A DNA stretch of 64,000 nt from Mesoplasma grammopterae ATCC 49580. GTDB lineage: Bacteria > Bacillota_I > Bacilli_A > Mycoplasmatales > Mycoplasmataceae. The notes beneath the pieces are model-generated. The model was not told the DNA's origin. It searched no databases and worked only from the letters and a program-made list of their open reading frames with translations. The stretch is from NCBI RefSeq assembly GCF_000701525.1, contig NZ_JNJC01000004.1, positions 1 through 64,000 on the forward strand. Direction: 5' to 3'. This document shows positions 1 through 64,000 of this stretch, piece after piece (within the stretch, counting starts at the first letter, position 1; each line of letters opens with the position of its first letter). A program made the position numbers and the translations under genes.

Positions 1-229
1 CATCCTCATCTTCTAGTGATCCAAACGGATCTTTGAATGTTTTCTCATGCGATAATAACATCCACATGCGGTATTACCTTTCGTTTCCAAAAGTTATCCC
101 CCGCTAGAAGGTAGATTAGATACGTGTTACTCACCCGTTCGCCACTGAGGTGCAAGCACCTCCGTTCGACTTGCATGTATTAGGCATGCCGCCAGCGTTT
201 ATCCTGAGCCAGGATCAAACTCTCATTTT
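1..229 (-). rRNA. rrs: 16S ribosomal RNA, 5' end (partial)
   Basis: The reverse complement begins AAAATGAGAGTTTGATCCTG and continues with GGCTCAG, the universal 16S 5' sequence, then the conserved GCCTAATACATGCAAGTCGAACG and GGCGAACGGGTGAGTAA stretches. The mature 5' end is placed at 229 by analogy with mollicute 16S genes starting AAAAUGAGAG. The gene runs out of the window at position 1, so only about 230 nt are visible. The leader (230-361) contains ATCTTTGAAAACTAAATAG, a sequence type common just ahead of Firmicute and mollicute 16S genes. Confidence 0.97.
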
Positions 230-368
230 AAATTACTGTTTTGATTCTGACTATTATATTTTTTTGTATATTATTCTGTACTCAATTTGAAATTGTTACA
301 GGATTGTACAATTGTTGTTCTATTTAGTTTTCAAAGATCATTTGTTGCCTTTTAAGGGCACAATAATT

Positions 369-397
369 AATATACACTATTTTGTTTTTCAATGCAA
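369..397 (-). promoter_or_regulatory. rRNA operon promoter
   Basis: On the minus strand a -35 TTGCAT (392-397) and a -10 TATATT (369-374) are separated by exactly 17 bp, about 130 nt upstream of the mature 16S end. The sequence just after the -10, AATTATTGTGCC, resembles the start region of the two tRNA promoters nearby. Confidence 0.7.
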
Positions 398-454
398 TCT
401 TTTTTTTACATTTTTTTAGAATATTTTTTTATAGAAGTTTTAGTGATATTTGCA

Positions 455-489
455 AATAAAAAAACTAGCAATTTTTGTATACTAGTTTT
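455..489 (-). terminator. Terminator of the tRNA-Lys/tRNA-Leu unit
   Basis: The minus strand carries an 8-bp stem, AAAACTAG pairing with CTAGTTTT (482-489 with 461-468), followed by a T-rich tract. It lies just downstream of tRNA-Leu and ahead of the rRNA promoter. Confidence 0.75.
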
Positions 490-498
490 GTTTTCTTA

Positions 499-582
499 TG
501 GTGCGGGATAAGGGACTCGAACCCTTACGTCGAAGACGCTAGATCCTAAGTCTAGTGCGTCTGCCAATTCCGCCAATCCCGC
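499..582 (-). tRNA. tRNA-Leu(UAG)
   Basis: The 84-nt cloverleaf has a GCGGGAT/ATCCCGC acceptor stem, a long variable arm typical of leucine tRNAs, a GGTTCGAGTCC T-arm and an encoded CCA (499-501). The anticodon loop is CTTAGGA, giving anticodon UAG for CUN codons. It is the second gene of a Lys-Leu unit and is separated from tRNA-Lys by 4 nt. Confidence 0.96.
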
Positions 583-586
583 AGGA

Positions 587-662
<76 letters not shown>

Positions 663-682
663 ATTAACTTTGGACAATAAAA

Positions 683-711
683 ATAATATCATTTATTTTT
701 TAATTAATCAA
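683..711 (-). promoter_or_regulatory. Promoter of the tRNA-Lys/tRNA-Leu unit
   Basis: A -35 TTGATT (706-711) and a -10 TATTAT (683-688) are spaced by 17 bp. The -10 is followed immediately by TTTTATTGTCC, identical to the sequence at the same place in the promoter at 1165-1193. Confidence 0.75.
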
Positions 712-739
712 TGTAATAAATAAAATAATAATTTAATCA

Positions 740-763
740 AAAATAAAAGCACCAATGGTGCCA
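740..763 (-). terminator. Terminator of the Asn-Glu-Val-Thr tRNA unit
   Basis: The minus strand has GGCACC-ATT-GGTGCT (stem 749-753 with 757-761) followed by TTTATTTTT. It lies between tRNA-Thr and the Lys/Leu promoter and splits the cluster into two units. Confidence 0.8.
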
Positions 764-778
764 TTTAAATGTTGATAA

Positions 779-854
<76 letters not shown>

Positions 855-862
855 ATAAAAAA

Positions 863-938
863 TGGTGGAGTGCAACGGGCTCGAACCGCTGACCGCCTGC
901 TTGTAAGGCAGGAGCTCTCCCAACTGAGCTAGCACTCC
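863..938 (-). tRNA. tRNA-Val(UAC)
   Basis: The 76-nt cloverleaf has a GGAGTGC/GCACTCC acceptor stem, anticodon loop CTTACAA (UAC) and an encoded CCA at 863-865. It lies 8 nt upstream of tRNA-Thr in the same unit. Confidence 0.96.
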
Positions 939-947
939 AATAATAAA

Positions 948-1023
948 TGGTAGCCTGTACGGGGTTCGAACCCGTGTGTCCACGGATGAAAACCGTGTGT
1001 GTTAACCGCTTCACCAACAGGCC
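948..1023 (-). tRNA. tRNA-Glu(UUC)
   Basis: The 76-nt cloverleaf begins GGCCTGT and ends ACAGGCT-A-CCA, with a G.U first pair. The anticodon loop TTTTCAT gives UUC. In mollicutes this tRNA decodes GAA/GAG; Gln-tRNA is made by GatCAB on tRNA-Gln, matching the gatCAB genes in this window. Confidence 0.96.
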
Positions 1024-1031
1024 AAATGTAA

Positions 1032-1107
1032 TGGCGGCTTTTACAGGACTTGAACCTGTGACAAACCGGTTAACAGCCGGTTGCTCTACCAACTGAGCTA
1101 AAAAGCC
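1032..1107 (-). tRNA. tRNA-Asn(GUU)
   Basis: The 76-nt cloverleaf has a GGCTTTT/AAAAGCC acceptor stem, anticodon loop CTGTTAA (GUU), discriminator G and an encoded CCA at 1032-1034. It is the first gene of the four-tRNA unit. Confidence 0.96.
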
Positions 1108-1164
1108 AAATACAAATTTATTGGTTATATATTTAATTTTGTTATCCATCAAAGGACAATAAAA

Positions 1165-1193
1165 ATCTTATCATATAAAAAATAAGTTGTAAA
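1165..1193 (-). promoter_or_regulatory. Promoter of the Asn-Glu-Val-Thr tRNA unit
   Basis: A -35 TTTACA (1188-1193) and a -10 TAAGAT (1165-1170) are spaced by 17 bp, followed by TTTTATTGTCC as in the Lys/Leu promoter. Confidence 0.7.
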
Positions 1194-1230
1194 TAAAATT
1201 TAATAATTTTTATTATTTTTTAATTTTTGT

Positions 1231-1256
1231 ATAAAAAAACGCCAATTAAGCGTTTT
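1231..1256 (-). terminator. folD terminator
   Basis: The minus-strand hairpin AAAACGC-TTAATTG-GCGTTTT is followed by a T run. Its upstream arm abuts the folD stop codon. Confidence 0.8.
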
Positions 1257-2116
1257 TATTTTGATTTATTAATATGTTTTTCATATAACATAAATGTATT
1301 TTCCATTAATGTAATAACTGTCATTGGACCAACACCACCTGGAACAGGAGTTATATAACTAGATTTTAGTTTAACACTTTCAAAATCAACATCACCAACA
1401 AGTTTATTTGTAACTGGATCTCTAATGATTCCAACATCAATAATTACTGCATCTTTTTTTATCATATCTTTTGTAATAATAAATTGTTTTCCTGTAGCAC
1501 TAATAATAATATCTGCATTAATTGTATGATCTTTAATATTTTTAGTATTCTTATTACACATTGTTATAGTTGCTTGATTATTCAATAACATCATACCTAA
1601 AGGTTTACCAACTATATTACTTGTTCCAATTAAAGTTATATCTTTATTCTTAACATTTATATTGTACTCTTCTAATAAGTTAATTATTCCTAAAGGTGTA
1701 CATGGGTAAACTGTATCATAACCTTGTAACATTTTGCCTTGGTTAATATAGTGGAATCCATCAACATCTTTTGATGGCGTAATTGCTTGTAAATAATCTT
1801 CTTCAATAAAATCAATAGGTAATGGCAATTGAAGCAAAATACCATCTATATTTTGATCATTATTTAATTCATTTATTTTATTGTACAACTCTTCCTTTTT
1901 AATATCTTTATCAAATCTTAAAAGCTCTGAATAAATCCCAACTTCATTAGCTACTTTAATTTTATGAGAAACATAAACTTCACTTGCATGATCATTACCA
2001 ACCATAATAACAACTAATTTAGGTTTTCTTAAACCTTTATTGTGATATTTTGAAATCTTAGCAGTTAACTCTTTTTTTCTTTTTGATGCTACTTTTTTTC
2101 CGTCTAAAATAATCAT
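1256..2116 (-). CDS. folD: Bifunctional methylenetetrahydrofolate dehydrogenase/cyclohydrolase FolD
   Basis: This cytosolic enzyme interconverts 5,10-methylene-, methenyl- and 10-formyl-tetrahydrofolate with NAD(P), feeding purine synthesis and initiator-tRNA formylation. The 286-aa protein has the family's usual length. It shows the YVSHK motif with the catalytic lysine at about residue 52, then DGILLQLPLP, the substrate loop SKDVDGFH, the nucleotide-binding GTSNIVGKP and the C-terminal PGGVGPMT. The start at 2116 is preceded by TAGGTG, which overlaps the ktrB stop, so the two genes are translated from one message with an 8-nt gap. GlyA, which makes its substrate, is encoded at 57375. The identification is firm; the pairing with a K+ channel gene has no obvious metabolic logic. 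Confidence 0.96.
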   Translation of the reverse strand: MIILDGKKVASKRKKELTAKISKYHNKGLRKPKLVVIMVGNDHASEVYVSHKIKVANEVGIYSELLRFDKDIKKEELYNKINELNNDQNIDGILLQLPLPIDFIEEDYLQAITPSKDVDGFHYINQGKMLQGYDTVYPCTPLGIINLLEEYNINVKNKDITLIGTSNIVGKPLGMMLLNNQATITMCNKNTKNIKDHTINADIIISATGKQFIITKDMIKKDAVIIDVGIIRDPVTNKLVGDVDFESVKLKSSYITPVPGGVGPMTVITLMENTFMLYEKHINKSK

Positions 2117-2124
2117 AATATCAC

Positions 2125-3801
2125 CTACCCTATAGTTACGTTTTCTTCTAAATATTTAAAGTTTGTTTTTCTTGATGGTTTAATAAATGCTAATAACGTA
2201 TTTGATATTCCTAATTGTCCTAAGAACATACATAAAATAATTAACAATTTAGTTAATACACCAAAATTATACATCTGATGTTGTGTAAATGGATTCATTC
2301 CTACCGTTCCATATGCACTAGTTATTAAAGTTAAAATTTGAACAATACTTGCATCACCTTGATTTTGCACAAGTTCTCCAGCAACTCCGTTTTCAATTCC
2401 TGGTGTTAAGAATCCATTTGAATCAAAATAAATTAAAATAATAACAATAGTTAAAATAAATACTGAAATAAAGAATACTGAAAAGCTTCTTCTTACAGTT
2501 TCTGCAGGAATTACTTTTTTAAAAGCACTTGTATAACTTTTATTTCTAATAATTGCTCATGTTGAAAGTAAAATGATAGCAAATGTTGTTGTTCTAATAC
2601 CCCCTGCGGTTGAAGAAGGGGCAGAACCAATAAACATTAATGAAGATAATATCGTTTTAGAAGATGCATTAAAATCATTTATTGGTACTGTTGAGAAACC
2701 TGCGTTTCTACAAGCTGTTGTATTAAATATTATATCCATAGCAACAGCAAAGGTTGGTTTTGCTTCAGTTACAATTACATTAATTGGCATTTGAGTTAAC
2801 GGATCAACATTATATGTATAGTAATTAAAAATTAATGAGTTTGTTTGATTTGAATATTCACTAAGAAAAATTAATAAAGGTCCAACGACAAATAGTGTTG
2901 AGTAAACTCAGAAATTTAATTTTGTAAATAAACTAAATTTTACTTTTTGACCAACTCTTCTAGCTCTCATTTTTTTCTTAATATCATGGAACGTTGGATA
3001 TCCTAATCCCCCAATAACTCATTCAAGTAAAAAAACTATTTGAATAGCATAAGCTTGATGCCCTTCAACATTATATGGCTGCAATGAATTTGTAGAGAGT
3101 AAATCAAAACCAGCATTATTAATAGCACTTGTTGAGTGAAAAATAGCAAATCAGATTGATTTTATAAAGTTATGATATGGTGATACAACATTTAATTCAT
3201 TTCCATTTAATGACTGAGTTCCTGGTTCAGAAAAGAAAAATAAAAAGAATAAAACCCCTGCTGCAATCAATTGAATAAAAGTTAAAAATATAAATCCATC
3301 TTTGATTAATTCAATTGTTGAAGATTTAACATCATTTCCACGCTCAGATTGAGCAACAACAGTATCATTAAGTGATATTTTTTTATTAATAGAAATAAAT
3401 AAAATAATTTTTAAAGTTAAAACACCAATCCCACCCATTTCAATTAGAATAAGTAAGATTAATTGTCCTCAAAAAGTATAGTCATGTGAAGGATCAATAA
3501 TATTAATACCAGTATCACTAAAAGCACTTGATGCTGTGAAAATACCTGTTAAATAATCTCATCTGAAATCATATCCATTTAAATCATTATTGACAACAAT
3601 TCCTGGTATACATAATAAGAAACCACCAAATAAAACTATAAATAAATAAATTAAAAATATTCTTCCTGATACTTTAGACAATGGTCATCAAGTTTTTAAT
3701 TTTAAAAAAGCTTTATGGGGATCAAATTTATTTTTTTGTTCTTTATTTTTTTTAAAGTGTAGTCATTTAGATTTATTGGACTTATTTGTGTTGGTAGACA
3801 T
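2125..3801 (-). CDS. ktrB: KtrB-type potassium channel subunit (TrkH/KtrB family)
   Basis: This is the integral membrane pore of a Ktr K+ uptake system, translocating K+ in concert with a cytosolic RCK ring. The 558-aa reading frame is open only with TGA as Trp. It contains hydrophobic helix pairs and four pore-loop glycine motifs in order: FSDTG, NNAGF, RNAGF and the AYGTVG region near the C terminus. The cytosolic N terminus (about 40 residues) is lysine-rich. It is about 100 residues longer than the usual ~450. The start codon at 3801 follows a purine-rich sequence and is divergent from ktrA, 87 bp away. The family is certain; Na+ coupling is not visible from sequence. Confidence 0.92.
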
Positions 3802-3826
3802 TTGATTACCCCCATTCATAGTAATT

Positions 3827-3859
3827 ATTATACAATTTAATTATTACAAATGTATAATT
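3827..3859. promoter_or_regulatory. Divergent promoter region ktrB/ktrA
   Basis: Two outward-facing -10 elements are visible: TGTATAAT on the minus strand (3827-3834) for ktrB and TGTATAAT on the plus strand (3852-3859) for ktrA. Both have the extended-10 TG. I found no convincing -35 on either side, as is common for extended -10 promoters. Confidence 0.55.
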
Positions 3860-3888
3860 ATTAAAGTATCAAAGAAGGTGTATATTAA

Positions 3889-4803
3889 ATGGCAAAGAAA
3901 AAAAGTATTGCAATTATTGGAGTATCGAACTTCAGTTTATCAGTAATTAAAACACTTGTTGATAAAAAACAGCAAGTTACAGTTTTTGATTATGATGAGG
4001 ATAAACTTAACTTGCATTTATCAGAATATGAATATGGTGTTGATGTAATTGTTTTAGATTCAACTAATAAAATGGCATTAGCTAAAAATGGAATTAAGGC
4101 ATATGATGTTGTTATTGTTGGGGTTGGAACTAATATTGAAGCGGGATTAATGACAGTTTTAAATTTAATTGACTTAGAATGTGAAAATGTTATAGCAAGA
4201 GCACGAGATGAAAAACACAAAAGAATACTTACAGCTTTAGGTTTAAGTGAAAACCAAATTATTCTTCCTGATGCTTTAGCTGGAAACATAGTTGCTGCTA
4301 GATCAATGTTTAATATTGATCTAGATGTAGACGTTCAATCTATTGATGAAGATTTTGTATCAACAACTTTAAGTGTTGCAAATCACAATATCTTTAATAA
4401 AACAATTTTAGCAGCTGGGCTTTCAACTTCAAAAGATTTTAATATTATTCAAATAAGACGTAAGGGTAAAATATTATTACCAGATGATTACACTGAATTA
4501 AAAGAAAACGATGATGTTGTGGTTTTTGCAAGAACAACAGTAATTAATGAGCTGGCTGAAAAAATTCAAGGTGGTTCTAAAGATAAAAAAGAAAATAATG
4601 AAGAACTTATAATCTTCGAAGAACTTGAAAATGACAATAACAAAAATAATAAAACATCTAATGACAAAAATAAGGATGATGATTTATTTGATTCAACAGC
4701 TGCAGATGATTTATTTGATTCAATTATTTTTGATGACAATATTAATGAAACAATTGATGTTACAAATGAAGAAAAAAATAAAAAGGCTTTAAAAAATAAA
4801 TAG
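3889..4803 (+). CDS. ktrA: KtrA/TrkA-type K+ uptake regulatory subunit with an acidic tail
   Basis: This is the cytosolic RCK subunit that gates KtrB in response to adenine nucleotides. The 304-aa protein has an N-terminal RCK/Rossmann domain (about 5-135) and a TrkA-C domain (about 145-222). The nucleotide-loop sequence is GVSNFS, where the family normally shows GxGxxG such as GLGRFG; the acidic residue ending strand 2 (VFDYD) is kept. After about residue 225 comes a roughly 80-residue low-complexity tail rich in Asp, Glu, Asn and Lys, with DDLFDS occurring twice. The family is usually about 220 aa. The start is supported by AGAAGGTG just upstream. Divergent pairing with ktrB supports the role. 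Confidence 0.88.
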   Translation: MAKKKSIAIIGVSNFSLSVIKTLVDKKQQVTVFDYDEDKLNLHLSEYEYGVDVIVLDSTNKMALAKNGIKAYDVVIVGVGTNIEAGLMTVLNLIDLECENVIARARDEKHKRILTALGLSENQIILPDALAGNIVAARSMFNIDLDVDVQSIDEDFVSTTLSVANHNIFNKTILAAGLSTSKDFNIIQIRRKGKILLPDDYTELKENDDVVVFARTTVINELAEKIQGGSKDKKENNEELIIFEELENDNNKNNKTSNDKNKDDDLFDSTAADDLFDSIIFDDNINETIDVTNEEKNKKALKNK

Positions 4804-4831
4804 AAGTAGTTATTAATTAACTACTTTTTTT
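4804..4831 (+). terminator. ktrA terminator
   Basis: AAGTAGTTA and TAACTACTT form a 9-bp stem around a short loop, followed by TTTTTTT, directly after the ktrA stop. Confidence 0.85.
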
Positions 4832-4854
4832 ATTAAAAATTACTAAAATTTCTT

Positions 4855-4860
4855 TATAAT
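4855..4860 (+). promoter_or_regulatory. -10 element ahead of the 149-aa membrane protein
   Basis: A consensus TATAAT lies 22 nt upstream of the ATG at 4882. The best -35 (TTAAAA, 16 bp upstream) is weak. Confidence 0.5.
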
Positions 4861-4881
4861 CTTAAACAAGGAGGAAGTTTT

Positions 4882-5331
4882 ATGAAAGAATGAGCTAAAA
4901 AGAATTTATGATCTTTAGTTTCAGTTGTTGCAGCTGTAGCTTTTGCTGTTTTAGTAATTATCACAATCTTTGGGATTGGATTAGGTGCTAAACAAGGCGG
5001 ATCAGTTATTAAATATGGAGCTGTTGGATTAGAAGAATTACACAAAAGTGTTAACAGTATGATTTCAGCAGCTTTAGCATTAGCATGTATAGCAATAGTT
5101 CCTGTAGTTATTAGATTAATTTTAGGAATCTTAGGTATTGATGCTTTTGCTAGATTATTTAACTCAGCTTCAGTTGGACTTGCGCTTGTTTCAGTTATTT
5201 TATTAATTGTTGGTAACATCACATTATTAAATGCTGAAGGAGTAAAAGTTGCAGTTGGATCAATCATAGGTTTCTATGTTGTTATAATCTTAGGTTTCTT
5301 AGTTTTAACTGGGCCAATAGTTAGAAAATAA
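4882..5331 (+). CDS. Unrecognised four-helix integral membrane protein
   Basis: I do not recognise a family. The 149-aa product starts at an ATG with a strong AAGGAGGA ribosome binding site 7 nt away, and needs two early TGA codons read as Trp (residues 4 and 11). Four hydrophobic segments are visible, at about residues 12-34, 58-82, 92-112 and 123-143. Only short Lys/Glu-rich stretches lie between them and there is no lipobox. The gene has its own -10 (4855-4860) and a bidirectional terminator (5345-5369), so it is probably monocistronic. A small lineage-specific membrane protein is the most that can be said. Use of two Trp-TGA codons and the strong initiation signal support a real gene. Confidence 0.8.
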
Positions 5332-5344
5332 TTATAAAAGAAAA

Positions 5345-5369
5345 ATGAAGCGCACGCTTCATTTTTTTT
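5345..5369. terminator. Bidirectional terminator between the 149-aa gene and gatB
   Basis: ATGAAGCG-CA-CGCTTCAT forms an 8-bp GC-containing stem, with T8 after it on the plus strand and TTTTTC after it on the minus strand. It serves two convergent genes. Confidence 0.85.
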
Positions 5370-5378
5370 ACTTTATTT

Positions 5379-6818
5379 TTACTTTATTTTATTTTCAGCT
5401 AATTTAATAATAATATTCATACCAGCTTCTGGATTTACATTACCACCAGTTACTTTCATTAATTGACCCATTATTGTTTTTGTAACTCTTTCTGGTCTTT
5501 CAGAATATTGTTCAAGTAATTCTAAATTGGCATCAATAATCGGATTAACTAAAGCAGCTATTTCAATTTCATCACTAATCATTTTTATGTTTAACTCTTC
5601 AACTATTTCAATAACTGATTTTGATGAGTCTTTCATAATGATTGGCAAAATTGTTTTTGTATGTTTTGATGATATAACTGATTGATCAACTAAATTAATC
5701 ATTTCAGCCAAATGAGATGGCAATAATGCTAATTTATCAATTGTTGTATTTTCATTATTTAATTGCGCTTGGATGTCACTTATTAAAATATTCACAACTT
5801 TTGTATAGTTGTTTGTAAATTTAATAGTTTCTTCAAAAAATTCAGTCATTTCAATACTTGTTAAAATAATGTTTGCATCATTAATTGATATTTTATAATC
5901 ATTAGCATATTTAATTCTCTTAATATCAGCTAACTCAGGTGAATTCTTAATACAATCTTCAACTCATTCTTTTTTTAACTGAATTGGCATAATGTTTGGT
6001 TCTCTAAAATATTTATAATCTAAAGCATCAGATTTACTACGCATTGAAACTGTTGAGTTTGTTGTGTCATCAAATCTACGAGTTTCTTGAATAATAATTT
6101 CATTACTTAACATTAATTTTGTTTGACGCTCAACTTCGAATTCAATTGCTTTTTTAATATTTGAAATTGAATTTAGGTTTTTAACTTCTACTTTATTAGA
6201 AAATTCTTGAGTTCCAAAAGGTCTAATAGAAATGTTAACATCAGTTCTTAAACTACCTTCATTCATTTTTACATCACTTACTTTTAAAAATAGTAAAACT
6301 TCTCTCAATTTCTCTACATAAGCACAAGCTTCATCAGCACTTCTTAAAACTGGTCTTGTAACAATTTCAACTAAACCTGTTCCAGCTCTATTATAGTCAA
6401 TATATGTTAAGTCATTTTTATGAATTTGTTTTGCTGTATCTTCTTCCATGTGAAGTCTTTCAATATCAACTTCTTTTGTTAGACCATTAACATTAATATT
6501 TAATTTTCCATTTTTACCAATTGGATTATATTGTTGTGTAATTTGGTATCCTTTTGTTAAATCAGGGTAAAAATAATTCTTACGATCAAATTTAACTAAA
6601 GTATCTATTTCCATATTTAAAGCATTACAAGTTCTAATTGCTAATTCAATTCCCTTTTTGTTAATTGTTGGTAAACTTCCAGGGTAAGCCATATCAGTTT
6701 CATTAACATTTGTGTTTGGAGTTTCTCCATAACTTACTGGAGCAGATGAAAACATCTTAGATGTAGTTTTTAATTCAACATGATTTTCAATACCAATAAC
6801 TATTTCAAAATTTCTCAT
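5379..6818 (-). CDS. gatB: Aspartyl/glutamyl-tRNA amidotransferase subunit B
   Basis: GatB is the kinase and transamidase subunit that converts Glu-tRNA(Gln) to Gln-tRNA(Gln). The 479-aa frame reads through one TGA (Trp) between the catalytic part and the C-terminal helical/YqeY-like tail that contacts tRNA. The N terminus shows the family pattern GIENHVEL, SKMFSSAP, PNTNVNETDMAYPGSLP and the FDRKNYFYPDLTKGYQI block. A later REPNIMP marks the end of the cradle domain. It is the last gene of ligA-gatC-gatA-gatB, with a 1-nt gap after gatA. Mollicutes commonly lack a glutaminyl-tRNA synthetase, making this complex essential. Confidence 0.96.
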
Positions 6819-6819
6819 C

Positions 6820-8268
6820 TTAATCCTCCACTATTTCGTTTTTAATACCAATTATATCTTCAAGTAATTTAGCTGCTTGTAAACATAATAGATCTTCTTT
6901 TGGTTTTGTATTTATATTAATTCCTATACCAAGTTTTCCTTCTTTTACAAAAGGAATTGTGATTGATGGTGAACCATTGAAGTTTGCTAAAGTTAATATA
7001 TCACTTAAGTATTCTTTTTCAGGACTTACATTAATTTTTCTTTCATCAATTAATGGGGCTACATTATCAGTTGGGGGAATAATTAAAATATCAGTTTTAC
7101 TAAATACTCTATTTAATTCTTCTACAATTAATCTTCTTACTTGTTTAGCTTTGTTTAAGTAAATTGTTTGATTTTCTTTGTTTAAATTTAATGCTCCAAC
7201 AAGGAATCTTTGTTTAACTTCATTACCAAAACCTTCAGTTCTTGAATTAGTGATTATTTCAACATAATCAGAACCAGCAGCTCTTTGTCCAAATTTAATA
7301 CCATCTAAGTTTGCATTAGTTGATACAGATTCACTAAATGAAATCATTTTATAAATAGCTGATAATGAATCTAGTAATTCTTGGTTAAACTGAACTTCAA
7401 TTACTTCATACCCTTTTGATTTTAAAGTTTCAAATAACTGGTAATATGAATTTTTTAGTTGTTCATTTAAATCATCAATGACTTTTTTAATATATCCGAA
7501 TTTAACTGATTTATTAATATTAGAAATATTATCTAACATATCTATAGATTTATTTTCATGACTTGTTGCATCTTTAACATCATAACCAAAAGTAGCGTCA
7601 CAAACTACTGCCATATCTTCTACATTTCTAGTAAAGAAACCAACAGTATCTAAACTTGGAGAATAAGGTAATAAACCATATCTACTAATTGCTCCATATG
7701 ATGGTTTAAAACCAACTATGTTGTTAAAAGAAGCCGGCTTTCTGATTGAATCCCCAGTATCACTACCTGTTGCAAATGGAACAATACCTTTTGCTACTAA
7801 ATAAGCACTACCACTACTACTTCCACCAATAATTCTATTGCTATCTGCAGGATTTGTTATTATTCCATTACATGAATAAAGTCCAACCCCACCCATTCCT
7901 AATTCATCAAGAGCAGCTTTACCAATTAGAACAGCTCCTTTATCTTCTAATTTTGAAATAGAAGTTGCATTAAATGGTGGAATATACCCTTTTAAAATAT
8001 TAGATGAAGAAGTTGTTTCAAGTCCTTTTGTTGCAAAGTTATCTTTTGCAAAGTAAGGAATTCCATACAATAAAGAATCTACGTTTGATACTTTTTCCAT
8101 TTCTTTAGAAAAAGCAATAGCATTTTCTTCATTCATTTTGTTTATAGCATTAGACGATTTAACTTTATTAGCTTCAGATATTACTGCATTAGTTAACTCT
8201 AAAATAGTTATTTCTTTATTAATAATTTTATTATGTAATTCTATAATTGATAAATTTTTGTAATTCAT
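6820..8268 (-). CDS. gatA: Aspartyl/glutamyl-tRNA amidotransferase subunit A
   Basis: GatA is the amidase subunit that releases ammonia from glutamine for GatB. The 482-aa protein has the amidase-signature triad: Lys75 in PYFAKDNF, the cis-Ser150 in GGSSSGS and the nucleophile Ser174 in TGSDTGDSIRKP. The spacing equals the K79/S154/S178 triad described for the staphylococcal enzyme. The usual TGGS is TGDS and the usual SSGGS is SSSGS, substitutions I believe also occur in other mycoplasmas. The start overlaps the gatC stop as TAATG, indicating translational coupling. Confidence 0.97.
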   Translation of the reverse strand: MNYKNLSIIELHNKIINKEITILELTNAVISEANKVKSSNAINKMNEENAIAFSKEMEKVSNVDSLLYGIPYFAKDNFATKGLETTSSSNILKGYIPPFNATSISKLEDKGAVLIGKAALDELGMGGVGLYSCNGIITNPADSNRIIGGSSSGSAYLVAKGIVPFATGSDTGDSIRKPASFNNIVGFKPSYGAISRYGLLPYSPSLDTVGFFTRNVEDMAVVCDATFGYDVKDATSHENKSIDMLDNISNINKSVKFGYIKKVIDDLNEQLKNSYYQLFETLKSKGYEVIEVQFNQELLDSLSAIYKMISFSESVSTNANLDGIKFGQRAAGSDYVEIITNSRTEGFGNEVKQRFLVGALNLNKENQTIYLNKAKQVRRLIVEELNRVFSKTDILIIPPTDNVAPLIDERKINVSPEKEYLSDILTLANFNGSPSITIPFVKEGKLGIGININTKPKEDLLCLQAAKLLEDIIGIKNEIVED

Positions 8269-8555
8269 TATTTAACCACCTTTTTAATTGTGACAAAATC
8301 ACCCTCTGAAGTTGGTGCGTTTGACAATATTTTTTTTTGATCTATAGTTGTTGTTTCTTCATCTTCTCTTAAATATGAATGAATATCATCATAAGGATAA
8401 AATAATGGTTTAACATTTGTTGTATCGATTTTTAATACTTTTGCAAATTCTTTTTTTAAATCTTCTTGTTTAGCTACAATCTCTTCAATTTCTGCATCTG
8501 AAAATCTTAACATTGAATCTTGAGCTAACTCTTCATAGTACTTTTTATCTTTCAT
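8268..8555 (-). CDS. gatC: Aspartyl/glutamyl-tRNA amidotransferase subunit C
   Basis: GatC is a small scaffold wrapping the GatA-GatB interface. The 95-aa protein is of normal size. It has the N-terminal LRFSDAEIEEIVAKQ helix and the family's internal VKPLFYPYDDIHSYLREDE stretch, corresponding to the usual P(T)xHP...LREDE motif. Identification rests on that motif and on position between ligA (1-nt gap) and gatA (overlap). Confidence 0.93.
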   Translation of the reverse strand: MKDKKYYEELAQDSMLRFSDAEIEEIVAKQEDLKKEFAKVLKIDTTNVKPLFYPYDDIHSYLREDEETTTIDQKKILSNAPTSEGDFVTIKKVVK

Positions 8556-8556
8556 T

Positions 8557-10557
<2,001 letters not shown>

Positions 10558-10591
10558 GATGCTCCTTTATATCTATAATATTATAAACTTT

Positions 10592-10619
10592 TTTATATGT
10601 TTTTGGTTTATGGTTTCAA
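10592..10619 (-). promoter_or_regulatory. Candidate ligA operon promoter
   Basis: A -35 TTGAAA (10614-10619) and a -10 TATAAA (10592-10597) are spaced by 16 bp. A second possible -10, TATAAT, lies closer to the start codon without a good partner. Confidence 0.5.
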
Positions 10620-10628
10620 GAGTTAAAC

Positions 10629-10657
10629 AACAAAAAAACAGAACAAAGTCTGTTTTA
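10629..10657 (-). terminator. Terminator of the 1814-aa permease gene
   Basis: The minus-strand hairpin AAACAGA-CTTTGT-TCTGTTT is followed by TTTTGTTG, 15 nt past the stop codon. Confidence 0.75.
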
Positions 10658-10671
10658 AAATTTTTTATTAA

Positions 10672-13600
10672 CTAAGTTAATGTTTTTAACTCATCTTTAA
10701 TTGGTTTTCTTAAAGAGAAAGTAAAGGCTAGTACAAACATAATTATAATACTTAATAAGATTAATGGTGTTGCTCATCAATTAGTTATCAATGGAATAAA
10801 TATTCCGAATTTTTGAGCTTGAATCATCAATGAACCTAACAATCATTTACCAACAAGATAACCAATCAATACAAATATTGTTGATATAACAGCTGGTATA
10901 AGTATGGTATTTAAAATTGTTTCTTTATTTGAGTATCCTAATGCTTTCATCGTTACCATGAATCGGTGATATTTCATAATGTAGACATCTGAAATAATTG
11001 TTATGATTAACACTGAAATTATTATAATTCCTGTAATTAAGAACAATGCTACAAGTAAGATAGATTCACTAATGCTTATTATCATACCCAATTGAGTACT
11101 TACTAAATCAATTTTATTGTAAGTCATACCTAAAGTTTCTTCAATTCTATCTGTGCTTCCTTGAAGAGCGAATACACCTGGAGAATCAACCATAATCCCT
11201 TTAACTCCACCAGTTATTCCATAAGCTTCATCAAATGAAGAGAATTTTGAATTGAAATCTCTATTCTGTAGAACTTTTCTATAAGCTTCTTGGTCAGTGA
11301 TTTCATATTTATTCATTAAATCATCTTTCATGAAGAAAGTTTTATTTTCTCTCATCATGTTTAATTGTTCTATTGGATTTCTCATTGAATTAACTGTTAT
11401 TGTATGATCACCACTTGTGATTTGCCCATTTGGTATTTGTTTAACTGGATCACCATAAAAATCATAGTCTACTGGCAAGTATTTCTCTGTAGATTTATTT
11501 GTTAATAAATTTAGAATATCTTGATCAGCAATAACAATATTTCCATTGTATGTTTGAATAGTATCAACAGATTGCATTCTAACATCACTTAAAAATGATG
11601 GAAGTTTGTTTGAAACAGTAACAACTGCATCTGAACTTGATCCACTAGCAACAATTTTGTCACTTGCTCAAGTGTAAATTTGTTGTAAATCAGTATCAAT
11701 ATTTTGAATTCAACCTTTTCTGTTAGGATCAGTAATTTTTCTACTGTAATTTAAACTAAATGGTGAAATTCATTCTCATTCAGTTTGATTTGCATATTCA
11801 GAACCTCAAGCTTTTTTTACTTCTTCTGGAACATAAGCGTTTGACACAGAACCATGTCATATATCAATATTAGATCTTCAATCATGTGATTCATTTTTTG
11901 ATGTTTTACTTGTGTTAGCGTTTTTTCCGTTTAAAAGAGAATCTATATCAGTTAAGTTTCTAGGTACAAATAATTTTAAGTTATTATAGTGATAGTATGG
12001 TCTTATTTCAAAATCAAGACCATCAATATTATATTGATCATTAACAATACTATTAATAAATCATTTTGATTGGTCATTTAGTGATGTTATGTTTCCATTG
12101 TCATCATATCTAAATTGTTTAGTATATGTTAGTTTATTTGGATCTATTTTTGAAGGATTAATTCAATCTTCTTCATTTTTCATATTTAAATCACTACTAA
12201 ATAAGTTTTGATTATTTGTTATTTCTCTATTGTCATATATTCAAGCATTTTTAGGAACTTCTTTACCTCCAATTGAAAGAGTTTTATAACTCATTCCTTG
12301 AATTGGAACTGATTTGTTTAAGTTTTGTTGTTTATAACTTTTTAGATTTGTTACAACAGGTATATTCAATACTTTTGCATTTGAATCATATATTTTGAAA
12401 CCATCATTTAAATAAATATCTCCACCTGTATAATTTTCTTTGTCATTAAATAATACATTTAATTTATCAATTGTTTCTTGGTCTTTAATAAACACTTTAT
12501 CATCATCAATTGAATCTAAATTATAAACAGTTTGGTTATCTTTTAATCCATTTACATTTACAAAATTGTTATTCATTTGTGTATATACGTCTGTAGATAA
12601 TGTTTCAATTCCAGGAGTATAATTTTCTGCATTAATAGAAATCCCAAATTGAGAAGCTCTATTAGGTGAATCTTTTAAGTATTGTTGTCCTACATTTGGT
12701 AAAAATGCTAGTGCTAATAAAATTAAATCCTCTTTTCAAGTTGTGTTTGTTGGTCTTTCAATAGTAGGCAGACCTTGATCATTTGAATTTGCTAAAGCTT
12801 CCATAGCTACTTGTAAAGCCATTTGAATGAATTCAATACTTCCTTTTGCAGAGTTTTTCTTCATTTCTCAAATATTTTGTAATGTATTTGGGTTTATTTG
12901 TTGACCATCAAAATATGATTTTCCTGTATTTGGATTTATTTCAGCATTTCAGATATAACTTGATATTTTTTCAAATTCTCCTGCTGAAATTGTTATTCCA
13001 TTTAAGTTACCTAATTGTCCAATTACAGGCATTGCCATTTTTAATAATTTTGACGTATCATCTCTTGTCAAAGAATTTTCATCAAATATTCATTTTTCAG
13101 TTCAATTTAATTCATCTTTTGTTCATTGTCCATTTGTTCATCCTTCACCTAATAAAATAGGAGGGAATATACTACTATCTCAACTTGAATCTGTGTAATA
13201 CTTATTGTTATCAAAGTAAATATCAGATATTTGATCTTTTGTTGAAGTTCCTAAAAGAGTTTTTGGTTCTTGATAAAGTTCTTCTGTTGTAGGTAAACCT
13301 CTTGAAGCTGTTAATGAAGCTTTAGCTGTTGGTAATCCAGTCAGTTGGTCTTGCATTACATATTGATTATTATATTGATAGTATTTTCCAGCATCTCTTA
13401 TATACACGTTAAGCATAGAAGGAGTAAGCACTGAGAAAGTTATAACAAATGTTGTAATTAAAGCTGTAAAACTTATCATAGCTATTTGTTTAGAACCTCT
13501 TAATGATATTTTAAGTGGGAATCTAAATTTGAAATCCATTATATTAATAACATTTAATTTTCTTGGCAATCAATTTCTAACTTTTCTTTGTTGGCTTTCT

Positions 13601-16116
13601 TTATTGATAATTTGCATAACATCTTTTGAAACTAATAAGAACGCAATGAAATAACTCAATATTAATGATCCAATTCCAAAAACAACTAATAGAATTAGTA
13701 AAATTTTATAATCAAACACAAATTCATATAGCGTTGTTGAAAAATAGGTAGCAAAAACTTTGGTAATTATTTCTTGAAAGAATCCTGCTGCCAATCATGC
13801 TAACGGAACTATTATAAATAATAAAATTATTGAATATCCAATATATGATAATGACAGTCTGTATGAATCTACACCTTTAGCTTTTAAGAAACCAATTTGG
13901 CTTGAGTTATGATCGATTGTTTTTTTAATTCCAAAAATAATTGAAACAAAAGACATGATTAATACAAGAATAGAAGTAACAATTGAAATAATTGTTACAA
14001 TTTCTAACATTTTGGGTTGTAGTGTTCAATTTAAATTAAAATATGTTTTTTCAAATAATTTGATTTCATTAGCTGATTTTTTATCTCCAAAACTTAAACT
14101 TTCATTCTTTGAGTCTATAAAACTTTCAGATAATTTTGATTTATTTGATAAAAGAGATGAATCAAAATTAGACATTCTTTTGCCAATAGTTTTTTTATCT
14201 TTTAAATTATCTCTAATGAAATAATAAGTTGTGAATGTTACGTCTTTTTCATTACCATTCTTCATTATTTCGTTAATTACATATTTTGGTGCATAAACAA
14301 TAACTGAGTTTGCAACGTCACTTAAAGGTACTTCAGGATCAACAAGTGGATAGTATGTAAGTGCATCACTACCAAAACCAGAAATAATAAAGTTTGAGTT
14401 TCCTATTTTTATTTTGTCTCCAACAGAATAGCCATTTTTAAATGCATATTGCTGTGAAATTACAATTTCACTTGAATGCATAACCGGTAAGCCAGCAGTA
14501 ACTTTGAAGTTATAATCGTAATTATCATCTGTTACAACAAATCTAAAATTAGTTTTTGTATTTCTGTCATACATAAATGCTTCTTCTCTTAAATATAACT
14601 CCAAATCATTTATTTCAGCAGCCATTTTTTGATGAAAAATATTATTTGAATAAATATTTGATCAATCATACATTGTTGCGTATTTTGATGCATCATACTC
14701 ATAGTCATATTTTTTACCTGTATTTTGATTTTCTCATTTTTGACTTAAATCATTTTTTTCTCAAGGATTTAGTAAATTCATTGTAGAAATAGAATATTCA
14801 TTATATTCCTCATCTTTTTTAATTGTTGTTGGGTTTGCTAAACCTCTTAATCCATCTTTTTTAGCGTCTAAATTATTCCCAATTATTTGATTATCCATAC
14901 CTTTTATTTGATAAGTGTTTTCTGCATTCCCATATTCAACAATAAACTTAGGATTTAAAGTTTTTTCAGCCAAGTTTCTTCCAAAAATATATTCAAAAGT
15001 TAGTTCATTATTATAATTTGAAATTGATTCAACAGTTTCATTAGATTTGCCAGTAATTTCACTAGTACCATAAGATGTGTGTAATTCCATGAATATTTTC
15101 ATTTCATGTGTTTGTTCTGCCATTTCATTAAATTCTGTTACATAAAATTTTGATTTTTCTTCGTCGCTTCCTGGAATATTTCAATTAAAATTAATTGATT
15201 TTGCAGTTCTTGCATAAGAATTACTTAAAAACTGATTGATTTGATATGTTATAAAATACCCTACTGATTCTAGTGCATTATAAACATAAAGTTGAAATTC
15301 TCCTAAACTAGATACATGTTTTTTATATTCTGAAATTCAATCAAAATTATTTGTTTGATTAAGATTAATTGGAACTTCAATTTTTTTAAAATCTTTTTCT
15401 ACTTTTAAATCATTTGCTTTTCAATATTTATAAATTAATGATTGAGCAAATGACTCATTAGGTTCATCAAGTAATAATTCATTATAAAGAGTATCTGAGA
15501 TTTCTTTAACTATTAAATAAGTCATTGAAGCATAAACATGAAAGTAGTCACCACCACCAAAATTTTCTAAATTAGAACCAAAGTTTGTTTTAAAACTTTG
15601 TGGGTAATATAAGAATTCACCTTTATTAGGATTTGACTTCAAAAGTGAAAAATTTCTTCAAGAATTATATCATGGAATACCATTTCAAACATTTTGCATA
15701 GCTTGTGTTGGTTTACCAGTGTTTTGATCAAAAAATGTTTTTGTTATTAAGTTTTCTTCATAACCCTCTGTTTTAATTCCATGGTTATTTAAAACAACAT
15801 TAAAAGAATCATGAATTGATTTATTATCTTGAACAAAATAATTTGTTGAAGTAGGCATCAAGTCTAGGATTGGTAATAATGTTTTATTTGATGTTGATAA
15901 ATTTGATTCACTAGCTTTAGTAGAATATGAATAATCAAATTTTTCATAATTTCTTACAATGTCATCATATGACTTATTCATTCTAGAATTTAAGCTTGTT
16001 GTTGAAGCCAAATAAAAAGACGCAAAAAAAGAAAGCAGTACAACCACAATGAATTGAATCTTAAATTTGAACATACTTCTTATCCCTTGCTTAAATAAAA
16101 GTCATGTTATTTTCAT
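10672..16116 (-). CDS. Giant FtsX-domain ABC-type permease (1814 aa)
   Basis: This membrane protein resembles the duplicated FtsX/MacB-type permeases annotated in mollicutes; its substrate is unknown. All pieces lie in one frame with no TAA/TAG between 16116 and 10674. Order: cytosolic start and first helix (about residues 20-40, IQFIVVVLLSFF); a roughly 650-residue extracytoplasmic region; an FtsX-type bundle near 13795-14010 with LGFLKAKG-like sequence GFLKAKGVDSYRLSL; more helices (13570-13794); a new helix (about 13450); a second 600-residue ectodomain; and a closing FtsX bundle (10700-11060) with the hallmark MKALGYSNKETI. The start gives MKITWLLFKQGIRS and lacks a strong SD. No ATPase gene is adjacent. 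It is divergent from a paralogous lipoprotein gene. Confidence 0.85.
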
Positions 16117-16135
16117 AGCGTTTTCCCCAACTATA

Positions 16136-16207
16136 AGTGTTTTCACATATTAATATTTTATATTAATCATGTATGTTTAGTGTAAAAAAGCTTCAAAAAG
16201 TGTAAAA
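16136..16207. promoter_or_regulatory. Divergent promoter region with repeated AGTGT motifs
   Basis: AGTGTAAAA occurs twice in direct orientation at 16179-16187 and 16199-16207, exactly 20 bp (two helical turns) apart, with a further AGTGT at 16136. A minus-strand TTTACA...TATAAA pair (18-bp spacing) that could drive the permease overlaps the first copy. This spacing suggests a regulator site; no regulator is identified. Confidence 0.4.
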
Positions 16208-16217
16208 TTATTTTATT

Positions 16218-18716
16218 ATGGTAGGAATGAAAAAATTAATTTCTTTGATTGGTGCAGCTTCATTAGCAACAACACCAGCAATGGCGGTAGTATCTTGTAA
16301 ATATATAGATACAATTCAAAAAAGTATAGATAATAAATTAGCAGAAGTAATCTCTTCAACGTCTAATTATTTTAAAGGTGCTATTTTAGCCAATTCCGAA
16401 GATTACAATGGTCAATCAGTTGATAAATATATTTCTAAGTTAAAAGTTGGGGATTTAACAAGTAATTCAAAAGATACAACATCTATGGCTAAAATATTTG
16501 ACACTTTCTTAGATACAAAACAATCAAGTGAATATATGAAAAATGAAGTATATAGCAAAGAAGAGTTCGATAGACCAGCTACTGGAAATGGTGCTAGTGA
16601 ATTAATAAGCACTATCCAAAAAGCTTACAATGAGATTTATAAATTAATTGGCGTGACTTTCGATCCAACTTTATGAAATACTGCATTGCCTTTATTATTA
16701 GATTCATTAAAAGCTGATAATATTTCTTCAATTCAAAAAGTTATGCCTAAAATTTCAAGTAGTTTACAAATAATGAAAGACGTTAAAGTTCCTAATTACA
16801 ATGAATTAATTAAATTAGGTGTTGAAACTAATTTAGACTTAAAAATTTATTTCTCAAATGAATTGACTTCTTTTGTTGCTAACTTGTTTAGCGTTGAAAT
16901 AGAAAAACCTTTTGTCATTAGTGAAAATAAAGATAATATAAATGAAAAATACTATGCACATAATTCTAGTGTTTGAAAATTAATAATTAAAAAAATGAAC
17001 AGTAAGGATGCTGAGAAACCTGAAATTAATTTTACAAGTCAAAGCTTAGCTCTACTTATGAATGCCTTATTTGGAATAAACTGATATATTCAAAATTTTA
17101 CAGCTGATGAATACAATTTACATTCTGATGAAATGCTGGATGATAATCACATATTTTCTACTGATAAAACTAACTTAGAAGTAATTCATGAAGTAAACTC
17201 TTCAAAAATTGACAAAGAAATTATTAACTCAACTAATGTAGATGGTTTAATGCAATTTATCTATGATTTATTTTCTGGTGAAAAAGATAAAGAATCTTTT
17301 AAACTACTTAGAACTTTTAAAATACTTTTCCAAGTTGATGATGATATAACTGTTAAAAATCAAAAACTTGATTTCAATACTAAAATAATTAAATTTGGAA
17401 GTAAAACATTAGATTTTAAAATTGGTGAATGAGGTTCAAATGGTAAAACAGAAAATGGAGCATTAAATACATTTTTAAGTTCTTCACTAGATGGTTTTGT
17501 GAAAGGATATACCGCTTCTTTTGATCCTGATGGTGGAATAATGGATTTCTTAAATTCTATCGGAATGGGTTCTGAACAAATAGGCGGAGTAGTTTCAGGT
17601 TTAATTAGTTCTGTTTTAACGGGTATTGATATGGATCATTTCTTTGAAACATTTGTAGAACAAATAAATACTTCATTAGAAAATTTATTAAATTGATCTT
17701 TCATAAAGGGTAAATCTTTAGAAGAACAAATAAAATCTATTCAAAAATCTATTGATACTAAAGTTAAACCAATAATTGATAGTTTATTAAATTCTGAAGC
17801 TCCTTTTACAAATAAATTTTTAGGATATTTAGTTAATACAGACATAAGAAAATTAATGGAAATTTTTGGATTAGAAAATAGTTTACCTGTTCAATTACCT
17901 AAAATTTCATTAAAACAAATAATCGATATTCAATTAACTAAAACTTTAAAACTTAGTGATTTATTAAGACTAGGTGCAAAAGGGACAAGTTATTTAATTG
18001 CATTATTAGGTAAAGGTGTTGCTCCGAAAATAGTTAACATTGCAGATGCTTTCAATGATACTTCTCTTTTCTTAGATCCTGAATTTAAAATTGTAAATAG
18101 CCAAAGCACTCTTCAAACTTTAGGTGACATCAAAATATCTCAAGATTTGATTTTTAAAAATGAAGATGGTAAGGAATACACTTACATCTTAGCATTAGCT
18201 ACAGCGCTTTCTAGTAAAGATAATACTGGTATCAGTATTACAATACCAGGTGGCAATAAGTTTGGTTTAAAAACCACAAAAACTTTTACAAATAAAGATG
18301 GTCTTAAATGAATAATGGGTCTTGGAGTTGAACTTGATAATGGTGTAATTGACTATAATCAATTTAGACCAGGAACAATACTTTATTCTATTGGAACATT
18401 ATGAAACGATGAAACTGGTAATTTGATTACTGGAATAATGTCAGGAATAAATGATATTTTAAAAACTATAGCAGATATCTTTGATAACAAACAAAATCAA
18501 TCTTACTTAGAAGATTTAAATTACATTCATTATAAAACTAAAATGATTAGCTATGAAAACTTCAGAGATAGTAAAAAAGATAGTCACGTAACATATGAAA
18601 TTAATTATAAAAATGGAATAGTTAATAATACATACGTTGTTAAATTATTACTTCCAAGTAGTGATCAAGAAGAAGTAAATGTTAAATACAAAATTGAAGC
18701 CTTTTATAAAAAATAA
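16218..18716 (+). CDS. Large surface lipoprotein, MOLPALP-like paralog A
   Basis: The 832-aa product begins with a lipoprotein signal (MKKLISLIGAASLATTPAMA) and the lipobox VVSC, with Cys27 as the predicted acylation site, so it should be anchored on the outer face of the membrane. The body is a long Ser/Asn/Lys-rich region with amphipathic helices and no enzyme motif I recognise. It resembles the mollicute paralogous lipoproteins called MOLPALP, an inference from the signal and style. It shares motifs with the gene at 18743-21271 (LFQVDDDIT, NTSLENLLNW-like). It starts at ATG 16218 or 16227; neither has a well-placed SD. All six open pieces are in one frame, joined by TGA Trp codons. Confidence 0.85.
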
Positions 18717-18717
18717 A

Positions 18718-18744
18718 AATGCGAATTAATAACTCGCATTTTTT
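18718..18744. terminator. Bidirectional terminator between the two lipoprotein paralogs
   Basis: AATGCGA (18718-18724) pairs with TCGCATT (18734-18740). It is flanked by TTTTTT on the plus strand and by a TTTTTATTTT tract when read on the minus strand. The 3' arm abuts the stop codon of the minus gene. Confidence 0.85.
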
Positions 18745-21271
18745 ATATTCTGTTAAATGAATTTATTTTATATTTTGAACTTGTGTTCTCTTTATAAACT
18801 GACACATTATATGTGTAATAAACATCTTTCTTAACTTTATACATTATCTTGTAATTTAAAACTTCTTGTTTAGAATCTTCTTGATAACTTACAAATTGTG
18901 TTGAGAATAAATCTTTATTTGATCAGTAATTCATTTTTTTATTTCTATTAAAAGTTATATCGCTTAAATTGTAATCAATATACTTTCTAGTCATTTTCAC
19001 AGGTCATTGAATTATTTTAGCTGTTAATCCATTTGTCAATAATTCATTTACATAAAACAAGATTGAATCTTGATTGTAGCTCTTATCATCATAGTTTAAA
19101 CCTAAAAGATATTTTCAAGCTTTATGTCCTCAAATTTTTTCTTCTTCTGTATTATTAGAATTTTTAGGTCTAATACCTAAAACCTTATTTTTTCCATTAT
19201 CATCTTTTACAAATTTCATCATTGATCATATAACTGCTAAATCAGAAGTTCTACCATCTGTTGGAGTGTAACCAAGAACCTTGTCGATAGATACCGGATT
19301 TTCTTGACCTTTGATAAAGAAATCATATTCATTAGATATATCACTGCCTGTTACAGTAGCCAATAAACCTAAAATTTTGTAAAACAATGGAAGACTTGAA
19401 TCAAATCCTTTTAGAATTAATGTTAAAACATCTCCTATTGATATTCCTAAAACATTTATTCTAAAAATATCTTTAACTGATTTATTAGACATATCTATTG
19501 GTAAATTCACATTAAATAATTTTAAAATTGATTGCAATCTACCTTTTTCATTAATTATTTGGCTGAAGAGATTATTAAATAGACTTCATGTTTCTGGTAA
19601 ATTTTCACTAACTTTTATATTACTTAATTTTCTAATTGTTTTATCTAAATAATCAATAAAGTCATCCGTTGGTTTATTTTTAAAATTTCCTGTTGGCTTA
19701 TTTGGTGAATTATCAGTACCAAAACCCATATTAGTCAATTGTTCTTCAAGGGGTCCTTTTATTTGTTTTCCAATTCAACCAAAAGGCCCTCATGAATACA
19801 TATTTTTCAATGTTGTATTTAATTGACTAGATAATGTTTCAAAAAAGTTGGTCATGTCTATACCAGATAAAATAGAACTAATAACTCCAGCAACTATACT
19901 TCCTAAATTTTCAGTTGATAAATCTAGTAAAGAAAGTAATGCACCTATACTTCCAGAAACTTGGTTATCTAGAAAACCCTTAGCAAGTGAGGCAAATAAA
20001 ATATTAAAGATACCATTCGGTCCAGTAGTGTTATTTTTTCATTCACCTACATTAACTGATACAAGAAAGCTTTTATTAGCTTTTAAAACTTTTTGATTTA
20101 AATCCATTTTTGTATTACCATCAGTTATGTCGTCATCCACTTGAAATAGAATTTTTAAAACTCTTGAAGATCTATACCCATTGGGATCACTGCCTTTATA
20201 CATAATGTCATAGAAAATAGATAATATTCCATTCAAGCTTCTTTTATCAATATTTTCTTTTGAAATATTTTTATCATAAACTTCATTCATTATTTGAAGA
20301 TTAGTTTTGTAAGGGCTAAATAAATGATTTTGGTCTATTACCATCGAAGGATCAAGCATATATTCTGGTTGATTAAATGCATCTATATAATAAGATAATG
20401 AATATATAAAGTTTAATAAATAAACTATACTATCTGAAGTAAATTTAAACTCATGTTTTGATACTTTTTGATCATCTTTAGAAAATATTTCTTTGTACAT
20501 AGCAGAAGATGCATTAAAGAAATTTCTAGCTATATTACTTGAATCTTCATCTTGAATTTTAAAATTTCATGCTCCAGTTTCGCTTGTCAATCCATAGTTA
20601 ATACTCATGAAACTATTGAAATTTGATAAAGTATAAAATTTTAAACCTCTGTAAGTTCGAACGCCTTCACCTCATAGTTGGCTGTAAGTTGGAGCTGGAT
20701 AATGTTTGAACATTTTAACAAAAGATATTTTATCAGCAAATTTTAATATGCTTGAGTCAAATTTATCAGCTTTTAAACTTCCGCCGCTTGCAAATGAAAC
20801 ATAAGAAATTCAATTTAAAAATTCATTAACACCATCAACTTTTAATCCATCGTCATCAATTGAATTTTCTAATAAGCTTACACCTTTATCAGCTGCACCA
20901 AATATAAGTTCTGATGTTGCATCTTCATTTTTATATTTATAATTTTTGTCTTTATAAATTTTATTTAAAGTTTTTTCAGCTGATTTCATATCATATTTCT
21001 CAGCGTTAAAATTTGCATAACTTAAAGCAGTATCAATATTGCTAATGTCACTTACTTTTTGATCATTTAATCAATTTGTTGTAACATCTGAATTTTGTTT
21101 TTGAGCATTAGTTATAATTGGTGCTTTAAATAAAACAGAAGTCTCATCAATTTTCTTTTGAATTTCTGAAGTTACTTGAGTTATTACTTGTTTTTGACCA
21201 ACATTTAACAATGATACTGCTGGAGTTGCTCCAATAGTCAGAGCACTTAAACTTAATAATATTTTTTTCAT
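18743..21271 (-). CDS. Large lipoprotein paralog B lacking the lipobox cysteine
   Basis: The 842-aa product is a paralog of the lipoprotein at 16218-18716: ILFQVDDDIT, the GID-M-FFET segment and NTTLKNMYSW correspond to ILFQVDDDIT, GIDMDHFFET and NTSLENLLNW. The N terminus, MKKILLSLSALTIGATPAVS, is a good signal sequence, but the following LLNVGQK has no cysteine where a lipobox would sit. It may therefore be secreted or held by an uncleaved signal anchor. The gene follows the 1429-aa permease by 20 nt with GAAAGGG as SD, so the two form an operon. The function is unknown. The frame is intact across about 2.5 kb. Confidence 0.83.
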
Positions 21272-21291
21272 AATCTAAATACCCTTTCTAC

Positions 21292-24200
21292 TTAGAGATC
21301 TGCGTTTTGTAAAATTTGCACAGAGTTAGTTTTTGTTATTCGTTTGTAACCTGCGAAAATTGCTATTCCATAAATACCAACAATTCCTAGGAAAACCACA
21401 ATTGGTAATCATATAGGGAATGCTATTGGTAAAGCAACTCCGCTTAATAACATAATGTTTACAGCTTTTGCAAAAATAAATCATCCTGCTGCAAATCCCA
21501 CAGCAAACATTGTTGATATAACAATTAGATACATTCCCATTACTGTTTTAACAACATAAGCATCATGATACCCTAAGACTCTCATTGTTGATATAAACCT
21601 TATGTTGTCAGTAATAATAATTGATGTTGTTAGTAAAATAATTACAAATGTTAAAGATAAGATTAAGACAATCGCTATTGCAATTAATAATAAAATCAAC
21701 TGTGATATTTCTTCTAACATATCTTTTGATAAATCAATAGGTAATATTCATTCTACAGTTCCAATACCACTACCATCAAATGCTGCGTGAGTAGCACTGA
21801 ATTTAGCTTCCATTCCATTTAATGCTGTTGGAGAATAATCTCCAAATGCTGTTGAAACACTCATAACTGTATTGTAATCAGCAACATCAGTTTTGTTAGA
21901 ATACTTGTAATTGAAAACTGGATATTGATTTTCAAATATTTTAAGAATCAATTCGCCTAACTCTTTTTCATCATTATTTTGTGGATGCTCAATAAATTTG
22001 TTTTTAAATAAATCTAAATCATCTAGACCATTCTTTGTTAAATCTAAACCTTTAATTTTATTGTAAATTTTTAACTCTTCTTGATCTTTATCTTCAATAA
22101 TTATTTTATTGTTAAATTGATTAAGTGTTGAATATCCAAACTGTGTATTTCATTGTTTTGTAAAGAAATTTTTTCACAAGTAGTTTTCAACTTCATCATA
22201 TTTAAGAATAGATTTTGCATCATCATTTTTTATTCATGCTTGAGCTGATCCGTATCCTTCATGAATTCCAACAATTTTAAATTTTGTATTTGTTATTTTA
22301 TTACCAATGATTGTGTCACCGTTTAATACAGAATTGTAATATTCAGTTGGTTTAGAAATACTTGTCATAAAGTTAATTGCATTTTTATCATCTAAATCAG
22401 GTCTTGTTACTAATATATTTGAACCTAAACTATTTGTTCTTGAATTTTGTTTAAATCCACCAGTTCCATTTCATAAAGTGCTAGTATCTCAATCATTTAA
22501 TTTGTAAGGAACTATTTCACCTTTTGAAGCATCTTGTAATTCATTTTGAATAACATTTAAATCTACTTCTTGACCTTCTTTAAGATTTAAAGTTTTTGCT
22601 AGTGTTTCATTAATAACGATTCCATTTGTTTCTTTAGAATTAAATAATTTTTCCATTAAATCATTATTTCTAGAATCTCTTAAATCTAAAAATCTATCAT
22701 CATTATCGATTCCATAAATTTTAAAGTTTTTACCATCTTTTTCAGCTTGAATTTTTGTTCCTAAAGCTTCTTGACTTGGATCGTATGAAACTAAATTAAA
22801 TGCCATTGAGTAATTTTTATCATCTGATTTAAATGCATTAATCAATGTTTGTTTCACAGAATAAGGAGGTCTTGAGAAAGCTGACTGAATGATTGCTTGA
22901 TCAACACGATTATTAAATAAGAATGTAAATCATTCTCACATATCTGTAATAGCTTTTGTTGCAGTTTCTTTGTCATTTTCTTCAGCCATTTTATCAAAGT
23001 TTAAACCTAAGTAATAATCATTAGTTGATTCTTCAGTATTGTCTTCTGATGCAATTCTAAATGAACCTATTCCTGTGTAATTCCCATTAGTTAATTTAAA
23101 TTTATTATTTTGATTTGTTTGATTTTCATATTCAATTTTACCTGTTTCAGCTTTTAATAATGTTTTTAACATATTCTCATTATTTAATAGGTACATATTT
23201 GCTAAGTTACCATTTGATGAATTAAATAAATTAATTTTCTCATCTTCAGTCGCATTGATTCAATCTTTATCACTCATAATTTCTGTTCCATGATCACTTC
23301 TAAAATCATTACTTATAGATAAACCAATTGATTCAGAATATTTAGCATAGAAAGTTTGCATTGCAGCTCCTGCTTCATACATTGTTTTTGCTGAATTTAT
23401 TTCACTAAATAAATTTTGGTAATCAAATCATTGTTTTAAAATGATAGGGGAAATCATTTTTCCTAATACATCTGAATTACTTGCAGCAGGTACACCATAT
23501 TTAGATAATTGTCTGAAATAGTTACTATCAAATATTGAACCTTCTAAATTTAAAAGCTTCATATTTGCTAATGATAATTCGATAAGGTTTGGAATTGCAT
23601 ATTCATCATCACTTGATGCAGTAAATAAGTTTTGAATAAAAATTGAATAGTATTTTTCACTTATTTCATTATTAAAGTAATCAGTCATGATTTGATCATA
23701 ATCAAAGTCACCATTGTCTCTTAAAGCTAAGCTTGTTCATCCACCAGCTGTTTTTGAGTAAACCATTTCATCTTGTTTAGTTGAAGGGTTAAATGTTTTA
23801 GCAAAAGTTAAGGGGTTATTATAACTTGGCTGAGCATATTCAACTATTTGTTTATATTTAACACCAGTATATGTTGCTTTTTCATTTCTTTTTAAGATAT
23901 CTGGAGCAGCAAATGAAACTGTAAATAACATTGATGAAAGTAATACTACAAAACCAATTGCCATCATTTTTCCAAAAGCATCTACTAATAAAGCTTTTCT
24001 TAATTTTGAACCAAATGATTTTCTAAAATGAATACTTCTTAATTTAGCTTTAAATGCACTAGCTTTTTGATTAAAGGTTGCAGTAATTAAACTTAATGAT
24101 GATTTACGCATTAACAGTGTAGCTATGACAAATGATATTGCTGATAAAATAAATCACATAACTCCAATCATTAACACTAATGTAATTCAATCAAAATCAA

Positions 24201-25581
24201 ATTTTGAATAATTAAGTGAAAAATAACTGGCAAATTCATTAGTTAGAGTATTTGAAACGCTTATTGAAACAATATATCCCAATAATCCACCAATTGTTGA
24301 TGCAATTACAGGCAACATAACAAAATTATAAACAAGTATACGTTTTCTATATCCTAATGCTTTTAATGTACCTAATTGTTTTGAGGCTTTTTCAATTTGT
24401 TTTTTTGTAACAAGTGATATTGTATATAAACATACAAATAAAATTAAAATAAATATTACAAAGGCTGCTATATTGTAAGTTTGAATAGTTTTTTGAATTA
24501 AAAGAATTCTTTTACTAAATCTGTAACTTGAGTCTTCTTTTCCATAAACTATTTTATTATTTGAATTTCTTCTAATTAATTCTTTTAAGTCACTTTCAAA
24601 TTGTTCTAAACCTGTGCTTTTAGCTTTTTTAGCATCTTTAAATTTAATTGAATAAAATGATTCAATTTCGACATTTGAAGAAACTGTTAAATTACCATTT
24701 TGGTTTACGTTATATTCGTATAAATTTGATTCTTGATTGTATTTTAATCCGAACGCTGTTGGATTAACATAAATCATTACTTCTTTGCTACGGCTTGGCA
24801 ATGTCGTTGAAGCATTAAAGATTGGCGACATAAAATCAGCTGAGCTACCAAATCCTACAACTTGAAATCACTGATAGTTTGAATAGTAAGTGTTATATTT
24901 ACCACCAACAGCATCAATTTCAGTTACTGTAGATTCAATTTCTTTTACATCATTAGCTACTTGTTTATTGTCTGAATCTCTAACTAATAAAGAATTTCCT
25001 AAGTTATCAGCTTGTATTCTAATAACATCTCCTAATTCAATACCATTATTTTTTGCATAGTTTGGATCAATTACAACTTGGTGATGAGTTTGTATATCTT
25101 GACCTTCAAAAATAACTAATTTGTCTACTTCTTGGTTATTAAAATTATTTTCTTGAGAAGTTTTAGTAATTGCTTTAATTGTTAAGTCATTACGATTTTG
25201 TTTTACTTGAGAAAATTCTCTTGCTTCTGTTCTAGATCACTCAAACTGTAAGTCACTTGATTCTTCAAAATATTTCTCTTGTAATTTGTATATTCAATAT
25301 TGTTGAGCTGCAACAAGGTTTTTTGGTGCTTCTTCAGTTTCTTCACTTTCCCCAGTTGCTACTTTATCATATGGATTTAAATCAATAACAGCATCATGAA
25401 CTCTTGAGTTTTCATTCATTTCTTTATATTTTTCAATAACACGAACGTTCATTGAAACAACTAATGTTAAAACTAAAGACAGTAAAAAAGCTAAAACAGT
25501 AACACCTATTAATTGTGTTTTACTTTTAGTCGCATTTTTAAATGAGTTTTTTAACATCAAATAAATTTTTTTAAAATGCAT
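21292..25581 (-). CDS. Giant FtsX-domain ABC-type permease (1429 aa)
   Basis: This is the second duplicated FtsX-type membrane protein, shorter than the one at 10672. All pieces are in one frame. Order: a first helix (about 24-46, LIGVTVLAFLLSLVLTLVV); an ectodomain; an FtsX bundle with QLGTLKALGYRKRIL near 24330; a hinge with basic residues; a second entry helix (MMAIGFVVLLSSMLFTVSF); an ectodomain of about 600 residues; and a terminal FtsX bundle with STMRVLGYHDAYVV near 21570. The LGY motif after the first helix of each bundle is typical of the LolC/MacB/FtsX superfamily. SD GGGAAGG lies ahead of the ATG. No ATPase is adjacent. Its partner is the downstream lipoprotein-like gene. Confidence 0.85.
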
Positions 25582-25602
25582 AATTAAGACCTTCCCTTTA
25601 GA

Positions 25603-25631
25603 ATTAAAATGTATTTATATAATTTTATCAA
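25603..25631 (-). promoter_or_regulatory. Candidate promoter of the permease/lipoprotein operon
   Basis: A -35 TTGATA (25626-25631) and a -10 TTTAAT (25603-25608) are 17 bp apart, just upstream of the permease start and immediately downstream of the ncRNA terminator. Confidence 0.55.
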
Positions 25632-25637
25632 ATTAAT

Positions 25638-25789
25638 AAAAAAAAAGACACAATTGTGTCTTTTTTAAAGGGTGCAGTTGTGATGAACTCATAAATAAAT
25701 CGTTTTCCTTCTTTGCCTAAGCTTATTCAAAAACATACGATTATTTTATCAGTGCATTACTTGTGTGATATTGTTTTAACAACACCCTT
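25638..25789 (-). ncRNA. Candidate free-standing structured ncRNA of about 152 nt
   Basis: Read on the minus strand, this intergenic stretch starts with AAGGGTG and closes with CACCCTT about 105 nt later, giving a perfect 7-bp terminal stem. Inside lies a long hairpin, ATAAAATAATCGT against ACGATTTATTTAT (11 pairs with a 2-nt internal mismatch), separated from the closing stem by an asymmetric bubble. A perfect factor-independent terminator (GACACAATTGTGTC plus T9) follows. An extended -10 TGTATTAT lies 6 nt before the start, inside the 3' end of truA. The rod-with-bubble plan recalls 6S RNA. It shows no match that I can see to tmRNA, RNase P RNA or SRP RNA, so its identity is open. Confidence 0.65.
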
Positions 25790-25795
25790 AATATA

Positions 25796-25803
25796 ATAAT
25801 ACA
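25796..25803 (-). promoter_or_regulatory. Extended -10 promoter of the ncRNA
   Basis: TGTATTAT on the minus strand places a start near 25789. The element sits just past the truA stop codon (25809); no good -35 is visible. Confidence 0.55.
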
Positions 25804-25808
25804 CTATT

Positions 25809-26564
25809 TTATGATTTAAAAACTATTTTATTTAATTTAAGGCCCTTTGCAGGAGCATTGAAAGGCGGTTTGTTACCCTTTCCTTGTAGTTTTTCTTTTA
25901 TTTCATCAGCACTTATTTTTTTATTTAAATAACAATTAAGAGCTGACTGTACAATCATTCTTATTTGATATCTAATGAATCCTTTACCTTTAAAAGTTAT
26001 AACAACTTTATCAAGTACCCTTTTTACATTAATGGATTCAATTTCTCTAATTGTTGCAATTTTGTTACTATCTAACTCTTTATGATTTAATCCAGAAAAT
26101 AATTTAAATTCATGTTCACCTATAAATAAATTAAATATGTTTTGTAGCTTATCAATATCTATTTCTCCAAAATCTCAATTAAGTTCAAACCTATTTGATA
26201 GTATATTATATTCCTTATCATTTATAGTATAAGAATATTCTTTATGTAAAACATCTCTTATATTGAAGTCTTGTTCAACCTCTGTTATTGAACGAACTTT
26301 AATAGTTTCAGGCAAAGCCTTGTTTATGGCTTTTTTGAATAAATCAAGTTTTGGATTAAAAGCTAAGTCTAATAAAACTTTTTGATCAATTGCATGCACT
26401 CCCGTGTCAGTTTTACTAGCACCTATTGTTTTAAAAGATGCATTTTTAGTTACTCTATTAATAGCTTTATTAAGTTCTCCTTGAATTGTAGAAGTTTTTG
26501 GTTGTTCTATTCATCCATGAAAATCTGAACCATCATATTCTAAAGTTAATAAAAATTTAAACAT
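25809..26564 (-). CDS. truA: tRNA pseudouridine(38-40) synthase TruA
   Basis: TruA isomerises uridines 38-40 in the anticodon arm of many tRNAs. The 251-aa protein starts MFKFLLTLEYDGSDFHGW and has GASKTDTGVHA with the catalytic Asp at about residue 53, followed by the family's FSGLNHKELD and RYQIRMIV blocks. The length is typical. It ends the ecfA1-ecfA2-ecfT-truA operon (14 nt after ecfT), a conserved Firmicute/mollicute arrangement downstream of rplQ. Confidence 0.95.
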
Positions 26565-26578
26565 TATTATATTATATT

Positions 26579-27577
26579 TTATTTTCTAATTCCTATAATT
26601 GTGTCAAGTCTTGGGAAACTAATGTGTCATAATCCTAAAACATTAACTGAATACAAAATTAAAAATAACATTAATGCAAAAGCAAATAATAATAAAACTA
26701 AATCCATTGTTCTAAATTTAAATTGTATGTATCTTGTTCTTTTTGAGTAAGGATCATATCCTCTTGCTTCCATTGCATAAGACAAGTCTTCTGCTTTTTG
26801 GAACGCTGATACTAATAATGGAATAATTAATGATGTTAAACCTTTAACTTTATCTTTTAATTTACCATTCTTAACATCAATTCCTCTTGAAGATTGAGCT
26901 TTCATAATTCTTCCTGCTTCATCAATTAAAGTAGGTATCATACGTAATGCAATAGAAATAATCATTGATAAAATGTAAACTGGTATTCCAATTCATTTTA
27001 ATGGGTATAATAAATCTTCTATTGCCAATGTTAATTGTAATGGTGAAGTTGATGCTGTAAGTATACAAGTTAATGAAATCATTAAGTAAATTCTAAATGT
27101 CATTATTAATGCATTATATAAAGCTTTCTCACTGAATCAAACAGGTCCTATTTTATAAAATAAACCTATATTTTGATATCCATCAGGCATTGATGATAAA
27201 TTGCTTGAACTAACTAAAAATTGACCAGAAATAGCTCCTCCAGAAAGTTTGTTTGCTCATACTCCACTAACTTGGTTATTCTTATCTAAAAAGAAATCTA
27301 AAGTACTTGAATCTGGGTGTGTTAGAAAAGCGTTCATTAAAAATATTACAAAGAAGACAAATAATACAGGTGGTAATAATCCAAGTAACATTCTAAAGCT
27401 TAGTTTAGACAGTGCAAAAATTGTAAGTATAACAACTGCACATATAATGTAACCTGTAAAACCAATAGGTAAGAAAATACTTATCATCAATAAAATGATC
27501 ATTACTAATTTAAATCTAGGATCCATTGCATGAATAATAGAATTTTTTGGTAAATATCTACCGAATGTTACTCTCAT
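26579..27577 (-). CDS. ecfT: Energy-coupling factor transporter transmembrane protein EcfT
   Basis: EcfT is the membrane scaffold linking the two EcfA ATPases to interchangeable vitamin-binding S components. The 332-aa protein has several hydrophobic helices. It also has the two coupling-helix signatures of the family: AQSSRGID (A-R-G type) and AMEARGYDP, both followed by long charged helices. One TGA Trp follows residue 106 (SGVW) and another lies near the C terminus. It is longer than typical (about 265) because of an inserted loop around residues 105-140. The gene starts 1 nt after ecfA2 stops. The S components are not in the window, so the substrate is unknown. Confidence 0.94.
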
Positions 27578-27578
27578 A

Positions 27579-28526
27579 TTATTTCCCCTTTCTTACTTCT
27601 TTAAATGTTTTTGCAAATTCATCAATTGTTCTAATATTTTTGTTTAATAAATCTATTCCTTGATCTTTTAATTTATACATAAGTTTGTATAATTTTGGTG
27701 GTTCAATTTGTATTTTTGATAATAATTCTTGGTTAGAGAATATTTCAAATGGTGAACCTTTTGAAATAACTTTTCCTTCATGCATAACTATTACTTCGTC
27801 AGCAACTTTTAAAACTTGATCCATATTATGAGTAACCATAATAATTCTTTTTCCTTGATTTTTATTTAATCTTAAAAATAAGTTCATGAAGTCTTCTTCA
27901 CCTTTTGGGTCTAATCCACCTGTTGGTTCATCAAGAACTAATGTTTTACCATTCATTGCAATAATTCCAGCAATAGCAGTTCTTCTTTTTTGTCCCCCTG
28001 ATAATTCAAAAGGTGATCTTTTTGCATATTCTCTTGGTAAAGAAACTAAATCTAATAGTTCAGGTATTTTTTTATAAACTTCTTCTTTGTCAGCTCCTAA
28101 ATGAATAGGACCAAAAGCAATATCTTTTTCAATTGTATCTTGGAATAATTGGTATTCTGGAAATTGAAATACAAGTCCAACTTCTCTTCTTAAATCTTTA
28201 ACTTCCTTAATTTTTTTAAGCCCTGCTGGGATTTTATAATCTCCAACAATTGTTTGACCTGTTTCAGAAATTAATAATCCATTAGTTAATTGAATCATTG
28301 TTGATTTCCCAGAACCAGTTGTACCAATAACACAAGTTATCTTTTTATCAGAGATTGATAAATCTGCGTTATCAAGTGCTCTAAATTCAAAAGGAGTCTT
28401 TTTTGAGTATGTATAGCTTACATTATCTAAAACAATATCACCAGTAAATGAAAATGATTTAATAGATTTTTTTTCTTCATTTCATTTTTTTAGATTTTGT
28501 TTGATTTCTTTTTTATTTATTTGCAT
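27579..28526 (-). CDS. ecfA2: Energy-coupling factor ATPase EcfA2
   Basis: EcfA2 is one of two ATPases powering ECF vitamin or metal uptake. The 315-aa protein has Walker A GTTGSGKS (about 68-75), the Q-loop [12 protein letters not shown], signature LSGGQKRR, Walker [12 protein letters not shown] and H-loop MVTHN. The start at 28526 overlaps the ecfA1 stop by 10 nt and adds a roughly 28-residue charged N-terminal extension relative to common EcfA2 proteins. A later internal ATG would cut through the Walker motif and is excluded. Confidence 0.95.
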
Positions 28527-29737
28527 AACTGTTTCACCAACTCATCCATATTTTGACTATGTTTTACTTTAATTCCTTCATTGCCTAAGGCTTCTTCAAC
28601 TAAAGATAAAAATGGTATTTCTAATTTAATTGATCTTAAAAATTCTTTTTCTTTAAGAACTTCTTCTGGCTTACCAATCTTAACCATACGACCACCATTC
28701 ATAACTATAACTTTATCTGCGTTAAGAATTTCATCCATGTCGTGAGTAATAGAAATAATTGTTTTTTTCATTTTATCTCTAAGTTCAACCATTATTTCTT
28801 TAATTTCTCTATTTCCTTTTGGGTCAAGCATACTTGTTGCTTCGTCAAAAATTAAGATATCTGGATTTAGAGCAAGTGCACTGGCAATAGCTACACGTTG
28901 TTTTTGACCACCAGATAAGTTTAATGGTTCTTTATCTAAGAAATTTTCCATTCCAACTTTTTTAGCTGAATCATAAATTATTTTTTGCATTTCTTTTGGA
29001 TTAACACGTTTATTCTCTAGTCCAAAAGCAATATCAGCTTCTACACTAGAACCTATAAATTGATTATCAGGGTTTTGGAAAACAATACCTAAAAATTTAC
29101 GTGCTTGATCTAAATTATCTTGAGTAACTACATTACCATATATACTTACGTGTCCTTCTTGAGCAGACAACACACCAATAAGCATTTTTGAAAGAGTTGA
29201 CTTACCACTTCCATTGTGCCCAATAACAGCAACATATTCGCCATCATTAATTTCAAAACTAACGTCATTTAAAGCATAAGGAAAATCAGGAGCATATTTA
29301 AATTTTAAGTTTTCTACTTTAATTGCAACCTTATCAAGTTTAGTTAATTGAGCACCTCTACCATGATCTTTAACAGAATCTCTGGCTTCTCTTTTTAAGT
29401 TTTTAGCTTCAATTAATTCTTCTTTAGCTTGTTCTAAAATAACAGAACTATTTTTTCTTGTTGTTGAATTATAAATTTTTGTAATATTCTTTAAATTTTC
29501 TGAAAAAGACTTATCTTGGCAAATTGTTTTAAAAGCTTTTTTTGCTTCTATTGATTTGTTTTTGTACTCAACTAATTCTGCCTTTGAAATTTTGCCTTGC
29601 TTTTCAGCATCTTTAAATTTAAAGAAATTATTATTAGCTTCTAACATTTCAATATATTTGGCATGCAATTTAATCTTAAAGTCATTAAGATCTTGACTAG
29701 TCAATTTTGTAGTTTTGAATTTTTTCAATGAATCCAT
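28517..29737 (-). CDS. ecfA1: Energy-coupling factor ATPase EcfA1 with a long N-terminal extension
   Basis: The 406-aa protein carries a complete ATPase domain from about residue 137: Walker A GHNGSGKS (173-180), Q-loop VFQNPDNQF, signature LSGGQKQR, Walker [13 protein letters not shown] and H-loop SITHD. It would power uptake with EcfA2, EcfT and an unlinked S component. The first roughly 136 residues are an extra Lys/Glu-rich, probably helical region absent from ordinary EcfA1 (about 280 aa). The start at 29737 has AGGGGG upstream. The gene has its own upstream TATAAT and follows the rplQ terminator, so the ECF operon can be transcribed separately from the ribosomal genes. Confidence 0.94.
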
Positions 29738-29800
29738 GGTGATATCCCCCTGTTTAAAATTTGTTTATAATAATTATAAATTAAAATAGATGAAATAGAT

Positions 29801-29826
29801 AAAAAAAATAAGGCATATTAACCTTA
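29801..29826 (-). terminator. Terminator at the end of the ribosomal (alpha) operon
   Basis: The minus strand has TAAGG-TTAATATG-CCTTA followed by eight T residues, just past the rplQ stop. The 5-bp stem is short but the T run is strong. Confidence 0.7.
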
Positions 29827-29838
29827 ATTTTTTTATTA

Positions 29839-30198
29839 CTAAACTAATTCAATAATTACCATTGGTGCATTATCACCTTTACGGTTATCTAATTTTAAGA
29901 TACGTGTGTAACCACCGTCTCTATCTTTATATTTTTTAGCGATAGTTGTAAATAATTTTTGTAAAACATCTTCTTTTGAACTTACTTCAATGTTTCTTAA
30001 TCATGAAGCAGCTTGACGTCTAGCGTGTAAATCGCCACGCTTTGCTAAAGTAACCATTTTATCTAAATGTTTTCTTAATTCTTTAGCTCTTGTTTCAGTA
30101 ATTTCTAAACGTTCTGAAACAATTAATTCACTAGTTAAGTTACGCATTAAAGCTACTCTTCATGCAGTATTCTTACCTTGTTTTTGAATATATGACAT
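29839..30198 (-). CDS. rplQ: 50S ribosomal protein L17
   Basis: L17 binds 23S rRNA near the tunnel exit. The 119-aa product is of normal length; it begins [20 protein letters not shown] and ends with the family's [14 protein letters not shown]. It contains in-frame TGA Trp codons. It is the last gene of the alpha operon (rpsM-rpsK-rpoA-rplQ), 20 nt after rpoA with a ribosome binding site, and is followed by a terminator. Confidence 0.97.
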
Positions 30199-30218
30199 AT
30201 ATTTACCTCCTTATAATC

Positions 30219-31172
30219 TTAATTTTGTTTGAATGTTAATTCTAAAGCCGCAACTTTATCTTTAATTTCTTTTAATGACTTACGTCCTAAATTTCTAATA
30301 TCTTGAATTTCATCTTCAGTTTTAGAAACTAATTCTCTTAATGTACTGATTCCAGCACGTTTTAAGCAGTTTAAACTTCTTTGAGTAAACTCTAATTCTT
30401 CAACAGGTTTGTCTAACTCTTTTTCTTCAACAGTTTCAACACCCATAATTGCAACTTCTTCTGCTTCTTCAGCTAAAGTAGTGAATACATCAAAGTGTGA
30501 AATTAGAATTTTTGATGCTAATGAAACAGCATCTGATGCTAAGATTGATCCATCTGTTTCTACTTCTAAGATTAATTTTTCAAAATCTTGCGCTTTACCT
30601 AAGTTGATTGGAGTTGATCCATAAGCAACTTTGATAATTGGTGAGTAGTTTGAATCGATTGTAATCATTCCTGGTACTACATCTTTTAATTCTTTGTTTT
30701 CTTTGAAAGTTTTGTAACCTCTTGAGTTTTTAGCATATAATACTAAATCTAAATTACCACCTTCAGCAACGTTTGCAATAACTAGGTCTTTATTTAAAAC
30801 CTCTACTCCTGCTGGTAAAACTAAGCTTCCTGCAGTAACTGGACCAATTGTAGATGTACCTACTTTTAGTTCAACAGTTTCATCGTCATTGTAAATCGCG
30901 CTATCAATTCTTAAAATTAATTTTTTAATGTTAAGAACTATACGAGTTACATTTTCTTCAATACCTGAGATTGAAGTAAATTCGTGTTGTGCTCCTGCAA
31001 TTTTAATTGCGAAAACACTTGCTCCAGGTGTTGATGATAATAATGTTCTTCTTAATGCATTACCTAAAGTTACAGCAAATCCTCTTTCAAGAGGAGCTGC
31101 TTCAAACTTACCGTAAAATTTATTTGGTGATTCTTTTACAATTCCGAATTCTGGTTTATTAAATTGTTTCAT
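30219..31172 (-). CDS. rpoA: DNA-directed RNA polymerase subunit alpha
   Basis: The alpha dimer nucleates RNA polymerase assembly and contacts promoters and activators. The 317-aa protein has an N-terminal assembly domain (ERGFAVTLGNALRRTLLSS and the following insert domain) to about residue 230. A flexible acidic linker leads to the C-terminal domain (RSLNCLKRAGISTLRELV through NLGRKSLKEI) with the helix-hairpin-helix DNA-binding fold. The length is typical. It sits between rpsK and rplQ as in most bacteria. Confidence 0.98.
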   Translation of the reverse strand: MKQFNKPEFGIVKESPNKFYGKFEAAPLERGFAVTLGNALRRTLLSSTPGASVFAIKIAGAQHEFTSISGIEENVTRIVLNIKKLILRIDSAIYNDDETVELKVGTSTIGPVTAGSLVLPAGVEVLNKDLVIANVAEGGNLDLVLYAKNSRGYKTFKENKELKDVVPGMITIDSNYSPIIKVAYGSTPINLGKAQDFEKLILEVETDGSILASDAVSLASKILISHFDVFTTLAEEAEEVAIMGVETVEEKELDKPVEELEFTQRSLNCLKRAGISTLRELVSKTEDEIQDIRNLGRKSLKEIKDKVAALELTFKQN

Positions 31173-31197
31173 TCGCTAAAACTCCTTTGTTCTATAA

Positions 31198-31590
31198 TTA
31201 TTTTCTTGGACGTTTTTTAGGACGAACTCCATTATGAGGGATTGGTGTACAATCCTTAATTGAAGTTACTTCCATTCCAACGATTGTTAATGCTCTAACA
31301 GCAGCATCACGACCTGGACCTGGACCTTTTACTTCAACTTGAACTGATTTAACACCTTGATCCATTGCACCCTTAGCAGCTGCTTCTGAAATCATTTGTG
31401 CAGCATAAGGTGTAGATTTTTTAGAACCTTTGAACCCGATTGCTCCAGCACTTGATCAAGAAAGTACGTTTCCTTTTTCATCACTAATAGTAACAATTGT
31501 ATTGTTAAAAGTAGAGTGAATATGAGCGATACCTTTTGGGATATTTTTCTTAATACGTTTTTTTGTATTATTTGTTTTTGGTTTTGCCAT
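31198..31590 (-). CDS. rpsK: 30S ribosomal protein S11
   Basis: S11 lies on the platform of the 30S subunit close to the mRNA exit. The 130-aa protein starts at ATG 31590 ([15 protein letters not shown]) and reads one TGA as Trp in VLSWSSAG. Conserved motifs are [44 protein letters not shown] and the C-terminal [16 protein letters not shown]. It has the usual length and position. Confidence 0.98.
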
Positions 31591-31612
31591 TTTTGTAATC
31601 TCCTTCTACCTT

Positions 31613-31978
31613 CTATTTTTTCTTGTTAGCTACAGTTTTTCTTGGACCTTTAACAGTTCTTGCGTTTGTTTTTGAAGATTGCCCTCTTACAGGTAATCCT
31701 TTACGGTGTCTTAATCCTCTGTAACATCCTATTTCCATTAAACGTTTGATGTTTAATGATACTTCTCTACGTAATTCCCCTTCAACTTTGAAGTTTGAAA
31801 TTTCTGTAGAAATTGCTTTAATTTGTTCTTCAGTTAAATCTCTTGTACGAACATCTTCACTGATGTTTAATTTAGATAAAACTTTTTGAGATGTTGATAA
31901 TCCAATACCATAAATGTATGTTAATGAAATTACAACTCTTTTTTCGTTTGGGATTTCTACTCCACTAATACGAGCCAT
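31613..31978 (-). CDS. rpsM: 30S ribosomal protein S13
   Basis: S13 in the 30S head contacts the P-site tRNA and the 50S subunit. The 121-aa protein starts [14 protein letters not shown], has the helix-two-turn-helix segment [14 protein letters not shown], then [16 protein letters not shown] and the basic tail [17 protein letters not shown]. It is the first gene of the alpha group after rpmJ. Confidence 0.98.
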
Positions 31979-32035
31979 ATCTCTAATTCCTTTCTTAAAT
32001 AAAATTTATTTTTAATAATTTTATATTTAGACTAA

Positions 32036-32149
32036 TTAACCTTGTCTTTGTTTGTGCTTTGGTTGTGCACAAATAATCATTACGCGGCCTTTACGTCTAA
32101 TAACACGACATTTGTCGCAAATTTTTTTGACTGATGATCTTACTTTCAT
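32036..32149 (-). CDS. rpmJ: 50S ribosomal protein L36
   Basis: This 37-aa zinc-ribbon protein of the large subunit starts [21 protein letters not shown] and ends [12 protein letters not shown]. The Zn ligands C-x2-C, C and H are all present, so this is the zinc-binding form. It has a good SD (CGGAGGT) before the ATG. It lies between infA and rpsM as usual. Confidence 0.97.
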
Positions 32150-32189
32150 CTGTAACCTCCGTATTTGTTCTTTTGTATTTAAACAATTT

Positions 32190-32209
32190 AAATCGACTTA
32201 AGTCGATTT
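32190..32209. other. Perfect inverted repeat in the infA-rpmJ spacer
   Basis: AAATCGAC-TTAA-GTCGATTT forms an 8-bp stem 8 nt past the infA stop. On the minus (transcribed) strand it lacks a T run, so it may be a processing or mRNA-stability hairpin; on the plus strand it would look like a terminator, but no plus-strand gene leads into it. Confidence 0.6.
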
Positions 32210-32217
32210 TTTTATAA

Positions 32218-32454
32218 TTACACTTCTGCTTTTTTAGCAATTTTTCTATATGTAATTCTTCCACGTGTCATATCATAAGGTGATATCACGACTGTTACTT
32301 TATCTCCAGGTAAGATGCGAATGTAATGCATTCGGATTTTACCTGACACGTGTGCATCAATAACAATGTCGTTTTCCAGTTGTACTTTGAATTTTGCATT
32401 AGGCAATACTTCTACAACCGTACCTTCAAATTCCATTTCTGCTTCTTTTGCCAT
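32218..32454 (-). CDS. infA: Translation initiation factor IF-1
   Basis: IF-1 occupies the A site of the 30S subunit during initiation. The 78-aa protein is a single OB fold: [22 protein letters not shown], then [20 protein letters not shown] and [13 protein letters not shown]. It is about six residues longer than the usual 72 because of a short C-terminal tail (KIAKKAEV). It lies between map and rpmJ. Confidence 0.97.
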
Positions 32455-32466
32455 AAACTACAACTC

Positions 32467-33225
32467 CTATCTTTTTGATTTAGTTAATACTTCATAACCA
32501 CTATCAGTAATTAAGATAGTGTGTTCAAAGTGAGCAGTCATACTCTTGTCAGCTGAAAGAACTGTTCAATTATCTGCTGCAAGTTTAGTTTTGAAAGTAC
32601 CCATTTGAATCATAGGTTCAATGCAAATTACCATTCCCGCTTGCAAACGCATTCCTGTATCTTTTTTACCATAATTTGGTATAAAAGGATCTTCATGCAT
32701 TTCTGTTCCAATTCCGTGTCCAGTATAGTCTCTTGGAACTCCAAAACCAAAACTTTCTGCATGGTTTTGAATTATGCTTCCAATAGTACCAATACGAACC
32801 CCTGGGGCTAAAGCTTCAATAGCTAAATCCAGACATTCTTCAGTGACTTTTAATAGTATATCATGTTTTGTATCTTTTGCAATGCCAACTATCATACTAA
32901 ATGCACTATCAGCATGATATCCTTCGAAAATACACCCTGTATCAACAGAAACTATATCTCCTTCTTCTAAAATTCTATCTTGAGGAATTCCGTGGACTAA
33001 TTGCTCATTGATTGATACACAAATAGTTTTTGGGTATCCATGATAATTTTTAAAATTAGATTTACATCCTTTTTCAGTAATAAATTTTTCAAATTCTTTA
33101 TCCAAATCTAAACAATTTACACCTACTTTTATCATTGATTTTAACATGTCAATAGCTTGTGCCAAAACTTGGCCAGCAACACGCATTTTTTCAATTTCTT
33201 GAGGTGATTTTATTGTAACAGCCAT
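32467..33225 (-). CDS. map: Methionine aminopeptidase type I
   Basis: Map removes the initiator methionine from nascent proteins using two divalent metals. The 252-aa protein has the metal ligands in SVDTGCIFEGYHADSAF (two Asp), YTGHGIGTEMHEDP (His), CIEPMI (Glu) and a final Glu in the TAHFEHTI segment. One TGA Trp follows AADN. The ATG follows the adk stop directly (TAG-ATG), so the two are translationally coupled. Confidence 0.97.
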
Positions 33226-33864
33226 CTATAAAGCTCCTAAAACTTCTGCATAAACTTCTTCAGCAGTTGTGTTTGCATTATCTACAATATGAATAAATCC
33301 AGGTTTATTTTTATAGTAATCTACTAGTGGTGCTGTTTCATTTGCATATGCTTCAAGTCTAACTTTAACTTTTTCTGGAGCATCATCTGGTCTACGAACT
33401 AGTTCAGTTCCATCATTATCACAAATTCCTTCTAATTTTGGTTTTCTGCTAATTATGTGGTAACTAACTTTACATTTTGGACAAACTAATCTTCCACTTA
33501 TTCTGTTTAATAAAATTTCACTTGGAACATCAATATATATAACTTTATCTATTTTTGCATTTAGTTCAATTAAGTTTTCTTCTAAAATTTTAGCTTGGTT
33601 TAATGTTCTTGGAATTCCATCAAAAATTAATTGATTATGATTATCTTGTAAAAAGTTTTTTACAATACCCATTGTAACTTCATCAGGTACTAATCTACCT
33701 TCATTCATATATCTTGCACATTCGATTCCTAAAGGTGTTTTATCATTGATTTCTTTACGCATCAAATCTCCTGTTGACATTTGATTAAATCCTTGGTTCT
33801 TGATTAATTTTTCTGCCAAAGTTCCTTTACCTGAACCAGGTGCTCCTAATAACATAATATTCAT
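33226..33864 (-). CDS. adk: Adenylate kinase
   Basis: Adk catalyses ATP + AMP = 2 ADP. The 212-aa protein starts at ATG 33864, chosen because AAAGGAGAG precedes it and it begins exactly at the P-loop (MNIMLLGAPGSGKGT). The LID domain carries a structural zinc site C128-x2-C131...C148-x2-D151, the same Cys-Cys-Cys-Asp pattern known from Bacillus. GIPRTLNQA and the RPDDAPEKVKVRLEAY lid-arginine region are present. It lies between cdd and map. Confidence 0.97.
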   Translation of the reverse strand: MNIMLLGAPGSGKGTLAEKLIKNQGFNQMSTGDLMRKEINDKTPLGIECARYMNEGRLVPDEVTMGIVKNFLQDNHNQLIFDGIPRTLNQAKILEENLIELNAKIDKVIYIDVPSEILLNRISGRLVCPKCKVSYHIISRKPKLEGICDNDGTELVRRPDDAPEKVKVRLEAYANETAPLVDYYKNKPGFIHIVDNANTTAEEVYAEVLGAL

Positions 33865-33877
33865 ATTTTCTCTCCTT

Positions 33878-34285
33878 TTATTTAATAAGTTGTGCAGGCT
33901 CAAAAGCATGCGGTAATAATTCATTTATATTTGTTTCTAATTGAAACCCATTTTTGTTGTAAATTGAAATTGGTGTAGTTCAATTCACTAATTCAGAAAT
34001 AACTTGACGGCAAACTCCACAAGGTGATCCCAAACTTTCAGAATCAGTATATAACTCTAAAGATTTTATATCTTCTTTTTTATAACCCAAAGAATAAACT
34101 TGAGACAATGCGGTTCTTTCTGCACATATAGTTGCAGGATATGCTGCATTTTCAACATTTACACCTTTAATGATTTCATTGTTGTTTAAATAGATTAAAC
34201 AAGCCACTTTAAAATTTGAATAAGGGCTATAAGAATTATCTTTAAGTTTTAATAATTCCTTAAATACATTTTGTTTTTCAGTCAT
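33878..34285 (-). CDS. cdd: Cytidine deaminase
   Basis: Cdd deaminates cytidine and deoxycytidine to uridine and deoxyuridine for pyrimidine salvage. The 135-aa protein has the zinc and catalytic motifs C54-A-E56 (TICAERTALS) and P-C89-G-V-C92, i.e. the tetrameric all-cysteine zinc form. The start at 34285 is preferred over an upstream in-frame ATG (34300) because GAGGTAAAG sits directly ahead of it. It is inserted between secY and adk, where the ribosomal super-operon normally has no extra gene, and has its own promoter at 34305-34333. Confidence 0.95.
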
Positions 34286-34304
34286 CTTTACCTCTTTCAT
34301 AACA

Positions 34305-34333
34305 ATTATATTATATCTAAAAATAGGTTTAAA
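34305..34333 (-). promoter_or_regulatory. Promoter for cdd and the downstream adk-to-rplQ genes
   Basis: A -35 TTTAAA (34328-34333) and a consensus -10 TATAAT (34305-34310) are 17 bp apart, just upstream of cdd and just downstream of the secY terminator. Confidence 0.7.
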
Positions 34334-34336
34334 CCA

Positions 34337-34364
34337 AAAGAAAAAAGACTACTGATAGTCTTTT
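34337..34364 (-). terminator. secY terminator
   Basis: AAAAGACTA-TCAG-TAGTCTTTT forms a 9-bp stem followed by TTCTTTT on the minus strand; the upstream arm overlaps the secY stop codon. It splits the ribosomal super-operon. Confidence 0.8.
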
Positions 34365-35823
34365 ATCAAATATGACTTGAAGAATTTGTTGAGGCTTCTT
34401 CAGTAAAATTTTGTTTTTTGCTTTCAATAAATTTGTGTTGTGTAATTCTTCCTTGTAATTGTTGTGTTGTTTGAATGGCAACCGATATACAAATAATTAA
34501 ACCGGTTCCCCCAATAGCTAACTGACTTGGTAAATTAGTCAATTTAGATATAACATATGGCAATGCAGCAATTGCAGCTAAGAATATAGCACCAAATAAT
34601 GACAATCTATTAATAGTTCCTTTTAAGAAATTTGTTGTATCTTTTCCAGGTTTAATCCCAGGTATGAAAGTTCCTGATTTTTGAAAGTTCTCACTTATTT
34701 TTTCAGGATTAATTTGAACTTGGGCATATAAGAATGTAAATAATACAATCATTACAGCAAATATTCCAATTCCTCATCACGTATTAAATGAAAGATAATG
34801 TTGTGTAAACCTTACAAATGCATTTGCCGAATCAACGGTAGACGTGCTAGCTGTTGGGTCAATAATTTGTGCAATTGTAATCGGGGTTGATATCAATGCA
34901 GATGCAAAGATAACTGGTATAACCCCGGCATTATTCAGTTTTAATGGTAGATATGGTGTATGATCTTTTGAATCAATTAAACCACTACCGGTCTGCTGAA
35001 TAGGTACTTTACGTTCCGCTTCATTCATAAGTACAACAGAGAATATAACAACAAAGAAAACTAACATATAAATAGAAAACTTAATTATCCCGTCAAAGAA
35101 AACGTTAATACTTTCATTTGAAGGTATTCAGAAATCATATGTAGCTTTTATTTGGTTAGGTAATTGAACAATAATACCAATAAAAATAACTATTGAAATA
35201 CCATTACCAACACCTTTGATTGTAATTTGATCAGCAATTCATAACATAAAGTATGAACCAGCTAACATAACAAGTGGTACTAATACATAGTAAAATGCTG
35301 GAGATGCTAATACATTATCACTTGATCAACCAGGTTCAATAACACCTTGTTGTTGAAGTGTAAATATCGTTGCAATTCCTTGCATTAAAGCAAATGGAAT
35401 CATTAATACTTTTGTTAATTTATCTAATTTCTTTCTCCCTCTTTCACCAGATTTATTTCATCTAGTTAAGATAGGAACAACATCAGTTGAAAGCAACTGA
35501 ACAATAATGGAAGCAGTAATATAAGGAGATACCCCTAATGCTAGAATCGAGAATCTTCCAATAGTACCTCCCCCTAAAGTTGAAAGTAATTGAAAGAACT
35601 GTGAATTGTTAATAGCATTTTGATAATCAGAAGTTAATCTGATACCAGGTACTGTTATATATACTCCAATTCTAATAATCACTAATAATAATAAAGTAAA
35701 AGCGATTCTACCTAGAATATCTTTATTTTTAATAAAGAAGTTGCCAGTTTTTAAATCGCTATTATTACTTTGTGATTTTTTGGCTGAATATTGTTTGCTT
35801 TTTTTAGCGAACTTCTTTGCCAT
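34363..35823 (-). CDS. secY: Protein translocase subunit SecY
   Basis: SecY is the pore of the Sec translocon, needed to insert the many membrane and lipoproteins in this window. The 486-aa protein has about ten hydrophobic helices. Recognisable SecY segments are FSILALGVSPYITASIIVQLL after the plug region, NEAERKVPIQ in the cytosolic loop, LKLNNAGVIPVIFASAL and KPGKDTTNFL. Several TGA Trp codons are used, including the penultimate one (HIW-stop). The N terminus is Lys/Ser-rich. It follows rplO by 1 nt, as in the spc operon. Confidence 0.97.
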
Positions 35824-35824
35824 A

Positions 35825-36262
35825 TTAAATCACCTCTACTTTTCCTCCAAGTTTTTCAATTTCAGCTTGAGCTGATTTTGAAACTTTGTTTAATTTTACA
35901 TTAATTGCTGAAGTAATTGAACCTTTACCTAAAACTTTTACTAATTGTTTTTCGTTTTTGATAATTTTTTGTTCAACTAAAACTTTATGATCAATTAATG
36001 CTAAATTTAATCTTTCTAAATCTGAAAGATTAAGAATAACGTATTCTTTTTGGTTTGGAGAAGTGAATCCAATTTTTGGTAGTCTTCTGTATAAAGGAGT
36101 TTGTCCCCCTTCGAATCCTACACGAACTCCACCACCTGAACGTGAGTTTTGTCCTTTATGACCTCTTGTAGAAGTTTTCCCTTTTCCAGAAGCCATACCT
36201 CTACCTACTCTAGTAACGTCTTTTTTGCTACCTTCAGTATATTTTAATTCATGTAATTTCAT
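35825..36262 (-). CDS. rplO: 50S ribosomal protein L15
   Basis: L15 binds 23S rRNA late in 50S assembly. The 145-aa protein begins [20 protein letters not shown], has the glycine/arginine-rich [25 protein letters not shown] and [17 protein letters not shown], and ends in the usual alpha/beta domain. Length and position (rpsE-rplO-secY) are standard; L30 is absent between rpsE and rplO. Confidence 0.98.
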
Positions 36263-36280
36263 AATTTGTATGCTCCTTTC

Positions 36281-36910
36281 CTATTTAGTTTCTTCTACTT
36301 TTGGTTTTTCAGTTTTAACAACTGGTTTTCCAAATCTTAAGTCATTTACTTTTTTAGCTGTATGCATTGATGATAAACCATCGATTGTAGCTCTAATCAT
36401 ATTGATTGGATTGTTTCTACCTAATGATTTAGCATAAACGTCTGCAATACCTGCTAATTCAATAACAGCACGAGCTGGTCCACCGGCAATAACTCCAGTA
36501 CCAGGTTTAGCTGGTTTAATTAGAACTTGACCTGCACCAAAGTGACCGATCACTTCATGAGGAACAGTTGTTCCTCTTAAAGAAACTCTAATTAAATTCT
36601 TTTTAGCTTCTTTAACAGCTTTTTTAATTGCTTCAGGAACTTCGTTTGCTTTTCCTGTTCCTAAACCAACTTGACCTTTTTTATCTCCAACAACAACAAC
36701 TGCTGCGAATCTAAAGTGACGTCCACCTTTTGTAACTTTAGTAACACGTCTAATTGTTACTACTTTTTCTTCAAAATCATCTTTTTGGAATTGTCTTGGT
36801 CCCTGAGGACGACGGTTTGGTTTTCTATCAAACTTTTTTCTTTCAGGTTGAGTTTGATTGTTAGCGTTTTCAGCTACTACTACTTCTGTTTTATTTTCCA
36901 TATTTCTCAC
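36281..36910 (-). CDS. rpsE: 30S ribosomal protein S5
   Basis: S5 helps maintain decoding accuracy at the 30S entry site. The S5 core is plain: [28 protein letters not shown], then [13 protein letters not shown] and [13 protein letters not shown]. The 209-aa reading uses a GTG start at 36910, favoured because AGAAAGG lies 6 nt upstream; the alternative ATG at 36901 would give 206 aa. An N-terminal tail of about 45 residues rich in Asn, Gln, Pro and Arg precedes the core, and a roughly 20-residue Lys/Glu tail follows it. Confidence 0.96.
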
Positions 36911-36921
36911 TCTTTACCTTT

Positions 36922-37269
36922 CTAGAATTTCAATCCGTTTTCTCTTGCTGCTTCAGCAAAAGCTTTTACTTTACCATGGTATAAGTATCCACCACGGTCA
37001 AATACTACATCAACAATGCTTTTTGCAATTGCTAATTTAGCGATTTCTTCAGCAACTTTTTTAGCTGCTTCAATGTTTCCTGATTTTAATCCCAAGTTTA
37101 ATGATGATGCTGAAACTAAAGTTGTTCCAGTTGTGTCGTCGATTATTTGTGCGTAGAAATTAGTGTTTGATTTGAAAACATTTAATCTTGGTTTAGCAGG
37201 AGTTCCAGAAATTTTACTTCTAACACGGTAATGTCTTCTTTTTCTTGCTTCTTGTTTAGTATGTTTCAT
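36922..37269 (-). CDS. rplR: 50S ribosomal protein L18
   Basis: L18 binds 5S rRNA and anchors it in the central protuberance. The 115-aa protein has [45 protein letters not shown] and the C-terminal [24 protein letters not shown]. Its length is normal. It lies between rplF and rpsE, separated by spacers of 25 and 11 nt. Confidence 0.98.
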
Positions 37270-37294
37270 AATTCTATAACCTTAAGCTCTGATA

Positions 37295-37837
37295 TTATTT
37301 ACCAGCTGCTTTCCCTTCTTTTCTAATAATGATTTCATCTGAGTACTTAATTCCTTTACCTTTATAAGGTTCTGGTCTTCTGTATGATCTAATTTCTGCT
37401 GCAACTTGTCCTACAACTTGTTTATCAATACCTGAAATAATGATTTGAGTTGGTTTTGGACATTCTACTGTAATTCCTTGAGGAATTGTGTATTCAATTG
37501 GATGTGAGTATCCTAGTGAAAGATTTAATTTACTTCCAGCTAAAGCTGCTCTATATCCAACCCCGTTAATGTCAAGAGTTTTTTTGAACCCTTCACTTAC
37601 ACCGATTAACATACCTTGTAATAATGAGTTTGTTGTTCCGTGTAATTGTTTTGTATGTTTAATTTCATTAGCTCTTGTTGTTGAAAGATCTGTTCCTTCA
37701 ACTTTGATTGTGATAACTTCTGCGAATTTTTGAGTTAAAGTTCCCTTTGACCCTTTTACTGTAACTGTGTTGTCTGATGCAACACTAACTTCAACACCTG
37801 CAGGGATAGTTAAAATTCTGTTTCCTATACGTGACAT
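37295..37837 (-). CDS. rplF: 50S ribosomal protein L6
   Basis: L6 lies near the factor-binding region of the 50S subunit. The 180-aa protein starts [17 protein letters not shown] and contains the duplicated L6 fold with [19 protein letters not shown] and the C-terminal signature [16 protein letters not shown]. It has normal length and sits between rpsH and rplR. Confidence 0.98.
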
Positions 37838-37856
37838 ATTTTACCTCTACCTCCTA

Positions 37857-38246
37857 TTATCAGACGAAAGCCAATACTTCTCCACCAATGTTTGATAGAC
37901 GAGCTTGTTTTCCTGTCATGATTCCTTGTGATGTTGAAACTATTGCAATTCCTAAACCGTTTAATACTTGTGGGATTTCGTTTGCTGGTGCATATACTCT
38001 AAGACCTGGTTTAGAGATCTTTTTAAGTCCTGAGATTACTCTTTGTTTTCCTTGATATTTTAATTCAATAGTAATAGTTTTTTTAACTTCACCTTCAACA
38101 GTGAAGCTTGAAATGAATCCTTCTTCTTTTAAGATGTTTGCAATTTCCAATTTCATTTTTGATGAAGGAATGTTAACAGTTTTTAACATTCTTTGGTTTG
38201 CATTACGGATTCTAGTTAACATATCTGCGATTACGTCTGTTGTCAT
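37857..38246 (-). CDS. rpsH: 30S ribosomal protein S8
   Basis: S8 binds the central domain of 16S rRNA and in many bacteria regulates its own spc operon. The 129-aa protein begins [19 protein letters not shown] and ends with [26 protein letters not shown]. The last Trp codon is TGA, followed immediately by TAA, so a standard-code reading would lose the conserved terminal Trp. Position rpsN-rpsH-rplF is canonical. Confidence 0.98.
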
Positions 38247-38277
38247 TTTTTATTTCCTTTACTCTTTCTATTTCCTA

Positions 38278-38463
38278 TTATCAAGAAGCTTTTCTAATCC
38301 CTGGGATTTGACCTTCGTATGCATATTTTCTAAAGCATAGACGACAAATTCCAAATTTTTTAAGCACAGCATGTGGTCTACCACAGTTATTACATCTAGT
38401 GTAGTTTCTTACGCCAAACTTTTGGTGTTTAGCTTGTTTAACTTTTAATGATTTTTTAGCCAT
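38278..38463 (-). CDS. rpsN: 30S ribosomal protein S14 (zinc form)
   Basis: S14 sits in the 30S head. The 61-aa product is the short type Z form with an intact zinc ribbon (CNNC and CRLC flanking [12 protein letters not shown]) and the C-terminal [11 protein letters not shown], whose last Trp is TGA before TAA. Its length of exactly 61 matches the family. It lies between rplE and rpsH. Confidence 0.98.
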
Positions 38464-38482
38464 TTATTCCTAATCCCCTTTA

Positions 38483-39025
38483 TTATTTAGCGAAAGGCAT
38501 TCCAAATTTTTCTAATAATTTGTATGCTTCCTCGTTTGTTTTTGCAGTAGTTACAATTGTGATATCCATTCCGCGTAGTTTTTGAACTTTATCATAATCA
38601 ATTTCTGGGAAAATAATTTGTTCTTTAATTCCCATTGTGTAGTTTCCAAATCCATCAAATGAAGTTTTTGGAACCCCTCTGAAGTCACGCACACGTGGTA
38701 AAGCAACATTTGTAAGACGGTCTAAGAAGTCATACATCTTTTTCCCTCTTAAAGTTACTTTTGTACCAATTGGCATTCCTTCTCTTAATTTAAATACAGC
38801 TAATGATTTTTTTGCTTTTGTTACTAATGGTTTTTGACCAGTTAATTGTTCTAATTCAACAACAGCTGCATCAAGTTTTTTTGGATCAGTTGTAGCTTCT
38901 CCAACTCCCATGTTGATAACGATTTTTGTAAGTTTTGGAACTTGCATTACTGATTTATATCCTAATTCTTTAAATAATTCAGGAGCAATTTGTTCAGTAT
39001 ATCTAGTTTCTAATCTTGATTTCAT
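38483..39025 (-). CDS. rplE: 50S ribosomal protein L5
   Basis: L5 binds 5S rRNA and touches P-site tRNA. The 180-aa protein has [62 protein letters not shown] and [13 protein letters not shown] at its end. It is of normal length, directly downstream of rplX in the spc operon. Confidence 0.98.
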
Positions 39026-39042
39026 TTCTTCATGTCCCTTTC

Positions 39043-39372
39043 TTATTTACTTGCCTTTTTTAATGGTGAGTTAGATTTTTTTGCAATTCTAACTTTTTTA
39101 CCATCTTCAATTTGGTATCCCACTTTTGAAATACCATCTTTGTTTTTAGGATCTTGTAATGCTACGTTTGATAAATTAATTTTTGATGGAACTTCTTTAA
39201 TTCCACCTTCTGAGTCAGTTTGTGAAGGTTTAACATGTTTTAAAGAGTTAATTCCTTGTACTGATACTCATTTTTTGTCTTTTGATATTCAAGTGATTGG
39301 TCCTAATTCACCTTTGTGTGAACCAGCGATAACTTTAACCACGTCACCTACTAAGATTTTTGATTTGCTCAT
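39043..39372 (-). CDS. rplX: 50S ribosomal protein L24
   Basis: L24 initiates 50S assembly and lies at the tunnel exit. The 109-aa protein starts at ATG 39372 ([20 protein letters not shown]) with the KOW motif, continues ELGPITWISKDKKWVSVQGIN and [20 protein letters not shown]. It reads TGA as Trp. It lies between rplN and rplE. Confidence 0.97.
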
Positions 39373-39385
39373 TCTCTGGTTCCTC

Positions 39386-39754
39386 CTATAATACTTCTGG
39401 AGCTAGAGATGCGATTTTTGCAAATCCAGCTTCTTTAATTTCACGTGCAATTGGACCGAAAATACGAGTTCCACGTGGTGATTTATCTTCTTTAATAATT
39501 ACTACAGCATTTTCTGAGAAACGAATGTATGTACCATCTTCTCTTTTTAATTCTCTAGTAGTTCTAACAATAACAGCTTTAACAACTTGACCTTTTTTAA
39601 CAGCTCCTCCTGGAGTTGCTGATTGAACTGAACAAACGATGATGTCTCCAATTCCTGTAAACTTTCTAACTGATCCACCTAAATTACGAATAACACGAAC
39701 TTCTTTAGCACCTGAGTTATCTGCTACTTTTAATTTTGATAATGTTTGAATCAT
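39386..39754 (-). CDS. rplN: 50S ribosomal protein L14
   Basis: L14 forms part of an intersubunit bridge. The 122-aa protein begins [19 protein letters not shown] and carries the L14 signature [20 protein letters not shown] and [24 protein letters not shown] at the end. It has exact family length and position. Confidence 0.98.
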
Positions 39755-39767
39755 ATCTCTTTATCTC

Positions 39768-40025
39768 CTATAAAACAGCTTTTTCTACTACTTTTACTAA
39801 TCTGAAGTTTTTTGTTTTTGATAAAGGACGTGTTTCCATAATTTGAACTTTGTCCCCTATTTTAGCAACTTGTTGTTCGTCGTGTGCTTTATATTTTTTA
39901 GAATACTTAACACGTTTTTTGTAGATTGGGTGGTTTTTGTAAGTTTCAACTAATACAGTAATTGTTTTATCCATTTTGTCAGATACAACTTTACCAACTA
40001 GTATTCTTCTACTATTTCTTTCCAT
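39768..40025 (-). CDS. rpsQ: 30S ribosomal protein S17
   Basis: S17 is a primary 16S rRNA-binding protein. The 85-aa protein is an OB fold with [39 protein letters not shown] and [16 protein letters not shown]. Its ATG overlaps the rpmC stop (TAATG), indicating coupling. Confidence 0.98.
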
Positions 40026-40444
40026 TATTTAGTTTCTCCTTCGTTTACATCATTTTGTTCTTCAACTATTGCATTAGCCATAGCTTCTGCAATAGCGTCA
40101 TCATTACTTGCACTGTTGTTTTCATATTGTGCTTGTAATTCTTCGATCATTTTACGTTGTTTTGCTCTAACTTCTTTACCAGCTTTTTCAGCTTCAGTTA
40201 CAGCTTGGTTATAGTTTGTTTTAACAGTTTTGTTTACTTCTTCACCAGCTTTAGCTTTTTCAGCTATTACTAATTGAATTCTTGCAATTTCTTTTTTAAT
40301 TTCTTTAATACGGTGTGTTTGTTCTAAACTTCCAACAGCAGCTTGGAATTTTAATGCGAATAACTCAGCTTTTTTAGCTTCGTTTCTTTCTAATAATTGT
40401 TCTACTGAAAGCGCTCTAATTTCATCCATTAATTTATTTGCCAT
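40025..40444 (-). CDS. rpmC: 50S ribosomal protein L29 with a long C-terminal extension
   Basis: L29 lies at the tunnel exit and helps dock SRP and trigger factor. The first roughly 65 residues are ordinary L29: [39 protein letters not shown] and [11 protein letters not shown] further 70 residues of charged helix ([20 protein letters not shown]) and acidic tail follow, doubling the usual 60-70 aa to 139. The start and stop both overlap neighbours as TAATG. I believe such extensions occur in other mollicute L29 proteins. Confidence 0.96.
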
Positions 40445-40857
40445 TATTCTTCACCTCTTTTAACGAATTTGCAACGAACTGGTAATTTGTGCATTGCAAG
40501 ACGTAAAGCTTCTCTTGCAGTTTCTTCACTAACTCCAGCAATTTCAAACATAACTGTTCCTTCTTTTACAACTGCTACTCATTTTTCAGGGTTCCCTTTT
40601 CCAGATCCCATTCTAACTTCAGCAGGTTTTTTTGACATTGAAATGTGTGGGAAAATTCTCATTCAAACTTTTCCATCACGTCTCATATAACGTGTCATAG
40701 CAATACGAGCCGCTTCAATTTGACGGTTATCGATTCATGCTCCGTCAAGAGACATTAATCCATATTCACCAAAGTTGATTGTTTTAGCTCCTTTTGCTTT
40801 TCCTTTAAAACTAACTTTATGAGGTTTACGATATTTGGTTCTTTTTGGTAATAACAT
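40444..40857 (-). CDS. rplP: 50S ribosomal protein L16
   Basis: L16 contacts the A-site tRNA elbow in the 50S subunit. The 137-aa protein begins [20 protein letters not shown], has [22 protein letters not shown] and [18 protein letters not shown], and ends in the [19 protein letters not shown] segment. Trp residues in these motifs are encoded by TGA. It overlaps rpsC and rpmC by one base at each end. Confidence 0.98.
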
Positions 40858-41582
40858 TATTTACGTCCCCCTCTGTTGTTGTTTTTGTTGTTGAATCTTC
40901 TGTCATTATTCATTGGTGCTTTTTCAGAAACTCTTTGGCTTTGACCTCCGATAACTTCACCATGATTAATTCAAACTTTAACACCAATTTGTCCATATGT
41001 AGTTGGAGCTTCATATAAAGCATAATCAATGTCTGCTCTTAATGTAGATAGAGGTACTGATCCTTCGATGTACCCTTCTGTACGAGCCATTTCAACTCCA
41101 CCTAAACGTCCACTTACAGAAGTTTTGATTCCTTTAACTCCTGCTTTTAAAGCTTTTCTAATAGCTAATTTTTGAACTGTTCTAAATGAAGCACGGTTTG
41201 TAATTTGTTCTCCGATTCATCTTGCAACTAATGTTGCATCTGCATCAGGGTTTTTTACTTCAATTACTTTAACTTCAACTTTTAAGTTTCTATCTTTAGC
41301 AATTTTTTGAACTGCTGTTGCGATATTTGAAACATTTTTACCTTCTTGACCAAGCACGATAGCTGGACGAGCAGTTCTAATGATTAAAGTAATGTTTGAG
41401 TTTGTTCTTTCAATTTTAATTTTTGATACAGCTGCATCTTTTAATAATTTAAGAACTCCTTCACGGATTTTGATATCTTGATCTAATCATTTAACGTATT
41501 GATCTTTTTCAGCATATCAAGTGTCTTCTCAATCTCTAACGATTCCTAAACGTAAAACATTAGGTGATACTTTTTGTCCCAT
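40857..41582 (-). CDS. rpsC: 30S ribosomal protein S3
   Basis: S3 lines the mRNA entry channel and has helicase-like proofreading roles. The 241-aa protein starts [20 protein letters not shown], has the KH domain motif [18 protein letters not shown], then the C-terminal domain with [20 protein letters not shown] and [16 protein letters not shown]. An Asn/Arg-rich tail of about 25 residues ([14 protein letters not shown]) closes it. The stop overlaps the rplP start. Confidence 0.98.
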
Positions 41583-41600
41583 ATATTCTTCTCGTCCTTC

Positions 41601-41939
41601 CTATATTCTTTCATCACTAACAATAATTGTTACGTGTGATGTTCTTTTTAAAATTTCGTATGCTCTACCATGAGCTCTTGGTCTAAAACGTTTTAAAGTT
41701 GGTCCTTCGTTAACAAAAATAGTTTTAACAAATAATTTATCTGCGTCCATTCCATTGTTGTTAACTGCGTTTGCGATTGCTGAGTTTAATAATTTTAATA
41801 CTGGCTCAGCTGATCTTTTATCTAAGTTGTATAATGTTGCAATTGCGGCTGCAACTGGTTTGTTTCTGATTGTATCTGCTACTAATCTAACTTTTCTAGG
41901 AGAGATACGAATCATATTTAAATAAGCTTTTGCTTCCAT
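41601..41939 (-). CDS. rplV: 50S ribosomal protein L22
   Basis: L22 extends a hairpin into the peptide exit tunnel and is a common macrolide-response site. The 112-aa protein begins [20 protein letters not shown] and has [24 protein letters not shown] and [22 protein letters not shown]. It lies between rpsS and rpsC. Confidence 0.98.
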
Positions 41940-41957
41940 ATTGTCATCCTACCTCTT

Positions 41958-42221
41958 CTATTTCTTACCTTTGTCGTCTCCGTGACCACCGAATTTACGA
42001 GTTGGGGCAAATTCTCCTAATTTGTGCCCAACCATATCTTCTGTTACGTACACGGGAATAAATTCTTTACCATTGTATACTCCGAAAGTTTTACCGATGA
42101 ATTCAGGGAAAATAGTTGATCTACGTGATCAAGTTTTTATAACTTCTCCATCTTTTGCAACTTCAGCTTTTTTAAATAAGTTTTCGTCTACAAATGGTCC
42201 TTTTTTTAATGATCTTGCCAT
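41958..42221 (-). CDS. rpsS: 30S ribosomal protein S19
   Basis: S19 in the 30S head contacts S13 and the A site. The 87-aa protein starts [20 protein letters not shown] and carries the signature [20 protein letters not shown] and [20 protein letters not shown]. One Trp is TGA. It lies between rplB and rplV. Confidence 0.98.
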
Positions 42222-42239
42222 GTCTTCTATTCTCCTTCC

Positions 42240-43085
42240 CTATTTCTTAGCATTACGCTTTCTTACAATAAGTTTCTCTGATGGTTTCTTAGTGTTTCTT
42301 GTTTTAACACCAAGAGCTTTTTTACCTCATGGAGTAACTGGGCTCTTACGTCCGATTGGAGTACGCCCTTCCCCTCCCCCATGTGGGTGATCGTTAGGGT
42401 TCATTACTGAACCACGAACTGTTGGACGAATACCTCTTCAACGGTTACGTCCAGCTTTTCCTCAATTAACTAAGTTGTATTCTTCGTTTCCAACTTCTCC
42501 AATTGTTGCGTAACAATCAGCTAAAACTTTTCTTACTTCTCCAGATGTTAAACGTAAAGTTACATATTTACCGTCATCATCTTTTCCTAAGATTTGTACT
42601 GATGTTCCAGCACTTCTAGCCATTTGTCCACCTTTTCCAGGTTTTAATTCAACATTGTGAATTAATGTCCCTTCAGGAATGTTTTTTAATGGAGCTGCAT
42701 TTCCAACTTTAATATCTGCATGTTCTGAAGCAACAATTTTCATTCCAACTGTCATTCCTTTTGCAAATAAGATGTAACGTTTTTCTCCATCTAAGTAATT
42801 AACTAAACAAATAAATGCGTTTCTGTTTGGATCGTACTCGATTGTAGCGATTGTTCCAGCAACATCTCTTTTATTACGTTTAAAGTCAATAATTCTGTAT
42901 TTTTGTTTATGTCCTCCACCTTTGTGACGTGTAGTAATTAAACCACGGTTGTTACGTCCGGCTTTAGAGTTTTTAGCAGCTAATAATGATTTTTCAGGAG
43001 TACTTGTTGTTAAAGTTGCCTTGTAATCAATACTAGTCATATTTCTACGACCGTTTGTCGTAGGTTTATATTTTTTAATTGCCAT
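42240..43085 (-). CDS. rplB: 50S ribosomal protein L2
   Basis: L2 supports the peptidyl-transferase centre. The 281-aa frame needs a TGA Trp at [19 protein letters not shown], the conserved C-terminal stretch that continues to [18 protein letters not shown], the L2 signature. The N terminus [18 protein letters not shown] is canonical. It is separated from rplW by a 67-nt spacer, the longest inside the S10 segment, in which I see no clear element. Confidence 0.98.
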
Positions 43086-43152
43086 AATATCCCTTTCTAT
43101 AGCTTTTTTATTTTTGATTTATAATATTTGTCGCCTATGGGCTAGGTTTTTT

Positions 43153-43437
43153 CTATAAATCGCTTAAAATGTCTAATGTTTCACCATCTTTTAAAGTGAT
43201 GATTGCTTTTTTGTAGTTATTTGTTTTTCCAACAAATCTACCCATTCTTTTTTCTTTTCCATCGTAATTCATTGTTCTTACTGATTCAACTTTTACTTCA
43301 AAGATTTCTTCGAATGTTTTTTTAATTTGAACTTTATTAGCTCTTCTGTCTACTAAGAAAGTATATACACCGTTTGCGTGACCTAAAAATGATTTTTCAG
43401 TTAACACAGGTTTTTTAATTACTTCTGTTAAATGCAT
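43153..43437 (-). CDS. rplW: 50S ribosomal protein L23
   Basis: L23 docks trigger factor and SRP at the tunnel exit. The 94-aa protein has [37 protein letters not shown] and [19 protein letters not shown]. Its ATG overlaps the rplD stop codon, indicating translational coupling. Confidence 0.98.
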
Positions 43438-44063
43438 TATGCGTATACCCCCTCAACAGCCATTGCAGCTTCTTCTGTCATAACTAATTTAGCTGCATTT
43501 AAGATATCAAATACGTTTAATTTGATTGATGGTAAAGTTTTTACCCCTTTAATGTTACTTGAAGATTTAATTACTAATTCTTCATTTTCTTTAGTAATGA
43601 TTAATGTTTTTTGATCATCAATTTGTAAATTTTTCATTACGCTAATCATTTCTTTTGTTGATGGTTTAGCGAAATCAAATTTATCAACGATTACAAGATT
43701 TTGTTCACTAGCTTTAATTGATAATGCTGATTTAAATGCTAATGCTCTTACTTTTTTGTTTACTGATTTCTTGTAGTTAATATCAGGTGTTGGACCAAAA
43801 GTAACCCCTCCACCTCTTCAGTGTGGTGCTCTAATTGATCCTTGACGTGCACGTCCAGTTCCTTTTTGTCTTCAAGGTTTTTTACCACCACCACGTACTT
43901 CAGCACGAGTTTTAGTTTTTTTAGTTCCTTGTCTTAAAGCAGCTTGTTGTGAAATAACAGTGTCATAAATAGCTTGTTTATGTGGTGCCACATTTCAAAC
44001 GCTATCGTTTAATGAAATTGTTTTAACTTCTTGTCCTTGGACGTTTAATACTTTTAATTCCAT
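43437..44063 (-). CDS. rplD: 50S ribosomal protein L4
   Basis: L4 reaches into the exit tunnel and in some bacteria feeds back on the S10 operon. The 208-aa frame reads three TGA codons as Trp, in [24 protein letters not shown] and APHWRGGG, all conserved L4 positions. The start at 44063 gives [13 protein letters not shown]. It overlaps rplW and follows rplC by 12 nt. Confidence 0.98.
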
Positions 44064-44075
44064 ACTTGTCTCCTA

Positions 44076-44792
44076 TTACTCTTCTGTTGAAACAACTTCT
44101 TCAACTACTGGTGCTTCGATTGGAGCTTCAGTAGCTACTGGTGCGTTTCTTACTAATAATTCTGCTGCTTGTGTGTTTGATAAACCTTTAACATTGGCTT
44201 TGATTGTAACAAATCCTTTGTTTGGTCCTGGAATTGAACCTTTAACTAACATTATGTTGTTATCGATTGCAATTACTTCTAAGTTTTGAACTGTACGTTT
44301 AACATGTCCCATGTGACCTGCCATTTTTTTAGATTTGAAAATACGGTTGATAATAGCTCCCATTGAACCTATACCACGGTGGTAACCTGACCCGTGAGCC
44401 ATTGGTCCTCTTGAGTAGTTATGTCTTTTGATTGCTCCCGCAAATCCTTTTCCTTTTGAAATTCCTGTAACGTCAACGTATTGACCAGTTTCGAAAATGT
44501 CTGATGCTGAAATTACTGATCCAACTTCAAACCCTTCCATGTTTCTGATCTCTTTTACGAAGCGCTTAGGAACTGAGTTAGCTTTTTTGAATTGTCCTAA
44601 TTCAGGTTTGTTTACTAAGTTTTCTCTTTTGTCGAATACTCCTAATTGAGTAGCAACGTAACCATTTGTGTCAAGAGTTTTAACTTGTAAGATAGTGTTT
44701 GGTTGAACTTCAACTACAGTAACTGGTACTAATTTCCCGTTAGCTGTAAAAACTTGAGTCATTTCAACTTTACGTCCTAAGATTCCTTTCAT
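44076..44792 (-). CDS. rplC: 50S ribosomal protein L3 with an acidic tail
   Basis: L3 is an early assembly protein near the peptidyl-transferase centre. The 238-aa protein begins [15 protein letters not shown], has the signature [22 protein letters not shown] and GRMGHVK-like [17 protein letters not shown]. After about residue 215 an extra 25-residue tail rich in Ala, Pro, Glu and Val follows. It lies 63 nt after rpsJ. Confidence 0.98.
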
Positions 44793-44855
44793 CTTTTTAT
44801 CCTCCTAATTGATAATCATGTATATTTCGTTACTTAATTTTGTATTTGTATTTTT

Positions 44856-45164
44856 TTATAACTTGATTTCGATATCTACACCACTTGGTAATTGAACTCT
44901 TTTTAATACGTCCATTGTAGTTGGTGTTGGATTTAAAATCTCTAATAATCTTTTGTGTGTTCTCATTTCGAATTGTTCACGTGAGTCTTTATACTTGTGA
45001 ACAGCTCTTAAGATGGTAATCACTTGTTTATCTGTTGGTAATGGGATAGGTCCTCTAACCTTTGCCCCAGTTCCTTCAGCAGCTTCAATAATTTTTAAAA
45101 TACTTTGATCGATAATTGCGTGATCATAGCCTTTTAGTTTTATTCTCATTTTTTGTTCTGCCAT
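44856..45164 (-). CDS. rpsJ: 30S ribosomal protein S10
   Basis: S10 (NusE) serves in the 30S head and in transcription antitermination with NusB. The 102-aa protein starts at ATG 45164 ([19 protein letters not shown]), chosen because GGAGGT lies 4 nt upstream; in-frame ATGs further up lack such a site. [10 protein letters not shown] and [20 protein letters not shown] are the family blocks. It is the first gene of the ribosomal super-operon. Confidence 0.98.
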
Positions 45165-45253
45165 TGTAACCTCCATTTTTAATAATTTTTTCATTCATCA
45201 ACAACCCTTACCGGTGTGTTGTAAATGAGCACACAAAATACACATGCTAAAAT

Positions 45254-45282
45254 ATTATATTCTATGACCTTTATAAAATCAA
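45254..45282 (-). promoter_or_regulatory. Promoter of the S10 ribosomal super-operon
   Basis: A -35 TTGATT (45277-45282) and a consensus -10 TATAAT (45254-45259) are 17 bp apart, leaving a leader of about 80 nt before rpsJ. The leader contains two overlapping short hairpins (45201-45234). Confidence 0.75.
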
Positions 45283-45370
45283 CCAAAATCCTCTTTTTAA
45301 TAACTTTAGTATCGATAATAAGTATTTTTATGTTCTTTTTTGCAAACTTTTAATAAGAATGAACAAAATA

Positions 45371-45400
45371 AAAAAACGCTAGTTTTAGTAACTCGCGTTG
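45371..45400 (-). terminator. deoC terminator
   Basis: AACGCGAGTT and AACTAGCGTT pair with one mismatch across a short loop and are followed by TTTTTTATTTT on the minus strand. The upstream arm is formed by the last deoC codons and the stop. Confidence 0.75.
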
Positions 45401-46047
45401 TTTTCTTCACCTTTAATAATAGCTACTCCACCACTTGTTCCTAAGCGGTCAGCTCCTGCTTCAATCATTTTTTGAGCATCTTCAAATGTTCTAACTCCAC
45501 CAGCGGCTTTAACTAAAGCATTATCTTTAACAACTGACTTCATTAGTTTAACATCTTCAAATGTTGCACCTGATTTTGAAAATCCTGTTGATGTTTTAAC
45601 AAATTCTAATCCAGCTTCAACAGCTATTTCACAAGCTTTAATGATTTCTTCTTTTGTTAATAAACAATTTTCCATAATACATTTAACAACATGTGATCCA
45701 GCAGCTTTTTTTACAGCTTTCATGTCTTCTAAAACTAATTCATAATTTTTGTCTTTTAATGCACCAATATTTAATACCATATCAATTTCTGTTGCACCAT
45801 CTTTAATTGCTTCAGAAACTTCGAATGCTTTTGTAGCTGTTGTACATGCACCTAGAGGAAAACCTACAACATTTGTGATTCCTACATTTGTACCTTTTAA
45901 TAATTCTTTACAATAACTTGTTCAATATGAATTTACACAAACTGTTGCAAAATCAAATTCAATTGCTTCATCACATAATTGTTTAATTTCAGCTTTTGTA
46001 GCATCTTGTTTTAATAATGTGTGATCTATATATTTATTTAGTTTCAT
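45385..46047 (-). CDS. deoC: Deoxyribose-phosphate aldolase
   Basis: DeoC splits 2-deoxyribose-5-phosphate into glyceraldehyde-3-phosphate and acetaldehyde, the last step of deoxynucleoside catabolism. The 220-aa protein has the Schiff-base Lys151 in FVKTSTGF, the proton-relay Lys180 in LVKAAGG and Asp89 in EIDMVLN. One Trp is TGA. It follows the pentomutase gene by 9 nt, matching the order of the pathway. Confidence 0.96.
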
Positions 46048-46056
46048 TTTATTCTC

Positions 46057-47742
46057 CTATATATTCATTTTTAATTTTAATTCTTTAATAATTTCGTCTA
46101 CTTTAACTTTAGCATTTTCAACAGATTCACCAACACCTATAAAATAAATTTTTAGTTTAGGTTCAGTTCCACTTGGGCGAACAGCAAATCATGACTTATC
46201 ATCTAAATAAAATTTTAGTAAATCTTGTCCTGGCATATTATACATTCCATCGATGTAGTCTTCAACATTAACAACTTTAAGTCCAGCAATTTGAGTTAAG
46301 GGTGTTGCTCTCAATGATTTCATTAATGGTTCAATTTTTAATTTCTTTTCTTCTGGTTTGAAATTCAAGTTTAAAGTAAAAGTGTAATATGCACCCATTT
46401 CTTTAAATAAATCTTCTAGATAGTCTACTAATGTTTTATTTTGTTTTTTATAAAATCAGGCAGCCTCTGCTATTAATATAGAAGCTTGTATTCCATCTTT
46501 ATCTCTAGCTGAGTCATCAATTACATATCCATAACTTTCTTCATAAGCAAAAACAAAATTTAATCCGTTATCTACTTCTTTAGCAATTTCTCTACCCATT
46601 CATTTAAATCCAGTTAAAGTTTTTACAATATTAACTCCATATTTTTCATGAGCGATTCTATCACCTAAATCACTTGTTACAAAACTTGAATATAAAGCCG
46701 GATTTTTTGGAATGCTATTTAAGCGTTTTAAATTTGATAATTTTCAATCGATTAAAATTGGTCCTGTTTGGTTTCCATCTAATCTTATAAAATGACCATC
46801 ATGTCTTATTGCCATTCCAAATCTGTCAGCATCTGGGTCATTCATAATAATAATATCTGCATCATGTTTAATACCATATTCAAGAGGTATTTTTCATGCA
46901 GGATCAAATTCTGGATTTGGATTTACAACATTTTTAAATGTTTCATCTTCAAATGCATGCTCTTCAACCTCAATAACGTTGTATCCTGATTCACGTAATA
47001 TTTTTGGGGTAAATTTAGTTCCTGTTCCATTAACTGCGCTAAAAATAATTTTTAAATCTTTTTTAGCTTCTTGCTCTTTTTTGTAGAATTCAAGATTTTT
47101 AATCATATCTACATATGCTTTAATAACATTTTCGTTAACTGTTTCTATTAGCGAATCATTTATTTTATATTCTCAATTTAAAATGTCTGTAATTTCATCC
47201 ATTCTTTTTGCAATAATTGCTGTTTGTTCATCTTGCAATTGACATCCGTATGGATCATATATTTTATAACCGTTATATTCTGAAGGATTATGTGATGCTG
47301 TTATTACAATACCTCCAATACAGTTTAAAAATTTAGTTGCATATGAAACAACAGGTGTAGGCATCATTTCATTTTCTTTAAATAAATATGCTTTAATCCC
47401 AAAGCTTGATAAAACTTCGGCTACAACTTTTGCAAACTGTTTAGAATTATGACGGTTATCATGACCAACAACTATTCCGTCATTCAATCTGTTTGGGTAA
47501 TTTTGTTTTAATAATTCTGCAAATGCAATAGTAACTTTTTTAACAGTGTAAACATTAAAACGTCCAGGTCCTGCTCCAAGAATACCTCTTATCCCTGCTG
47601 TTCCAAATTCTAACTCTATTCCTTCAAATGCTGCATGCAATTCATCATCAGTAGCATTTACTAAAAGGCTTTTCAACTCATCATCCAATTTTTGGTTATT
47701 TATTCATTCACCATAAACTTTGTTATTTTTATCAAAAACCAT
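46057..47742 (-). CDS. Phosphopentomutase/phosphoglucomutase-type enzyme (alpha-D-phosphohexomutase superfamily)
   Basis: The 561-aa protein belongs to the PgcA/ManB superfamily. It has GTAGIRG at 47-53, the phosphoserine loop TASHNPSEYNGYK with Ser150, the metal loop NDPDADR, the sugar loop FAYEESYGYV and the phosphate-binding VRPSGTEPKLK near the C terminus. Three or more TGA Trp codons are used. Because it is cotranscribed with deoC and divergent from deoA, I infer that it mainly interconverts (deoxy)ribose-1- and -5-phosphate, replacing a classical DeoB; phosphoglucomutase or phosphomannomutase activity is equally allowed by sequence. Confidence 0.9.
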
Positions 47743-47801
47743 TTGTACTCCTTATGTTTTTTATATGTCTATTCTATTATAATATAGTAGAAAGAGTAAT
47801 G

Positions 47802-47818
47802 GTGTAAATATTGTACAC
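47802..47818. promoter_or_regulatory. Candidate operator between the divergent deo units
   Basis: GTGTA-AATATTG-TACAC is a 17-bp inverted repeat with 5-bp arms, just ahead of the deoA ribosome binding site and overlapping a possible -35 (TTTACA) for the leftward unit. A shared TATTATAATATAG region between the genes offers -10 sequences on both strands. No regulator gene is visible here. Confidence 0.45.
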
Positions 47819-47836
47819 TCTTACAAAAGGAGACTT

Positions 47837-49141
47837 ATGAACTACAGTTTTAGTGAAATTATAGAAAAAAAGAAACATTCAATAGAATTATCAGCTGAAG
47901 AAATTAAATGATTGATAAACAGTTATGTTAAAAATAATGTAACAGATTATCAAATGGCTGCTTTTGCTATGGCAGTTTATTTTAATGGAATGACCAAAGC
48001 AGAAACTTTAGCATTAACCCAATCTTATGTTGAATCAGGATATGTTTATGATGTCAGTGAGGTTACAGGTTTAAAAGCTGATAAGCATTCAACTGGTGGA
48101 GTTGGAGATAAAACAAGTTTAGTATATAGTCCATTAGTTGCAAGTTATGGAGTAAAGGTTTGTAAACTTTCTGGTAGAGGACTTGGAGTAACTGGTGGAA
48201 CTATTGATAAATTAGAGTCATGTAAAGGCTGAACAAGTGAATTATCTAAAGAAAAATTCATTAAAACAATTAATGAAGTTGGAATGAGCATCACAGGTCA
48301 GTCAGATGATATTGTTCCTGCTGATAAAAAAATGTATGCGCTAAGAGATGTTACTGGAACTGTTGATTCTATTCCTTTAATTGCTGCTTCTATTATGAGT
48401 AAAAAATTAGTGATCGATAGTGACAGTTTAATTCTAGATGTTAAAGTTGGAGCTGGCGCATTTATGAAAAATGTAGATATTGCTGAAAAACTAGCAAACG
48501 AAATGATTACTATTGGGCACGGGTATAATAGAAAAGTTTCAATTCTTCTTACTGATATGCAAAAACCTTTAGGAAAAGCTATAGGAAATGCGATTGAAGT
48601 TAAGGAAGCTTGAGATACTTTAAATAACAATGGTCCAGAAGATTTAAAAGAAGTTGTTTGTACAGCTGCTGCGTTAACTTTAACTGACTTAGGAATTTTT
48701 GATAAATTAGAAGATGCTATAACTGATTGTTATAAAAAACTAGAAACTGGTGAATGTGCACATTTCTTGAAAGAGTTTGTTAAAGCTCAAGGTGGAAATT
48801 TTGAATTAATAAAAAACTATGATCAAAATTTTACAACTAAGAATAAAATTGAAGTGATTGCTGAAAAAGATGGTTACATCATTTCACAAGATGCTGAAAC
48901 TATAGGTTTACTTTCAATGGATCTTGGAGCTGGTAGAAAAACAAAAGAGGACTTAATAGATTTCTCTGCTGGAATATATTTAAATAAAAAAACTGGTGAT
49001 GTTGTAAAAACTGGTGATGTTGTTTTAACTTTCTACACAAACTTTGACATTAACAATGATTGAATTGAAAGAGCTAAAAAAAGTTTTATTATTTCAACTG
49101 AAAATGAAAAACAACAAAACATTATAAAGATTATTAGATAA
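47837..49141 (+). CDS. deoA: Pyrimidine-nucleoside (thymidine) phosphorylase
   Basis: The enzyme cleaves thymidine, deoxyuridine or uridine with phosphate to the base and (deoxy)ribose-1-phosphate. The 434-aa frame reads several TGA as Trp. It shows [15 protein letters not shown] (about 81-95), the family signature [18 protein letters not shown], then [11 protein letters not shown] and the C-terminal swivel domain. SD AAAAGGAG precedes the ATG at 47837. Its product feeds the divergent pentomutase and deoC. Narrow thymidine versus broad pyrimidine specificity cannot be decided here. Confidence 0.95.
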
Positions 49142-49143
49142 AA

Positions 49144-49169
49144 AATGAACACCTTGTGGGGTGTTCATT
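49144..49169. terminator. Bidirectional terminator between deoA and ohr
   Basis: AATGAACACC (49144-49153) pairs with GGTGTTCATT (49160-49169), a 10-bp stem followed by TTTATTG on the plus strand; the minus side has TTTTTATC. It serves the convergent deoA and ohr genes. Confidence 0.85.
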
Positions 49170-49176
49170 TTTATTG

Positions 49177-49581
49177 TTATTTTAAACTTAATGTAACTTC
49201 TACATTGTTTTTTAACGCTTTTGAATAAGGACATACCAAATCAGCCTCATGCATCAATTTTTCAGCAACTTCTTTATCTGCTTCTAAAATTTCAACTTGT
49301 AACTCAACTGATATATTAAAGTTTAATTCTCCATTATTGTGTAATGCTACTTTAGCAGTTACATTTGTTTTAAATGAAACTTTATTTTTAGCCATTACAG
49401 CTTGTAATGCTCCATTAAAGCATGAACTATATCCTGCTGCAAATAATTGCTCTGGGTTTGTTGTACCTTCTAAATTTAATGTAGGTGATGAAATCTTTAA
49501 ATTAAATTTTCCATCAGATGAAATAACTTCTCCAGCTCTTCCTCCTGTATTAGTTACTATTGCTTCATATATTTTACTCAT
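49177..49581 (-). CDS. ohr: OsmC/Ohr-family organic hydroperoxide reductase
   Basis: Ohr-type proteins reduce organic and lipid hydroperoxides with a reactive cysteine. The 134-aa protein has the active-site set Arg15 (TGGRAGEV), Glu44, peroxidatic Cys54 in GYSSCFNGAL and resolving Cys117 in LVCPYSKA, spaced as in Ohr rather than classic OsmC. SD AAGGAGAA precedes the ATG. It is probably monocistronic. Protection of membrane lipids fits an organism lacking a cell wall, but that is inference. Confidence 0.93.
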   Translation of the reverse strand: MSKIYEAIVTNTGGRAGEVISSDGKFNLKISSPTLNLEGTTNPEQLFAAGYSSCFNGALQAVMAKNKVSFKTNVTAKVALHNNGELNFNISVELQVEILEADKEVAEKLMHEADLVCPYSKALKNNVEVTLSLK

Positions 49582-49624
49582 AATGTGTTCTCCTTTTATT
49601 TAATTATGTTCCTAAAAATACAAA

Positions 49625-49657
49625 AAAACTTTATTTCTTAAAAAGAGATAAAGTTTT
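49625..49657 (-). terminator. Terminator of the ATP synthase operon
   Basis: AAAACTTTAT pairs with ATAAAGTTTT (49648-49657 with 49625-49634), followed by TTTGTA on the minus strand, directly after the atpC stop. Confidence 0.75.
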
Positions 49658-49660
49658 TAA

Positions 49661-49960
49661 TTAATCTAATTTATCTGGTGTTGGTATTTTAGTACCATTT
49701 TCGTTTACCAAATATAATCTTTCTGTAATTATCTTACATTCTGTTGCGTTAATTATTGCTAGGCCTCTATGTAAGTGAATTCAATGAGTTTGATTATTAA
49801 CTTTAAAATTCATATTACCAATTTTTAAAGCTGTAACCAAAGGCGACATATTTCCTAATACCCCAATATCTCCATCAATAGTTTTCAAGTTAATAATATC
49901 AACTTTTTTATTATCTATAAATTTACCATTTGGAGTAGTAATTATTAAATTAATTGCCAT
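49661..49960 (-). CDS. atpC: ATP synthase epsilon subunit (short form)
   Basis: Epsilon couples the c-ring to gamma and usually regulates ATP hydrolysis. The 99-aa product starts MAINLIITTPNGKFIDNKKV, has the beta-sandwich motifs GDIGVLGNMSPLVTALKIG and a conserved final strand region. It ends soon afterwards (PTPDKLD), so the usual C-terminal two-helix inhibitory domain of about 40 residues is missing. TGA Trp occurs in THWIHLHRG. It follows atpD by 10 nt. Confidence 0.93.
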
Positions 49961-49970
49961 TTAAATTCAC

Positions 49971-51419
<1,449 letters not shown>

Positions 51420-52265
51420 CTATCCCATTAAAGCATTAGCACCAGAAACAATTTCTGATATTTCTTGTGTAATTGATGCTTGTCTTTCACGATTATATTG
51501 AATACTTAAATTGTATTCTAATTCTTTACCATTATTTGTCGCATTTTCCATAGCTAATCTTCTACTTGCTTGTTCACTGACTTGTGATTCTACAATTGTT
51601 CCAAAGATTATTGTACTTAAATATAAAGTAACGGCATTATTTAAAACTTCTTCAGCACTTGGCTCAAAGCTATAGTAGCTGCTTGATGTTTCTTGAGTTT
51701 CTTCTTTGATAATTGGAAAAACTCTTAATTTTGTAGGTTCAAATGTTACGTTATTAATAAACTTAGTATAAACAATTTGAATTTCATTAAATTCTCCACT
51801 TGAGTAATAACTTAACAATTCATTACCTATTTGTTTTGCTTGTGCTGGTGAAAAATCAATATCAACATCAGTACATTCATTTTTAATTTTTATTTTTTTA
51901 CTATTGTAAGCTGAAACAGCTTTTGAACCAATAGCATATATTTGATCTTCTTTTTTGAAATTACTAATAACTAATTTATTAACGTTGGCATTATAACCAC
52001 CACATAAACCTAAATTTGAGTTAACAACAACTCATAAAGTTTTTTTAATATCATTAGCAGAATTTTTTAAATAAATTGATTCACTTGAATGTTTAATTAT
52101 TTCATTAAAAATAGCATAAACTTCTGATACATATTCTTGAGTCTCTGTAACTTTTTTACCAATACGACGTAATTTTGCACTAGCAACTAATTGCATAGCG
52201 TTAGTAATTTTACCGATATCTTGTGTATTAGAAATTTGTGTTTTTAAATTACTTAAATTTGCCAT
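51420..52265 (-). CDS. atpG: ATP synthase subunit gamma
   Basis: Gamma is the rotor shaft of F1. The 281-aa frame has the N-terminal coiled-coil start NLKTQISNTQDIGKITNAMQLVA and the C-terminal helix signature ASRRLAMENATNNGKEL with SIQYNRERQASITQEI. Internal TGA Trp codons join the pieces. Its ATG overlaps the atpA stop (TAATG). Confidence 0.97.
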
Positions 52266-53842
52266 TACTTACCTAATTTTTTAAATTCTTTTTCATCCCC
52301 AAAAATAGTTGGGTTGTAGTTTTTTAAAGTAGAAGTGAATTTAACAACTAATTTTTCAATTTCTTTTTGAATTCCATTTTCAAGATCAGCATTTCATTCA
52401 AGTTTTTTAGTTAATTCAGCTTTTAAAGCTTTTGCATCTTTTTCATTATTAAAGAATGTAATTATTTCAGTTTTGAAATCTCTAATGTTTTCTAAAGGAA
52501 TTCATTTAATTAAGTGAGATTTAATAGCAAATAAAATAATTGCTTCATCAATTTGATTTAAAGGTGAATACTGACGTTGAACTAACATTTGGATAATTCT
52601 TGCCCCATGATCTAAAGTTGCTTTTGTTGATTCATCTAAATCTGAACCAAATTTTGAGAAAGCTTCTAGTTCATAGTATTGAGCTAATTCCAATTTCAAT
52701 GTTCCTGAAACTTGTTTAACAGCTTTAATTTGTGCTGATGAACCAACTCTAGATACTGAAGGACCAATATTAATAGCTGGTCTAATACCTGCCATGAATA
52801 AATCACTTGATAAGAAAATTTGACCATCAGTAATTGAAATTACGTTTGTTGGAATATATGCTGAAATATCACTTGCTTGAGTTTCAATAATTGGTAAAGC
52901 AGTAATTGAACCACCACCAAATTTTTCATTAACTCTAGCTGCTCTTTCTAAAAGACGTGAGTGTAAGTAGAATACATCCCCAGGATAAGCTTCACGACCT
53001 GGTGGTCTTCTTAATAGAAGAGACATTTCACGATAAGCAACCGCATGTTTTGATAAGTCATCATAAACAATTAAAACGTCTTCTCCATTTTCCATTCATT
53101 CTTCACCAATAGTTACACCAGTATATGGTGCTAAATATTGTAATGGTGCTGAATCACTAGCTCCTGCATTAACAACAGTAGTATATTCCATTGCACCAAA
53201 TTTTTTAAGTTTTTCAACAACTTGTGCAATTGTTGAATCTTTTTGTCCAATTGATACATAGATACATTTAACTTTTTTACCTTTTTGGTTAATGATTGTA
53301 TCAATTGCTACAGCTGTTTTACCAGTTTGACGATCTCCAATAATTAACTCACGTTGCCCTTTTCCAATTGGAATAGAAGCATCAATTCCAAGAATACCTG
53401 TTTCTAGAGGCTGACTAACTGATTTACGGGCCATAACTCCTGTTGCTATTCTTTCAACTGATTTAGATTTTTTAGTTTTGATTGGTCCATTATTGTCAAT
53501 TGGTTGTCCCAATGCATTAACAACTCTACCAATCATTGCATCACCAACAGGTGTTTCAACAACTTTACCTGTACGTTTAACAATGTCACCTTCTTTGATA
53601 AGTTTATAATCTCCAAGAATAACAGCTCCAACAGCTCCTTCTTCAAGACTTAAAACCATACCATAAACATCATTAGGGAAAATTAACAATTCACCCATTA
53701 AAGCTTTATCTAATCCGTAAATTAAAGAAACACCATCCCCAATAGTAACAACACTACCTTGCTCAGCTTCGATAATATCTTTACCATAGTTTTTTATTTG
53801 TTTTTCAATTACTTCAGAGATTTCTTTAATATTTAATGCCAT
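52265..53842 (-). CDS. atpA: ATP synthase subunit alpha
   Basis: Alpha carries the non-catalytic nucleotide sites of F1. The 525-aa protein has the P-loop GDRQTGKT at 169-176, the YLAPYTG and [23 protein letters not shown] blocks and the conserved [15 protein letters not shown] and [21 protein letters not shown] Trp codons occur in EEWMENGED and further on. It lies between atpH and atpG. Confidence 0.98.
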
Positions 53843-53854
53843 ATATTAAACCTC

Positions 53855-54406
53855 CTATTTTTCTTTCAATACTTGATATTTCATTTCATCAAGTTTACTT
53901 CTTAATGAGCCATCATAAACTTTGTTATGAACAACTACTTGAATACCTGCAATTAACTTAGTGTCAATTTTATTAACTAATTTAACTTCTTTATTAATTT
54001 TTTTAGACATTTTTTCTTCGATTTCTTTTATTTGAGCTGCTGATATTTCTTCAGTAGATCAAACAACACCATAAGTCATGTTGTCTAATTCAACAAGTTT
54101 TCCTCTTAATTTTTTTAAAATATCTCTTGCATTTACAAATGCTTGCATATGAACTAATATTTTAAAAGCATTCATGATATCTTCATCAATATTAAATTGA
54201 CTAAAAGTATCATCAATTATTTTTATTCTTTTTTCTTCATCATGTGCTGATTTAAAAGTAAGAATGTCAACAAACTCATTTTTATTTTTTAGAACTTCAA
54301 TTAGCACGTGTGCTTGTTCTAACATTTTTTTAACTTTGTTTTCTTTTACAGCAATTTTTGTTAAAGCATTTGCTCAATTATCAATAACGTTATCTTTTAA
54401 AACCAT
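53855..54406 (-). CDS. atpH: ATP synthase subunit delta
   Basis: Delta links the top of F1 to the b-subunit stator. The 183-aa protein has the usual helical N domain (VIDNWANALTKIAVKEN and a central IDDTFSQFNIDEDIMNAFKILVHM) and the C-terminal KLVNKIDTKLIAGIQVVVHNKVYDGSLRSKL, the delta signature. TGA Trp codons are used. It is identified by this tail and by position between atpF (4-nt gap) and atpA. Confidence 0.94.
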
Positions 54407-54410
54407 AATT

Positions 54411-54944
54411 TTATTTATCTAGGTTTTCAATAAATTCATCAACAATTTTTTTGTTTTTTGTTTTATTGATTTCTGTTTGTAAGATTTGTTCAGCAGCATC
54501 GAATGCAACATTTACTATTGTTGCTTTAATTTCTGCTTCTATTTTTGATCTTTCTTGAGCAATGTCTTTTTCTGCTTGATTCTTAATAATATCAGCGTAT
54601 TTATGAGCTTCAGAGATGATGTGAGTTTTTTGAATATCAGCATCAACTTTTGAAGTTTGAATGATTAATGAAGATTCTGTTTTAGCGTCTTGCAATAATG
54701 CTTCAGCTTTTCTAACACCAATATTTGCTTCTGTTTGCTTTTGCACAGCCTCGCTTAATAATTCATTTATTTTGTTTCTTCTATCTTTAATAGTTTTTCT
54801 AAATGGTTTATACATCAATTTTGATAGTATAACTACTAAAACAATTGTAGCTATAACGTGCGCAATAAAGTTTGGCAAGTTAGGAAATAAAGATGTTATG
54901 ATTTCTGGAACTCCAGCTGTTTGTGTTTCTGCGAAAAATATCAT
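54411..54944 (-). CDS. atpF: ATP synthase subunit b
   Basis: Subunit b is the peripheral stalk, with one membrane helix (about residues 27-45, FIAHVIATIVLVVILSKLMY) followed by a long charged coiled coil (KPFRKTIKDRRNKINELLSEA onward). The 177-aa length is typical. It has a short N-terminal region without a lipobox. It lies between atpE and atpH. Confidence 0.95.
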   Translation of the reverse strand: MIFFAETQTAGVPEIITSLFPNLPNFIAHVIATIVLVVILSKLMYKPFRKTIKDRRNKINELLSEAVQKQTEANIGVRKAEALLQDAKTESSLIIQTSKVDADIQKTHIISEAHKYADIIKNQAEKDIAQERSKIEAEIKATIVNVAFDAAEQILQTEINKTKNKKIVDEFIENLDK

Positions 54945-54972
54945 CTAACACACCCTTCTTTCTTTTTATTTC

Positions 54973-55287
54973 TTAAGCTACGAAAATTAATAAAATAGCA
55001 ACAACTAATGCGTAAATAGCTCCTGATTCTGCAATCCCTGCTGCAATAATCATAGTTGAAGTAATTTTTGGTGCCATTTCTGGGTTTCTTCCGATTGCCA
55101 TACATGCACCTTGTCCAACTGCACCTTGTCCGATTCCTGCTCCAGCAACTCCGACAATAGCAACTCCGGCACCTAATAATTTAAGACCATCACCAGTTGA
55201 TGTTGCATCTGCTAATAAAGGCATAATACTTGATAATACACTAAAGTATCCTACTAAAAAATTTGCCATGTAATCTGTAAATAACAT
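54973..55287 (-). CDS. atpE: ATP synthase subunit c
   Basis: Subunit c forms the ion-carrying ring of F0. The 104-aa protein has a roughly 30-residue N-terminal extension and then the helical hairpin: [20 protein letters not shown] with the RNPE loop, and [19 protein letters not shown] carrying Glu87. Gln54, Glu87, Ser88 and Tyr92 have the same spacing as the Na+-binding residues Q32, E65, S66 and Y70 of the Ilyobacter c subunit. It lies between atpB and atpF. Confidence 0.96.
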
Positions 55288-55303
55288 AAATATAATTCTC
55301 CTT

Positions 55304-56158
55304 TTATTTTTGTAATTCTATTCTTTTTAATTTCTGAGTTTTTTTTGAACTATTTTTATCCTCAACTTTATGAGTTAACTCTTGTTCTTCTCCCATACCT
55401 TCTGCTCAATATGAAAGTGATAACATTGTAAATACAACAGCTTGGATAACAGCATCAAACATATCAAAATACATATGTAAGAATGGTGTCATCACACTAG
55501 TGAAAATATTAACCCCTGATCATCAGTATGTATACTGCATTTTTCAAGTTTCATCTCCTAGTGCACCAGCATTTCAAATTCCAAATGATGGTCAATGCAT
55601 ACCTTCATCTCCAAAGCTAATTGTTCCATGTGCTCAACTACTTTGGAAACCAATGAACATTGCGTACACTAATCCTAAAATAATTGAACCCCCTAAAAGG
55701 TTACCGAAAAGACGGAATGACATAGAAAGCAATGGCGTGAATTGTGTGAATATTTCAATTGGATTTATATATCTTTTTAAATAAGCTCATTTTTGATATC
55801 TAAATGCAAAGTAATAAATCATCACAAAAGTAACGAAAGCCATTGATAAAGTAACAGTGTATGATGAAGATGGTGATTCAAAACCAAGTAACGAAACCAT
55901 TGATCCTACTATAATATACAAACAAATGTATAAAAAGTATGGAGTTAATTTACGATATTTTCTACCCATAATTGAAATAACTAAGTTTTCAACTGAAGAT
56001 ACAAACATATCTATAATAACAATTAATCCAGATAATTCCTTATCTTCATCTTGTCCTCTCACTTTAATGTTATAAGTAATACAAATAGCACAAATAAGAA
56101 TTGTGGTTATAATGATTGCGCTAAACTGTGTTGTCAGTAATCATAAACCTTCAAACAT
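55304..56158 (-). CDS. atpB: ATP synthase subunit a
   Basis: Subunit a forms the ion half-channels of F0. The 284-aa product has several hydrophobic helices. It includes the essential arginine in [11 protein letters not shown] and the last helix region [22 protein letters not shown]-type, followed by a charged C-terminal tail of about 35 residues rich in Glu and Lys. Many TGA Trp codons are used (NIWNAG-type segment around 55590). It is the second gene of the operon. Confidence 0.95.
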
Positions 56159-56187
56159 ATTGTCCAATTTGAACCCTCCTTAAATTT

Positions 56188-56583
56188 TTAATAACTTTTT
56201 ATATTTAAGACTTTATGATTTGTAAACGGTAGTAGCAGAATTGGACTAAGACCAATTAATACACCTCTATAATCAAAAATAATATTGTCATTAAAAAAAG
56301 CAATAAATAACGGAGTGGCATAGGCACCTATTCTTAATAAAAAGAAAAAGTAAAATAAAAAATGATTTTCATTTTTCAAAAGAAGTTCTACAGACTTTTT
56401 ACTAATAAAAATACCAACTAAAAACGAAGTTAAACCTAAAACCCAACCTATTAATCAACTATAATTAATAATTTTTAACACAAATAACAAAATTAATGTT
56501 ATTCCTGTTAAAAAGCTAATTATTAATATAATTGATCATGTAAGATTTTTGAACCAGTTTTTATATATACTTTTTAATTCCAT
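56188..56583 (-). CDS. atpI: AtpI-like membrane protein
   Basis: The 131-aa protein has four hydrophobic segments (about 14-36, 38-58, 70-90 and 95-118) and heads the ATP synthase operon directly upstream of atpB. That is the position of atpI, whose product helps c-ring assembly or Mg2+ supply in other bacteria. Sequence conservation of this family is weak, so the call rests on topology and position. GAGGTG lies ahead of the ATG at 56583. I could not find a convincing promoter in 56584-56660. Confidence 0.75.
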
Positions 56584-56661
56584 TCAGTAGCACCTCGCCT
56601 ACTACGTTCTTTAATATTCTACTCTTATAAACAAAAAATATAACAAAAGTGGTAAAAGTAA

Positions 56662-56686
56662 AAAAACTCCAATTATAGGAGTTTTT
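56662..56686 (-). terminator. upp terminator
   Basis: AAAAACTCC-TATAATT-GGAGTTTTT forms a 9-bp stem followed by TTACTTTTACC on the minus strand, after the upp stop. Confidence 0.8.
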
Positions 56687-56705
56687 AAAAAAGAAAATTT
56701 CTATT

Positions 56706-57329
56706 TTATTTTGTACCGAATATTCTATCTCCAGCGTCCCCTAGACCTGGTATGATATATCCTTTATCAGAAAGCTTTTCATCTTTTGATGCAGCATATA
56801 TCTCAACATCAGGGTGTTTTTCAAGAACATTGCTTATTCCTGGTTCAACAGCTACTAAACATACGAATTTAATGTTTTTAACTCCTCAACTTTTGACTAT
56901 ATCAATTGCTTTGTTAGCACTACCACCTGTTGCTAACATAGGATCTACTATTATTACATAGCTTTCATCAATTGATTCAGTCTTCTTTGCAAAGTATTGA
57001 TGAATTTCTAAAGTTTCTTCATCACGATAAAGTCCAATATGAGCTATTCTTGCTGTTGGAATTAATTTTTGTATTCCATCCAGCATTCCTATACCTGCTC
57101 TTAAAATAGGAACTAAAACAATTGGTTTATCAATTGTATACCCAACTGTTTTTGTCATTGGTGTTTCTATTTCAATTGCCTCAAGTTCTAAATCTCTAAA
57201 AATTTCATAAACCATTAATTGTGCTATTTCATTAAGGTTTTCTCTAAAATCTTTTGATGATGTTTCTTTTTTACGCATTCTTGATAATTTATCAATTATC
57301 AATGGATGTTTCAATTCTGTAAATGCCAT
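56706..57329 (-). CDS. upp: Uracil phosphoribosyltransferase
   Basis: Upp makes UMP from uracil and PRPP, salvaging the base released by DeoA. The 207-aa protein has [11 protein letters not shown], the PRPP loop [17 protein letters not shown] and the C-terminal uracil-binding [13 protein letters not shown]. One TGA Trp follows VKS. It lies downstream of glyA with a 45-nt spacer that contains a TATAAT but no clear -35; cotranscription from rpiB-glyA is possible. Confidence 0.96.
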
Positions 57330-57374
57330 AACTTATTTCCCCCTATTTGTCCAAATTATTAATATTATAAAGTA

Positions 57375-58613
57375 TTAATATGATAAATGTTCATATATTG
57401 GGAATTGCTTACATAATTTAGCAACTTCTTTTGAAAGAGTATTTAAATTTGTTTCTGATTGATCTTTTAATGCACTTGCAATTATTTTAGCAACTTCAAC
57501 AAATTGCTCTTCTTTAAATCCTCTAGTTGTCATTGCTGCAGTTCCAACTCTAATCCCACTTGTCACAAAAGGTTTTTCTGTGTCAAAAGGAATCATGTTT
57601 TTATTTGAAACTATACCAATACTTTCAAGAATTTTTTCTGCATCTTTTCCAGTAACATTTAAAGTATTTTTTACATCTAAATTAATTAAATGATTATCTG
57701 TTCCATTAGCTATTAATCTCATTCCATTATCTGCTAAAGCTTTAGCAAATGCTTTTGAGTTATCAACTACTTGATGAACATACTCTTTAAACTCAGTAGT
57801 ATCTGCTTCATATAAGGCTTGAACTTTCCCAGCTATTTGATTTTCTAAAGGTCCACCTTGAGTACCTGGAAAAACTGATGAATCAATTTTTTTACCAATC
57901 TCAGCTTTTGATAAAATCATTCCACCTCTTGCACCCCTTAAAGTTTTATGAGTTGTTGTTGTAACAACATCTGCATATTCCACAGGGTTTGGGTGAGCAC
58001 CACCAGCAACTAAACCAGCAATGTGTGCCATGTCAACCATTAATAATGCTCCAACTTCATCTGCAATTTCTCTAAACTTTTTAAAGTCAATAATTCTTGA
58101 GTAAGCACTAGCTCCAGCAACAATTAATTTTGGTTGGTGTTCTAAAACAACTTTTCTAACTTCATCAAAATCAATCTCTTCTGTTTCTTTATTTACACCA
58201 TAAAATTTAAAGTCATAATTATTACCTGAAAAATTAATTGGATAACCATGTGTTAAGTGACCTCCAGCATCTAAACTCATAGAAACAACTTTATCTCCGT
58301 TTTGTAATAACGCACGATAAACAGCTTCATTAGCTTGACTACCTGAATGAGGTTGTAAATTAGCGTGACCTGCATTAAATATTTTTTTTGCTAATTCAAT
58401 TCCTTGTTTTTCAATTTGATCAACAAATTCACAGCCACCATAATATCTTTTATCTGGATAACCTTCTGCATATTTATTAGTTAATATACTTCCTGATAAT
58501 TGTAAAACTGCATCACTAACATAGTTTTCACTTGCTATTAATTCAATATGATCTTGTTGTCTTTTTAATTCACCTTTAAGTGATTCTAAAATATTTTTAT
58601 TTATTGTACTCAT
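57375..58613 (-). CDS. glyA: Serine hydroxymethyltransferase
   Basis: GlyA converts serine and tetrahydrofolate to glycine and 5,10-methylene-tetrahydrofolate using pyridoxal phosphate, and so supplies FolD. The 412-aa protein has [29 protein letters not shown], and the PLP-binding Lys223 in [14 protein letters not shown]. The length is typical. Its start lies inside the end of rpiB (17-nt overlap), implying translational coupling. Confidence 0.97.
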
Positions 58614-59037
58614 CTAATGTTCCTACTCTTTCTTGATGTCTTCCACCTTCAAATTCAGTATTTAAGAAAGTGTCTACTAATAAAAGTGCTTTATCAACAG
58701 CAATTAATCTAGCACCAGTAGCTAATATATTTGCATTATTATGTTGTCTTGTTAATTCAGCAGTTTGAACTTCATACACAAGTCCAGCTCTAGCCCCTTT
58801 AACTTTGTTTGCTGCAATGCTAATTCCAATTCCTGTACCACATAAAGCAATACCTTTATTGTTTTCATCAGCAACAACAGCTTCTGCTAAAGTAATTCCT
58901 ATATTTGCATAGTTACATGAATTACCATCGTTGTTACCTAAATCAATAACTTCATAACCTTTTTTCTCTAAATGATTTTTAATAGCGTTTTTCATTTCAA
59001 TCGCTGTATGATCATTTGCTATATATATCTTATTCAT
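58597..59037 (-). CDS. rpiB: Ribose-5-phosphate isomerase B
   Basis: RpiB interconverts ribose-5-phosphate and ribulose-5-phosphate, joining nucleoside sugar to the pentose pathway. The 146-aa protein begins [19 protein letters not shown]. It has the active-site loop [23 protein letters not shown] with the catalytic Cys, and the [14 protein letters not shown] motif. It heads rpiB-glyA-(upp), and is divergent from the rhodanese gene across a 73-bp gap. Confidence 0.95.
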
Positions 59038-59110
59038 AAAACCCCCACATTAATCTTTTAATAATTTTAACTTATTAGTGAGATAATATTTATATAAAAA
59101 GGATTGAATT

Positions 59111-59410
59111 ATGAATAATTATGAAATAAGTAAAAATGAATTTTATAAATTAGTTAATGAAGGATACATAGTTATTGATGTTCGTAGCATCGGTGAAGAT
59201 AAAATGACAGGACTAAGTTACAAAGATTCTCAAAACATTCCATATCCAGGTGTTATAAAAAATGCTGAAAGACTTTTCCCAAATAAAAATGAGAAAATGA
59301 TAATTGTTTGCAACTATGGTTCAAGAAGTGGATTAACTGCAAAAACATATAGACAATTGGGCTATCCTAATGTTTTTGTTCTTCATGGTGGTTTATACGG
59401 ATTAAAATAA
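59111..59410 (+). CDS. Single-domain rhodanese-like protein
   Basis: Rhodanese domains carry sulfur as a cysteine persulfide. The 99-aa protein is one complete domain: VIDVRSIGEDKMTG near the start, an IPYPGVIK segment, then the active loop C67-N-Y-G-S-R72 in a C-x2-G-x-R pattern and the final GYPNVFVLHGGLYGL. The SD is AAAAAGGA. It stands alone between rpiB and tRNA-His. Its sulfur acceptor is unknown; tRNA thiolation or Fe-S assembly are possibilities only. Confidence 0.88.
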   Translation: MNNYEISKNEFYKLVNEGYIVIDVRSIGEDKMTGLSYKDSQNIPYPGVIKNAERLFPNKNEKMIIVCNYGSRSGLTAKTYRQLGYPNVFVLHGGLYGLK

Positions 59411-59434
59411 AAAGCAGGTATTACTACCTGCTTT
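59411..59434. terminator. Bidirectional terminator between rhodanese gene and tRNA-His
   Basis: AAAGCAGGTA and TACCTGCTTT form a perfect 10-bp stem around TTAC. The T tract is better on the minus strand (TTTTTATTTT), so it mainly ends the tRNA-His transcript. Confidence 0.85.
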
Positions 59435-59447
59435 GTTCTTTACTTAA

Positions 59448-59524
59448 TGGGGCGCCGAACGGGAATTGAACCCGCGAATGTCAGAGCCACAACCTGATGT
59501 GTTAACCACTTCACCACCGGCGCC
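59448..59524 (-). tRNA. tRNA-His(GUG)
   Basis: The 77-nt cloverleaf has the extra G at -1 facing discriminator C73, the histidine identity pair. The anticodon loop TTGTGGC gives GUG, and CCA is encoded at 59448-59450. It has its own promoter and terminator. Confidence 0.96.
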
Positions 59525-59542
59525 ATAAAAGATAACGTTTTT

Positions 59543-59571
59543 ATTATCTTAAAATTACATTGATTTGTCAA
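59543..59571 (-). promoter_or_regulatory. tRNA-His promoter
   Basis: A perfect -35 TTGACA (59566-59571) and a -10 GATAAT (59543-59548) are 17 bp apart, in the short gap after the rsmI stop. Confidence 0.75.
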
Positions 59572-59579
59572 TTGAAAAT

Positions 59580-60452
59580 CTACTTTTTAATAAATATTTG
59601 ATAAACCTCATTTTTAGATTTATTAATCTTTGCACCAACGATATCACAAGCTTGTTTCAACTTATAACCTTGTTTTATTTCTTCTTCAACAAGCAAAATT
59701 ATTTCATTATCATTCATTGTATCTACTTGTTGTTTTTGAGTATCTACTACTACAACAATTTCACCTTTTAAAATAAAATCTTCGCTTTGTGCAAAATTAT
59801 TAACTGCTTGAATTTCACCTTGGATATATTGTTCATTTAGCTTTGTAAGTTCTCTACCTATTAAAACACTTTGATTTGAATTTAGGATTTCATTCATTTT
59901 TGAAATTGTATCTTTAATTCTGTGAACTGATTCATAAAAACTTATTATTGACTTTGAATTTTTGTTTAACATGTCTTTAAGTTCATCAACTTTAGATTTA
60001 TCACTTTTATTTTCTAAGAAACCATGAAAATAGTTTTCTTTAGCTGTGTATCCACTTGCCACAATTGCATGTATATAGGCAGGCCCAACATTAACGCTTG
60101 TAACATTACAATCATAAACATTTAAAATTTCTTTAATAAAGTTTGCGCCCGGATCACTTATAGCTGGACAACCAGCATCGCTAATTATAGCTACATCATT
60201 TTTATCATCTAAAATTTTTATTATTTCTTGAATTCTTTCAGATTCATTATGCTTATGAAGAGAAATAAGTTTTTTATTAATCTCATATTTTTTTAAAAAT
60301 ATTTGACTTGTTCTGGTGTCTTCACAACAAATAACTGAAACTTTTTTAAGTGTCTCTAATGCTCTAAAGCTTATATCTTCTAAATTGCCAATTGGTGTAC
60401 CAACTAAATATATTGTAGGTTTATCATTTTTGAATGTTGATTGATTTCTCAT
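59580..60452 (-). CDS. rsmI: 16S rRNA (cytidine1402-2'-O)-methyltransferase RsmI
   Basis: RsmI 2'-O-methylates C1402 in the 30S decoding centre. The 290-aa protein begins with the SAM-domain motif PTIYLVGTPIGNLEDISFRALE, then CCEDTRTSQIFLKKYEI, AIISDAGCPAISDPGA and FYESVHRIKDTI, all typical. The start at 60452 is chosen because AAGGAGAG lies just upstream; an upstream in-frame ATG has no such site. Confidence 0.95.
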   Translation of the reverse strand: MRNQSTFKNDKPTIYLVGTPIGNLEDISFRALETLKKVSVICCEDTRTSQIFLKKYEINKKLISLHKHNESERIQEIIKILDDKNDVAIISDAGCPAISDPGANFIKEILNVYDCNVTSVNVGPAYIHAIVASGYTAKENYFHGFLENKSDKSKVDELKDMLNKNSKSIISFYESVHRIKDTISKMNEILNSNQSVLIGRELTKLNEQYIQGEIQAVNNFAQSEDFILKGEIVVVVDTQKQQVDTMNDNEIILLVEEEIKQGYKLKQACDIVGAKINKSKNEVYQIFIKK

Positions 60453-60464
60453 AACTCTCCTTAA

Positions 60465-60489
60465 AATAAAATTACCCAAAAGGGTAATT
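60465..60489 (-). terminator. greA terminator
   Basis: AATTACCC-TTTT-GGGTAATT forms an 8-bp stem followed by TTATTTTAA on the minus strand, abutting the greA stop. Confidence 0.75.
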
Positions 60490-60490
60490 A

Positions 60491-60961
60491 TTAATTAACT
60501 TCTTTGATTTCAATTGAGTAAGGCGCATTGATATCTTTAACTTCAACTGATTCCCCAACTTTTTTTCCTAAAATTGCTTTAGCTATTGGTGATTCATTTG
60601 AAATTAAACCTTTAAATGGATCAGCTTCAACAGCACCTACAATTTTAACTTCTCTTGTTTGTTTAGTATTTAACATGATGAATTTAACTTTTGAACCAAT
60701 TTTAATTGCTCCATCAGTTGTAGAAGAATCTTCAATTAATTTTGCTTTGCTTATCATTGTTTCAAGTTCTTTTATTCTTGCTTCAACTTCAGCTTGACGA
60801 TTACGAGCTGCATCATAATCAGCATTTTCACTTAAATCTCCTTGATTACGTGCTTCTACTAATTCTTCAATTACTTGTGGACGAACAACTTCTAATAAGT
60901 GTTTTAATTCGTGTTTTAATTCCTCAATACCTTCTTGAGTTAAGATTATTTCTTTTGCCAT
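60491..60961 (-). CDS. greA: Transcript cleavage factor GreA
   Basis: GreA rescues backtracked RNA polymerase by stimulating transcript cleavage. The 156-aa protein starts at ATG 60961 (MAKEIILTQEGIEELKHEL), chosen because CAGGAG precedes it. The coiled-coil tip retains the two acidic residues in QGDLSENADYDAARNRQ. The C-terminal FKBP-like domain includes SPIAKAILGKKVGESVEV. Confidence 0.97.
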   Translation of the reverse strand: MAKEIILTQEGIEELKHELKHLLEVVRPQVIEELVEARNQGDLSENADYDAARNRQAEVEARIKELETMISKAKLIEDSSTTDGAIKIGSKVKFIMLNTKQTREVKIVGAVEADPFKGLISNESPIAKAILGKKVGESVEVKDINAPYSIEIKEVN

Positions 60962-61019
60962 GTTTTTCTCCTGATTCATTAACTTTTTAATTATATAATA
61001 TTTGTTGCTAAATTTGTAT

Positions 61020-62786
61020 CTATTTTCTGTTCTTTAAATATATGTTTAGGTTGTCTAAAGCTTTCTTATTTTTTAAAATTTTGAAGAGTTCTTCTTGGTC
61101 GGCACTCTCAATTTCATTTATTGTATTGAACTTTTTGAAAAGATCTTGTATTCTTTTTTTACCTAATCATTCAATTTGTTCTAAATCAGATTTTAAGAAA
61201 GAATTATTTTGTTTTTTTCTAAACCCTGATTTAGCATATTCATCTACCCTAACTTGAATGCTACTTAATCAGTTAAACAATTTTGGTTTGTCCTTAATGA
61301 TTACTTGTTCTTCATTAGTATCAATTAAAAAAGATGTATTATGATGTTCATCCTTAACTAAACCTATTATTTGTATTTCTGAAAGTCCTAAAGCATTTAT
61401 TATTTCTTTAGCAGCATGAATTTGAATAATACCACCATCCATTATTATTAAATCTGGTAACATTCTTTTTTCAATTAGTGCTTTTTGGAACCTTCTATAT
61501 AACATTTCTTTTAATCTATCATAATCTGATGTAAATTTACTTTCAATATTATATTTTCTAAATTCATTTCTTGCTGGTTTTCCATTAATATAAACAACAC
61601 AACTTCCAACAATAAATTCATTACCTATATTTGAAATGTCAAACATCTCAAGTCTATACGGTTCTTTTTGTAAATTTGCTTTTTCTTGCAGTTCTAACAA
61701 TAATTCGTTTTCATTACCTATATTTGTTGTTGTTGAAATTTTAGATTTTCTAATTGTCTCTTGTGCATTTTCTGTTGCTATTTTATAAATTATTTTTTCA
61801 TCTTCTTTTATAGGATGTGTTGATATAGATTTATATTTTTCCTTTAAATCAAACAATTCTACTTCATTATCAACAATAACTTTATTTGGAAGAATATTTT
61901 TATCATAAATTTGAGACATGAATGAATCAATTAAGTCTGTTATGTCTTGCTCAAAATATAGTTGTATATGTTCATCTTTAAAAAGTAATTTACCAGATCT
62001 ATAGAATAAAGTAACAATAGCAATTTTTTCATCTTCAATGAAATAACTTATAACATCAACATCAGTTTGACTTTTAAATTCAACGTTTTGTTTTGTTGTT
62101 GTAAAATCAAGACTTACAATTTGTTCTTTTATTCTCTGAGCTTCTTCAAACTGTAAATTTTCTGCTGCTTTATGCATTTGATTTGTTAATAATGTTTTAA
62201 CTTCATTTATATTACCCTTAAAGAAATTATCAACTCTCTTAATTTGTTCTTGGTAATATTCTTTGTTAACTTCTTTAAAACAAGCTCCACTACATTGACC
62301 AATAAAATAATGCAGGCAAGGTTTTCCTAAATTTCCTTTACATCTTCTTAAAGGAAAAAGTCTTTGAAGTGTTATTAGTGTTTCTCTTGCATTAGAACCA
62401 ATTGGTAATGGACCAAAACTTCTTAATGCCTTTTTATCTAATTTTCTAACATACTTATAAGTTGGGTCTTTTTCATTTGTGATAATAATATAAGGATAAG
62501 CTTTGTCATCATTCAATAATACATTGTATTTTGGTCTATATTTTTTAATTAAGTTTTCTTCTAATAGTAACGATTCTTTTTCATTTGACACAACAAAATA
62601 TTCAAGATCAACAATTTCACGAACCAGCCTAGTAGTCTTTAAATTTTGTGCTCTATCAAAATAAGACGAAACTCTCTTTTTAAGATTCTTTGCTTTCCCT
62701 ACATAAATTACGTGTTTGTCTTTATTTAAATATAAATAACAACCAGGTTTACTTGGCAAATTACTAACTTTATTTTTTAATTCCAT
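61020..62786 (-). CDS. uvrC: Excinuclease ABC subunit C
   Basis: UvrC makes both incisions in nucleotide excision repair. The 588-aa frame has the N-terminal GIY-YIG nuclease (PGCYLYLNKDKHVIYVGKAKNLKKR), a Cys-rich segment (CKGNLGKPC...CSGACF), the UVR helix (LQFEEAQRIKEQIVSL), the RNase-H-like domain (FDISNIGNEFIVGSCVVYINGKP and DLIIMDGG) and a C-terminal helix-hairpin-helix tail reached through one TGA Trp (KLFNW). SD GAAAGGAAAG precedes the ATG. Confidence 0.96.
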
Positions 62787-62810
62787 ATAGCTTTCCTTTC
62801 TATTATCTTA

Positions 62811-62838
62811 GAAAAATAAAACCCTAAATTGAGGGTTT
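62811..62838 (-). terminator. ftsK terminator
   Basis: AAACCCT-CAATTT-AGGGTTT forms a 7-bp stem followed by TTATTTTTC on the minus strand. The upstream arm overlaps the ftsK stop codon. Confidence 0.8.
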
Positions 62839-64000
62839 TATTTTTTTACTAATACTTCTCTTGGTCTTGAACCATTTTTAGGTCCAACAACCCCTTCATC
62901 TTCTAATTGGTTTAGAATATTTGTAGCTCTAGCATCAGCAATTCTAAATTTACCTTTAATTGATGATGAAGATGCGTCTTGTTTTTCAATTACAAATTCT
63001 TTAACTAATGAATATAATTCATCAGTAGAACCAACTGTTTTTAGATTGTCTTGATCAAACTCATCAGCATACATTGCTTGTTGTTGAGCAATTGTAAAGT
63101 CTACTATTTCTTCAATTTCTTCATCACTTAAATAAGCACCTTGAGCTCTCATAAGATCTCCTCCACCAGGTGGCATGAATAACATATCTCCTCTACCTAA
63201 AAGGTTTTCGGCTCCAGTTGAATCTAAAATTGTTCTTGAGTCAATTCCAGTTGTAACAGCGAATGCAATTCTTGTTGGTATATTAGTTTTAATTGTTCCT
63301 GTAATAACATCTGTTGATGGTCTTTGAGTTGCAACAATTAAGTGAATACCTGCAGCACGCGCCATTTGAGTAATTCTCATAATTGATTCTTCAACTTGTT
63401 TTCTATCACCAGTCATCATTAAATCTGCAAGTTCATCAATAATAATAACTTGGAATGGCATTTTTTTAGAACCTGTTACTTTTCTGTTGTAACCATCAAT
63501 GTTTCTAACACCTAGGTTCATAAATAGTTCATAACGTCTTTCCATTTCAGCAACAACCATTTTCAATGCATTAGCAGCTTGTTTCATATCTGAAATAACC
63601 GGAGCTAACATATGTGGCACTCTTGAATAAACTGAAAGTTCAACTTTTTTAGGGTCTATCATTAAAAATTTAACTTCATTTGGTTTTGCTCTTAAAAGAA
63701 TTGAACAAATTAATGCATTAATCATAACTGATTTACCACTTCCTGTTGAACCAGCAACAAGTAAGTGAGGCATTTTATTTAATTGAGCAGTTAAAGGTTC
63801 ACCTAAAACATTTTTACCTAAAACAAAAAGTAATTTTTCATTTTCTTGTTCTTTTGGTATTGATTCAATAATTTCTCTCATTGAAACCATTTCAGAACTT
63901 GCATTAGCTAATTCAATACCAATTAAATTTTTACCAGGTATTGGTGCTTCTAAACGCATGTTTTGAGTTGCTAAAGCTAATTTTAAATCATTTTCTAGGT
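62838..64000 (-). CDS. ftsK: DNA translocase FtsK/SpoIIIE (5' end beyond the window)
   Basis: FtsK/SpoIIIE pumps chromosomal DNA during segregation. At least 387 C-terminal residues are visible and the frame is open through position 64000. Motifs: Walker A GSTGSGKSVMINALIC, DPKKVELS, Walker B VIIIDELADLMM, IHLIVATQRPSTDVITG and the C-terminal winged-helix gamma domain (SIKGKFRIADARATNILNQLE). The missing N-terminal part would hold the membrane helices and linker. It ends with KK-stop followed by a terminator. Confidence 0.96.
   Translation of the reverse strand, partial: LENDLKLALATQNMRLEAPIPGKNLIGIELANASSEMVSMREIIESIPKEQENEKLLFVLGKNVLGEPLTAQLNKMPHLLVAGSTGSGKSVMINALICSILLRAKPNEVKFLMIDPKKVELSVYSRVPHMLAPVISDMKQAANALKMVVAEMERRYELFMNLGVRNIDGYNRKVTGSKKMPFQVIIIDELADLMMTGDRKQVEESIMRITQMARAAGIHLIVATQRPSTDVITGTIKTNIPTRIAFAVTTGIDSRTILDSTGAENLLGRGDMLFMPPGGGDLMRAQGAYLSDEEIEEIVDFTIAQQQAMYADEFDQDNLKTVGSTDELYSLVKEFVIEKQDASSSSIKGKFRIADARATNILNQLEDEGVVGPKNGSRPREVLVKK

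Follow-up and report, generated by a model that had tools for sequence, protein, structure and literature searches.

The spacer that separates truA (25809-26564, minus strand) from an FtsX-like permease ORF (21292-25581, minus strand) raises the question of whether it holds a gene of its own and, if it does, what the product of that gene might do. We read this spacer on both strands within the window, by which we mean the whole 64,000-nt stretch of DNA that was analysed. The initial annotation placed a free-standing structured RNA gene here, between truA and a permease operon. The permease is present, but what was called an operon amounts to a single large ORF for an FtsX-like permease (25581-21292). 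Gene order, the -10 element and the T run together assign the RNA to the minus strand, which it shares with truA and the permease gene. The locus is very likely an independent RNA gene, as had been proposed: its stems are kept with compensatory changes, and promoter-like and terminator sequences are conserved around the RNA. Elsewhere, the edge of the window (1-1107) carries six tRNA genes and the beginning of a 16S rRNA gene, all on the minus strand, and TGA encodes tryptophan in this genome.

The predicted transcription unit is laid out as follows.

25796-25803, minus strand: -10 element TG-TATTAT, read from the sequence, just past the truA stop codon
25641-25789, minus strand: whole predicted transcript of about 150 nt, supported by the fold and by aligned homologues
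25641-25666, minus strand: intrinsic terminator hairpin AAAAAAGACACAATTGTGTCTTTTTT, followed by T9, with the T run reaching 25638

Transcription would probably start at A25789, 7 nt past the -10 element, and end at the terminator; the corresponding start in G005 would lie at about 166288 on the plus strand. What had been described as an extended -10 is recognisable as TATTAT (25801-25796) immediately preceded by TG, but the arrangement is one base short of the canonical TGN. Promoters of Mesoplasma florum carry TAWAAT with a degenerate TGN extension (PMC7745072), and transcription start sites just before terminators were noted by the authors of that study as a possible source of small RNAs (PMC7745072). 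Of the 40 homologues, 21 have a TGTATTAT-like box with at most one mismatch close to their predicted closing stem, compared with 4.1 expected from shuffles, a count that is approximate because constrained folding misplaced the 5′ limit of the closing stem in some rows. At the other end of the unit, the terminator was correctly described as ending in nine T residues (hairpin 25666-25641, then T9); a terminator scan found 1 where 0.1 was expected, and every one of the 40 homologues has a run of at least five T residues 24-55 nt past its core.

On the minus strand, the window copy folds with an energy of -39.5 kcal/mol versus -23.7 ± 3.5 kcal/mol for 200 dinucleotide shuffles, none of which was as good (z -4.5). 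The plus strand reaches z -4.0 because the hairpins are near-symmetric, and the same near-symmetry explains why a covariance model, R1, also matches the antisense strand; an alignment that contained antisense rows was left out of the analysis. From the predicted 5′ end to the end of the closing stem, the RNA is divided into the following parts.

25783-25789, minus strand: closing stem P1, 5′ arm AAGGGUG, pairing with 25668-25674
25761-25777, minus strand: one-sided 5′ single strand, a conserved block in alignments A4 and A8
25777-25766, minus strand: conserved 5′ motif AAAACAAUAUCA, a conserved block in A4 and A8
25745-25760, minus strand: helix P2, 5′ strand (A8 columns 29-44)
25729-25742, minus strand: helix P3, 5′ side, with AAUCGU at 25742-25737, an AUG bulge and UUUUU at 25733-25729
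25709-25728, minus strand: conserved apical loop, made up of GAAUAA, a variable hairpin and AGAA
25698-25708, minus strand: helix P3, 3′ side, with GGAAA at 25708-25704 and ACGAUU at 25703-25698
25680-25695, minus strand: helix P2, 3′ strand (A8 columns 110-125)
25668-25674, minus strand: closing stem P1, 3′ arm CACCCUU, from the fold and from own-partner pairing

The perfect 7-bp closing stem reported earlier forms between AAGGGUG (25789-25783) and CACCCUU (25674-25668). Its length ranges from 5 to 14 pairs across homologues and its sequence varies, with 21 distinct 5′ ends among 23 hand-delimited homologues; in 40 genomes, the two arms pair at -14.1 kcal/mol with their own partners versus -7.9 kcal/mol when partners are swapped between genomes. 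The long internal hairpin stood up as well, but the asymmetric bubble attributed to it is open on one side, with about 17 nt on the 5′ strand versus 0-5 nt on the 3′ strand of the window copy, where the 3′ length depends on how far the closing stem is extended. The junctions of 23 homologues follow the same pattern (J5, on the 5′ strand, 10-37 nt versus J3, on the 3′ strand, 0-5 nt). In homologues, the 5′ motif reads ACAAUAUCA or ACAAUGUCA, with AAUAACGUCA or UACACC in subgroups. P3 finishes at its inner end in two U-G pairs, and the apical loop is purine-rich, reading GGAUAA..AUAA or GGAUGA..GAGAA in relatives, with an internal hairpin of variable length. Homologues span 106-152 nt between closing-stem ends, and the window copy measures about 150 nt with its terminator.

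How widely the gene is distributed bears directly on whether these features are maintained. The whole spacer is found in all 7 genomes of the genus, always beside truA, the six others being 83-97% identical to the window, and the 5′ motif and apical loop are nearly invariant in the genus alignment. Beyond the genus, the DNA search of 60 relatives returned a single weak real match (G007, 74% over about 70 nt), and the same outline appears in very different sequence downstream of truA in other genera. We built a covariance model, R2, from the core alignment A8, which holds 23 RNAs and the helices P2 (16 pairs) and P3 (7 pairs) and leaves out the closing stem and terminator. With E-values from a short calibration, 40 of the 60 family genomes each contain exactly one R2 match (E ≤ 0.011), spanning eight genera (g1, g2, g3, g4, g6, g8, g9 and g11), and the remaining 260 genomes of the order contain none. 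Among the loci outside the genus, eleven had not entered R2 (G011, G016, G019, G033, G035, G068, G069, G071, G073, G075 and G079). Ten of these were folded, and in them the closing stem and terminator, both absent from the model, flank the core, with a -10-like box upstream in most; G016 was covered by the closing-stem and T-run analyses. We therefore regard the small folded RNA gene, present in one copy per genome in Mesoplasma, Spiroplasma and their relatives, as real.

Weaker R2 matches were taken as chance. These include a 41st match in G029 (E 0.29), which lacks the architecture when folded, and, together with it, those in G017, G010 and G064 (E 0.29 to 3.6), all genomes without a copy. 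Laxer filters applied to 19 genomes without a copy yielded chance-level matches only. No copy was detectable in the family genera g5, g7, g10 and g12, including 14 of 14 g7 genomes, although truA is present. The RNA gene is thus absent or unrecognisable in four family genera, by loss or by extreme divergence, and its function is therefore not universal. Three of the g12 genomes have, close behind truA, an ORF whose sequence is ribosomal-protein-like.

Compensatory change in the stems of relatives, suggested earlier as a check on the RNA gene, was found across eight genera. In A8, both partners vary at 18 of the 23 pairs, including 13 of the 16 pairs of P2; within P3b (A8 columns 54-60), 90% of cells are paired and both partners vary at 5 of the 7 pairs. 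Paired cells amount to 82.9% in A8 versus 64.0% in shuffled and 46-56% in slid alignments, and the covariation score is 0.463 versus 0.175 shuffled and 0.11-0.20 slid, values to be read with the closing stem outside the model and with controls that remove relatedness incompletely, the slid ones keeping it. Fitting 40 sequences to the model gave a score of 0.448 versus 0.167, which we take as support only, given that this alignment leans towards the structure. Between species, sequence is kept in the loops and varied in the stems, a pattern that suggests a bound partner.

Since the RNA lies between two same-strand genes and has a terminator at its end, it could be a cis element, either a leader or attenuator of the permease or simply the structured tail, terminator included, in which the truA operon ends. 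The RNA comes directly after truA in most genomes, and truA has no terminator of its own ahead of the RNA, so that part of the RNA could be read-through from the truA operon. However, the distance between truA and the RNA is roughly 9 kb in G075, 1.5 kb in G035 and 0.7 kb in G019, and the 9-kb separation indicates that the gene is separable from truA together with its terminator. The sequence past the terminator also differs among genomes, with a permease-like ORF in some and other ORFs in others, so the RNA is not the leader of one gene. Moreover, the permease retains upstream sequence that by eye could be its own promoter, many homologues have a promoter-like box ahead of the RNA, and no alternative antiterminator fold appeared among the folds made. 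We consider a cis-acting role very unlikely. Action in trans is likely instead, judging from the variable downstream genes, the terminator that closes the unit and the ability of the gene to move. The interval between truA and the RNA in G019 (locus L061, 2250-2560) contains two or three short similar hairpin units (GGTTTCGAAAGAAA..ACAATG and GAGTTTCGAAAGAAACACAATTACTT), some with TATAAT before and a terminator after, which look like small repeated RNA elements.

A coding function for the transcript was also considered. An SD-like AGAAGGA is followed 13 nt on by an AUG, and Mesoplasma and the genomes nearest to it keep both AGAAGGA and AUGA, as a short peptide would require. The AUG, however, is not retained in g11 genomes, which read AUAA or AUAU there, the predicted peptides are unlike one another in size and in sequence, and four members lack any ORF that starts with ATG. 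The small ORF is not conserved, and we rejected this reading as extremely improbable.

Comparison with known RNA families yielded no assignment. Rfam 15, searched at the locus with gathering and relaxed thresholds, gave chance-level matches only, in agreement with the initial annotation, which could match the RNA to none of 6S, tmRNA, RNase P or SRP RNA; covariance models of these were searched at the locus, and that of RNase P RNA likewise found no match there. The RNA resembles SRP RNA (RF00169) in being a small structured RNA with one copy per genome, but SRP RNA proper is encoded elsewhere in the window genome (G000 C1, 281341-281436, 51 bits), with no match at the locus. It resembles tmRNA (RF00023) as a small stable RNA, but tmRNA proper is likewise elsewhere (G000 C2, 2454-2861, tag peptide ANKNEENTNEVPTFMLNAGQANYAFA), the RNA described here has no tRNA-like ends, and no tmRNA match was found at the locus. 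The model of 6S RNA (RF00013) matched neither the locus nor any other part of the window genome (E ≤ 10), and it found no 6S in 317 genomes of the order, in a search whose controls were positive. The lack of a 6S annotation is a general gap for the order.

The bubble between two stems had earlier called 6S RNA to mind. That hint came down to resemblance, as both an RF00013 match and a two-sided bubble were looked for and neither was found. The shared outline consists of a closing stem, an open region, a long interrupted hairpin and the RNA's own promoter and terminator. An order in which 6S is not recognisable leaves the niche open and makes an analogue conceivable: a functional counterpart of 6S, or a very divergent 6S, that would bind RNA polymerase and mimic an open promoter with the 5′ strand as template. 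6S RNA itself binds the housekeeping polymerase and serves as a template for pRNA. Sequences like an extended -10, TGATATTGT or TGACATTGT, occur in the complement of the 5′ strand; the best matches sum to 114 versus 106.9 ± 3.5 for shuffled sequences, with 12 of 500 shuffles as high and kinship uncorrected. This signal is weak, however, and several members have none. In addition, the central bubble of 6S is open on both strands, whereas here the 3′ strand contributes 0-5 nt and the 5′ strand 10-37 nt (23 homologues), and 6S measures about 180-200 nt, whereas the present RNA has about 120-150 nt (106-152 nt between predicted closing-stem ends). We hold a 6S-like role to be unlikely.

The conserved 5′ single strand might alternatively act as a seed for pairing with target mRNAs or rRNA. 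Such an antisense regulator is suggested by the conserved block of 9-12 nt in the unpaired 5′ segment and by a perfect 14-nt complement at 28428-28441 of the window (minus strand), inside a gene for an ecfA-type ATPase in the same operon. The complement is also present in G001 and has one mismatch in G003 and G004. It is missing in G002 and G006, however, and it encodes G-D-I-V-L within the reading frame, some 90 nt from the start codon, so coding conservation may explain the match. The other conserved complementary sites looked at in the genus likewise lie within coding sequence, and complementarity to 16S and 23S rRNA in five genomes is no better than in shuffles. Conservation, furthermore, covers the apical loop and not the 5′ strand alone. 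We consider an antisense function improbable and prefer a protein-binding scaffold, a preference drawn from the conservation pattern only.

Our working model, then, is an independent, trans-acting, small stable RNA that most likely serves as a ribonucleoprotein scaffold, which we think probable. Transcription from the RNA's own -10 just after truA would begin at the closing stem and stop at the terminator. The RNA would then fold into the closing stem, a one-sided 5′ strand bearing the short motif that homologues share, and an interrupted long hairpin with the purine-rich loop (GGAUAA..AUAAGG) at its tip. The conserved loop and the 5′ strand may thereby be held in a fixed geometry for a protein partner, whereas the stems would need only to pair. 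We infer transcription, action in trans and the protein partner alike from sequence.

This RNA may have been encountered before. MCS4, an RNA of the close relative Mycoplasma capricolum that Ushida and Muto are said to have described in the 1990s, is reportedly abundant, stable, encoded by a single gene and about 125 nt long, and it was reported to resemble eukaryotic U6 snRNA. That reported length of about 125 nt may be compared with the 106-152 nt between the predicted closing-stem ends of the present family, and by eye the loops GGAUGA..GUGA and ACGAGAAGA are U6-like. Our literature search found no paper on the truA-adjacent RNA, on MCS4 or on 6S in the order, and the comparison with MCS4 covers length and loop sequences; on that footing, we give an even chance to the truA-adjacent RNA belonging to the MCS4 family. 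Even if it does, the present description adds where the gene lies, how the RNA folds and covaries and which species have it, and it would give an old orphan RNA a defined gene, structure and range of species.

Mollicutes are natural near-minimal cells, and Mesoplasma florum serves as a model for genome design. A conserved RNA gene that the standard RNA library lacks might be removed unintentionally when genomes are reduced. With one gene, one copy and defined ends, in a model organism that has no pathogenic potential and for which 5′-RACE and RNA-seq data are public (GEO GSE152985), the family offers a clear test case. We tentatively suggest, as a possibility that we do not favour strongly, that it is a new structural RNA family of the Mesoplasma-Spiroplasma branch, which would function as a ribonucleoprotein in near-minimal genomes and, if its partner were RNA polymerase, would represent an independently shaped 6S-like regulator. 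Binding to RNA polymerase would also answer how the order copes without a recognisable 6S RNA.
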